A DNA stretch of 43,063 bases, taken from assembly GCA_009777935.1 (NCBI GenBank), contig WRKU01000002.1, forward strand, positions 75,205-118,267. The letters run 5' to 3'. The number at the start of each line of letters is the position of its first letter. Positions within the stretch are counted from its first letter, which is position 1. The translations under genes were made by a program, and so were the position numbers. A model generated the notes under the pieces. The model did not search any database, was not told the origin of the DNA, and worked only from the letters and a program-made list of their open reading frames with translations. Origin of the DNA: Coriobacteriia bacterium. GTDB taxonomy: Bacteria; Actinomycetota; Coriobacteriia; WRKU01. Positions 1-43,063 of the stretch are shown here, one piece after another.

Positions 1-2
1 GC

Positions 3-566
3 TCCGGCTCGCTGAAAGGAATGCCGCGCTATCGCGTGTTTGGCAATATCGTACTTACCTTTCTTACGAAGATCGCAACTGGCTACTGGTCGATATTTGA
101 TCCTCAGAACGGCTATACCGCCATCAAGCGTACGACGGCTCAACAGCTTGATTGGGAGCACATTGCGACCGATTATAGCTACGAAAATGACATCTTGTTA
201 CAGCTCGCATTGGTGCGCGCACGCATCAAAGATGTGAACATCCCCGCGCTTTATGCAAACGAGACTTCGACGATATCGCTTGCAAAGACGATTCCGTCGT
301 TACTTGCGGTGCTGTGGCGGGCTTTTTGGAAGCGTATCTGGACGCTTTATGTGATCCAGTCTTTTTCGGTCATCGTCATCTTCTTTGTGCTCGGCAGTCT
401 TCTGACGACGTTCGGGCTTGTCTATGGTGGTTACGAGCTATGGAAGATCTGGGGCGTGGCACCGTTGTCCGCCGCGAAGGCCGTTCTTATCGCGGTGACG
501 CTTATTATGGGCCTGCAGTTTCTTCTGGGAACCCTCATCCTCGACATCATGAACGAGCCAAAGTAA
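3..566 (+). CDS. Glycosyltransferase family 2, C-terminal part (5' end outside window)
   Basis: The open frame runs back to the window edge, so the ATG at 21 is probably internal and the gene starts upstream. The visible start, GSLKGMPRYRVFGN, followed by FDPQNGYTA, is the usual end of the catalytic domain in DPM1/GtrB-like family 2 enzymes, which move a sugar from a nucleotide donor to polyprenyl phosphate or a nascent glycan. Two hydrophobic segments (about residues 100-130 and 150-175 counted from the ATG at 21) form the C-terminal membrane anchor common in this family. The gene ends 14 bases before the stop of the convergent membrane protein gene. The donor and acceptor cannot be told from this part. 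Confidence 0.8.
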   Translation, partial: SGSLKGMPRYRVFGNIVLTFLTKIATGYWSIFDPQNGYTAIKRTTAQQLDWEHIATDYSYENDILLQLALVRARIKDVNIPALYANETSTISLAKTIPSLLAVLWRAFWKRIWTLYVIQSFSVIVIFFVLGSLLTTFGLVYGGYELWKIWGVAPLSAAKAVLIAVTLIMGLQFLLGTLILDIMNEPK

Positions 567-580
567 CGCTGTCGCGCGAG

Positions 581-2053
581 TTAGTGCTCGTTGCGCAGAT
601 AGAAGAAGAGAAATACGCTGAAGATAAACGAAATCACCGTGAGGTAAAAACCGATGCGCTGGAGCACGGTTCCGTCGTAGCGCACATTAAACGAGCCGCC
701 AAGGCCGGCCGGTACCGTCACTTCAACGAGGTTTTGGTTCGCACTTGCATGGGCGGTGAGGTTCGTATAACGACCATCGTACTCGTCGACGCGCACACCG
801 TAGCCCTTGTAGTAGACGAGCGGAACGGTGAAGGTTATCTCTGTATCCATCGGACGATGCTCAAACTGAACGGTCGTGCCCTCACGTATCGCATGAATAG
901 TCCGACCATCGGAGACCTGTACCTCATTACCAGGCATCTGACGTAGCTGCTCGAACTGGGTGCCAAGGGGGTTCCACGCATCATCGCGCGCGAGGCTTTC
1001 GTAGCGTGGGGGGGTGTAGGTTGGTTCCCATCGTTCGTGAGAAATGAACGTCGGGTTGATGAAGGCGAATATAACCTGAAACGTGATAATGCCGAGGATA
1101 AGGGCGACCGGTGCCACAAGAAACGCGAGCGTACGGGTAACAAGCCAGCCCAGTGCCAAGGCGGCAAGCACCGAGGCAATAGTAAGAAGCGGTAGCGCAA
1201 AGCCGAGCCAGAGCAGCGGAGTTGTCTCGAAGGTGAAGCGTGCCGAGAAGAGCATCTCGAGCATCGGTACCCAAAACGCAGCCGAGAGCGTCGTCGCCAG
1301 TAAGGTGAACAGCAACACGCGTCGTGTCAGATGGGGCGTTGCACGCAGCGTCTTTGCGCGCACTACGAGTACTATGGCGACTGTCAGCAATGTGACGATT
1401 GCGGTGGGTAGGTGCGAGAACATCAGCGCCCACAGCCCGATAACGTAGGGCCATGGTCGTCGCATTTTGTTTGTGAGGATGTCGTATACACCGACGATGA
1501 CGAGCGGAATCCATATCATCGCTAGCACTTCGTTAAGGGCGGCTCGTTCAAAAATGGCGTGCATCGTCCATGGCATGACGCAGACGGCAACGCCGGCAAT
1601 GGCCCCGGCGACGGCGCGGCGTGTCAGGCGAAACGCTGCAAAAAATGTGGTGCTGAATAGCATGAGCATGCTCACAAAGATCGTCATGTTATAGGCAAAG
1701 GGCACCGTAATGGGATTGGCGAAGTTTGAGAGCCGCCAGCCAATAACGCGTAGCATGGCGCTGGGGTAGAGCATAAAGTCAGGTGAGAAGAAGCCGGCCC
1801 CGTACCCAAATCCTGCATTCATGTTGGGGTAGATACGTACCGGAAACTGTGCGTCGAAGATGCCGGCCGCGATGCCGTCGATACGACTTAGATAGTAGCC
1901 GTAGTTCGCGCCAGCGAAGAGCGAGGTATAGTGTATCGTGACGCTCCCATAGAGCACCGCAACGATTCCGAGGCCGATAAGAAAGAGCATCCACGTACTG
2001 CGGAAGATGCTTCTGCGCTGTGCGAGTTCTTGCGGTAGGTCGGTATCGGACAC
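581..2053 (-). CDS. Polytopic membrane protein, GT-C/PTPS-related type
   Basis: A 490-residue protein with about ten hydrophobic segments and a soluble domain near residues 335-465. The N-terminal loop after the first helix carries acidic and aromatic residues (SRIDGIAAGIFDAQFPVRIYP). Together with the FERAALNEVLAM and FSHLPTAIVTLL segments, this resembles the 6-pyruvoyl-tetrahydropterin-synthase-related membrane proteins and other GT-C-fold proteins found in polysaccharide loci. Such proteins are thought to use polyprenyl-linked sugars, but the activity of this family is poorly known. The start is GTG. It is transcribed away from the operon that begins at 2139. The family assignment is from pattern only. 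Confidence 0.6.
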   Translation of the reverse strand: MSDTDLPQELAQRRSIFRSTWMLFLIGLGIVAVLYGSVTIHYTSLFAGANYGYYLSRIDGIAAGIFDAQFPVRIYPNMNAGFGYGAGFFSPDFMLYPSAMLRVIGWRLSNFANPITVPFAYNMTIFVSMLMLFSTTFFAAFRLTRRAVAGAIAGVAVCVMPWTMHAIFERAALNEVLAMIWIPLVIVGVYDILTNKMRRPWPYVIGLWALMFSHLPTAIVTLLTVAIVLVVRAKTLRATPHLTRRVLLFTLLATTLSAAFWVPMLEMLFSARFTFETTPLLWLGFALPLLTIASVLAALALGWLVTRTLAFLVAPVALILGIITFQVIFAFINPTFISHERWEPTYTPPRYESLARDDAWNPLGTQFEQLRQMPGNEVQVSDGRTIHAIREGTTVQFEHRPMDTEITFTVPLVYYKGYGVRVDEYDGRYTNLTAHASANQNLVEVTVPAGLGGSFNVRYDGTVLQRIGFYLTVISFIFSVFLFFYLRNEH

Positions 2054-2062
2054 GTACTATCC

Positions 2063-2091
2063 TTACAGTCGTCGGTACAGTCGGCTATAAT
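2063..2091 (+). promoter_or_regulatory. Candidate promoter for the 2139 operon
   Basis: A perfect TATAAT lies at 2086-2091 in the divergent gap between the membrane protein gene and the GT4 gene. The segment 17 bases upstream (TTACAG, 2063-2068) is a poor -35 match, so only the -10 is convincing. It would start transcription about 40 bases before the GTG at 2139. Confidence 0.35.
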
Positions 2092-2138
2092 CGAAACCGT
2101 GCAACTAACACGAGACTATTGTAGAGGAATGTGAGCTT

Positions 2139-3278
2139 GTGCGCATTTTGCTCATTGCAGCAGCGAATTCCATTACGGGAGGCGGGGAGCGTCACGTCGC
2201 TGATCTTGCTACTGGGCTGACGCAGCGTGGCCTTGAGGTGGCGATTGCGGCACCGGCCGGTGGTGCAATGGCTGTGCTCGCTGGTGAGCTGGGCGCAGCG
2301 TACTTTGACGTTGACGTCTACGGAGGCAAGGCGCGTGCAGAGATACGCGCGGCCTTACACGTGTTTAAGCCTGATATCGTGCATGCTCACGGCTCACGTG
2401 CGGCACTCTTTGCGCGTCAGGCAGATTTACGTGCAGCCGAGCGATGCGTCGTCACGCTCCATGGTCTGCAAGGTGCACACGGCTTCGGCTCGTTCGCTAA
2501 GCTGGCTCTTGAGCGGCGGGTAAAGGACAAAACTGCGGCCTTCATTACCGTCTGCAAGTCCGACCGAGATAAAGCTGCACAGTTGGGGATTCTCGACCCG
2601 AACAAGACGACCGTTATCTATAATGGTGTGCCGCTGCCGCCGCTTGAACAACTCACGCGATGGCGCGACGAACAGGTTCTTGCGTGTGAGGCAGGCTTTG
2701 ATGCAGACGCGCCCATGCTCTTGCACGTGGGGCGGCTTGACCCTGAGAAAAACCAGCGTGGCCTTCTTCATGCGTTTGCGTGGTTGCTTGCCCGTGAGCG
2801 CGATGCGCGGCTTGCGCTCGTGTGCGTCGGCGATACCGCTAAACGTGCGAAGCTCGAACAGCTTGCCGCCAAGCTCAATGTCACCCACGCTGTTGCATGG
2901 CTCACACCACGCGCCAATCTAACCCCGCTCTATGCGAGTTGCGATGCGTTCGTCCTGCCCTCACACTGGGAAGGTTTGCCTTACACGATTCTTGAGGCGA
3001 TGGTTGCTGCCACACCGGTGGTGGCAAGTAACGTCGATGGCATTCCCGAGGCTGTCGTGCCCGAGGTAACCGGCTTTCTGGAAAAGCCGAACGATTCCGA
3101 AGCACTCGCCGAGACACTTGAAGATGCGCTTAATCTAACCGGAGCACAGCGCCGCGAAATGGGTGAGAACGCGCGCGCCGGCATCGAGCAGCGTTTCTCG
3201 CTGGAGCGCATGATTGACAACACAGTGGCAATTTATGAGGGTGTTGGCATTTTAGATGAATCTAGCACATCATGCTAG
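2139..3278 (+). CDS. Glycosyltransferase family 4
   Basis: A 379-residue GT-B enzyme. The N-terminal domain opens with a beta-strand and glycine-rich loop (RILLIAAANSITGGGERH). The C-terminal nucleotide-sugar domain has VGRLDPEKN near residue 196 and an EX7E-type motif in EGLPYTILEAM, the retaining-enzyme signature of GT4. It starts with GTG behind a GAGGA sequence at 2124-2128. It heads an operon of closely spaced forward genes to 10202. The protein is clearly paralogous to the GT4 at 27436: both have PDIVHAHG.RAA, ITVCK/ITTCK and TTVIYNGVP in the same order, so the two probably arose by duplication within this locus. Donor sugar unknown. Confidence 0.88.
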   Translation: MRILLIAAANSITGGGERHVADLATGLTQRGLEVAIAAPAGGAMAVLAGELGAAYFDVDVYGGKARAEIRAALHVFKPDIVHAHGSRAALFARQADLRAAERCVVTLHGLQGAHGFGSFAKLALERRVKDKTAAFITVCKSDRDKAAQLGILDPNKTTVIYNGVPLPPLEQLTRWRDEQVLACEAGFDADAPMLLHVGRLDPEKNQRGLLHAFAWLLARERDARLALVCVGDTAKRAKLEQLAAKLNVTHAVAWLTPRANLTPLYASCDAFVLPSHWEGLPYTILEAMVAATPVVASNVDGIPEAVVPEVTGFLEKPNDSEALAETLEDALNLTGAQRREMGENARAGIEQRFSLERMIDNTVAIYEGVGILDESSTSC

Positions 3279-3279
3279 A
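3261..3279. repeat. Perfect 7-bp inverted repeat across the GT4 stop codon
   Basis: TCTAGCA (3261-3267), a five-base loop, then TGCTAGA (3273-3279). It spans the stop codon of the 2139 gene and overlaps a TAGAAT hexamer at 3276-3281. No T-run follows, so it does not look like an intrinsic terminator. It could be a small operator or an mRNA hairpin between the first two genes of the operon. Confidence 0.4.
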
Positions 3280-3320
3280 ATAGAGGCTAGTTTACGCGCA
3301 CTTACGAGCTAGGAGCACGT

Positions 3321-4616
3321 ATGGGTTTGCTTGAAAAAATTGCTGCTAAAGAGGCAGTCTATGGTGTGGTCGGCCTCGGTTATGTGGGGCTGCCGCTCGC
3401 CGTCGAGATGGCCAAGGAGGACTATCGCGTTATCGGCTTCGAGGTCGACGCTGATCGTGCCGCTGCCGTTAACGCCGGCGAGAGCTACATTCAAGACATC
3501 TCATCTACTGAGCTTGCGCCGTTTACTTCACAGGGGCGTATCGAGGCGACGACCGACTTCGCCCGTGCTGCCGAGTGCGACGTCATTGCCATATGCGTGC
3601 CAACGCCGCTTAATGAGATGCGAGAACCCGACATCACGTTCATAGCCGATGCCACGCGTGCTATTGCGCCGCACCTTACGTCGGAGACGCTCGTAACGCT
3701 CGAATCGACGACGTATCCGGGGACAACCGACGAGATTATCAAGCCGATTCTTGAAGAGGCAGGCCATGCGGTGGGTGCCGATATTTACCTCGCCTTTTCG
3801 CCGGAGCGCGTCGATCCGGGTAACACCGTTCACACCACAAAAAACACGCCGAAGGTCGTTGGCGGCCATACGTCGACGTGCAGCGCGGTGGCCGTGGCGT
3901 TCTACGAAAGTTTTCTCGACACCGTTGTGTCGGTCTCCTCGACGAAGGCGGCCGAGCTCTCTAAGCTCCTTGAAAATATCTTTCGTTGCGTTAACATCGC
4001 GCTTGTCAACGAGCTCGTGCAGCTGTGCGAGCGCATGGACATCAACATGTGGGAGGTTGTCGACGCAGCCAAGACGAAGCCGTTCGGTTTCATGGGTTTC
4101 TATCCCGGTCCCGGTCTCGGAGGACACTGCATTCCGGTCGATCCGTTTTATCTAAGCTGGAAGGCACGCGAGTACGACTTCCGTACGCAATTTATCGAGC
4201 TCGCAGGACTCGTTAACGGTGACATGCCCTACTACGTTGAGCAGCGCGTGATGGAGGCGCTCAACGAGCAAAAGAAGGCACTCAATGGGTCACGCATTCT
4301 TGTGCTCGGAGTGGCATACAAAGCCAACATCGACGACATGCGTGAAAGCCCGGCCATCAGCGTCATCGATTTGCTGCGTGAACGTGGTGCTGAGGTGCGC
4401 TATCATGATCCGTTCGTTGGAGAGTATCTGCAGGCAGGCGAGGCTGTCCGTAGCGTAGCGTTAACACCTGAGGAAGTCGCCGCCGCCGACTGTGTACTGG
4501 TGCTCACCGCACACGACGGAGTCGACTATGAGATGGTACGCGGCAATGCCTCGCTTATCTTCGATACACGTAACGTTTATGAGGGCCATGCAAGCGACAC
4601 GATTCACATTTTGTAG
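3321..4616 (+). CDS. UDP-N-acetyl-D-hexosamine 6-dehydrogenase (WbpA type)
   Basis: A 431-residue nucleotide-sugar dehydrogenase that oxidises C6 of a UDP-sugar in two NAD-dependent steps to a uronic acid. The N-terminal Rossmann fold has GLGYVGLPLA. The central part has SPERVDPGN and ENIFRCVNIALVNEL. The catalytic cysteine is C270 in GPGLGGHCIPVDPFYL, a form typical of WbpA/UDP-GlcNAc 6-dehydrogenases rather than Ugd or WecC. The C-terminal domain has LGVAYKANIDDMRESPA. The start is an ATG with AGGAG at 3311-3315. With the WbpP-like epimerase at 9264 it could give UDP-GalNAcA. Because wecB is also in the locus, UDP-ManNAcA cannot be excluded. Confidence 0.9.
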   Translation: MGLLEKIAAKEAVYGVVGLGYVGLPLAVEMAKEDYRVIGFEVDADRAAAVNAGESYIQDISSTELAPFTSQGRIEATTDFARAAECDVIAICVPTPLNEMREPDITFIADATRAIAPHLTSETLVTLESTTYPGTTDEIIKPILEEAGHAVGADIYLAFSPERVDPGNTVHTTKNTPKVVGGHTSTCSAVAVAFYESFLDTVVSVSSTKAAELSKLLENIFRCVNIALVNELVQLCERMDINMWEVVDAAKTKPFGFMGFYPGPGLGGHCIPVDPFYLSWKAREYDFRTQFIELAGLVNGDMPYYVEQRVMEALNEQKKALNGSRILVLGVAYKANIDDMRESPAISVIDLLRERGAEVRYHDPFVGEYLQAGEAVRSVALTPEEVAAADCVLVLTAHDGVDYEMVRGNASLIFDTRNVYEGHASDTIHIL

Positions 4617-4628
4617 GGAGTTTATTCG

Positions 4629-6068
4629 GTGAGCGCGATAACGTTCGGCACCGATGGTTGGCGCGCTATCATCGGCGATGATTTTACCTATGAAAATGTG
4701 CGCGCGGTGGCGGCGGCTACTGCCGCAGTCTTCGCTGAGGAGTGCGGTGGCGATGTTGCCGGCAAACGCCTCATCGTCGGTTATGATGCGCGTTTTGAAG
4801 CCGCAGCGTTTGCCGCCGCCGCCGCCGAGGTACTCGCCGCCGCCGGCTTCGAAGTGCTCCTCAGCGACCGTGTTATCCCCACGCCGGGCGTGTGCTACGG
4901 TATCTCGCGCGACGATGCGGCCGTTGGCGGCATTATGCTTACTGCCTCACACAATCCGTCGGCATGGCTTGGCGTCAAGGTACGCATGGCCGATGGTGGC
5001 GCTTCACCGGCCGAGTTCACCGACAGAATCGAAGAAAAACTGCAGAGGCGAGCTGCCGCACCAATATCGCTGAGCTCCGCATCGACTCGCGTCATACTGA
5101 CAGATCTCGTAGCCAGCTACCTCGATGGCCTCCGTGAAACACTACGTATCCTTGCACCATCTACGCCGCCGCCGCCGACGACGCTCACCGTCATCGTTGA
5201 TCCCCTCTACGGTGCCGGCCAGGGATACCTTGCCCAGATGATACGCGAACAAGATGTCGAGGTCATCGAAATCCACGCTGAACGTAATCCAAGTTTCAAC
5301 GGTCTGCATCCCGAGCCTATTCCGCCGTGGACCGACGTGGCCAAAGCAGCCGTTCTCGAACACGGTGCCGCTGCGGCGTTTGTAACCGACGGTGATGGCG
5401 ACCGCATCGGTGCCATCGACGAGCATGGCAACTTCGTCTCACCTCATCGCATCATTGCGCTTCTCGCACAACACCTCGCTGAAGACCTCGGCCGCGATGG
5501 CCGCATTATCAAGACGCTTGCGGCTTCGACGACCATCGACCGCCTCGGTGCTGAGCTTGGCATCGAAGTCGTCACCAAACCTATTGGCTTCAAGTGGATT
5601 TACGAAGAGATGCTTGCTGGTGATGTACTTATCGGCGGCGAGGAGAGCGGTGGCATCGGTATTCCCGAACACGTGCGCGAGCGCGATGGTTTGCTCATGG
5701 CACTTCTGCTGCTTCAGATGATGCGTGTACGGCAAAAGACACTTGGCGAGCTTGTCGCAGACTTCGAAAAGACCGTTGGGATGATGTACTATCTACGTCG
5801 TGATCTCACTCTTGATGAGCCGACGATGGAGCGTTTTCGTACCGAGGTCCTCACGAGTACACCCAAAAAAATTGCAGGTCAGCCAGTCATCAACGTCGAT
5901 CGCACCGACGGCCTTAAACTTCTTTTTGCCGACGATGAGTGGCTTTTACTGCGCGGAAGCGGTACCGAGCCACTCGTGCGTGTTTATGCCGAGGCCACAA
6001 CTCCCGAACGCCTGACCGCATATCTTGATGCCGGTGAAGCATACGTTCGAAACGAAAGTATATCGTAG
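4629..6068 (+). CDS. Phosphoglucomutase/phosphomannomutase family (alpha-D-phosphohexomutase)
   Basis: A 479-residue four-domain phosphohexomutase that interconverts hexose 1- and 6-phosphates and feeds NDP-sugar synthesis. All four signatures are visible in order: the phosphoserine loop TASHNP (S107), the metal loop DGDGDR, the sugar loop GGEESGGIG, and the phosphate loop RGSGTEPLVRVY near the C terminus. The start is a GTG with GGGAG about eight bases upstream, 12 bases after the dehydrogenase stop. The sequence does not separate glucose, mannose and glucosamine specificity. GEESGG suggests glucose or mannose rather than GlmM, but that is inference. The gene is rich in GCC codons, giving alanine runs near residues 58-75. 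Confidence 0.92.
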   Translation: MSAITFGTDGWRAIIGDDFTYENVRAVAAATAAVFAEECGGDVAGKRLIVGYDARFEAAAFAAAAAEVLAAAGFEVLLSDRVIPTPGVCYGISRDDAAVGGIMLTASHNPSAWLGVKVRMADGGASPAEFTDRIEEKLQRRAAAPISLSSASTRVILTDLVASYLDGLRETLRILAPSTPPPPTTLTVIVDPLYGAGQGYLAQMIREQDVEVIEIHAERNPSFNGLHPEPIPPWTDVAKAAVLEHGAAAAFVTDGDGDRIGAIDEHGNFVSPHRIIALLAQHLAEDLGRDGRIIKTLAASTTIDRLGAELGIEVVTKPIGFKWIYEEMLAGDVLIGGEESGGIGIPEHVRERDGLLMALLLLQMMRVRQKTLGELVADFEKTVGMMYYLRRDLTLDEPTMERFRTEVLTSTPKKIAGQPVINVDRTDGLKLLFADDEWLLLRGSGTEPLVRVYAEATTPERLTAYLDAGEAYVRNESIS

Positions 6069-6070
6069 CG

Positions 6071-7240
6071 ATGCGTATCACGATGGCCACTAAGTATTAT
6101 CCGCCGCATATCGGTGGCATTGAGTCGCACGTGCGCGATCTGAGCGAAGCACTCGTTTCTGCGGGGCATCAGGTCAAAGTTATCAGTTCAAACGAGAACC
6201 ATACCTATGAAGAAGCAACGATCAATGGTGTTGAAGTCGTGCGTTTGCCGCGCTTGACCGAACAGGCCGCTACGCCCATCGCGCGTCACTATGGTGAGGT
6301 GCTCAGCCATGAGGCACGTTGCTCCGATCTCGTCCACTTTCACTTTCCGTATCCGTGGGGCGAGTTCGCGTGGATATATCGTTCCGAGTCGCGCACCGTT
6401 CCTTACGTGGTGACGTATCATACCGATATCGTGCGTCAGAAGAAGGCGCTTGCATTCTATCGGCCGTTCCTTAACGTCTTCCTTGATCGTGCTCGTCTCA
6501 TCATGGCGAGTTCGCCGAATCTTATTGAACACTCGCCGTTTCTCAGCTCCCGTGCCGAGAAGTGCCGTCACGTAGACTTCGGGCTTAACCTCACCCACAT
6601 CGCCGACAATCCTGCTGCTCTCTCTCTCGCCGCTGAGCTGCGCACCAGTCTACGCTCTGGCCCGGCCGCTCCTGACCGCCCTCTCGTGCTATTCGTGGGG
6701 CGGCTTATCTACTACAAGGGCGTTGATGTACTGGTTGAGGCGATGCCGTTCGTTGATGCCGAGTTCGTCATCGTTGGCACCGGCCCGCTCGCTGAGGAGA
6801 TGCGCAGACGCGCCGTTGAGCTCGGTGTAGCCGACCGCCTGCACGTTATCGGGCGCGCAAGCGATGAGGACATCGCGGCGTGGTATCACGCAGCTGATGT
6901 GCTCGCACTGCCGAGCGTCGAGACGAGCGAGGCGTTCGGCCTTGTGCAAATCGAAGCACACGCGGCCGGAACGCCGGTCGTCTCGACGCTGCTCAAGAGC
7001 GGTGTGCCGTACGCTAACCTTGACGGCATCACCGGCTACAGTGTCGCTCCAAACGATGCAGGCGCGCTCGCCGATGGCATTAACCGCGTGCTCGACGATC
7101 CGTCACATGCCGCACAGCTCGGCGCACAGGCGAAGGAGCGCGCCCTCAGCACCTTCAGCGTTTCTCGTATGGTCGAAAATGTAACCGCTGTTTATAATGA
7201 GGCATTGGGTATGTCTATACGCCAAAACGAAGGGACGTAG
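6071..7240 (+). CDS. Glycosyltransferase family 4
   Basis: A 389-residue GT-B enzyme. It opens with MATKYYPPHIGGIESHV, the classic PigA/WcaL-like acceptor-domain motif with the GG loop. The donor domain has VGRLIYYKGVDVLVEA, and the EX7E motif is in SEAFGLVQIEAHA. It lies two bases after the phosphohexomutase and one base before the polymerase gene, so all three are almost certainly cotranscribed. No clear ribosome-binding site precedes the ATG, which fits translational coupling. It probably adds one sugar of the repeat unit at the cytoplasmic face of the membrane. Confidence 0.9.
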   Translation: MRITMATKYYPPHIGGIESHVRDLSEALVSAGHQVKVISSNENHTYEEATINGVEVVRLPRLTEQAATPIARHYGEVLSHEARCSDLVHFHFPYPWGEFAWIYRSESRTVPYVVTYHTDIVRQKKALAFYRPFLNVFLDRARLIMASSPNLIEHSPFLSSRAEKCRHVDFGLNLTHIADNPAALSLAAELRTSLRSGPAAPDRPLVLFVGRLIYYKGVDVLVEAMPFVDAEFVIVGTGPLAEEMRRRAVELGVADRLHVIGRASDEDIAAWYHAADVLALPSVETSEAFGLVQIEAHAAGTPVVSTLLKSGVPYANLDGITGYSVAPNDAGALADGINRVLDDPSHAAQLGAQAKERALSTFSVSRMVENVTAVYNEALGMSIRQNEGT

Positions 7241-7241
7241 C

Positions 7242-9260
7242 ATGTTCGCTTGGATCAAAGAGCATGAACTTTCGATTGCCGGGAAAATCTCATGGGGGTT
7301 GCTGCTGCTCGCCGTTTTCCTCGTACCGATTACCTTTGCGCAGTCGTTTGGTGGGAACATTCCCTTTGTGGCCGACATGTTCGACACGCCCAAGATTTGG
7401 CTCTTGCGTGTGCTTACTCCCTTCATGTTTGTTGCGTGGGGAGCAGACATCCTGTTCAACGGCGGTAAGATTCGTATCAATAAAGTCGCACTTGCGCTCA
7501 TCGGTATCCTCGGCGTCATCATGATTGCGTCGACGATAGCCTCAATCGAGCCCATGCAGTCGTTCTTTGGCAAATATCGTCGCTACGATGGTTTATGGAG
7601 CTACTTTATCTACGTCGCGTTGCTCTGGGTAACGATGCAGTATGCAACCTCGACTAAGCGGGTCAAGCAGATTATGCAGACGCTTTCGGCGACGAGCATC
7701 ATTGTTGCCGGCTATGGTCTTCTGCAGGCGATTGGTATAGATCCCTTTGAGTGGGGCAGCTTAAGCTTTGAAGTCAACCGCTCGTTTTCGACATATGGAA
7801 ATCCCAATCTGCTCGCCGGTTTTCTTGCATTCGGTCTCTTCATCAATCTCGGGCTTGCTCTCAGCGAAACCGAACAACGTCCTCGCATTTACTATTGGGT
7901 TGCGACATTGCTCAACGCGGCGGTAATGGTTACGGCGTTTTCGCGTTCGATTTGGGTAGGAGCTGTCGTTGCACTCGTCCTGTTTATTGCTATTGCTATA
8001 CGTCAGCGTATACCGCTCAACAAAACAGACGGTGCGTTTGTCGGTGCAACGGTACTTGCGGCCGGCGCATTCGTGGTGCGATCGCTCTTTAGTGATAGCA
8101 ACGTGATGAACGTTGGCACGCGAATCGTGTCCATCTTTGAATTTGGTGAAGGAAGTGCTCAGACGCGTTTTCAGATCTGGCAGGCTGCTATTGACGCGAC
8201 GAAGGAACGTCCATTGCTTGGGTGGGGTCCCGACACGTTCCGCATGGTCTTTCGCTGGTTCCAACCCTATGAGTACAATCGAGACGCCGGTTATCGCTCG
8301 GTCGCCGATAATGCACACAACTATCCGCTTCATATGGCGGCAACGGTCGGTGTTGTGGGTGCCGTGTGTTTTTACATATTGCAACTCTGGGTCGTGGTTT
8401 CGGCAACGCGCTATCTCTGGAAACGTCCTACTCTTGATACCGACGTTGCCAAAAATAAGCGTGAGCAGGAGCGAGACACAGCCAAACTCGAGCGCGCACG
8501 TCGTGCACGCATCATGTATGCCGGCGTACTTGCCGCAGTTGTTGCTTACATGATACACCTCTTTTTCGGGCTCTCGCTGCCCGGCGCGACGTTTTTGCTC
8601 TGGGTCTTTATGGGTGTGATGCTCGTGCCTACCTCGTCTGTGCGTGAGATTAAACCGGTCGGCTATACTGCGGCGCTCGCAACGACGATTGTGTGTGTTG
8701 TGCTTGCGGGCATACCGGTTTATTATGCGACGAATCACCTGCGGGCTGACAACCGGTTTATGCAAGCACGGGTCTATGCGTCGACCGGTCAATATACGAC
8801 GGCGCTCACGACGCTGCAAGACGCTATAAGGTTCAATCCGTACAACGATCAGTACGCCATTGAATATGTGCAGGTTATGTTGAGGGCCGCTGCTCAAGGA
8901 CAGGCGACCTTCGAACAGGTGACCACCGTTACCGAGCTTCTTATGGAGGCTTTCTCGAACGAGTACGATGTTTACCTTCTTGCAACGTGGGTCTATGAGG
9001 CACTTGCGCGTGAAGACGAGCAGTATCTTGAGCGCGGACTTGAAATAGCGCGCGAGGCCGTTGAGATCTATCCACATGGGTTAGCGTTGCGCTTTACCTA
9101 CGTTAAGCTTCTTGAACTCGCCGGTGAGCATGAGGCTGCTCTCACTGAGCTCGAGTTCATTACAGCCGCTGACCCACGTTTTAAGGACGCACGCGAGATG
9201 CTCGAAGAGCTCCGCAGCGAAGAGTTGACAGAGACGGCCGACAGAGCGAACGAAAGGTAA
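7242..9260 (+). CDS. O-antigen ligase/Wzy-type polymerase with C-terminal TPR
   Basis: A 672-residue membrane protein. About a dozen hydrophobic helices fill residues 15-500. The large periplasmic loop carries TRFQIWQAAIDATKERPLLGWGPDTF and DNAHNYPLHMAATVG, hallmarks of the Wzy_C/O-antigen ligase family, which polymerise or ligate undecaprenyl-linked glycans. The last ~140 residues are helical and TPR-like (FMQARVYASTGQYTTALTTL, AREAVEIYPHGLALRF), an arrangement common in Gram-positive and deep-branching bacteria. I chose the ATG at 7242 because it follows GAAGGGA and lies one base after the previous stop. An upstream in-frame ATG at 7197 would overlap that gene by 44 bases. Confidence 0.9.
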   Translation: MFAWIKEHELSIAGKISWGLLLLAVFLVPITFAQSFGGNIPFVADMFDTPKIWLLRVLTPFMFVAWGADILFNGGKIRINKVALALIGILGVIMIASTIASIEPMQSFFGKYRRYDGLWSYFIYVALLWVTMQYATSTKRVKQIMQTLSATSIIVAGYGLLQAIGIDPFEWGSLSFEVNRSFSTYGNPNLLAGFLAFGLFINLGLALSETEQRPRIYYWVATLLNAAVMVTAFSRSIWVGAVVALVLFIAIAIRQRIPLNKTDGAFVGATVLAAGAFVVRSLFSDSNVMNVGTRIVSIFEFGEGSAQTRFQIWQAAIDATKERPLLGWGPDTFRMVFRWFQPYEYNRDAGYRSVADNAHNYPLHMAATVGVVGAVCFYILQLWVVVSATRYLWKRPTLDTDVAKNKREQERDTAKLERARRARIMYAGVLAAVVAYMIHLFFGLSLPGATFLLWVFMGVMLVPTSSVREIKPVGYTAALATTIVCVVLAGIPVYYATNHLRADNRFMQARVYASTGQYTTALTTLQDAIRFNPYNDQYAIEYVQVMLRAAAQGQATFEQVTTVTELLMEAFSNEYDVYLLATWVYEALAREDEQYLERGLEIAREAVEIYPHGLALRFTYVKLLELAGEHEAALTELEFITAADPRFKDAREMLEELRSEELTETADRANER

Positions 9261-9263
9261 CGC

Positions 9264-10202
9264 ATGACCCAAAAAATACTCGTAACTGGTGGCGGTGGCT
9301 TTATTGGGAGCAATCTTGTCGACGCACTGCTTGATGATGGAACATATGAGGTACGAGTCATCGATAACTTCTCGACGGGACGGCGGGAAAACCTTGCGCA
9401 CTGCCTCAACAACATCGAGCTTATTGAGGGTGACATTCGCGACATGGAGATTGTTGAAGATGCGGTTGCCGATGTAGATGCCATTCTACATCAGGCAGCA
9501 CTCCCTAGCGTTCCGCGCTCCGTTAAGGCTCCCATCACCAGCAATGCAGTCAATGTTGACGGTACGCTCAACCTTTTGAGCGCGGCACACAAGGCCGGCG
9601 TCAAGCGTATTGTCATGGCATCAAGCTCATCGGTCTATGGCGATACACCGACACTGCCAAAGGATGAGTCGATGACTCCGACTCCTATGTCGCCGTATGC
9701 GGTGACCAAACTGACCGGTGAGCACTACATGCGCGTCTTTGCCCAACTCTATGGCATCGAGACACTCGCTATCCGGTACTTTAATGTCTTCGGTCCGCGT
9801 CAAGATCCGACCTCAATGTACAGTGGTGTTATTGCCAAATTTATGACAGCCGCGCTTGAAAAGAGTACCTATACCGTCAATGGCGATGGGCTACAGGCGC
9901 GCGACTTTACCTACATCGACAACGTTGTTGATGCGAATCTGCGCGCACTTAAGGCTCCGAAACTCGCCGGTCAGGCCATCAATGTGGCATGCGGCGAGAA
10001 GCATACACTCCTTGATCTCATCGACGCCATCAACGAGGCGGCCGGTGTTGACCTCCCCATAGACTTCCGTGAGCCACGTGCTGGTGACGTGATGTACTCT
10101 CAGGCGGCTATCGAGCAAGCACACGAGATTCTTGGCTATGAGCCCACGGTTTCGTTTGCCGAAGGGATTGCGCGCACGTTTGCGTGGTATCGGGAAAACT
10201 GA
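9264..10202 (+). CDS. UDP-N-acetylglucosamine/UDP-glucose 4-epimerase (WbpP/GalE-like SDR)
   Basis: A 312-residue extended short-chain dehydrogenase. The NAD loop is GGGGFIGSN (residues 8-16). The catalytic set is S/YXXXK, visible as SSSSVYGD and SPYAVTKLTGE. FNVFGPRQDPTSMYSGVIAKF is typical of WbpP/Gne-like enzymes, which act on UDP-GlcNAc and UDP-GalNAc or their uronic acids, more than of housekeeping GalE. It is the last gene of the 2139-10202 operon. Paired with the WbpA-type dehydrogenase at 3321 it would supply a GalNAcA-type donor. The exact substrate cannot be fixed from motifs. Confidence 0.85.
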   Translation: MTQKILVTGGGGFIGSNLVDALLDDGTYEVRVIDNFSTGRRENLAHCLNNIELIEGDIRDMEIVEDAVADVDAILHQAALPSVPRSVKAPITSNAVNVDGTLNLLSAAHKAGVKRIVMASSSSVYGDTPTLPKDESMTPTPMSPYAVTKLTGEHYMRVFAQLYGIETLAIRYFNVFGPRQDPTSMYSGVIAKFMTAALEKSTYTVNGDGLQARDFTYIDNVVDANLRALKAPKLAGQAINVACGEKHTLLDLIDAINEAAGVDLPIDFREPRAGDVMYSQAAIEQAHEILGYEPTVSFAEGIARTFAWYREN

Positions 10203-10222
10203 ACTGTCTAAGGAGCAGAGAG

Positions 10223-11356
10223 CTAAAGCGCAAGCCAATCAATGAATCGCTGAGCGACGACCTTGCAATCAGATTGTTCCTGAATGAAAGAACGACCACG
10301 CTGTCCGATTGCGAGTGCTTCTTGACGATGGGTCAGAGCACGAATTACATAATCGGAAAACAGGGCATTGTCACCAGGGGCAACGACATAAGCGTGTTGC
10401 ATGGGGGTAAGGAACGTTCCTATGGCTCCCACATCGGTTGTCACAACGGGAGCACCGGATGCCAAATATTCGCCAAGCTTGTTCGGAAATCCGGCAGAGG
10501 AGTATTCGCCTGCCGCGCGGGGGAGAAGCAATACCTGAGCCTTGCTCATCTTGCGGTAGAGCTTGACGGGCACAAGAGGCTCACAAAACGACAGACATCC
10601 TTCAAGCCCCTCTGCCACAACCCGTGCCCTAAACGTTTCCGTGGTATCTGCTCGTGCGGTGCCGTAGATATCAAGCGTAAAATCAGGAATGATCTTACGT
10701 ACCGTCCGCACAATCTCAAACAGATTGTCGATCTCTTGATGCGCAAGGTTGCCACAATATAGAGCAGAGCTCGACAGCGTGCGTCTTTCCTTGTATGGAG
10801 CAAAGAGTGAGGTGCGAATTGGCGTGTTTGAAACGAAGAATTTTTCTGCCGGACATCCGAGCTCAATCCAGCGATCTCGTAGATAATCAGACACGACGAT
10901 GACGGCATCAACAGTTTCGTTCACCGTTTGCACAATAGACTCACGCAAGGAGTCATCGGTTATCTTGATGTATGGCGACTCGCCGCTTGAGAGAATGAGT
11001 CGCGGAACTCCCAATTCTTTGATAGTTCTTGCATGCTCGCTGAGGGTTTTTAGATCGTTTTTCATGATAACTACGTTTGGCTTTAGCTGCGTGATAACTT
11101 CGGATATTCCTCTGTCCAGGCTGATATTTTTGTCCTTATAAGGAGCTAGAAAGGAACCGACCCTCAAGTCTTTCAGAGGATAGATAGGCGGAGAAGTCTG
11201 CGCAAATGCAAACAGATAGGTCGCAAATTTATTTAAGCGAAACCCTTCAATCCATGACGCAAAATAGTTTGTGTGAGCGAGGGCGCACATTGCAATGTGA
11301 GAAGTAAGGAACAGAACGGTATCATCGCTTGCCTTATGCCCTTTTTTGAGTGTCAT
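10223..11356 (-). CDS. Glycosyltransferase (GT4-like)
   Basis: A 377-residue protein of GT-B type. The donor domain is recognisable from YCGNLAHQEIDNLFEIVRTV, then DIYGTA and GFPNKLGEYLASGAPVVTTDVG, where a KLGEYLASG segment stands in place of a classical EX7E. The N-terminal half is divergent and rich in aromatic residues (HTNYFASWIEGFRLNKFATYLFAF). It is transcribed opposite to its neighbours and converges on the epimerase gene, leaving 20 bases. Its 5' end shares a 45-base gap with the forward GT at 11402. The gene looks richer in A/T than the 2139-10202 operon, in keeping with accessory DNA. Confidence 0.78.
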   Translation of the reverse strand: MTLKKGHKASDDTVLFLTSHIAMCALAHTNYFASWIEGFRLNKFATYLFAFAQTSPPIYPLKDLRVGSFLAPYKDKNISLDRGISEVITQLKPNVVIMKNDLKTLSEHARTIKELGVPRLILSSGESPYIKITDDSLRESIVQTVNETVDAVIVVSDYLRDRWIELGCPAEKFFVSNTPIRTSLFAPYKERRTLSSSALYCGNLAHQEIDNLFEIVRTVRKIIPDFTLDIYGTARADTTETFRARVVAEGLEGCLSFCEPLVPVKLYRKMSKAQVLLLPRAAGEYSSAGFPNKLGEYLASGAPVVTTDVGAIGTFLTPMQHAYVVAPGDNALFSDYVIRALTHRQEALAIGQRGRSFIQEQSDCKVVAQRFIDWLAL

Positions 11357-11376
11357 AATGACACATAGTATACTAT
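11346..11376 (+). promoter_or_regulatory. Candidate promoter with a palindromic -10 (11365-11376) in the divergent gap
   Basis: TTGAGT (11346-11351) and TATACT (11369-11374) are separated by 17 bases and point to the GT at 11402. The -10 sits in a perfect 12-bp palindrome, ATAGTATACTAT (11365-11376). The same hexamer therefore also reads on the minus strand at 11367-11372, towards the divergent GT, although no good minus-strand -35 is seen. Confidence 0.4.
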
Positions 11377-11401
11377 ATTGAGGGGGTGGGGAGTTTTTTC
11401 G

Positions 11402-12580
11402 ATGATTAGCGTCTTCTTCATACTCGATGAGGCATACTCTCTGTTCCCGGGTGGCGAGGGTGGTCCGCGCTTTGGTGGTGCGGGACTTCAGATGTATCTG
11501 CTAGCCGACGAACTCTCCAAAGATTCTGAACTCGACGTGCACTGGGTGTTTCTGAGCGCATGGCGTCCGATTGGCGTCAGCCTTCTTTCGCATCCACGTA
11601 TCACTATTTCCAACACATTGTCTTCTCCTGAAGACGAAAGACTTCGAATAGGTCCTCTTCCTATTCCTTTTGGGCGTACCGCACGAAGGTTTGTACGAAG
11701 AGCGAGGGGGATTGAGGAGCCAGAAGCGCCCTGTCAATCGCCATATCCGAAGGTGTTTATTTCAAGCATAGGGGGTTCTGCGCCTTTTTTACTCAGGGAA
11801 GCTGGGCGTGTTGATAACGCGAAAACGATACTGCGTCTCTCATCAGACACCGACACTATCAATCCACGTTGGTGCGATCGGCCTCGTGACGAGATGTTTA
11901 AGCTCTATCGCGCCATCGATCGGATTGTCACACAGACAAACAAGCAACACGATCTCTTGCTCGAAAACGCTTCGGTTAAAAGTACGCAGATTAGCAATAT
12001 GTGGCCAATTCCGAGTAACACTCCCTCGTATGAGCGAGAGCACGTTTTGTGGGTAGCCAGTGCACAAGCGCTTAAGCAGCCGTGGATTTTTCTCAATCTG
12101 GCAAAACAGTTTCCGAGTGAGAGATTTGTCATGGTCATGCCCGTAGCAAATGAAGTTCAGCTGGCAGAATACGTCATTCGGCAAGCATCAAGCGTAGATA
12201 ACCTGACCGTTATCGACGAGCAAGTTCCTCTCGAGGAGCTTGTGGAATACTTCGCTAAGGCCAAAGTTTTTGTAAACACTTCGGAAATAGAAGGCTTCCC
12301 CAATACATTCCTGCAGGCAGGAGCGGCGCGTACCCCCATTCTTTCGTTTGGCATAAATCCTGACGATATGCTCAACATCCACAAGATGGGCATCTGTGCA
12401 GATGGAGATGTCGACCGTCTCGTTGAAGGGCTTGCCACCCTGTTGGGCGATGAATCACTTCGAAAAGAGTGTGGCGATAACGGATTCGCGTACGTACGCG
12501 AGGTCCACAGCTCGCCGATTATCGCCGCACAATGGAAGGCACTCATTATGCAGCTGGCGACATTGCGTCGAGGAGAATAG
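11402..12580 (+). CDS. Glycosyltransferase, locus-expanded GT4-like family (copy 1)
   Basis: A 392-residue GT-B protein. The N terminus MISVFFILDEAYSLFPGG continues to FGGAGLQMYLLADELS. The C-terminal donor domain has WVASAQALKQPWIFLNLA and NTSEIEGFPNTFLQAG, the degenerate EX7E region of GT4. The start is the ATG at 11402 behind a strong GAGGGGGTGGGGAG purine stretch; an upstream TTG is less likely. It is a close paralogue of the GT at 13746: the first ~130 bases and the segment from 12049 to about 12420 are nearly identical in DNA, while the middle has diverged. It heads a forward block of overlapping genes to 17373. Confidence 0.82.
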   Translation: MISVFFILDEAYSLFPGGEGGPRFGGAGLQMYLLADELSKDSELDVHWVFLSAWRPIGVSLLSHPRITISNTLSSPEDERLRIGPLPIPFGRTARRFVRRARGIEEPEAPCQSPYPKVFISSIGGSAPFLLREAGRVDNAKTILRLSSDTDTINPRWCDRPRDEMFKLYRAIDRIVTQTNKQHDLLLENASVKSTQISNMWPIPSNTPSYEREHVLWVASAQALKQPWIFLNLAKQFPSERFVMVMPVANEVQLAEYVIRQASSVDNLTVIDEQVPLEELVEYFAKAKVFVNTSEIEGFPNTFLQAGAARTPILSFGINPDDMLNIHKMGICADGDVDRLVEGLATLLGDESLRKECGDNGFAYVREVHSSPIIAAQWKALIMQLATLRRGE

Positions 12581-12583
12581 AGA

Positions 12584-13753
12584 ATGATGCATGCGATTGC
12601 CCGAAAAGCTAAAATATTCCTTGCACTACTCTTGCATCCGCACTCACTTAAGCAGATACTGGCAGGTCAGTTGTATGAGGCTAAAGAGGAATACTATGCC
12701 CATCATGATTTTTTGACAACCGAAGCATTTTACTATTCAATCCGTCGCAGGCTAGAGGCACGTTATCGGATGCGTCTCGGCGTAGGCATGGCAAACCTCT
12801 CGCATCCAACGCTTTACTCTGAAAAGATTCAGTGGCGCAAGCTGTATTGCCCACAGGTCAAATTGATTGCGAAGGTTACCGATAAGGCCGGTGTCTATGG
12901 TTATGTTTGTGAGAAGATAGGCGATACTCATCTTCTGCCTCTCGTATGGAAAGGGAGTACGTTTGATGCCGACACTTTGCGAGCACTGGGTGATAACATC
13001 GTTTTGCAGCCGACACATCGTTCTGGACAGGTAGCTTTTATCGAAAAAGCCGAGTACATCGACTACGAGGCTCTCGCGCATTTATTGCACCGTATGTTGC
13101 TTTGGCCTTATTCCATGCGGGGACAAGAGCCGTGGTACGGCAGAATAAAAGCACAGATAATTGCACGTCCTTTGATTAGAAATTCCGATGGTAGCGCATT
13201 CTTGAATGACTATAAGTTTCACATGTTTCGACAGGCCGATGGAACAAGAAAGGTCGTATGTGCGATTACTAACATATATCCGCGCTGGCGCATTCTTGTT
13301 GACGAGAACTTCACGTCCCTTCCTTTTGAGTGGAATCCGACGGTGTACGAACATCTGAAAGAAGCTCCCGATAAACCGGATAATTTTGATGCAATGCTCG
13401 AAGATGCCTGTCGACTCTCTGAAGATTTTGATTGTGTGCGTGTAGATTTTATGATGGGTGCCGACGAGTATTATTTTACTGAACTTACCTTTGCCCCTGC
13501 GAGTGGACTTGCGTTTTTCTCCCCACCCGAATACGACAAAATTGTCGGAAGCTACTGGCATCTCGATACGGGCAATCCACTTAAGCGAGCTTTCTGGTTC
13601 TGTCGCGCATGGCTTCCCCTCTGGAAGACTGAACGTCCGATGAGAAATCTACGTAGACTTTATCGATACCGAAATGATTGGGCTATAACGGGCATTCGCC
13701 AGAAAGATTATGACAGGCGCTACCAAGAAGGAGGGGAGTTCTTCGATGGTTAG
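12584..13753 (+). CDS. TupA-like ATP-grasp protein
   Basis: A 389-residue protein resembling the ATPgrasp_TupA family, named after TupA of teichuronopeptide synthesis. These proteins are thought to link an amino acid or similar group to a glycan by ATP-dependent ligation. Visible family segments are LYSEKIQWRKLY, VTDKAGVYGYVCEKIG, GQEPWYGRIKAQIIARPLI, NDYKFHMF, a D-CVRVDFM metal/ATP region and FTELTFAPASGLAFFSP. It lies three bases after the first GT copy and overlaps the second copy by eight bases, so it is translated with them. It may decorate the surface polymer with an amino acid; the substrate is unknown. The start could be ATG 12584 or 12587. Confidence 0.85.
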   Translation: MMHAIARKAKIFLALLLHPHSLKQILAGQLYEAKEEYYAHHDFLTTEAFYYSIRRRLEARYRMRLGVGMANLSHPTLYSEKIQWRKLYCPQVKLIAKVTDKAGVYGYVCEKIGDTHLLPLVWKGSTFDADTLRALGDNIVLQPTHRSGQVAFIEKAEYIDYEALAHLLHRMLLWPYSMRGQEPWYGRIKAQIIARPLIRNSDGSAFLNDYKFHMFRQADGTRKVVCAITNIYPRWRILVDENFTSLPFEWNPTVYEHLKEAPDKPDNFDAMLEDACRLSEDFDCVRVDFMMGADEYYFTELTFAPASGLAFFSPPEYDKIVGSYWHLDTGNPLKRAFWFCRAWLPLWKTERPMRNLRRLYRYRNDWAITGIRQKDYDRRYQEGGEFFDG

Positions 13754-14879
13754 CGTCTTCTTTATACTCGACGAGGCATACTCTCTGTTTCCGGGTGGCG
13801 AGGACGGCCCGCGCTTTGGTGGTGCGGGACTTCAGATGTATCTGCTAGCCGACGAACTCTCCAAAGATTCTGAACTCGATGTTCATTGGATGTTTTTGAG
13901 TGCCAGTGCGCGACACCCCGTCGTTGATGTCATGTCGATTTCACATCCTCGCATAGCCCTTTCTCATATTCCACGGAATAGAACGGTTCCCTTCGGACAC
14001 GTTTTCATGAAATGGGCGTGGGAAAATAAAATGCGCTCGCGTTATGATTCGCCGCATCCAATTGTACTTATTGCAAGTACGGCGGTATATGCGTCCTGTC
14101 TCTTAGAGCAAGCCGAATATGCTCGTGCAAAGACTATCTTGCGCCTGTCATCCGATACCGACACCACCAACCCCCGTTGGAGTCAGCGATCTCGTGAAGA
14201 GGCCTTTTCACTCTATCGCGCTATCGACCAGATAGTGACCCAAACGCGTACGCAACACGACCTTTTGTTCAAGAATGTCTTTATCGAAAGTACGCGTATC
14301 GGCAGTATATGGCCTCTACCGAAAGATGGAATTTTCCTTGAACGAGAGCACATTCTGTGGGTAGCCAGTGCACAAGCGCTTAAGCAGCCGTGGATTTTTT
14401 TCAATCTGGCAAAACAGTTTCCGAGTGAGAGATTCGTCATGGTCATGCCCGTCACAAGTGAAGTTCAGCTGGCAGAATACGTCATTCGGCAAGCATCAAG
14501 CGTAGATAACCTGACCGTTATCGACGAGCAAGTACCTCTCGATGAACTCGTGGAATACTTTGCCAAGGCCAAAGTCTTTGTGAACACGTCGGAGATAGAA
14601 GGTTTTCCCAATACATTCCTGCAGGCAGGAGCGGTGCGTACACCTATTCTTTCGTTTGGCATTAATCCCGATGATATGCTCAACGTCCACAAGATGGGCA
14701 TCTGTGCAGATGGAGATGTCGAGCGTTTCACCGAAGGGCTTACCACTTTGCTGGGCGACGCATCGCTGCGAGACGAGTACGGCGAAAACGGTTTTAACTA
14801 CGTGAAGCAGTTTCACAACCCTACGCTGATTGCTTCGCAGTGGAAAGCGATTATCCAAGGAGTGCTCGATGGGAGATAG
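13746..14879 (+). CDS. Glycosyltransferase, locus-expanded GT4-like family (copy 2)
   Basis: A 377-residue paralogue of the 11402 protein. It begins MVSVFFILDEAYSLFPGGED and keeps FGGAGLQMYLLADELS, WVASAQALKQPWIFFNLA and TSEIEGFPNTFLQAG. The ATG at 13746 follows AAGGAGGGG and overlaps the TupA stop by eight bases. Residues of roughly 45-200 differ strongly from copy 1, whereas the ends are almost the same, including at third codon positions. This mosaic suggests recombination or gene conversion, and possibly different acceptors for the two enzymes. Function beyond glycosyl transfer is not predictable. Confidence 0.82.
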   Translation: MVSVFFILDEAYSLFPGGEDGPRFGGAGLQMYLLADELSKDSELDVHWMFLSASARHPVVDVMSISHPRIALSHIPRNRTVPFGHVFMKWAWENKMRSRYDSPHPIVLIASTAVYASCLLEQAEYARAKTILRLSSDTDTTNPRWSQRSREEAFSLYRAIDQIVTQTRTQHDLLFKNVFIESTRIGSIWPLPKDGIFLEREHILWVASAQALKQPWIFFNLAKQFPSERFVMVMPVTSEVQLAEYVIRQASSVDNLTVIDEQVPLDELVEYFAKAKVFVNTSEIEGFPNTFLQAGAVRTPILSFGINPDDMLNVHKMGICADGDVERFTEGLTTLLGDASLRDEYGENGFNYVKQFHNPTLIASQWKAIIQGVLDGR

Positions 14880-15060
14880 CAAAAAGCAAGTGGATAGGAC
14901 ACGGATATGCAACATCGTCAACGCGATGTTTGCGTGGCCTTATTCGATGATTGGCCAAGAGCCGTGGTATGGACATATTAAGCTACGTCGTCTTAAGTGT
15001 CGAACGGACGAATGGTGCATAACGAGCGTTCCTACGCCAGAAACGTGCTTTGTCCGATGA
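14869..15060 (+). pseudogene. TupA-like fragment (remnant ATP-grasp gene)
   Basis: A 63-codon frame. Residues about 14-41 (NAMFAWPYSMIGQEPWYGHIK) match the middle of the intact TupA-like protein at 12584 (RMLLWPYSMRGQEPWYGRIK), while both flanks are unrelated. It therefore keeps only an internal piece of the domain and lacks the metal and ATP residues. It overlaps the previous GT by 11 bases, and its TGA overlaps the next ATG in an ATGA. The remnant could still be translated and may pass ribosomes to the next gene. Best read as the second TupA of a duplicated GT-TupA unit, mostly deleted. Confidence 0.7.
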
Positions 15061-16169
15061 CGAAGGCCGTAACGCTCTTTTTCGACAATCCCCTTATTGG
15101 GGAGGTGCTTGATCCCGACTCGTTTGAGGTTCTTCGTTATGGGGGAGTTGAGGTCCAGATGGCCTATCTTATACGAGAACTTCTAAAAACCGACCTTTAC
15201 CAAGTTGTTATTATCACCGATAAACCGTTTTACTATCCTGGCGTTGAGATTCGCCCTCATCCCACTCTAATTCAACGAGGAGCGCCCGTTGTCTCTCGCT
15301 GGATTAATGCGTATCGTAAGAAAAAAGTCTTTCGTGCATGCACCAAGCGACGTATATTTCTTCCATGGTATATGAACAACTCTGTCGCTCTGATTGATGA
15401 GGCAATCCGTATGGGTGTGTCGACCGTGTTTCGTGTAAGCGGTGACGCAGTAGTTGATGGCTCCGACATTTTGCCGGCAGCACATCTCGAGTTAGTCTAT
15501 GCGTACTTCCCTCGGTTCGACAAGGTCATCTGTCAATCTGAGTATCAACAACGTCTTCTTGTTGAGCGTTGGGGTATTGATGCTCCCGTTATCGTCATGG
15601 GAACCGATTCGATTGCACCGTCACTTGCCAAGAACTCTTTGTTGTGGGTCGGGCGGTGCATAGAGCTCAAACAACCGAAACTTTTTTTGCACATCGCACG
15701 CGTATTTCCCGATATCGAGTGTCGCATGATTATGACGACTCCGCATACCGATACAATGTTTTATGACGCATTAGTTGAGGAAGCTGAAAGTATTTCCAAT
15801 CTCGTAATCGAGACAAACGTTCCTCACTGCGAGATGCCTCAACGTTATGCGCGTGCTCTTGCATTTATCAGTACGTCACTTACCGAGGGAGCACCCAATG
15901 TGTTTGCCGAGGCTGGTATGGCAGGCACTCCGGTTTTCTCGCTCAACGTGAATCCGGCGGGAGTGCTTGAGAACGGTGAGTTGGGAATGTGCGCACAGGG
16001 AGATTTCTTGAAACTGTGTAAGTCACTTAAGGCGTACCTCGACCAAACAGGTAACGAGCAGCTTATTCGTCAGGAGCAAGCACGCGTCTTTGCGCAATCA
16101 CACTGGAGCATCGAGCAGATGGTTGCGAGCTATCGACGCATCTTTGAGGAGTTGATGTCCGATGAGTGA
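15057..16169 (+). CDS. Glycosyltransferase, locus-expanded GT4-like family (copy 3)
   Basis: A 370-residue GT-B protein starting MTKAVTLFFDNPLIGEVLD. It has a YGGVEVQMAYLIRELL acceptor-domain loop, LLWVGRCIELKQPKLFLHIA, and LTEGAPNVFAEAGMAGTPVFSL in the donor domain. Its closest relative in the window is the GT at 23507, which matches almost segment by segment. It is more distantly related to the 11402 and 13746 copies. I chose the ATG at 15057 because it aligns with the paralogue start and forms an ATGA with the stop of the TupA fragment. A longer frame from 14997 exists but runs through the fragment. It overlaps the next gene by eight bases. Confidence 0.82.
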   Translation: MTKAVTLFFDNPLIGEVLDPDSFEVLRYGGVEVQMAYLIRELLKTDLYQVVIITDKPFYYPGVEIRPHPTLIQRGAPVVSRWINAYRKKKVFRACTKRRIFLPWYMNNSVALIDEAIRMGVSTVFRVSGDAVVDGSDILPAAHLELVYAYFPRFDKVICQSEYQQRLLVERWGIDAPVIVMGTDSIAPSLAKNSLLWVGRCIELKQPKLFLHIARVFPDIECRMIMTTPHTDTMFYDALVEEAESISNLVIETNVPHCEMPQRYARALAFISTSLTEGAPNVFAEAGMAGTPVFSLNVNPAGVLENGELGMCAQGDFLKLCKSLKAYLDQTGNEQLIRQEQARVFAQSHWSIEQMVASYRRIFEELMSDE

Positions 16170-17373
16170 TCGGCACATCGCCATCTTATCTCAGGGAATT
16201 GTTGCGCATGATGGACGCTTGCGTAAACACGCACGTGCACTAGCCAACGCAAACTATCGCGTCACGGTTGTAGGACGGCGTGCGCTGGATGGGCAAGAGC
16301 CTAACGAGCCCTTTGAGGTCGTCTATCTTCAGCAGGATCGCCCTGATTTTATGTGGCCATGGTGGGGACGTCCGTCGGTGTGGCGACCGGTTCGCGGTGT
16401 GGTTAATCGGACATACACGCAGGTAAGGTTGGATTTTCACTGGCGTGCCTTAATCACCAGCTCCGAGCTCACCGATATCGGTTATGCGCTTAAACCTGAC
16501 GTTGTAGTGGCAAGTGATCTCTATGCGCTCAAGAGTGCCGGTCTTGTCTCACAAAGGCTTGATGTTCCACTTGTATTTGATTCCTATGAGTTCTTCGAGG
16601 GCTACTTCGATAACCACTATGCGCAACGAGAAGCTAATCGCTTGCTGAAAAAATGGGTGCCGCGTGCATCGGCACTGCTGAGCCCATGTCCTCTTAAACC
16701 GTTAGGGAATCTTTATGCACGTGCACGCCGAGAGATTGTCATTGCTAATAGCGCACCGTGGGAAGAAGTGACACCAACGGCACTACACGAACCCATTCGC
16801 CTGTTGAGTCAGAGCGGGATCAGGAGGGCATCGGGTGAGCTGCTGATGGTGCAGGCGATGCAGTACCTGCGCGATAAGGCGACGCTTACAGTTCAAGGGC
16901 GCAGTGTCGACCCCGCATATCTGGCCGAGATAGAAGACACCATTGCGCGTCACGGCCTTGAGGATGTTGTTACCCTAACGGGAGCATTTGACCCATCGGA
17001 GGGTGTTCGATGTGCTAATGCTTTCGACATCGGTACGGTAACGCGTCCGAGTCCGCTGAGTCGCAACAATGACATCGCACGGCCCAATCGCTTCTACAAT
17101 TACCTCAACGCAGGGCTGGCATGTGCAGTGGGAAACACAACAGGGTTTCGTACGTTTTCCGGCATGGACGAGTTCGGCATTCTGCTCGATACCACCTCAC
17201 CGGAAACGATCGCGCGTGATCTGCGTCCCCTTCTTGAGAATCCTGAGCAAATTGCGCACATGAAGTATCGCGCAAAAGAGCTCTATCGCCCCCACACGTG
17301 GGAAGAGCAGGAGAGGAAGTTGCTCGCGCTTTACGCAGAGATGTTTGCGTCAGAGAGCGCTTCGGCGGCTTGA
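16162..17373 (+). CDS. Glycosyltransferase (GT4-like)
   Basis: A 403-residue GT-B protein. The N terminus IAILSQGIVAHDGRLRKHARALANANYRVTVVG is an acceptor-domain pattern seen in many capsule and O-antigen GT4 enzymes. DSYEFFEGYF and the donor-side segments LTVQGRS, VVTLTGAFDPSEGVRCANAFDIGTV and RPNRFYNYLNAGLACAVGNTTG follow. A canonical EX7E is not obvious. It closes the 11402-17373 block and converges on wecB with a 16-base gap. The donor is unknown; the fold assignment is firmer than any substrate. Confidence 0.75.
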   Translation: MSDRHIAILSQGIVAHDGRLRKHARALANANYRVTVVGRRALDGQEPNEPFEVVYLQQDRPDFMWPWWGRPSVWRPVRGVVNRTYTQVRLDFHWRALITSSELTDIGYALKPDVVVASDLYALKSAGLVSQRLDVPLVFDSYEFFEGYFDNHYAQREANRLLKKWVPRASALLSPCPLKPLGNLYARARREIVIANSAPWEEVTPTALHEPIRLLSQSGIRRASGELLMVQAMQYLRDKATLTVQGRSVDPAYLAEIEDTIARHGLEDVVTLTGAFDPSEGVRCANAFDIGTVTRPSPLSRNNDIARPNRFYNYLNAGLACAVGNTTGFRTFSGMDEFGILLDTTSPETIARDLRPLLENPEQIAHMKYRAKELYRPHTWEEQERKLLALYAEMFASESASAA

Positions 17374-17389
17374 TGCATTGCCTAGCAAT

Positions 17390-18538
17390 TTATGTTGTCT
17401 TAAATCCCACAATCGCCTCAACACATCGCGTGGCGGCTTGTCCGTCCCAGAGCGGGGGGATATGAGGCTTGGGTTCGACGGCACGCACCTTGGTGTATGC
17501 CTCGTCGAGCGATGTGCGTGTGGTACCGGCCAACACACCCAATCCTCCGTGCTCTACAAGTGTGATGGGACGTTCGGTGTTGGGGCGTACCACCAGAAAT
17601 GGGGTGCCCAGCACACAGCACTCCTCCTGCAATCCGCCGCTGTCAGTTATCATGAGCGCAGCTCCGAGGTTGAGGCGCAGCATTTCTCGGTAGCCTACCG
17701 GCTTTGTGAGAATGATACGCGGGTTTGCGAGCAGCTTACCGAGTAGACCGGCGGTTTCAAGTGCTCTCTGGGTACGAGGATGAAGTGGCCAGATCATCGG
17801 TAGGTCGCCGGCGATTGTTTCGGTTAGCCATTCGGTAATTTCACGAAGTGCGAGAGGGTCGTCAACGTTTGCGGGTCGATGGAGCGTCGCAACAGCGTAG
17901 GAGCTGTCGGCAAAGGTATCGTCTGCCGGTAGCACCTGCCCTTCAACGAGAGCCTCGTTGACAATGGTGGTCACATCCAGCGCACGCGCCGCATCAAGCT
18001 GTTCGTTGAGGGTATCGATCATGATGTTGCCCACGAAGCAAATCGTTTGAGCGTTGTGCCCTTCACGGGCAAGCGTTTCGCTGCTACCGACATCCGGTGT
18101 AAGGAGCAGGTCGCTTATTGTGTCGGTTATCACCCGATTGATTTCTTCGGGCATCGAGCGGTCGTAGCTGCGTAAGCCTGCCTCGATATGAGCAACACGA
18201 ACCTCTCGATAAGCTGCGGCTTGGCTACACGCAACGGTGGCGTTGACGTCACCGACAACGACGACCCAGTCGGGTTTTTCGGCAAGAAGTACCTGCTCGA
18301 ACGCGGTCATCGTTGCACCGATCTGCTCGGCATGGGTGCCAGAGCCGATGCCGAGATTGATATCGGGCATGGGGATGTTAAGTTTACTGAAGAATACCTG
18401 TGACATCGCATCATCGTAGTGCTGACCGGTATGCACGAGTATGTGCTCGATTGTCGTGTCAGCCTGCTTAACGGCACGGACGAACGGTGCAATCTTGATA
18501 AAGTTAGGCCGAGCTCCAACCACGCTGATAATCTTCAC
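17390..18538 (-). CDS. wecB: UDP-N-acetylglucosamine 2-epimerase, non-hydrolysing
   Basis: A 382-residue enzyme that converts UDP-GlcNAc to UDP-ManNAc. Family motifs run in order: VGARPNFIKIAPF at the N terminus, TGQHYDDAMS, VVVGDVNATVA, HIEAGLRSYDRSMPEEINRVITD, DTLHRP-like ATLHRPANVDD, WPLHPRT and ITDSGGLQEECCVLGTPFLV. The start is a GTG with AAAGGAG just upstream. It is transcribed alone on the minus strand, divergent from the 18624 cassette. Its first 88 codons and promoter are duplicated at 21968-22288. The product could feed a ManNAc or ManNAcA residue, since a WbpA/WecC-type dehydrogenase lies at 3321. Confidence 0.93.
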   Translation of the reverse strand: MKIISVVGARPNFIKIAPFVRAVKQADTTIEHILVHTGQHYDDAMSQVFFSKLNIPMPDINLGIGSGTHAEQIGATMTAFEQVLLAEKPDWVVVVGDVNATVACSQAAAYREVRVAHIEAGLRSYDRSMPEEINRVITDTISDLLLTPDVGSSETLAREGHNAQTICFVGNIMIDTLNEQLDAARALDVTTIVNEALVEGQVLPADDTFADSSYAVATLHRPANVDDPLALREITEWLTETIAGDLPMIWPLHPRTQRALETAGLLGKLLANPRIILTKPVGYREMLRLNLGAALMITDSGGLQEECCVLGTPFLVVRPNTERPITLVEHGGLGVLAGTTRTSLDEAYTKVRAVEPKPHIPPLWDGQAATRCVEAIVGFKTT

Positions 18539-18596
18539 TGGACTCCTTTCACACTATCTCTATTGTAGGGTTAATGGTGGTAGAATGGGGCTATGA
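18276..18596. repeat. Direct repeat, left copy (wecB 5' end plus divergent promoter)
   Basis: These 321 bases match 21968-22288 at a constant offset of 3692 with no indel. By hand I count 17 mismatches, about 95% identity. Homology begins in TTTTCGGCAAG inside wecB and stops sharply at the ATGA of 18593-18596. The two copies are in the same orientation and flank the three-gene cassette 18624-21724. Confidence 0.9.
18581..18593 (+). promoter_or_regulatory. -10 box (TAGAAT-N6-ATG) upstream of the dehydratase gene
   Basis: TAGAAT (18581-18586) is followed after six bases by an ATG at 18593. This spacing would put the transcript start at or next to the A of that ATG. The same element is repeated at 22273, where the ATG is the start of a real gene. 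No good -35 is visible. Confidence 0.4.
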
Positions 18597-18646
18597 GTTT
18601 TTGTCTGTTAGATAGGATGAAAAGTGACCAAACCATTCGAGGGTAA
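18593..18646 (+). other. Stranded start codon and 17-residue upstream frame overlapping the next gene
   Basis: From the ATG at the end of the direct repeat a frame of 17 codons runs to TAA at 18644-18646. It overlaps the GTG start at 18624 in another frame. It does not resemble anything. It is most simply a leftover start codon of the promoter module, but if the transcript is leaderless it would be translated and could affect initiation at 18624. Confidence 0.3.
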
Positions 18647-19679
18647 AAACATACTGGTGACCGGTGGTACTGGCTCGTTGGGGCAGGTGCTCGTTAGGCG
18701 TATTCTGTCCGGTGTTGAGGGGCTGCCTGAAAGTGTGACAGTCTTTTCGCGCGATGAAGCGAAGCAACACTATATGCGCCTTGAGTGCATGGATCGCGCG
18801 ACTGCTACCGATGAGGTTATCTTTGAGAACTCACAACGGTGTTTGCGCTTCGTTTTGGGTGACGTGCGTGATTACGCCAGTGTGGCGCGGGTGGCACACG
18901 GCAAAGACATCATCTTTGCGGCAGCTGCGCTCAAACAGGTGCCGAGCTGCGAATACTTCCCCTGGGAGGCGTGCCGCACTAACATCCTGGGTGCCGAAAA
19001 TCTGGTACGCGCTATCGCTGAGCATAATTTGCCCATTGATACCGTCGTTGGCATCAGCACCGATAAAGCGTGCAAGCCGGTCAACGTTATGGGTATGACG
19101 AAGGCAATCCAAGAGCGTGTCTACATCGAAGGTAACTTACGTGCACCGCAAACGCGTTTTATTGCGGCGCGTTACGGCAATGTACTTGCATCACGCGGAT
19201 CGGTCGTACCGCTCTTTCTTGACCAAATTGCAGCAGGTGGGCCCGTCACTATCACGACCGAAGATATGACACGTTTCCTACTTACGCTCGAAGATTCTGT
19301 TGATACTATTATCGCAGCGGTTAAGGCTGGCGAGCCGGGCGAGACTTACATTCCGCGCTGCCGCTCTGCATACATGACCGATCTTGCGAAGTTCCTCATT
19401 GGCGACCGAGATATCGAAATAGTTGTGACCGGCATTCGTCCAGGCGAGAAGATTCACGAGTCGCTACTGGCTGCCGAAGAATCGACACGTACCGTCTTTG
19501 GCGCAGAGGGTTACTATGCGCTTCGTCCGATGCTGCCCGAGCTTGCCGACCCTGTAGATGAGCCGGCGCTTGTGGGTGAGTATTCGTCCGATACCGCACT
19601 TATGACCTCCGATGAGCTAGCTAAGTTCCTCACGGAAAAGATTCCTGAAGTTATCGGCGCACGTTATCTGGAGTCGTAA
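18624..19679 (+). CDS. UDP-GlcNAc 4,6-dehydratase/epimerase (FnlA/CapE/WbvB family)
   Basis: A 351-residue SDR enzyme of the polysaccharide biosynthesis CapD-short group. The NADP loop is TGGTGSLGQVL. FSRDEAKQHYMR, DVRDYASVARV, AAALKQVPSCEYFPWEACRTNILGA and STDKACKPVNVMGMTKAIQER follow, where the MXXXK-type residues replace YXXXK as is usual in inverting 4,6-dehydratases. It would convert UDP-GlcNAc to a UDP-2-acetamido-2,6-dideoxy-L-hexos-4-ulose. The GTG start has AGGA about six bases upstream. It is the first gene of a cassette with the epimerase and reductase that complete the pathway; its stop abuts the next start. Confidence 0.88.
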   Translation: MTKPFEGKNILVTGGTGSLGQVLVRRILSGVEGLPESVTVFSRDEAKQHYMRLECMDRATATDEVIFENSQRCLRFVLGDVRDYASVARVAHGKDIIFAAAALKQVPSCEYFPWEACRTNILGAENLVRAIAEHNLPIDTVVGISTDKACKPVNVMGMTKAIQERVYIEGNLRAPQTRFIAARYGNVLASRGSVVPLFLDQIAAGGPVTITTEDMTRFLLTLEDSVDTIIAAVKAGEPGETYIPRCRSAYMTDLAKFLIGDRDIEIVVTGIRPGEKIHESLLAAEESTRTVFGAEGYYALRPMLPELADPVDEPALVGEYSSDTALMTSDELAKFLTEKIPEVIGARYLES

Positions 19680-20825
19680 ATGCCGAAGGTCATAACGCTT
19701 CTCGGAACGCGTCCGGAGATTATCCGGCTCTCGCGAGTGATTGCGCTGCTTGACGAAAGACTTGGCGCAGGTGAGGGCCATATTCTTGCACACACTGGCC
19801 AAAACTACGACGACCGTCTCGACGGACTGTTTTTTCGCGACCTAAACGTGCGCAAACCTGATGAGTACATGGGCGTACGTGCTGACACGTTTGGCGCACA
19901 GGTGGCGCAGATTCTCGAAAAGAGCGAGGCCTTGTTTGTGCGCGAACAGCCTGATGCCATGCTCATCTTGGGCGACACGAATACCGGTCTGGCAGCGTTT
20001 ATTGCCAAACGCATGGGCATTCCTGTCTATCACATGGAGGCTGGCAATCGTTGTTACGACGATACGGTGCCCGAAGAGGTCAACCGGCGCGTCATCGACC
20101 ACAGTTCTGATGTGTTGTTGCCCTATACCTTTAACAGCGCACGCAATCTCGAGCGCGAGGGTATCGAGCCCGAGCGTATCATTGTGACCGGTAACCCCAT
20201 CAAAGAAGTGCTCGATTACTATGCTGAACAGATCGAGGCGGCCGATCCCTTCACCCAGTACGGGGTCAAACCGGGTCAATACATTCTGGTAACCGCACAC
20301 CGCGCCGAGATGACCGATGTGCCTCACCGGCTTGCTGCGCTCATCGATGCGCTCGGTAAGGCCGGCGATATGTACGACATGCCAGTACTCGTTTCGCTAC
20401 ATCCACGCACACGCAAAAAGATGGACGCACAGAATATTGTGCCAAGCGAGCGCATCAAGTTCTTCCCTCCGATGGGTCTCTTCGACTTTGTACGTCTCGA
20501 AAAGGAAGCGTTCTGTGTGTTGAGTGATAGCGGAACCGTGCAGGAAGAGTGTTGCATCTTTGGAGTTCCGACCGTCACGATGCGCGACGTGACCGAACGC
20601 CCCGAAACGATCGAGTGCGGTAGCAATGTGCTCGGTGGAGTCGAGGCGGCGCGTATCTTGCCGCTCATGGAGGAGATGATTGCACGCCGCGGTACGTGGA
20701 CGCCGCCGGAAGAATATCTGCGCGACAATGTTGCGGTCACGGTCGGCGATATCATGATGCAGGGACTCGCATCGGAGGAGTCTGTGCCGGAGGATGAGAT
20801 TACGATAAAGAGGGAGCTGGCATGA
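19680..20825 (+). CDS. UDP-2-acetamido-2,6-dideoxy-L-hexose 2-epimerase (FnlC/CapG/WbvD family)
   Basis: A 381-residue relative of WecB. LLGTRPEIIRLSRV, TGQNYDDRLDGLFF, LILGDTNTGLAA, HMEAGNRCYDDTVPEEVNRRVIDH, TAHRAEMTD and SDSGTVQEECCIFGVPTVTMRD are all present. The NRCYD and TAHRAE variants mark the FnlC/CapG branch, which acts on 6-deoxy sugars, rather than WecB itself. It starts at the base after the dehydratase stop and overlaps the reductase start by four bases. Within the cassette it would perform the last C2 epimerisation giving UDP-L-FucNAc or UDP-L-QuiNAc. Confidence 0.88.
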   Translation: MPKVITLLGTRPEIIRLSRVIALLDERLGAGEGHILAHTGQNYDDRLDGLFFRDLNVRKPDEYMGVRADTFGAQVAQILEKSEALFVREQPDAMLILGDTNTGLAAFIAKRMGIPVYHMEAGNRCYDDTVPEEVNRRVIDHSSDVLLPYTFNSARNLEREGIEPERIIVTGNPIKEVLDYYAEQIEAADPFTQYGVKPGQYILVTAHRAEMTDVPHRLAALIDALGKAGDMYDMPVLVSLHPRTRKKMDAQNIVPSERIKFFPPMGLFDFVRLEKEAFCVLSDSGTVQEECCIFGVPTVTMRDVTERPETIECGSNVLGGVEAARILPLMEEMIARRGTWTPPEEYLRDNVAVTVGDIMMQGLASEESVPEDEITIKRELA

Positions 20826-21724
20826 GTGTGGATGTGCAGCGTGTCCTTGTTCTCGGTGCCAGCGGTATGCTGGGACACGAAGCAGTGCGGGTGCTCGCGC
20901 CTGACTTTGAGGTCTTCGCGGCGTTGCGCGAGACGAGCGACGTGCTCGGCCTTGGCCTAGACCTGGCACACGCGCTTGCGGGACTTGACGCGTTCGACAT
21001 TGCGACGGCACGCACGATGTTCGAGGTAGCACGTCCCGACATGGTCATCAATGCTGTCGGTATCATCAAACAGGTCGACGAATCGAAGGCGGCAGTACCG
21101 TCCATCACGGTGAACTCGCTCTGGCCCCATCAATTGGCACAGCTGTGCGCAGAGTTCGGCGCACGCCTTATCCATCCCAGTACTGACTGTGTCTTCAGTG
21201 GCACAAACTGCCCCGAAGGTGGCTATCGCGAAAGCGATACGCCCGATGCGACCGATCTCTACGGACGCTCGAAGCTACTTGGCGAGGTAACCGAGTATCC
21301 GCATGCCCTGACGATACGCACCTCGATTATTGGCTGGCAGATAGGTGTGCAGAACAGTCTCATCGGCTGGTTCGCGGAGCACCGTCACGAGCCGAATCTC
21401 AAAGGTTATACGCGTGCCGTCTTCAGTGGGCTTTCGACGACGGCTCTCACGGAGACTATACGCGACTATGTGTTTGAACGTCCCGACCTACACGGTCTCT
21501 ATCATGTGTCGCTGGCACCCATTGACAAGTTCACGCTGCTCTCCAAACTTGCTGCTGCATGCGGCTGGGATGACGTTGACCTTACTCCAGTCAATGAACC
21601 GCGAGTGGACAAAACGCTTAACAGTGAACGCTTTCAGGATGCAACCGGCTGGGTACCGTCGCAGTGGGATACGATTATTGAAGGACTTGCGCGGCAATAT
21701 GATGTACACGAAGAGTGCTTATGA
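20822..21724 (+). CDS. RmlD-like UDP-4-keto-sugar reductase (WbvR/FnlB role)
   Basis: A 300-residue SDR protein of the RmlD substrate-binding family. The NAD(P) loop is LGASGMLGHEAV, followed by PDMVINAVGIIKQVDESK, PSTDCVFSGTNCPEGGYRESD and the catalytic DLYGRSKLLGE (YXXXK). It overlaps the 2-epimerase in an ATGA. It lacks the C-terminal cupin domain of CapF/FnlB/WbjC, which points to the WbvR-type reduction that makes UDP-L-RhaNAc and then L-QuiNAc rather than L-FucNAc. That is inference from length and family. It is the last gene of the cassette; downstream lie only gene fragments. Confidence 0.82.
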   Translation: MSVDVQRVLVLGASGMLGHEAVRVLAPDFEVFAALRETSDVLGLGLDLAHALAGLDAFDIATARTMFEVARPDMVINAVGIIKQVDESKAAVPSITVNSLWPHQLAQLCAEFGARLIHPSTDCVFSGTNCPEGGYRESDTPDATDLYGRSKLLGEVTEYPHALTIRTSIIGWQIGVQNSLIGWFAEHRHEPNLKGYTRAVFSGLSTTALTETIRDYVFERPDLHGLYHVSLAPIDKFTLLSKLAAACGWDDVDLTPVNEPRVDKTLNSERFQDATGWVPSQWDTIIEGLARQYDVHEECL

Positions 21725-21729
21725 CTGCC

Positions 21730-21967
21730 AGAATACCAATAGTATTTCGGTACCCTGCTGCTAAACCTTGGAGAACGCGTGCGACCATATCGTGCGTGTT
21801 GCCGTACAGGTACTGCATGGGATAGATACGCTCTGCCCCGTTCCAGTGGCGGATGAGGGGGATGCAGCCGGAGGCCATACCCTCCGAGACGGCCATATGA
21901 AAACTTTCGTTGTCACTCGTTGAGATAATCCAGCCGCACTGCGCGTAGAAGTCTGCGATATTATTGC
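21730..21967 (-). pseudogene. Glycosyltransferase C-terminal fragment
   Basis: On the minus strand a short stretch reads IADFYAQCGWIISTSDNESFHMAVSEGMASG and then CIPLIRHWNGAERIYP. This is the donor-domain region of a GT4-type glycosyltransferase. Nothing before it encodes the rest of such a protein: at 21968 the sequence switches to the wecB-derived repeat. The 3' part runs out over the end of the reductase gene. It is a broken remnant, kept adjacent to the wecB fragment by a deletion or recombination. Confidence 0.6.
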
Positions 21968-22230
21968 TTTTCGGCAAGAAGTACCTGCTCGAACGCGGTC
22001 ATCGTTGCACCAATCTGCTCAGCGTGGGTGCCGCTGCCAATGCCGAGATTGATATCGGGCATGGGGATGTTAAGTTCGCTGAAAAATATCTGTGACATCG
22101 CATCATCGTAGTGCTGACCGGTATGCACGAGTATGTGCTCGATTGTCGTGTCAGCCTGCTCAACCGCACGGACGAACGGTGCAATCTTGATAAAGTTAGG
22201 CCGAGCTCCGACCACGCTGATAATCTTCAC
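21961..22230 (-). pseudogene. Truncated wecB copy (first 88 codons)
   Basis: Eighty-nine codons from the GTG at 22230 match the N terminus of the intact WecB at 18538 with three substitutions, and then diverge after LLAEK into Q and a stop. The remaining ~290 residues are absent, including HIEAGLRS and the C-terminal domain, so the product cannot be active. The ribosome-binding site and promoter are intact, so it may still be expressed. It marks the right-hand direct repeat. Confidence 0.9.
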
Positions 22231-22288
22231 TGGACTCCTTTCGCACTATCTCTATTGTAGGGCTAATGATGGTAGAATGGGGCTATGA
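21968..22288. repeat. Direct repeat, right copy
   Basis: Partner of 18276-18596. Here the module drives the glycosyltransferase at 22285, whose ATG is the last codon inside the repeat. Recombination between the two copies would remove 3692 bases, including the cassette at 18624-21724 and both fragments, and would leave an intact wecB facing the 22285 gene. Confidence 0.9.
22273..22285 (+). promoter_or_regulatory. -10 box (TAGAAT-N6-ATG), candidate leaderless promoter
   Basis: TAGAAT (22273-22278), six bases, then the ATG of the glycosyltransferase. No Shine-Dalgarno fits between them, so the transcript probably starts at or within a base or two of the start codon. The spacing equals that at 28580-28592. 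Confidence 0.45.
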
Positions 22289-23505
22289 ATCTTGTAATAC
22301 TAACAGGGCCATTCATGAGTTCGGGCACCATCGCCTCCTCTACGTTTATCACTACTGTTTTGGCGGGTGTGCAGCTCAATGGAGGAAATGCGCGTGTAGT
22401 GGAGTTTACGAGCGGGAAGCTGTCCCTTGGCACCTGTACCGACAACGCGGTTACTTTTGAGAAGATAGAGCACGCAAAAGGCTTCTTCACGTCCGCTTAT
22501 ACCGTATTAGCTAATCTATTGCGCTCTTTGGACTGGAATCCAGAAGACTCGGTTCTGATGTCATACCCTCGTTCATTGGATCACGTTGCTCTTGCGTATT
22601 CGGTTACGCAACAATTGGGTTGGAAGTTTGGGATATTTTCAACGGAGCTTATTGATGAGCAAAGAATGAAGGAGAGCAGTATACCGGACTATCTGACTTT
22701 TGCCACTCAAGCGGACATTGTGTGGGCGGTCGTAGAGTCTCTGGCTGACTTTTGGCAAGAGCACGGAGTTTCTGAGAAACGTATATTCACTAATATCACC
22801 ACGATATTTGATGATGCTGTTATTAATCCGGATTCAGTTGTTCCGACCTCTGATGTGGTGTTTGTGGGCAACATTGAGGATCGATACTGGGAAATCTTGC
22901 GCGATATTGCTGGCATTATGTCAAAAAGGCGTCCTGACTTTACCATGCAAATCTATGCCGCCTCGAGTGCAGAGCGCAAAGCAACATGTCAAGAGGATTT
23001 ACGCGCACGTGGTCTTGAGGAGGTCGTGAAGATTAATCCTGTGCTGTGCTACCCCGATTTGGTGCCTGCTATCGCGTGCTCACGTGTGGCAATCTCTCCC
23101 TGTCCTGTCCCAGATGGGTTTCCGCAAAAAATTGGCGATTATCTCTGTAGTGGACGACCCATCGTCTCACCGATGGGTATGAATATGAGGCACACTTTCT
23201 CCGAAGGAAAAAATATCTTAACGGCACCGATGGACGACCTCGAAGGTTTTACTGACAAGATTAACCAGCTCTTGGACAATCCAGCATACGCGCGCGAGGT
23301 CGGGCTCGCCGGACAGGCGTTGCTCGGTGAATACTTTTCAGGCAAAGCAGCGACCATGCGCTTTATGGAGCAGGTACAGAGCATCACCAGACGTAGAAAA
23401 AAGAACCGCTTTGTGCCAAGATTTATCGATTGTTTCAAGCAGACCGAGTGCGCACGCATACTGGTTCGTATGAGGAATCGCGTGTGGCGGCGAGATGGGC
23501 AGTGA
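22285..23505 (+). CDS. Glycosyltransferase (GT4-like)
   Basis: A 406-residue GT-B protein. The acceptor domain opens MNLVILTGPFMSSGTIASSTF. The donor domain has VVFVGNIEDRYWEILRDIAGIM, QIYAASSAER and SPCPVPDGFPQKIGDYLCSGRPIVSPMGM. The last of these corresponds to the GFPNKLGEYLASG segment of the reverse GT at 10223, so the two belong to the same subgroup. A basic tail (RRRKKNRFVPRF) suggests membrane association. The start codon lies in the duplicated promoter module and no ribosome-binding site is present. It heads a three-gene block, with a one-base gap before the next ATG. Confidence 0.8.
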   Translation: MNLVILTGPFMSSGTIASSTFITTVLAGVQLNGGNARVVEFTSGKLSLGTCTDNAVTFEKIEHAKGFFTSAYTVLANLLRSLDWNPEDSVLMSYPRSLDHVALAYSVTQQLGWKFGIFSTELIDEQRMKESSIPDYLTFATQADIVWAVVESLADFWQEHGVSEKRIFTNITTIFDDAVINPDSVVPTSDVVFVGNIEDRYWEILRDIAGIMSKRRPDFTMQIYAASSAERKATCQEDLRARGLEEVVKINPVLCYPDLVPAIACSRVAISPCPVPDGFPQKIGDYLCSGRPIVSPMGMNMRHTFSEGKNILTAPMDDLEGFTDKINQLLDNPAYAREVGLAGQALLGEYFSGKAATMRFMEQVQSITRRRKKNRFVPRFIDCFKQTECARILVRMRNRVWRRDGQ

Positions 23506-23506
23506 G

Positions 23507-24619
23507 ATGATAACACTCTTTTTTGATAATGCGCGAATGGGAGAGATACTTGACCCAGAGTTCTCTTCGGCAGAAGGTTTTGGCGGCATTCAGGTTCAGA
23601 TGGCGTATCTTGTTCGAGAACTACTAAAGACGGGAAAATATAGAATTGCCGTTATATCAAACGAGTCCTTCTCTTATCCGGGCATTGAGTTTCGACCCAG
23701 TCCGAGACTCATCAGACGGGGAATACCAATCATCTCTCGATGGATTAATACGTACCAGAAGAAACGTGTGTTTCGCGCAGATACACCCCGACGCATTTTC
23801 CTGCAGTCACATATCAGAGACGGAAGTGCCGCGGACAGCGCCATCGCTGCTGGCGTAGAGGTGGTATTTCGGGTAAATGGGGATGGGCTTGTCGATGGCT
23901 CAATGCTTACCTTACAGTCGTATCTCGATTTACTGCATACCTACCTACCTAAGTTTAGCGCGGTTATATGCCAATCAGAGCATCAGCAGCGGCTTATCAA
24001 AGAGAGATGGGATATCGACGCATCGATTGTTACAATGGGGACCGACGCGATTCCGCCAACGGAGAACAAAAACTCTCTTTTGTGGGTGGGGCGGTGCGTT
24101 CCGCTCAAACAGCCCTGGCTCTTTCTCGATATTGCCCGAAGCCTTCCTGAGCACAGATGTCATATGGTGCTTTCAACACCCCATTGGACCGATGCTGAGT
24201 TCGCTAATGTTATTGAGGCGAATGCTGCGACGATTCCCAATCTTACGATAGAGCGCAATGTTTCCTACTCCGATATGGCCGAACGTTATGCAGGTGCATT
24301 GGCTTTTGTGAGCACCTCGCTTGTTGAGGGTGCCCCCAATGTTTTTGCTGAAGCGGGAATGGCCGCCACTCCAGTTTTTTCGCTGGCTGTAAACCCTGCC
24401 AATATGCTCGATGATGAGCACCTCGGTGTCTGTGCTCAAGGCAATCTCACACATCTCATTGAACTGCTGAGACGTTATCTCATGGCATTACCTGATGAGC
24501 AGGCCGCTCGTCAAAAGCAAGCTCAGGACTTTGCGCAGTCGCAGTGGAGCGTCGACAAGATGGTGGCAAGTTATCGACGTGTTTTCGAGCACGATATGGT
24601 CTCGGAGCATGACGCCTAA
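23507..24619 (+). CDS. Glycosyltransferase, locus-expanded GT4-like family (copy 4)
   Basis: A 370-residue paralogue of the 15057 protein with the same length. MITLFFDNARMGEILD, FGGIQVQMAYLVRELL, LLWVGRCVPLKQPWLFLDIA and LVEGAPNVFAEAGMAATPVFSL align one to one. The ATG at 23507 follows the previous stop by one base and matches the paralogue start; a frame extension to 23495 is unnecessary. It overlaps the next gene by 11 bases. The duplicated pairs (15057/23507 and 11402/13746) suggest the locus grew by copying GT units. Confidence 0.82.
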   Translation: MITLFFDNARMGEILDPEFSSAEGFGGIQVQMAYLVRELLKTGKYRIAVISNESFSYPGIEFRPSPRLIRRGIPIISRWINTYQKKRVFRADTPRRIFLQSHIRDGSAADSAIAAGVEVVFRVNGDGLVDGSMLTLQSYLDLLHTYLPKFSAVICQSEHQQRLIKERWDIDASIVTMGTDAIPPTENKNSLLWVGRCVPLKQPWLFLDIARSLPEHRCHMVLSTPHWTDAEFANVIEANAATIPNLTIERNVSYSDMAERYAGALAFVSTSLVEGAPNVFAEAGMAATPVFSLAVNPANMLDDEHLGVCAQGNLTHLIELLRRYLMALPDEQAARQKQAQDFAQSQWSVDKMVASYRRVFEHDMVSEHDA

Positions 24620-25712
24620 ACAGTGCGTCATATTTCGCTACATGTCGGGGCTGTCGGCCTTTCAGCGCGAAAAAGGCTGGAGCCCGGGGGGAGCTCCTCT
24701 ACAGATTTACTATCTTGCAAGTGAGCTCGCAAAGGACAATGCATATGAGGTGTTCATGTGGGGAGAGGGCAAAGTAGTGACTCCTCTCGTCGATAATGTG
24801 CATCTCGTGTCCTCGAAACTCTGGCCGCTCTTTCGTGTTCCCCTTGTAGCACGCATCGCACGCAGGTGGGCAACGCGCGAGATGGTGCCTCAGTACGCAC
24901 GCAATGCCATCATCGTTTTTGCCGGACGCAACAGTGCTGATTTTCTTGCCAATGCGAAACTCGCGCGTGCACAAGGTGCGCGATGCGTATTTCGTTTGAG
25001 TTCTGACTACGACGCCATGGCGAGCAACCCAAATGGTGACTACGCGCAGGCACTATGCCTCATGGATGCCATCATCGTACAGACCGAGCATCAAAAACAA
25101 GAACTGTTGCGTAATTACGCCTTAGAATCGGTGCTTATCGCTCCCTCATTTCCTGTGCCACAGATACGAGGCAACATCGGTCATCCTAAGTATGTGCTAT
25201 GGGTTGGCCTATGCCACGACGAGAAACAGCCGGAAAAGGTGTTCGAACTTGCACAGTTGCTGCCCGATGTTCCCTTTCTTATGATATGTTCTCCGGTGCG
25301 TAAGGATTACGCCAAAAGAATCAAGCATCAAGCAGAGGCGCTACCAAACGTCACGTGTCTCTCTCAGGTCGAGCCCGATAAAATCCAGCCGTACTTTGAT
25401 GAATCGTATGCAGTGATAAATACCTCAAAGTACGAGGGATTTCCCAATACGCTCCACCAAGCAGCAATTGCGGGAGTACCTTACGTATCGCTAAACTGGA
25501 ACGCCGATGACTACCTTACGATGCACGATATAGGTACGTGTGCTGAGGGAAGTCTTGCTCATATGGCACGTGACATAGAAAGGTTTGTCACAGACTCGGA
25601 CGAGCGTGTTCGTGTCGGCGCCAACGCATATCGTTTCTTTGAAGAACGCGGCAGCTTTGAGCGGGTTGCCAAAGAGTATAAAGATGTTTTCAGATACCTT
25701 TCAGAAGCCTAA
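24609..25712 (+). CDS. Glycosyltransferase, locus-expanded GT4-like family (distant copy 5)
   Basis: A 367-residue GT-B protein starting MTPKQCVIFRYMSGLSAF. It keeps the family layout: a GGAPLQIYYLASELAKD loop after a SPGG segment, YVLWVGLCHDEKQPEKVFELA, and INTSKYEGFPNTLHQAAIAGVPYVSL. It is recognisably related to the 11402 group but more divergent. The ATG at 24609 overlaps the previous gene by 11 bases, and a longer open frame upstream is only read-through of another frame. It converges with the family 2 GT and overlaps its 3' end by 12 bases. Confidence 0.8.
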   Translation: MTPKQCVIFRYMSGLSAFQREKGWSPGGAPLQIYYLASELAKDNAYEVFMWGEGKVVTPLVDNVHLVSSKLWPLFRVPLVARIARRWATREMVPQYARNAIIVFAGRNSADFLANAKLARAQGARCVFRLSSDYDAMASNPNGDYAQALCLMDAIIVQTEHQKQELLRNYALESVLIAPSFPVPQIRGNIGHPKYVLWVGLCHDEKQPEKVFELAQLLPDVPFLMICSPVRKDYAKRIKHQAEALPNVTCLSQVEPDKIQPYFDESYAVINTSKYEGFPNTLHQAAIAGVPYVSLNWNADDYLTMHDIGTCAEGSLAHMARDIERFVTDSDERVRVGANAYRFFEERGSFERVAKEYKDVFRYLSEA

Positions 25713-26444
25713 TTTTTCACCGATACGCCGCATGAGATAGCGGGGATAGAAAGTCCAAAAATTGCCCCCGTGTGCAACCTTGACCTGAATCGTCTCTTTA
25801 CGCATAAGAGGCTTATGTTGATCGCACGCACCACCTCGATGGTACTTTGCGAGAACATCCTCAATACCGATAATAGGTGCCCCGGCTTTAATCAGGCGGA
25901 ATGTAAAATCATAGTCTGCTGCTATACGGAAACGCAGGTCGAACATGCCGTACCGTTCGTACGTCTCTTTGCGTACGAACAAGGCAGGATGGGCAATCGG
26001 CATGCGATACATTGCATCGTCGATGGTGGCATCCAATATGCTGGGAAACAGCGATATGCTCCCATCTTCTGCCACATACTGCGCGCGTCCATGCACCGCT
26101 GCCGCTTCCGGGTGTTCGGCGAACGTTTTTTTCACGTGTGCGACGGTTTCCGGCAGCCATTCATCGTCGCTGTTGAGTAGTCCGATAATATCGCCATTGA
26201 CCCGTGATATCCCTTTGTTCATGGCGTCGAAAATACCGTCATCGGGCTCTGATATATAGCGCAACGCCCCCTCAAATTGGGGAATATACGACTCGATAAT
26301 TTCGAGAGTCCCATCGGTGGACTGAGCATCGACAATGAGGTACTCGTCAACCGATTCGGTTTGCGCCAGGACAGAGTCCAGCGTGCGCGCAAGGGTGTCA
26401 GCACTGTTATAGCAGACGGTTATCAGTGAGAGTGTCATTCCCAC
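25701..26444 (-). CDS. Glycosyltransferase family 2
   Basis: A 247-residue GT-A enzyme of the WcaA/PglI-like type. LSLITVCYNSADTLARTLDSVL leads into a DAQSTDGT loop, EPDDGIFDAMNKGI, and the metal-binding DxD variant LLNSDDEWLP. FRIAADYDFTFRLIKAG and a basic RRIGEKLGF tail close the protein. The GTG at 26444 has AAGGAG seven bases upstream, better spaced than the ATG two codons on. It would be a soluble or peripheral enzyme adding one sugar to the repeat unit. It is divergent from the next family 2 GT. Confidence 0.88.
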   Translation of the reverse strand: MGMTLSLITVCYNSADTLARTLDSVLAQTESVDEYLIVDAQSTDGTLEIIESYIPQFEGALRYISEPDDGIFDAMNKGISRVNGDIIGLLNSDDEWLPETVAHVKKTFAEHPEAAAVHGRAQYVAEDGSISLFPSILDATIDDAMYRMPIAHPALFVRKETYERYGMFDLRFRIAADYDFTFRLIKAGAPIIGIEDVLAKYHRGGACDQHKPLMRKETIQVKVAHGGNFWTFYPRYLMRRIGEKLGF

Positions 26445-26465
26445 GCGTGCACTCCTTATCGGCTT

Positions 26466-26494
26466 TTGATGACCAATACTGCTACCATTATAGA
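26466..26494 (+). promoter_or_regulatory. Candidate promoter for the 26522 operon
   Basis: TTGATG (26466-26471) and TATAGA (26489-26494) with 17 bases between them match four of six positions each. They lie in the divergent gap and point to the ATG at 26522, which also has a strong AGGAGGGG at 26507-26514. Confidence 0.45.
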
Positions 26495-26521
26495 GGTATT
26501 CGACGTAGGAGGGGATTATCG

Positions 26522-27439
26522 ATGGGTGACATCGCTATCGTTGTGGCAGCGTATAACGCCCAAGATACCCTTGCACGCGCAATAGAGTCGGTGCGTGGAT
26601 TGACCGATCCTGACTGGCAGCTGGTAGTAGTTGATGACGGATCGAACGACGATACCTACGCCATTGCCACACGTTTTGCACAACACGAGAGCCGAATTAG
26701 CGTTGTTAGACAAGAAAACGCAGGCACCGGCATGGCACGTAATGCCGGTATACGGGCGACCACGACCGAGTGGATAGCCTATCTCGATGCTGACGATATG
26801 CTCGCACCTGAATGGCTGACCGTCATGAAGCGCACCATGGAGCAGCATTCCGGGTACGATATCTACTGCTCAAACGGGTGGTTTGTCGATGCCGATGGAG
26901 GACGCGAACCTATATTTTCTTCGTATGAAGCGCGCGAGATTACTCTCGATGATATTCTACGTAGCTGCTGCATTCTCGGTGGCGGAGCGCTGGTCAACAG
27001 GCAGGTGCTCGACGGGGTCGGCGGGTTCGCAAATATCTATTGGAGTGAGGACTATAACCTATGGGTACGTCTGCTTGTGCAGGGTGCTCGCGCCTATGCG
27101 ACGGCGGAAAAGCTCTATCTCTATCATCGCGCCGGCGATGGTCGAAAGAGCAACAATGCGTACCCGCGAAGTGATTCTGTTGTGCAGACCCTGACGCACG
27201 CCATTGATACCGGTACGCTGACCGAGGCGCAAGAGCAGATTGCACGTGCAGGAATCGCCTCTGCGCAACAACGTCCTCATATGGAGGCGCAAAAGAGGCA
27301 CCTGCGTCTTGCTGTTACCCGAATCGTGGGAGAACGATATGCTGACATCGTCATGCGCACACTTCATCGATTCGCCTGGGTAGTTCGTCCACTGCGACGA
27401 AGGGCTGCACGAGGACGGGTGGAAAGGCAGCGTTCGTGA
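26522..27439 (+). CDS. Glycosyltransferase family 2
   Basis: A 305-residue GT-A enzyme: IAIVVAAYNAQDTLARAIESV, VVVDDGSNDDT, RNAGIRATTTEWIAYLDADDMLAPEWL (DAD metal site) and WSEDYNLWVRLLVQGARAY. The C terminus is very basic (RPLRRRAARGRVERQRS), fitting a membrane-surface enzyme. The ATG at 26522 has an ideal AGGAGGGG; the longer in-frame start at 26426 would overlap the divergent gene and lacks one. The stop overlaps the next GTG, so it is coupled to the following GT4. Confidence 0.88.
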   Translation: MGDIAIVVAAYNAQDTLARAIESVRGLTDPDWQLVVVDDGSNDDTYAIATRFAQHESRISVVRQENAGTGMARNAGIRATTTEWIAYLDADDMLAPEWLTVMKRTMEQHSGYDIYCSNGWFVDADGGREPIFSSYEAREITLDDILRSCCILGGGALVNRQVLDGVGGFANIYWSEDYNLWVRLLVQGARAYATAEKLYLYHRAGDGRKSNNAYPRSDSVVQTLTHAIDTGTLTEAQEQIARAGIASAQQRPHMEAQKRHLRLAVTRIVGERYADIVMRTLHRFAWVVRPLRRRAARGRVERQRS

Positions 27440-28584
27440 ACACCATGACCATGAGCAGCCTTCGCATATTCATGATAGCAACGGGAGCAGACACTTCGGG
27501 CGGTGGAGAAAAGCACATGCTCGACCTCTCGGCTGGTCTTATCGAGCGTGGGCATCGCGTCATGGTGATGGCACCGGGTGGTGGGGATGTACTCGACGCA
27601 GCTGCGCAACTTGGTTGCGACACACATGAGGTTGCTTCGTTCGGTATGTTTTCGCGTGTTGCTTCGCGTGACCTCGCACGTCTTCGTAAGACGTGGCATC
27701 CTGATATCGTGCACGCACATGGCCCTCGCGCTGCCTATGTGGTGCGTCGTGGTGATACGGCATCGATACCTCGGCTGGTCTACACCATTCACGGTATTCA
27801 TGCAGGCCACGGGCCACTCGGTGCGATTAAGCTTGCCGTTGAACGCGCTGACGTCAACAAGGTCGCTGCCTACATCACGACCTGCAAGGCCGACTTGGAC
27901 CAGGGCGCGAGACTTGGCATTCTTAATCCACACCAAACGACTGTCATCTACAATGGAGTACCCAATCCCCGCTTCGTTCCTCCCGGTCGATTCCGAGACC
28001 AACTGGGCATACCGTCAACACGTCCGCTCGTCTTGCATGTGGGGCGCATAACGCCACCCAAAGATCATGCTACGCTCCTCGCTGCGTTTGACAAAGCATG
28101 GAGCGCTGCTCCCGCGGGTGAGCATAAACCATTTCTGACACTCGTGACAGCGGGCAGTGAACGTGCCCGGCGTACACTGCAACGTACCATCAATGCTCTG
28201 CGAAGTGCCGGGGACATCGCTCTTCTCACGTCTTGCGCAGACCTTGCGCCCCTCTACACCGACGCCGACATGTTTGTGCTCTCATCGTTGTGGGAGGCAC
28301 GCCCCTATGTGCTCGTGGAGGCGATGCAATACGGTTGTCCGGTCGTCTCAACCGATGTTGGGGGAGTCTCAGAGGCGGTCGAAGATGGCGTGACCGGCTT
28401 TCTTACGCCTCCTGCTGATGCGCATGCACTCGCTGATGCAATGGCCAAGCTTCTGGATGATGACGAGTTGCGCATGCGTATGGGGCGCGCCGCACAACAG
28501 AGCATGGTCGATCGTTTTACCCTCGATGAGATGGTTGAGCAAACCCTCGCCGTCTACCACGGGGTACGTCGCGCCCTGCTATAA
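27436..28584 (+). CDS. Glycosyltransferase family 4
   Basis: A 382-residue GT-B enzyme, paralogous to the GT4 at 2139 through most of its length (GGGEKHMLDLSAGLIERGH, PDIVHAHGPRAA, TTVIYNGVPNP, VGRITPPKDHATLL, then WEARPYVLVEAMQYGCPVVSTDVGG spread over the EX7E region). The start is taken as the GTG at 27436 in a GTGA overlap. ATGs at 27445 and 27451 are possible and would remove a non-conserved MNTMTM leader. It is cotranscribed with the family 2 GT and precedes the glycosylphosphotransferase by seven bases. Confidence 0.88.
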   Translation: MNTMTMSSLRIFMIATGADTSGGGEKHMLDLSAGLIERGHRVMVMAPGGGDVLDAAAQLGCDTHEVASFGMFSRVASRDLARLRKTWHPDIVHAHGPRAAYVVRRGDTASIPRLVYTIHGIHAGHGPLGAIKLAVERADVNKVAAYITTCKADLDQGARLGILNPHQTTVIYNGVPNPRFVPPGRFRDQLGIPSTRPLVLHVGRITPPKDHATLLAAFDKAWSAAPAGEHKPFLTLVTAGSERARRTLQRTINALRSAGDIALLTSCADLAPLYTDADMFVLSSLWEARPYVLVEAMQYGCPVVSTDVGGVSEAVEDGVTGFLTPPADAHALADAMAKLLDDDELRMRMGRAAQQSMVDRFTLDEMVEQTLAVYHGVRRALL

Positions 28585-28592
28585 TACCTTCA
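28580..28592 (+). promoter_or_regulatory. -10 box (TATAAT-N6-ATG), candidate leaderless promoter
   Basis: A perfect TATAAT spans 28580-28585, running one base past the stop codon of the previous GT4. It is followed by six bases and the ATG of the glycosylphosphotransferase. No Shine-Dalgarno can fit. A second, internal promoter giving a leaderless transcript is plausible; a -35 is not evident. Confidence 0.4.
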
Positions 28593-29965
28593 TGAGCCGA
28601 AAACTCTTCGTCATACTCTCACTTTTATCCGACGCGCTGTGTGTGTTGGTGGGTGCCACGCTGGCGTTCTTCATCCGCTTTGCAGGTGATACGCCCGATG
28701 CGAACTTCGACGCACTCATCTTTGCGGCGCCGTTCATGGTCTTGGCATATCTGCTTGCCGGCTGGGCCTTCGATCTGTACCGTCCCAGCCGTACCGACAC
28801 CGCGTTTGCCGTGGTACGCGCTACGGCGTTGACGACGTTTTTCGGCGCCTTGCTCACCGCTGTCGTGTTGTACTTCGGCGGGCCGATAACCGCACCGTTT
28901 GCACGTCTGACGTACCTGCTTGGCGTTGCGCTCATCTTTACGTTCATTACGCTCTGGCGCATGGCGTTTTTGCGTTGGGGCACCATCAGCTGGCCTGAAC
29001 AGCGTATTCTCATGTTAGGCACCAACCACATGGCGCTTGAACTTGCCTGTGAACTTTCTAAATATCGCAAAACATGCTGGTCGATCGTCGGCTTCGTTGA
29101 GATGGGTGATGCTGACGTACAGGTTACTCACAAGCTTGAAGCATTCGCGCCCATCCGTGGCAATTTTATGCAGCTTGCACATATCGTTGATGAGACCTGC
29201 GCGAATCGTATTATTGTCGTGAGCCCTGTCGACTCGCGCGAGATTATCGAGCAGATAGCACTCGCGCAAGCGCATCCGGTCACTATCGACCTCGTACCCG
29301 ACGTCTACGAAATCTTGCTCGCACGGCCGACCTCGATCGTGGGCGATATTCCCCTTGTGCGCCTCAGACAGGGCGAGCTGCCGGGCTATCGGCGCGTCGC
29401 CAAACGCATTCTCGACTATATGCTTGCCGTGGTGCTTACCTTGTTGATGTGGCCGATTGCACTCATCGCTGCCATCGCTATCCTCCTCGAAAGCGGTGCA
29501 CCGGTGCTGTACCGGCAGGAACGTGTGGGTAGGGGGGAGAGGCACTTCGAGGTGCTGAAGTTCCGCACGATGTATCGCGGTGCTGAAGTACAGACGGGCC
29601 CGACGCTCGCAGAGAAGAGCGACCCACGCATCACGCGCGTCGGACGTATCTTGCGCAAGGTACGTATCGATGAGCTTCCGCAGGTCGTCAACGTGTTTGC
29701 CGGCCAGATGAGCTTTATCGGACCGCGTCCCGAACGCCCCTACTTTGTCACCGAGTACTTGCGCACCGTTCCCGGTTACGACGAGCGTTTTCGCGTGCTA
29801 CCGGGCATCACCGGGCTCGCCCAGGTCAACGGTGGTTACGCTACCACGCCAGAGCTCAAGCTTAAGTACGACCTCATGTACGTTTATCATCAGTCGCTTC
29901 TTCTCGATTTGCAGATTATCACCGAAACGCTGCGTGTGGTCCTTACTGGCCACGGAGCTCGTTAA
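28592..29965 (+). CDS. Polyprenyl glycosylphosphotransferase (initiating sugar-phosphate transferase)
   Basis: A 457-residue membrane enzyme of the WbaP/WcaJ/EpsL type. It starts repeat-unit synthesis by moving a sugar phosphate from a UDP-sugar to undecaprenyl phosphate. Four hydrophobic helices lie in residues 1-135, followed by a CoA-binding-like Rossmann domain (RILMLGTNHMALELACEL). From about residue 275 comes the catalytic domain: one membrane segment, VLYRQERVGRGERHFEVLKFRTM, the DELPQVVNVFAGQMSFIGPRPE core, and LPGITGLAQVNGG. The ATG at 28592 starts MSRKLFVILS; longer frames are read-through. It closes the polysaccharide locus. Confidence 0.93.
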   Translation: MSRKLFVILSLLSDALCVLVGATLAFFIRFAGDTPDANFDALIFAAPFMVLAYLLAGWAFDLYRPSRTDTAFAVVRATALTTFFGALLTAVVLYFGGPITAPFARLTYLLGVALIFTFITLWRMAFLRWGTISWPEQRILMLGTNHMALELACELSKYRKTCWSIVGFVEMGDADVQVTHKLEAFAPIRGNFMQLAHIVDETCANRIIVVSPVDSREIIEQIALAQAHPVTIDLVPDVYEILLARPTSIVGDIPLVRLRQGELPGYRRVAKRILDYMLAVVLTLLMWPIALIAAIAILLESGAPVLYRQERVGRGERHFEVLKFRTMYRGAEVQTGPTLAEKSDPRITRVGRILRKVRIDELPQVVNVFAGQMSFIGPRPERPYFVTEYLRTVPGYDERFRVLPGITGLAQVNGGYATTPELKLKYDLMYVYHQSLLLDLQIITETLRVVLTGHGAR

Positions 29966-30007
29966 TAAAACTTAACAAATATGATGCAAGAAGTCCCGGC
30001 TCATTGC

Positions 30008-30036
30008 TTGCGGGAACGTCCGTTTTCCGCTACACT
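30008..30036 (+). promoter_or_regulatory. Candidate promoter for the cytochrome operon
   Basis: TTGCGG (30008-30013), 17 bases, TACACT (30031-30036), pointing to the ATG at 30046. The expected transcript start is within a few bases of the start codon and no ribosome-binding site is visible, so a leaderless or nearly leaderless mRNA is likely. Confidence 0.4.
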
Positions 30037-30045
30037 CAAAGCACT

Positions 30046-31281
30046 ATGTCTTTTCGTCGCCCTCGCCCGATAGAAGCGTTTCGCAACCCCGCCTCGCGTC
30101 CGCGTGCCATCATCTGGGTCGCAACTGTCACCATTGCGTTTCTCTTGTTTGTGACCGTCGCAGTGGCAGCAACGACGGCGTTTTGGTTCTGTGCGGACAT
30201 CTGTCATTCGGTGCAGGTCGATACCATTAACTCGTATCTGAACTCGACGCATGACACCGTCGCCTGCGTCTCGTGTCACATAAAACCCGGCGCCGATCCC
30301 GTCACATTCCTGTGGGGCAAGGCGAAAAAACTTGCCGAGCTCCCGCCCACCATCATGGGCACCTACGACATGCCACTCAATCCCGTCAGCCAGCTTGCGA
30401 TGAGCGGGGTCTACATGGGATCCCAGCAGTGTATGCAGTGCCATCAGGGTGGCGACCGTTTTGTCACTCCCAGCTATGGCATCATCATGGACCACGACAT
30501 TCATGCGGACAACGATATCGCCTGTGCCGTGTGCCACAATCGCGTGGGACACCAAGAGCAGGGTATCGAGCTCGTGGGCGTCAATCCTCAGACCGGCGAA
30601 GCGGCCTTCCCGCACCCCGATTACATGGATATGAAGGCGTGCTATCGTTGCCACCGCCTTGAGGCCGATGGCCTGAAAGATGGACTCGCTGAGTTCCCGA
30701 CGCCGCTCATGGTTTCGGGCGCATGCGAGCTTTGCCATCCGCCGGAGTTCGACCTCGTTCCACCGTCGCATTACGTCGAGCGATTCGTCGAGGACGTTCA
30801 TGGCCCGATGGCCATCGAAGAAGAAGAAGGCGTCAGACAAGGCGCGGAGCTGGTCGCAGCAGCTTTCGAGCGCCACAACTATGATGAGAAATCGACGCCT
30901 GAAGGCGATGCCGTACGTGACATTCCGAACTCGCTCGTCATCAACGATTGCTACACCTGCCATGCCGTCAGTTTCTGTGACGACTGTCACCTTGGTGTGC
31001 GCATGCCACACCCTGAGAACTACCTCGAGCTTCACGTTGAAGATTCCGTGCGCAACATGGCCGGCTGTGAACTTTGCCACGGCGGTCCCGAACTCGTATG
31101 TGTCGAGTGTCATCACACCGACCCGTGGATTCCCGGCTATCAGCTCGACCCGACGCGATCGTGGCTGGCGCAGCACTGGGATCCGTGTGCGATTCTCGGT
31201 GCAGCCATGTGCTTCGACTGTCATGACCCGGTGTTCTGCGCATACTGCCACGTGAACGGCTTCCCACCCGAACGTCGGTAA
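30046..31281 (+). CDS. Membrane-anchored multihaem cytochrome c (NapC/NrfH-type N terminus), 12 potential haem sites
   Basis: A 411-residue protein with one N-terminal membrane helix (about residues 21-46) and the rest outside the cytoplasm. I count eleven CXXCH haem sites: CVSCH, CMQCH, CAVCH, CYRCH, CELCH, CYTCH, CDDCH, a second CELCH, CVECH, CFDCH and CAYCH. A twelfth, non-standard CX3CH lies just after the helix (C49 to H54, FCADICHS), where NapC/NrfH carries its first haem. The NapC/NrfH family takes electrons from menaquinol. This protein is much longer and may pass them on along a haem chain to a periplasmic or surface acceptor. I chose ATG 30046, since the helix follows at once. It is followed after three bases by the radical SAM gene. 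Confidence 0.88.
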   Translation: MSFRRPRPIEAFRNPASRPRAIIWVATVTIAFLLFVTVAVAATTAFWFCADICHSVQVDTINSYLNSTHDTVACVSCHIKPGADPVTFLWGKAKKLAELPPTIMGTYDMPLNPVSQLAMSGVYMGSQQCMQCHQGGDRFVTPSYGIIMDHDIHADNDIACAVCHNRVGHQEQGIELVGVNPQTGEAAFPHPDYMDMKACYRCHRLEADGLKDGLAEFPTPLMVSGACELCHPPEFDLVPPSHYVERFVEDVHGPMAIEEEEGVRQGAELVAAAFERHNYDEKSTPEGDAVRDIPNSLVINDCYTCHAVSFCDDCHLGVRMPHPENYLELHVEDSVRNMAGCELCHGGPELVCVECHHTDPWIPGYQLDPTRSWLAQHWDPCAILGAAMCFDCHDPVFCAYCHVNGFPPERR

Positions 31282-31284
31282 CAT

Positions 31285-32976
31285 ATGGCGCGACTCGATG
31301 TAGCGCTCTTACACGCGCCTGCAATCTACGACTTTCGTGAAAGCATGATTGAGTTCGGGCCGGTGAGCGACCTCGTTCCTGCCAGTGCTATCTTTGAAAT
31401 CTTCCCCCTCGGTCTCTCCACGATTGGAGAATATCTCGAGCGCAACGGCTACTTTGTGCGCACCATCAACCTTGCGTACCGCATGCTGCGCAGCCCGCGC
31501 TTCAGCGTGCCTGACACGATTCGTGCGCTCAACCCGACGATTTTCGGCATCGATCTTCACTGGATGGTGCACTGTCATGGCTCGATTGAGGTCGCGCGTA
31601 TCGCCAAGCAGGAACACCCTGACACCCCCGTCATTTTCGGTGGCTTGAGCTCGACGTTTTTTCACGAGGACCTCATCGGCTACGAATGTGTCGACTTTAT
31701 CTTGCGCGGGGATTCGACCGAGGAACCCTTCCGCCAGCTCGTCGAGATTTTAACGCGTGAGGGCAAGACGTATCGCGGAGAACTCCTCGCCGACGTGCCG
31801 AACCTCAGCTGGAAGGATGCCACGGGGACACATCGTCATAACGAACTCACCCATGTGCCGACCGACTTTAACACACCAGCACTCGACTTTGCCTACAACA
31901 TGAAGAGCGTCATCCGTTATCGTGACCTTCTCGGCCAGGTGCCATTCAAGGACTTCATACGTTATCCCATGACGGCTTCGATAATCTGTCGTGGCTGTAC
32001 TTATAATTGCGTGACGTGTGGCGGTAGTGCGACGACGTTTCGCAAGCACTTCGGTCGCCAACGCGCTGCGTTTCGTGACCCCGAGCTTGCCGCGCGTGAC
32101 CTCGGTTTTCAGCATCGTTATCTGCCCGGCCCCATCTTTTTGCTCAACGACTTTATGCAGCCGGGGATGGACTATGCCCAGACCTTCATCGAGGCACTGG
32201 GCCGCGAGAATATCGATGCGCCTATTGGCTTTGAGCTTTTCGACCCGCCACCACCTGAGATATACGAGCTCTTGCAGCAACACCTTGACGACTGGAGTAT
32301 CGAGATATCGGCCGAGTCTCACGATGACGCCATCCGCCGTCGATTCGGCAAGGGACACTTCACGACGGCCCAGCTCGAAGAGTCGATCCGTCTCGCTTTC
32401 GAGCACGGCGCCACGCGCTTCGACCTCTTTTTCCTTATGGGTATCCCTGATCAAGACCGTACCTCGGCGCTCGAGACCGTCGAATATTGCGCCGACCTTT
32501 ACGAGCGTTTTGACAACGATAAACGTCTCCTCACTTTCACGAGCCCGATGGTGCCGTTCCTCGATCCGGGTTCAATCATCTACGATAACCCCGAAGAGTA
32601 CGGCTACAGTCTGCGCGCCACGACCGTTGAAGAGCACCGCGAGCTCCTCAAATCGGCGCACTGGCGTGACGTCATGAACTACGACAGTCACCTGTTCCCG
32701 CGCGATGAACTCGTCGATGCGACCCACGAGGCGCTCAAGCGCATGAACGAAATCAAGCTTGCCGCTGGGGTCACGACACCGGAAGAGATTGCCAGCAACA
32801 CCGAGATGGAGTGGGGCATGGAGTGGAAGCCCTCAATCATTCTTAACTGTGTCGGAATCGGTGTCACGCAGGAAGCAAAGAATCTGCTTAACGGCAGGAC
32901 GACGCCGGCAGTAAGCGATATGCATCGCGCGTGGCGCGAGAGCACTACACCTGCGAAAGAGGAGGAGGCATCATGA
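31285..32976 (+). CDS. Radical SAM protein with N-terminal B12-binding-like domain
   Basis: A 563-residue protein. Residues 1-200 have the alternating fold of a cobalamin-binding-like domain (FPLGLSTIGEYLERNGYFVRTINLAYRML, VIFGGLSSTFFHEDLI, FILRGDSTEEPFRQLVE), but the canonical DXHXXG is not evident. The radical SAM cluster is CX3CX2C at C238, C242 and C245 (CRGCTYNCVTCGGS), with an extra cysteine at 235. The TIM-barrel part has SIEISAESHDDAIRRRFGKG and FFLMGIPDQDR. It resembles the B12/radical SAM group that includes Ta0216-like proteins of unknown substrate. It is coupled to the amidohydrolase by an ATGA. The product could be a methylated or rearranged small molecule; this is inference. Confidence 0.82.
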   Translation: MARLDVALLHAPAIYDFRESMIEFGPVSDLVPASAIFEIFPLGLSTIGEYLERNGYFVRTINLAYRMLRSPRFSVPDTIRALNPTIFGIDLHWMVHCHGSIEVARIAKQEHPDTPVIFGGLSSTFFHEDLIGYECVDFILRGDSTEEPFRQLVEILTREGKTYRGELLADVPNLSWKDATGTHRHNELTHVPTDFNTPALDFAYNMKSVIRYRDLLGQVPFKDFIRYPMTASIICRGCTYNCVTCGGSATTFRKHFGRQRAAFRDPELAARDLGFQHRYLPGPIFLLNDFMQPGMDYAQTFIEALGRENIDAPIGFELFDPPPPEIYELLQQHLDDWSIEISAESHDDAIRRRFGKGHFTTAQLEESIRLAFEHGATRFDLFFLMGIPDQDRTSALETVEYCADLYERFDNDKRLLTFTSPMVPFLDPGSIIYDNPEEYGYSLRATTVEEHRELLKSAHWRDVMNYDSHLFPRDELVDATHEALKRMNEIKLAAGVTTPEEIASNTEMEWGMEWKPSIILNCVGIGVTQEAKNLLNGRTTPAVSDMHRAWRESTTPAKEEEAS

Positions 32977-34325
32977 CGATTCTCGCGGCACGTTACGTCC
33001 TTCCCATCTCGTCCGAACCTCTTGAGCACGGGGCTATCGTTATTAAGGACAACACCATTACCGACGTCGGTTTTTACGATGAGATAAAGCGTCGCTATCC
33101 CGATGAGCCCGTCGAGGACTACGGTCTCGCCGCTCTCATGCCAGGGTTCGTTGATTGCCACACACACCTCGACCACGCCATCATGCGTGGCATCGCCGAA
33201 GATCTTCCGTACGGACGCTGGAAGTCCGAGATCATGAAGGCCGAGGCACTCATGGATCCGGGCGATTGGGAGACGAGCGCGTTGCTCGGTGCGTTGGAGG
33301 CGACGGTATCGGGCATCACGACCATTGCCGACATGACGCTGACCGGCGCAACGGCGCTTGCCATACAGAGGGTGGGTCTGCGCGCCATCATCTATCGTGA
33401 GGTCGGTACGATGGACAAGTCGCGTGTCGACGAGTCGATGGACACGGCCATTGCCGACATTGAGGCATGGCGCGACTACACCGACTCCACACGTGTAGAG
33501 ATCGGGATTGCGCCCTACAACGTCTACTCATGTCATCCGGAACTTTTCCGTAAAGTGGCAGATTACGCTGCCGATGGCACGCCGGTTGCCATGCATCTGG
33601 CCAGCTCAGGCGAGGAATACGATTTCGTAAAATACGGCTCCTCGCGTCTTGCCGTTGAGGTGCGCGATCAATACAGCGAAGCCGCGCCTTTATGGTTGCC
33701 GACCGGTGTGAGCCCCGTGCGCTATGTGCTTCAGTATCGGATACTCGATGCGCCGAACGTGCTCGCAGTACATGTGACGCAGGTCGATGCACTCGATATC
33801 GTCGAGCTCGAGAAGCGCGACGTTGCTATCGCGTACTGCCCGCGTACGAACGCCAAGCTGGGAATGGGCATTGCGCCGGTGCGCGAGTTCGCCGAGGCAC
33901 ATCTGCGCGTAGGTCTCGGCACCGACAGTCCAGCTGCCGCCAATCGTATGGATATGTTCAGCGAGATGCGCACCGGTCTTTTGATGCAACGCGCACGCTA
34001 CGCCAAAGCCGGTTTTCTCTCTGCCACCGAGATGCTCCGTACGGCAACGCTCGATGGTGCTCGCGCGCTCAAGATGGACGATATCATCGGCTCACTTGAG
34101 GTAGGCAAACAGGCCGACCTCATTGCCATCGACCTCTCGCGGTCTGCGCAGGTTCCCACGCACGATCCGGCTGCCGCAATCGTGCACTCATCGTATCCTA
34201 ACGATGTGTTCCTCACGATGGTCGCCGGCGAAGTTATCTATAGGCGTGACGAGTGGGTGCGCGTCGATGGCGATGACGTCAAGGCCGCCAGCGAGGACAT
34301 TCGTCTGAAATTGCGCGATAGATAG
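32973..34325 (+). CDS. Amidohydrolase/deaminase (SsnA/MtaD-like, metal dependent)
   Basis: A 450-residue amidohydrolase. The composite beta domain at both ends surrounds a TIM barrel. Metal and active-site signatures are PGFVDCHTHLDH (HXH), VAMHLASSGEEYDF, VLAVHVTQVDALDI, and LGTDSPAAANRMDMFSE with the catalytic aspartate. KMDDIIGSLEVGKQADLIAID ends the barrel. This pattern is that of adenosine/methylthioadenosine/aminofutalosine deaminases and of SsnA-like enzymes. An aminodeoxyfutalosine deaminase role in menaquinone synthesis is possible but unproven. The ATG at 32973 overlaps the radical SAM stop and has GGAGGAGG upstream, so a longer frame is not needed. Confidence 0.85.
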   Translation: MTILAARYVLPISSEPLEHGAIVIKDNTITDVGFYDEIKRRYPDEPVEDYGLAALMPGFVDCHTHLDHAIMRGIAEDLPYGRWKSEIMKAEALMDPGDWETSALLGALEATVSGITTIADMTLTGATALAIQRVGLRAIIYREVGTMDKSRVDESMDTAIADIEAWRDYTDSTRVEIGIAPYNVYSCHPELFRKVADYAADGTPVAMHLASSGEEYDFVKYGSSRLAVEVRDQYSEAAPLWLPTGVSPVRYVLQYRILDAPNVLAVHVTQVDALDIVELEKRDVAIAYCPRTNAKLGMGIAPVREFAEAHLRVGLGTDSPAAANRMDMFSEMRTGLLMQRARYAKAGFLSATEMLRTATLDGARALKMDDIIGSLEVGKQADLIAIDLSRSAQVPTHDPAAAIVHSSYPNDVFLTMVAGEVIYRRDEWVRVDGDDVKAASEDIRLKLRDR

Positions 34326-34354
34326 ATAGGTATAAGAGTAGGTGCAAGAAGGAT

Positions 34355-34387
34355 AGGCGCACAAAAGGCACACAAAAGGCGCACAAA
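34355..34387. repeat. Three tandem 11-bp repeats
   Basis: AGGCGCACAAA, AGGCACACAAA and AGGCGCACAAA lie head to tail (34355-34365, 34366-34376, 34377-34387), with one difference in the middle copy. The period is close to one helical turn. They end 20 bases before the first of two TATACT boxes, so they could bind a regulator or bend the promoter. Confidence 0.75.
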
Positions 34388-34403
34388 AACAGGTAGTTAG
34401 GTA

Positions 34404-34429
34404 TAGTATACTCGCGTGTAGTATACTCG
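34404..34429 (+). promoter_or_regulatory. Duplicated TATACT element, candidate promoter(s) of the 34479 operon
   Basis: TAGTATACTCG occurs twice, at 34404-34414 and 34419-34429, fifteen bases apart. Each contains TATACT (34407-34412 and 34422-34427), a good -10. Neither has a clear -35, so activation by a protein bound at the upstream tandem repeats is possible. The same TAGTATACT core is the -10 region at 11365-11376. Between 34326 and 34478 nothing coding is seen. Confidence 0.45.
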
Positions 34430-34478
34430 ATAGGGTATCGTGAATACTGAGCACGGCATATAGACAAGGAGCCAGACG

Positions 34479-34934
34479 ATGAGTGACCAAGATTTTTTCT
34501 TTGATGATGACAACACATCCACCGCGCCGGCCAAAGACAAGGCCAAGGTCGAAAAGCCAAAGAAGGCTGCCAATGCCAATGCAGCCGCTGCACCGGCCAA
34601 GTCGGCAGCTAAACCTACCAAGAAGGCTGCTCCCGGGGACGAAGAAGACGGCGGCATTGTTATTTCTGTAGCCGTTGTAGCTCTGGTGGCTATCATCGCG
34701 CTGCTCGTTGGTGTTATCGGCGGCATCTTTATCGGCCGCAGTCTTGTACCATCGGTACCGGCAGGACATCCGACGCAGCAAGGTGGTGGCACCGGTGGTA
34801 TGGGCGGCATGGGCGGTGGCGGTATGGCCCCTGAGCTGACCGACGAGCAGATGCAGCAGGGCATGCCTGAAGGTCACCCCACTATTGGCGACGCAGAAGA
34901 AGAGCCGGAGTCCGCTGAACCTGCTGCGGAGTAA
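34479..34934 (+). CDS. Unrecognised single-pass membrane protein, Lys/Ala-rich N terminus and Gly/Met-rich linker
   Basis: I do not recognise this 151-residue protein. An acidic start (MSDQDFFFDDD) is followed by a Lys/Ala/Pro-rich segment to about residue 58. One hydrophobic helix spans residues 64-87 (IVISVAVVALVAIIALLVGV). The outer part has a GGMGGMGGGGM run and ELTDEQMQQGMPEGHP. The layout suggests a cytoplasmic disordered arm and a short external tail rich in methionine and histidine, which might bind metal; that is speculation. AAGGAG seven bases before the ATG supports the start. It is first in a long operon and six bases before the next gene. Confidence 0.72.
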   Translation: MSDQDFFFDDDNTSTAPAKDKAKVEKPKKAANANAAAAPAKSAAKPTKKAAPGDEEDGGIVISVAVVALVAIIALLVGVIGGIFIGRSLVPSVPAGHPTQQGGGTGGMGGMGGGGMAPELTDEQMQQGMPEGHPTIGDAEEEPESAEPAAE

Positions 34935-34940
34935 CGTATC

Positions 34941-35423
34941 GTGGCCAAGAAAACCAAAAAGAAAAAGGATGCCGGACGCAATCAGGGCATCATGGGCATC
35001 GATAAGGAACACAGTCGCCCATGGGTCAAGATAACGGTCTGGACGCTTGTCGGCGGGCTCATCTTTGCATGGCTCGGCGCTGGTTTCATCTATCTTATCG
35101 GTGAGTTGACCGGCCAGAACGTATCGGCCGAGCAAGGACAGCTGCAACAGCAACAGTTCGATGTCGATGAACTTAATGCTACCTATGGCGGTATTGTGGC
35201 CTCACTTGAAGCGTCGCATACGACTCATCCTAATGACGAAGACATCGCGCTCCAGCTTGCGCAGGTCTATGCGAGCTGGGCGCAGCAGCTCTACGACTCA
35301 AGAGATGTCTCTCAATATCCGTTTGCAATCGAACTTATTGAGAAGGCCATCGTGCTTGCGCCCGAGCTTGAGGAGCCGGGCAGCGCCCTCATCGCGGTGA
35401 TGCGCAACGCTATCGGAAACTAA
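34941..35423 (+). CDS. Unrecognised membrane-anchored protein with TPR-like C terminus
   Basis: A 160-residue protein starting at GTG. The N-terminal ~30 residues are very basic (MAKKTKKKKDAGRN), then one hydrophobic helix (about residues 34-54) and an outer domain. The outer domain, from THPNDEDIALQLAQVYASWAQQLYDS to AIELIEKAIVLAPE, reads as one to two TPR-like helical hairpins. TPR units usually mediate protein contacts, so it may pair with its equally anchored neighbour or with the Tat components 30 bases downstream. The positive-inside rule places the basic tail in the cytoplasm. No family name can be given. Confidence 0.72.
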   Translation: MAKKTKKKKDAGRNQGIMGIDKEHSRPWVKITVWTLVGGLIFAWLGAGFIYLIGELTGQNVSAEQGQLQQQQFDVDELNATYGGIVASLEASHTTHPNDEDIALQLAQVYASWAQQLYDSRDVSQYPFAIELIEKAIVLAPELEEPGSALIAVMRNAIGN

Positions 35424-35452
35424 GTTTTTCTGAGCGACAGAGGACGTGCCAC

Positions 35453-35890
35453 GTGTTTGGTATTAGCGGAATAGAGCTCGTTATCATACTTGTTGTGGCG
35501 GTGCTTATCTTCGGTCCTGATGAACTGCCAAAACTCGGACGTATCGTCGGGCAGGGTTTGCGTATGTTCAACGACGCGCGCTCCGAAGTCGAAAGCGTGG
35601 TGCGCACCGAGATGCTTTCTACCGACGAGATGGAGATGCTTAAGGACCCTCTTGGCATGAAAAAGATAAAAGAGGAGATGACGACGAGCGTCAAGAACCT
35701 TGCCGACCCCTCTTATCGGCCACCTCCGAAGGGTGCCGGTGCGCGCGTTGCAACCGATGATGCCCCCAGCGTTCCTACACGCGCTGCCGATATTTGGGGC
35801 CGCTCAGGCCATTCAACCGAACCAAGCACAAAGACGGCCACTTCAGAGGCCGCCGTCGAACCACCATCTGAGGACGACGATGCCTCTTAA
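35453..35890 (+). CDS. tatA: Tat translocase component TatA/TatB
   Basis: A 145-residue protein with the TatA/B layout: a short N-terminal membrane helix (MFGISGIELVIILVVAVLIF), the FGPDELPKLGR hinge, an amphipathic helix (RIVGQGLRMFNDARSEVESVV), and an unstructured Ser/Thr/Glu-rich tail. The tail is longer than in typical TatA, and the LGRIVGQGLRMF region could equally belong to TatB, so the symbol is provisional. With TatC it exports folded cofactor-bearing proteins. The start is a GTG, and the gene overlaps tatC by 11 bases. Confidence 0.88.
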   Translation: MFGISGIELVIILVVAVLIFGPDELPKLGRIVGQGLRMFNDARSEVESVVRTEMLSTDEMEMLKDPLGMKKIKEEMTTSVKNLADPSYRPPPKGAGARVATDDAPSVPTRAADIWGRSGHSTEPSTKTATSEAAVEPPSEDDDAS

Positions 35891-36833
35891 TCCACGCATC
35901 ATGCCGTTTATGGCACACTTTCGAGAGCTACGTAGACGTTTTACGTATATATTGGCCGTGCTCGTCCTCTCTGCGTGTCTCTTTTACACCGACTTTTTCT
36001 ACGCACATATCATGCAGATTCTTCTCTGGCCCATGCGCGACGTGTTGCCGAGCGGCGCATTAACCGTGCTTGGCCCCTTCGAAGCAATGACCTTTCGTTT
36101 CAAGGTCGCGCTGTATGCGGCACTCGTCGTCACGGCCCCGGTTATCATCTACCATATCTTTGCGTTCATCATGCCCGCCATCAAGAAAAACATGCGCCGT
36201 TGGCTCATCCCGACGGTTATGGTGGCGATTATGCTCTTCCTCGCGGGGGCAGCCTTCGCGTACTTCATCATCATGGAGCCGGCCTTCACGTGGCTCTTTT
36301 CACAGGCCGGTGACGTGGTCACTATGCTCGCTGCGGCCGATCGTTATCTTTCGGGCATCGTATTTATGCTTATCGGTTTCGGCATTGCATTTGAGCTTCC
36401 CCTTGTGGTGTTCTATCTTATCGGGTGGGGGATTGTGCCGTTCGATACGCTGCTGAAAAGTTGGCGCATCGCTATTATCATCGTGCTCACCGTGGCCGCG
36501 ATTGCGACACCGGACTGGTCGCCGATTACGATGATGGCTTTGGCCGGCTCGCTGCTGGTACTCTACTTTGCTTCGCTCGCGCTAGCACGCATCGTCTTTG
36601 CTGAAAAAATCAAGGAACGTCGCCGTGAGCGTGCCGAAGTCGAGGCAATGTACGCTACCAACGAAGAGAGTACTACTCCCGGCGAAGAGCCCGATTTACC
36701 GGCCGACTTCGACCAGCTTTCACGTAAAGAGCAGCTCATCGCCCAGGCCGAGGCACGCACACGTAGCACGAGTGCCACTGCTTCCTCAGGACCACCGGAT
36801 GCTTCTGAAGCGGCCTCGAAAGAGGTGACGTAG
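35880..36833 (+). CDS. tatC: Tat translocase component TatC
   Basis: A 317-residue integral membrane protein with six hydrophobic helices in residues 20-240. The family start FMAHFRELRRRFTYI, the loop GPFEAMTFRFKVALYAALV, the FELPLVVFYLIGWGIV helix and the TPDWSPITMM loop are TatC signatures. It is the receptor for twin-arginine signal peptides. The C-terminal ~70 residues after KIKERRRERAEVEAMYA form an unusually long charged cytoplasmic tail rich in Glu, Ser and Thr. The ATG at 35880 gives the family N terminus; the open frame upstream is read-through of another frame. Three bases separate it from hypA. Confidence 0.94.
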   Translation: MPLNPRIMPFMAHFRELRRRFTYILAVLVLSACLFYTDFFYAHIMQILLWPMRDVLPSGALTVLGPFEAMTFRFKVALYAALVVTAPVIIYHIFAFIMPAIKKNMRRWLIPTVMVAIMLFLAGAAFAYFIIMEPAFTWLFSQAGDVVTMLAAADRYLSGIVFMLIGFGIAFELPLVVFYLIGWGIVPFDTLLKSWRIAIIIVLTVAAIATPDWSPITMMALAGSLLVLYFASLALARIVFAEKIKERRRERAEVEAMYATNEESTTPGEEPDLPADFDQLSRKEQLIAQAEARTRSTSATASSGPPDASEAASKEVT

Positions 36834-36836
36834 ACG

Positions 36837-37184
36837 ATGCACGAGGTCAGCCTCATGCAGGATATTCTCGCTGCGTGTGAGAAGGTCGCACGCGAGAATG
36901 GGCAGACGCGCATCACGAAGATTAGCCTCATTATTGGTGAATTGACTGAGGTCCAAGACTTCGCGCTCGAGTTCGCCTTTGAGGCCCTTACGTCTGAGTC
37001 GATGGCGGCCGGCGCCGAGCTTGACGTGACGTATCTTGCACCCGAATCTCGCTGTAAGGTGTGCGAGCACACCTACCAACATGACAGATTTACGATGTTG
37101 TGTCCGCAATGTGGTTCATTTGAGGTAGAGTTACTCCACGGGCGAGAGCTTGCCATTGACTCGATTGAGGCCGAAGAGGAGTGA
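36837..37184 (+). CDS. hypA: Hydrogenase nickel incorporation protein HypA
   Basis: A 115-residue metallochaperone that delivers nickel to [NiFe]-hydrogenase large subunits with HypB. The start MHEVSLMQDIL carries the nickel-binding MHE motif. The zinc domain has two CXXC pairs in CKVCEHTYQHDRFTMLCPQC. Length and order are normal for HypA. It lies between tatC and hypB, and hypB overlaps its stop. A [NiFe]-hydrogenase, possibly Tat-exported, is therefore expected elsewhere in the genome; none is seen here. Confidence 0.94.
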   Translation: MHEVSLMQDILAACEKVARENGQTRITKISLIIGELTEVQDFALEFAFEALTSESMAAGAELDVTYLAPESRCKVCEHTYQHDRFTMLCPQCGSFEVELLHGRELAIDSIEAEEE

Positions 37185-37870
37185 AGGAACGCGTGACCAA
37201 ACTTGACATTAATACCCCCATCCTTGACCTCAACGACCGTTTAGCGGCTGAGAATCGCGCGCTCTGTGACGAGCACGGCGTATTTGTACTTGATTTGATG
37301 GCGAGTCCCGGGGCAGGAAAGACCTCGACGATACTGGCGACCATCGATATGCTGCGCGATCGCTATCGTATCGCCGTTATTGAGGGCGACATCGCAAGCA
37401 GTGTCGATGCCGACAAAATTAAGGCTCATGGTATACCGGCCGTGCAGATTAATACCGGCGGCGCGTGTCACCTCGAAGCCGCAATGGTGCGACGCGCACT
37501 CGAAACACTCGACCTCGCCGAGCTCGATCTTATCATTCTAGAAAACGTCGGCAATCTCGTCTGCCCGACCGAATTTGACCTTGGCGAAGACGCAAAGGTT
37601 ATGATACTGTCGATACCCGAAGGTGACGATAAGGCGCTCAAGTATCCGCACATCTTCCAGATATCGGAGGCTATCATACTTAACAAGTACGATACGATAT
37701 CGGTTTTCGACTTCGATGAGGGAGCGTTCGACGAAGCTATTGCGCGGCTCAACCCGAAAGCCCCCGTCTTTCGCATGGCCGCCACCAAGCCCGTCGCTCA
37801 AGACAGTGGTATCGCGGCGTGGACGGCGTGGCTTGAGGAACGCGTGAAGCAGAAGGGTATTGCTCAGTGA
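37181..37870 (+). CDS. hypB: Hydrogenase nickel incorporation GTPase HypB
   Basis: A 229-residue GTPase that drives nickel loading. It shows the P-loop in LMASPGAGKTS, IEGDIASSVDADKI, INTGGACHLEAAMV with the intersubunit metal-site cysteine and histidine, ENVGNLVCPTEFDLGED, and NKYD for guanine. It has no His-rich N terminus, so no nickel store. The GTG at 37181 overlaps the hypA stop in a GTGA. A GTG at 37193 has AAGGAA just upstream and may be the real start. The stop overlaps the topoisomerase start. Confidence 0.94.
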   Translation: MKERVTKLDINTPILDLNDRLAAENRALCDEHGVFVLDLMASPGAGKTSTILATIDMLRDRYRIAVIEGDIASSVDADKIKAHGIPAVQINTGGACHLEAAMVRRALETLDLAELDLIILENVGNLVCPTEFDLGEDAKVMILSIPEGDDKALKYPHIFQISEAIILNKYDTISVFDFDEGAFDEAIARLNPKAPVFRMAATKPVAQDSGIAAWTAWLEERVKQKGIAQ

Positions 37871-40452
37871 GACTGATTATTACCGAGAAAAACATCGCTG
37901 CTCAAAAGATTGCGGCTATTCTTGGCGACACGAAGCCGAAGAGCGACAAGGTCTATAATACGCCGGTCTATCGCTTCACGCACGAAGGCGTCGAGTGTGT
38001 CGCTATCGGGTTGCGCGGCCATATCCTGGGCGTTGATTTTCCGCGTGAGCTGACCTACACGAAGAAAAATGGCTGGGTGGCACACTGGAACGAAGGTGAC
38101 GATACGCCGGCACCGCTGCCGACGACGCTCAAGACTCCTCCGTGGGAGAAGGGGCGTCGGCCGTTTACAAAGACCGGGATTATACTTACGAGCTGGTCGA
38201 TTCCGATGCTCCCGTATCTGACCTATGCACCGGTTGGCAAATACCTTGCAGAGCGCGACATTATTCGTTCGCTCAAGACGCTTGCCAAGAAGGCCGACGA
38301 GATTATCATTGCGACCGACTACGATCGAGAAGGCGAGCTCATCGGTGCCGATGCACGCAACCTCTGTCTTGAGGCCAATCCGGATGCGACGATTCGGCGT
38401 GCGCGTTATTCGGCCTATACAAAGGCCGAGATAGACCATGCCTTCGCCAACCTTGCCGATCTTGACGATGCGCTGGCAAGCTCAGGCGAGGCGCGTCAAG
38501 ATATCGACCTCATCTGGGGTGCCGTGCTCACGCGCTACCTGACGAAGGTGCGCTTTTCGGGCGTAGGAAAGCCGCGCAGTGCTGGACGCGTGCAGACTCC
38601 GACGCTCAAGCTCATCGTCGATAAAGAGGCCGAGCGTCAGGCGTTCGTGCCCGAGCCCTACTGGGTAATCCTCGCTAATTTAGCCACCGCTCATGGTGAG
38701 GAAATCGAGGCACGTCATACCACGCGACGCTTCGGTATTGAGGCTGAGGCTAAGGCTGCCTACGATGCAGCGCATGCTGCAAAAGACGCAGGCAAACCGG
38801 CACGCATCACTGACATCACAAGCAAAAAACGTGTCGCCAAGCCGCCTATTCCGTTCCACACGACCGCGCTGCAGGCCGCTGCGGCCGCCGAAGGCCTGTC
38901 GCCAGCGCGCACGATGCGTATCGCCGAGTCGCTCTATATGAGCGGTCTCATCAGCTATCCGCGTGTCGATAACACGGTCTATCCGGCCTCGCTCGATCTG
39001 CGTGGTATTTTGACGACGCTTGAGGGTGTCGACGAGTATCGTGCCTATGCGCAGAAGCTGCGCACGCAAGGCAAGCTCACGGCCACACGTGGTGCCAAAG
39101 AGACGACCGACCACCCGCCGATTCACCCAACTGCCGCTGCAAGCCAGGCTGCACTCAAGCCCGAGGAGTGGAAGCTCTACAACCTTGTTGCGCGCCGCTT
39201 TCTCGCCACACTTTCGAGCGAGGCGGTCTACGAGGATACGACGCTGGCCATCGATATCGGTGGCGAGCCGTTTGCCGCGCAGGGTGCCGTGCTCAAAGTA
39301 CCCGGTTTCCGTGCTATCTACCCGTACGGCGCCAAAAAAGAGGCCGAGCTTCCGGCGCTCAAACAGGGCGATGAATGTAGTATCGTCGAGTTAACGCTCG
39401 ACGCACGCGAGACCAAGCCGCCGTCACGTTACGGCGAAGGCGGCATCATCACGACGATGGAGAAGCTGGGTCTGGGCACCAAGTCGACGCGTCACTCGAT
39501 CGTTCAGACGCTCATCGATCGTGCATACGTGCAGGTTAAAGATAAGTCTCTGCGTCCGACGATGCTCGGTACCGCCGTCATCGATGCGCTTACGACCTTT
39601 GCTGAGCCCATCACGACGCCTGAGATGACCTCGAATCTCGACGATGAGATGGACCAGATTGCACACGGCAAGACGACGCGCGATGAAGTCGTCAACCATT
39701 CGCGCGTGATGCTCGACGGGGTGATGAAGCTTCTTATCGAGAAGACCGACGAAGTCAGCGAGGCGCTTGCCGATGCGGCACTCGCCGATGCCAAGGTAGG
39801 CGCATGTCCCAAGTGCGGCAAAGATTTGCTGCTCAAGTCGAGCCCCAAGACGCGCAGCCAGTTCGTTGGCTGTTCGGGTTGGCCCGAATGCGACGTGACG
39901 TACCCGCTGCCGCAGGGCAAAATCGAGCCGCTCGAAGAGCCGTGCGAGACCTGTGGTGCGCCGCGTGTACGTATCATACAGTTTCGCTCTAAGCCGATCG
40001 AGCGCTGTCTCGATCCTGAATGCGAGACGAACTTCGAACCGACAATCGACATTGGCGCGTGCCCGGTATGTCGCGCGAATGGGTGGACCGACGATTCGGG
40101 TGAGGTCGGCCATATCATCGGCCAGCGCAACCCCAAGACGCTCAAGCGCTTTGCGCGTTGTACAAACTTCGATCAGTGCGAGACGAGCTACGCCTTACCG
40201 GGCCGCGGGGATATCGAGCCAACGGGCGAGTATTGCAAGACGTGTGGCTCACCCGAGGTCGTCGTGCGTACCGCGCGCGGTCCGTGGCGCATCTGCATCA
40301 ATCTGGACTGTCCCGACAAGGCTGAGGCAGCCGAAAAGAAGACCGGCGCAAAGAAGACCGGCGCAAAGAAAGCTGGCGTGAAGAAAGCCGGGACCGTGAA
40401 AAAGGCTGGCGTGAAGAAGGCCAAGGCTACAAAGAAAGCGAGTGCGAAATGA
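37867..40452 (+). CDS. topA: DNA topoisomerase I (type IA), archaeal-type core with zinc ribbons and Lys-rich tail
   Basis: An 861-residue type IA topoisomerase that relaxes negative supercoils. The TOPRIM domain begins MRLIITEKNIAAQKIAAIL and holds ATDYDREGELIG. GKPRSAGRVQTPTL follows, and the catalytic tyrosine is Y364 in SYPRVDNTVYP. Both the start and the SYPR-DNTVYP form are those of archaeal enzymes; bacterial TopA usually begins with a VIVESPAKA-like motif and has TYMRTDS. From about residue 647 four Cys-rich zinc segments follow (CPKCGKDLL, CETCGAP, CPVCRANGW, CKTCGSP). A tail of KKTGA/KKAGV repeats closes the protein, similar in character to actinobacterial TopA tails. The start is GTG, overlapping hypB. 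Confidence 0.92.
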   Translation: MRLIITEKNIAAQKIAAILGDTKPKSDKVYNTPVYRFTHEGVECVAIGLRGHILGVDFPRELTYTKKNGWVAHWNEGDDTPAPLPTTLKTPPWEKGRRPFTKTGIILTSWSIPMLPYLTYAPVGKYLAERDIIRSLKTLAKKADEIIIATDYDREGELIGADARNLCLEANPDATIRRARYSAYTKAEIDHAFANLADLDDALASSGEARQDIDLIWGAVLTRYLTKVRFSGVGKPRSAGRVQTPTLKLIVDKEAERQAFVPEPYWVILANLATAHGEEIEARHTTRRFGIEAEAKAAYDAAHAAKDAGKPARITDITSKKRVAKPPIPFHTTALQAAAAAEGLSPARTMRIAESLYMSGLISYPRVDNTVYPASLDLRGILTTLEGVDEYRAYAQKLRTQGKLTATRGAKETTDHPPIHPTAAASQAALKPEEWKLYNLVARRFLATLSSEAVYEDTTLAIDIGGEPFAAQGAVLKVPGFRAIYPYGAKKEAELPALKQGDECSIVELTLDARETKPPSRYGEGGIITTMEKLGLGTKSTRHSIVQTLIDRAYVQVKDKSLRPTMLGTAVIDALTTFAEPITTPEMTSNLDDEMDQIAHGKTTRDEVVNHSRVMLDGVMKLLIEKTDEVSEALADAALADAKVGACPKCGKDLLLKSSPKTRSQFVGCSGWPECDVTYPLPQGKIEPLEEPCETCGAPRVRIIQFRSKPIERCLDPECETNFEPTIDIGACPVCRANGWTDDSGEVGHIIGQRNPKTLKRFARCTNFDQCETSYALPGRGDIEPTGEYCKTCGSPEVVVRTARGPWRICINLDCPDKAEAAEKKTGAKKTGAKKAGVKKAGTVKKAGVKKAKATKKASAK
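40335..40440 (+). repeat. 15-bp tandem coding repeat, topA 3' end
   Basis: AAAGAAGACCGGCGC occurs twice head to tail (40335-40349, 40350-40364) and is followed by degenerate copies to about 40440, coding KKTGA/KKAGV units. Such repeats can slip, so tail length may vary between strains. Confidence 0.6.
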
Positions 40453-41402
40453 GTGAGCGCACCTATCCGAAGGTCACGATTGTGGGGGCCGGCAACGTCG
40501 GTGCGACGACCGCGCTCTTTACGCTGATGCATAACCTTGCCGATGTCGTGCTTATCGACGTCGCCGAAGGTCTGCCACAGGGCAAGGCGCTCGATATGAT
40601 GCACGCGCGCTCGGTCGAACACTTTGGCCCGACCGTCTGCGGCACAAACGACTATGCCGATACCGCAGGGAGCGACGTCGTTGTCATTACGGCCGGTGTG
40701 GCACGCAAGCCCGGCATGACACGCGAGGAACTCGTTGCTATTAACACCGATATTGTGCGTAGTGTCGTCGACAAGGTCGTCGCTGCCTCACCTGAGGCGC
40801 TTATACTCTGTGTCACCAATCCGCTCGATGTGATGACGTATCTCGCGTACAAGCAGAGCGGGCTCGACCATCGCCGCGTACTCGGTATGGGGGGCGTGCT
40901 CGACAGTGCGCGCTTCGCCTTCGCCGTTGCCGAGGCGACCGACGCCGATATCTGTGACATCGATGCCTGTGCCATCGGAGCCCACGGCGATGCGATGACG
41001 CCCATGTCGGCGCATACGACCATCTGCGGCAAGCCGATTACCGAACTTCTCACGCCCGATGAGGTCGACGCACTTGTCGAGCGCACGGTCTTCGGCGGTG
41101 CCGAGGTCGTCGGGTTGCTCAAGACCGGCTCGGCCTTTGTGGCCCCGGCCGCAAGCGTAACGCAGATGGTGCGCGCGTTGCTCTCGGATGAGGAAACCAC
41201 GCTCTTTTCCTGCGTCTATCTCAACGGCGAATACGGCATCTCCGACATCTATCTCAGTGTTCCGGCGCGCATCAGCAACGCCGGTGTCGTCGGTATCGAC
41301 GAGCTCGCTCTGTGCGAGGTCGACCTGCTGCGCCTCCGCGAGAGCGCCGCGATTACCGCCGCCTCCCTCGATGAGCTGTCCTTGCGTACGAGCGCTTCGT
41401 AG
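40449..41402 (+). CDS. mdh: Malate dehydrogenase (LDH-like type)
   Basis: A 317-residue NAD-dependent enzyme of the LDH/MDH superfamily that interconverts malate and oxaloacetate. VTIVGAGNVGATTA is the NAD fold. TAGVARKPGMTREEL carries the arginine that selects malate over lactate. CVTNPLDVMTYLAYK, GMGGVLDSARF and the catalytic histidine in IGAHGDAMTP are present. GAHGDAM and GMGGVLD differ slightly from the usual GGHGDSM and GMAGVLD, which looks like family variation. The ATG overlaps the topA stop in an ATGA. The next two genes encode fumarase, so the operon covers oxaloacetate to fumarate. Confidence 0.94.
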   Translation: MSERTYPKVTIVGAGNVGATTALFTLMHNLADVVLIDVAEGLPQGKALDMMHARSVEHFGPTVCGTNDYADTAGSDVVVITAGVARKPGMTREELVAINTDIVRSVVDKVVAASPEALILCVTNPLDVMTYLAYKQSGLDHRRVLGMGGVLDSARFAFAVAEATDADICDIDACAIGAHGDAMTPMSAHTTICGKPITELLTPDEVDALVERTVFGGAEVVGLLKTGSAFVAPAASVTQMVRALLSDEETTLFSCVYLNGEYGISDIYLSVPARISNAGVVGIDELALCEVDLLRLRESAAITAASLDELSLRTSAS

Positions 41403-41416
41403 GGGCGGGTTGCAGC

Positions 41417-42283
41417 ATGCCACACGTCGTTTCTGCCGCCGCTCTTGCCACCGAGGCTGAGCGCCTTATCGCCGAGTCGGCGACGGTGCTTCGTCCCGAT
41501 GTGCTCGCTGCTCTGCGTGCGGCCCGCGAGGCCGAGCCGAGTGAGTCGGCCCGCGAGGTGCTCGACGCATTCATTGAAAACGCTGCCATCGCGGCGGCCG
41601 ACGATGTACCGCTGTGCCAAGATACCGGCACGCTCGGAGTCTTTCTCGAGGTCGAACCGGGTGTCTTCATCGACGGCGATCTTCATGAGGAGTTTGCGCA
41701 GATGATGGCGCGCTTATGGCCCGCGCAAGGGCTGCGCGCTTCAACGGTGCGCGATGCGCTTCTCGACCGGTCGAATCCGGGAGATAATACGCCGGCGTTC
41801 ATCGAGATCGAGCAAGCCCCTCATGGAGTGCACGGCGAGGTGCCGGGTGTGACGCTATCGGTGATGTTAAAGGGGGCCGGCTCAGACAACGCTTCGCGTC
41901 TCATTATGGCCAATCCTGCGCACGGCATCGATGAAATCGAGGCCGTACTCATCGATCTCGTGCACGAAAAGGCATCGATGGCGTGCCCGCCGCTCATTAT
42001 CGGCATCGGAGTAGGGGCGACGTTCGATAAGGTTGGTGCTCTTTCGAAGCGCGCGTTACTGCGTCCACTCGATGTGCTGAATCCACACGATGAACTCGCG
42101 GCACTTGAGGCACGTTTGCTCGCTGCCGTCAACGCAACCGGTATTGGTCCGGCTGCACGCGGGGGGGCGACGACCGCGCTCGCCGTTCACCTTGAGACCG
42201 CGCCCGCGCATATTGCGGCGTTGCCGGTGGCCATCAACCTCGGCTGTAGCGCCCTACGCTCCCGCACAGCACGTATATGTTGA
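41417..42283 (+). CDS. Class I fumarate hydratase, alpha subunit
   Basis: A 288-residue N-terminal half of the oxygen-sensitive [4Fe-4S] fumarases (FumA/TtdA alpha type). The three cluster cysteines are visible: VPLCQDTGT near residue 67, MACPPLIIGIGVG, and NLGCSALRS near the C terminus. NPGDNTPAFIEIE and FDKVGALSKRALLRPLD are family segments. Two-subunit enzymes of this kind are usual in anaerobes. L(+)-tartrate dehydratase is the close alternative, but the neighbouring mdh favours fumarase. Its stop overlaps the beta-subunit start by seven bases. Confidence 0.92.
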   Translation: MPHVVSAAALATEAERLIAESATVLRPDVLAALRAAREAEPSESAREVLDAFIENAAIAAADDVPLCQDTGTLGVFLEVEPGVFIDGDLHEEFAQMMARLWPAQGLRASTVRDALLDRSNPGDNTPAFIEIEQAPHGVHGEVPGVTLSVMLKGAGSDNASRLIMANPAHGIDEIEAVLIDLVHEKASMACPPLIIGIGVGATFDKVGALSKRALLRPLDVLNPHDELAALEARLLAAVNATGIGPAARGGATTALAVHLETAPAHIAALPVAINLGCSALRSRTARIC

Positions 42284-42795
42284 TACTGGGTCATAAGGCG
42301 CACGAGCTTCGTGTCGGTGAGGACGTTGAGCTTTCGGGTCCTGTCTACACTGTGCGCGATGCAACGTGCGTACGCCTGCTCGCCGAGCTGGCCACCACCG
42401 GTGCGCTGCCCTACGACCTTACGGGCGCCACCCTCTTCTTCTGTGGTCCGACTCCGCCGCGTGCCGGGCGCCCGTTCGGCAGTGTCGGGCCGACGACGGC
42501 TGCGCGGATGGACGAGGCGACCGTTGCACTTATGGATGCCGGTATTGTGGCGACGATTGGCAAAGGCGCACGTTCCGCAGCCGTCGTCGATGCCTGCGAG
42601 CGCACCGGCGGCCTCTACTTCGGTGCCATCGGCGGCATAGCCGCACTTCTTGCTCGGCATGTAGTCGAGACCGAGGACATCGCCTATCCCGAGCTCGGCA
42701 CCGAAGCGCTCCGCCGCTTCACCCTTGACCGATTCCCTGCTTTTGTCGCGGTGGACTCACAGGGACGCGCCCTCGATTTCAAACACCTCAGTTGA
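42277..42795 (+). CDS. Class I fumarate hydratase, beta subunit
   Basis: A 172-residue C-terminal half of class I fumarase. It shows LRVGEDVELSGPVYTVRDATC, FFCGPTPPRAGRPFGSVGPTTAARMD and GIVATIGKGARS, the substrate-binding segments of FumB/TtdB beta subunits, and ends FVAVDSQGRALDFKHLS. It overlaps the alpha gene by seven bases, so the two are made together. It is the last gene of the 34479 operon. Tartrate dehydratase beta is the alternative name. Confidence 0.92.
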   Translation: MLILGHKAHELRVGEDVELSGPVYTVRDATCVRLLAELATTGALPYDLTGATLFFCGPTPPRAGRPFGSVGPTTAARMDEATVALMDAGIVATIGKGARSAAVVDACERTGGLYFGAIGGIAALLARHVVETEDIAYPELGTEALRRFTLDRFPAFVAVDSQGRALDFKHLS

Positions 42796-43063
42796 CCAGC
42801 CCTTTTTCCGCTTGCTGGGGGGGGGCATTTGGGGCTACTGCTTGTATCATGTGGAGGTTGTGAAGGATGCCAATGTTGACCAAGATGAGATGTTGATTGT
42901 GGTCGAGCAGCCATTCTCAAAACAAACAAAAGAGGTTTGAGAAAAGGCTGTGCGTATGTTTGCCATATACCTGTTGGTTCGTGTAACTTTGTTCGGGGTT
43001 TTAGGAATCGATGTACCTGACCATCATAGCGCATCTAGCTCCACAGATGTAGATAGTTAGGAT
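42796..43063. other. Non-coding tail of the window
   Basis: These 268 bases show no frame that I can support as a gene. The short frames on both strands lack recognisable motifs. A run of nine G lies at 42817-42825. A perfect 8-bp inverted repeat, TTCTCAAA/TTTGAGAA, spans 42914-42943 with a 14-base loop. It is followed by GAAAAGG rather than a T-run, so I do not call it a terminator. Confidence 0.5.

Follow-up and report, generated by a model that had tools for sequence, protein, structure and literature searches.

Gene content of the locus and the repeat pair

The region of interest lies within a 43,063-bp window (the whole stretch of DNA analysed here) of a 1.1-Mb draft genome that consists of 21 contigs and is 86% complete. 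It contains a wecB-type epimerase gene, a three-gene cassette for the synthesis of a nucleotide sugar, flanking glycosyltransferase genes and a direct repeat, arranged as follows:

16162-17373, plus strand: glycosyltransferase located to the left of wecB
17390-18538, minus strand: intact wecB-type non-hydrolysing UDP-GlcNAc 2-epimerase, 382 aa (TIGR00236 wecB, 279 bits against a cut-off of 210; PF02350)
18276-18596, no strand assigned: repeat copy 1, wecB codons 1-87 and the divergent upstream region
18624-19679, plus strand: UDP-GlcNAc 4,6-dehydratase, a CapE/WbjB/FnlA-like SDR with a GTG start (Polysacc_synt_2; best PDB matches CapE and WbjB)
19680-20825, plus strand: CapG/WbjD-like non-hydrolysing 2-epimerase (best PDB match CapG 7ya2, E = 5e-91)
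20822-21724, plus strand: RmlD-like 4-keto reductase, 300 aa, with a natural C-terminus (PF04321)
21675-21966, recognisable over ~21764-21966, minus strand: C-terminal part of a glycosyltransferase, its 5' part missing and its 3' end entering the reductase gene
21968-22288, no strand assigned: repeat copy 2, a truncated 5' part of wecB (88 codons, minus strand, ORF 21961-22230) and the upstream region
22285-23505, plus strand: group 1 glycosyltransferase, starting from an ATG in the last bases of repeat copy 2 (PF13692)

The two copies of the repeat are in the same orientation, are offset by 3692 bp and differ by 17 mismatches over 321 bp with no indels, exactly as the original prediction had described them. 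Homology between the copies begins abruptly at 18276/21968 and ends just as abruptly at 18596/22288, the flanking sequences being unrelated on either side, and the longest exact run common to both is 71 bp (18398-18468). In a within-genome search, the copies match each other with E = 1.4e-143 and a third copy is absent from the genome, so the pair is not a product of chance. The predicted dehydratase, 2-epimerase and reductase genes between the copies are present and intact, and the "two gene fragments" reported next to them correspond to the glycosyltransferase piece and to repeat copy 2 itself.

The divergent promoter that the two copies had been proposed to share is a more equivocal feature: a consensus promoter scan gave no hit within the shared region and fewer hits than with shuffled sequences, yet an extended -10-like element, TGGTAGAAT, noticed by eye, is retained in both copies immediately upstream of the ATG at 18593/22285. 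Inspection by eye further shows that, in copy 1, the ATG matching the start of the 22285 gene opens a frame of 17-18 codons (18593-18646) that overlaps the GTG start of the dehydratase gene and is possibly a leader peptide or the beginning of a lost gene. Two other candidate signals were dropped, namely an identical stretch of 44 bp at the left end as the mark of a crossover, which is indistinguishable from chance, and a stronger conservation of the upstream region compared with synonymous sites (P = 0.13).

With respect to the UDP-L-FucNAc pathway (CapE/CapF/CapG, also known as WbjB/C/D or FnlA/B/C), the dehydratase is clearly related to CapE and the 2-epimerase to CapG, whereas the 300-aa reductase is RmlD-like and the gene order is dehydratase, 2-epimerase, reductase. 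The dehydratase is 76-79% identical to the genes of relatives but scores below the NCBIfam cut-offs for both FnlA (238 bits against 730) and PseB; the 2-epimerase genes of relatives are 65-71% identical to that of the cassette. The reductase aligns through its end with the gene of a relative, which identifies its C-terminus as natural, and its best PDB matches are dTDP-4-dehydrorhamnose reductases; CapF, the bifunctional 3-epimerase/reductase, was not among its matches in family, NCBIfam and PDB searches, so the cassette is not a strict CapEFG/FnlABC set. The cassette would supply a UDP-6-deoxy-HexNAc, which may be of the L-FucNAc or the L-QuiNAc type, and wecB would supply UDP-ManNAc. The 16162-17373 glycosyltransferase is a possible user of the cassette sugar because a 33% identical gene adjoins the reductase gene in one relative (G013).

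The block formed by wecB and the cassette has a GC content of 0.54-0.57, against mostly 0.47-0.51 in the glycosyltransferase blocks on both sides. Each of these low-GC blocks carries one member of a pair of paralogous glycosyltransferase genes (14997-16169 and 23495-24619), the proteins of which are 56% identical. Elsewhere in the window, an ORF on the plus strand (30004-31281) fully overlaps one on the minus strand (30001-31284); only the former matches protein families (multihaem cytochrome c, NapC/NirT, c7), so the latter is probably spurious.

Divergence of the copies and recombination between them

Most of the mismatches between the copies (14 of 17) fall within wecB codons. They affect 12 codons, nine of them synonymously, including the codon for Ser66 (TCT against AGC), and three with a change of residue (K24E, V48I and K52E) at positions that are variable among homologues. 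The resulting estimates for the wecB part are dS 0.17 and dN 0.025; in a simulation of neutral decay with the same number of substitutions, three or fewer residue changes were obtained with P = 6e-5 and a stop codon appeared in 25% of the trials, whereas the wecB frame of copy 2 contains no stop before the junction. At that junction, at 21967, the 88 wecB codons are fused to the 5'-truncated glycosyltransferase fragment, and beyond it the wecB frame meets a stop immediately.

With a quarter of the codon changes altering a residue and with these values of dS and dN, the copies diverged separately, under purifying selection, as parts of functional wecB genes, and the truncation came late. The substitutions show that copy 2 spent nearly the whole time since the copies separated as part of a working wecB, the truncation being recent relative to the divergence. 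The synonymous excess rules out copy 2 as a simple decaying duplicate, and the mismatch pattern as a whole fits neither such a duplicate nor a repeat maintained for identity. The mismatches are unevenly spread, with 11 of the 17 located within 78 bp (P = 0.008, for a segment picked after viewing the data), and gene conversion between the copies may therefore have shifted their apparent divergence.

The original prediction was that a single crossover between the copies would delete 3692 bp, keep wecB whole and leave the 22285 gene with the same promoter. The arithmetic of this claim is right: as computed, a crossover at any of the 321 positions leaves wecB complete at 382 aa and the 22285 gene undamaged, its upstream sequence included, and reduces the window to 39,371 bp. 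The accompanying claim, that the pathway would be lost with the deletion, is probable given that the assembly holds no second close copy of the cassette 2-epimerase. The further step, from deletion to an "on/off" route for surface-sugar change, is not supported. Deletion between direct repeats loses DNA, and its reversal is not expected; the change would be one-way, and the mismatches indicate the junction of two functional wecB alleles rather than a maintained switch repeat. Divergence like that of unlinked sequence, which the original prediction had named as an argument against itself, is seen in part, in the dS of 0.17 combined with selection on the protein. An on/off switch of the cassette at this repeat is accordingly unlikely. 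More specifically, we consider it highly improbable that the direct repeat has been maintained because crossover deletion gives a sugar-off state: wecB and the 22285 gene do survive from every crossover point, and a repeat with an exact run of 71 bp is long enough for RecA recombination, but neither a deletion junction nor an empty or otherwise deleted allele has come to light, the nearest wecB genes being ~58% identical, and it was wecB, rather than sameness of the repeat, that selection favoured while the 17 differences built up. As a side effect of its presence, the repeat could nevertheless lead to irreversible loss of the cassette or to its amplification.

wecB is not the only partly duplicated gene of this locus, which contains a second direct repeat:

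11394-14790, plus strand: second direct repeat, two mosaic glycosyltransferase genes, paralogous to each other, on either side of a TupA-like gene (12584-13753)

The repeated segments are 11394-11559/13738-13903 and ~12031-12480/14339-14790. The two glycosyltransferases are ~90-94% identical over the first 160 nt and 84-98% identical in a C-terminal block of 400 nt, whereas their middle parts have diverged to 22-74%; dS is 0.3-0.4 and dN ~0.025-0.05. A crossover here would delete 2308 bp and produce a fused, open glycosyltransferase gene. Since both direct repeats bracket small sugar-specific cassettes, the whole locus might be thought to be built to rearrange, with independent crossovers generating surface-sugar variants in one population; we consider this idea highly improbable.

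Origin of the repeat

The arrangement observed here, an intact and a truncated copy of one sugar-nucleotide enzyme gene around a synthesis cassette, with the copies representing diverged alleles of functional genes, is that expected of a scar left by the acquisition of a module. We consider it reasonably probable that the repeat arose in this manner, through recombination that joined two diverged wecB modules within a surface-polysaccharide locus. Under this scenario, two modules, each consisting of wecB and its upstream region, would have diverged separately as working genes, one of them facing the dehydratase/2-epimerase/reductase cassette and the other facing the 22285 glycosyltransferase. 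The shared wecB region would have served as a homologous anchor at one end, with an illegitimate join at the other end, and recombination would have placed the cassette beside the resident module; the second, resident wecB would thereby have been broken off at codon 88 and fused to a disrupted glycosyltransferase gene. In its one-step form, this would be homology-facilitated illegitimate recombination (HFIR), from which a two-step gain followed by a deletion would be indistinguishable.

Several observations favour acquisition, beginning with the mostly synonymous divergence of the copies and the fusion of copy 2 to a unique glycosyltransferase fragment. The fragment, of ~90 residues, is single-copy in the genome and shows at most 36% identity to the C-terminal parts of glycosyltransferases of 360-490 aa; a search for its parent in 400 genomes of the class yielded matches at no more than 39% identity. 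The separation of the cassette from wecB in relatives points in the same direction. The cassette is a travelling block: its genes have 51-79% identical counterparts in three-gene blocks of other members of the class, where nine genomes carry a 2-epimerase at least 65% identical (65-71%) to that of the cassette, several of them with the dehydratase and the reductase adjoining, and none of the nine has a close wecB within 10 kb of the close 2-epimerase. In one of the relatives (G003), wecB lies among homologues of the polysaccharide genes of the window and the cassette is on a different contig. The GC contrast of the wecB-cassette block, the galE1/galE2 precedent in Neisseria meningitidis and the presence in this genome of a comEC-type gene, albeit of a family also found in 10 of the 14 control genomes, are also in favour. 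The nearest wecB genes are ~57-58% identical (the best in a search of the 84,980-species genome_contigs set), and no close relative that lacks the cassette at this site or carries just one of the two modules was detected among 14 species genomes of the order, 60 relatives, the genome_contigs set and IMG/VR; as neither a donor nor a recipient allele was found, the order of events is what we infer from the final structure.

The same final structure and an equally synonymous divergence are predicted if the wecB-upstream unit was duplicated within one genome, if both copies long remained functional, and if the second wecB was eventually cut, together with the adjoining glycosyltransferase, by a deletion; two complete wecB genes in one genome followed by a deletion would leave an identical scar. 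The existence of another diverged tandem paralogue pair in the locus lends this alternative some weight. It appears doubtful to us, however, because it requires two full, selected wecB genes to have persisted for long, a few kb apart, without homogenising or deleting each other, and because no larger duplicated unit is seen, the regions outside the repeat being unrelated on both sides. An artefactual origin, in which the metagenome assembler fused the versions of the locus from two strains, has to be weighed as well, given the fragmented draft and the fact that strain mixtures can yield such joins. We regard it as improbable, since a false join requires sequence common to both versions, whereas the junctions at ~21725 and ~21967 lie in sequence whose fragment part is single-copy in the genome, and the changeover does not fall inside the repeat.

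Overall, the feature is real and of an ordinary kind, most likely an acquisition scar that incidentally created a deletion-prone direct repeat. It provides a readable join of two surface-sugar modules in a lineage without close sequenced relatives and, if deletions are found in reads, would become a simple test case for the loss of a surface sugar via repeat recombination.

Comparison with known systems

Homology-facilitated illegitimate recombination has been described in Streptococcus pneumoniae, Acinetobacter baylyi, Pseudomonas stutzeri and Escherichia coli (PMC3240628), and has been invoked for T6SS modules with similar displaced remnants in Vibrio cholerae (PMC5361080). The likeness to the present case is that one homologous anchor and one illegitimate junction add a module and leave a truncated resident gene downstream; in contrast to those systems, the process here is deduced from one end-state rather than observed, and in the E. 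coli tests single crossovers with partial duplication were commoner than true HFIR (PMC3240628).

The closest parallel in layout is the cps locus of N. meningitidis, where the capsule genes lie between an intact galE1 and a truncated galE2 remnant, which differ in ancestry, in Regions D and D' (PMC5349592, PMC3647402), an arrangement explained by illegitimate recombination into a resident galE (PMC5349592). The Neisseria repeats are inverted, include rfbBAC and permit inversion, which has been seen by PCR, whereas the repeat described here is direct and shorter (321 bp), the part of the truncated gene that remains is the 5' and not the 3' end, and the rearrangement allowed would, as far as can be told from the sequence, be a deletion. 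In both cases, a cassette for polysaccharide synthesis, horizontally acquired in Neisseria, lies between an intact and a truncated, diverged copy of one gene for a sugar-nucleotide epimerase, which shows that this layout, known from the meningococcal capsule locus, is also found in an unrelated bacterium.
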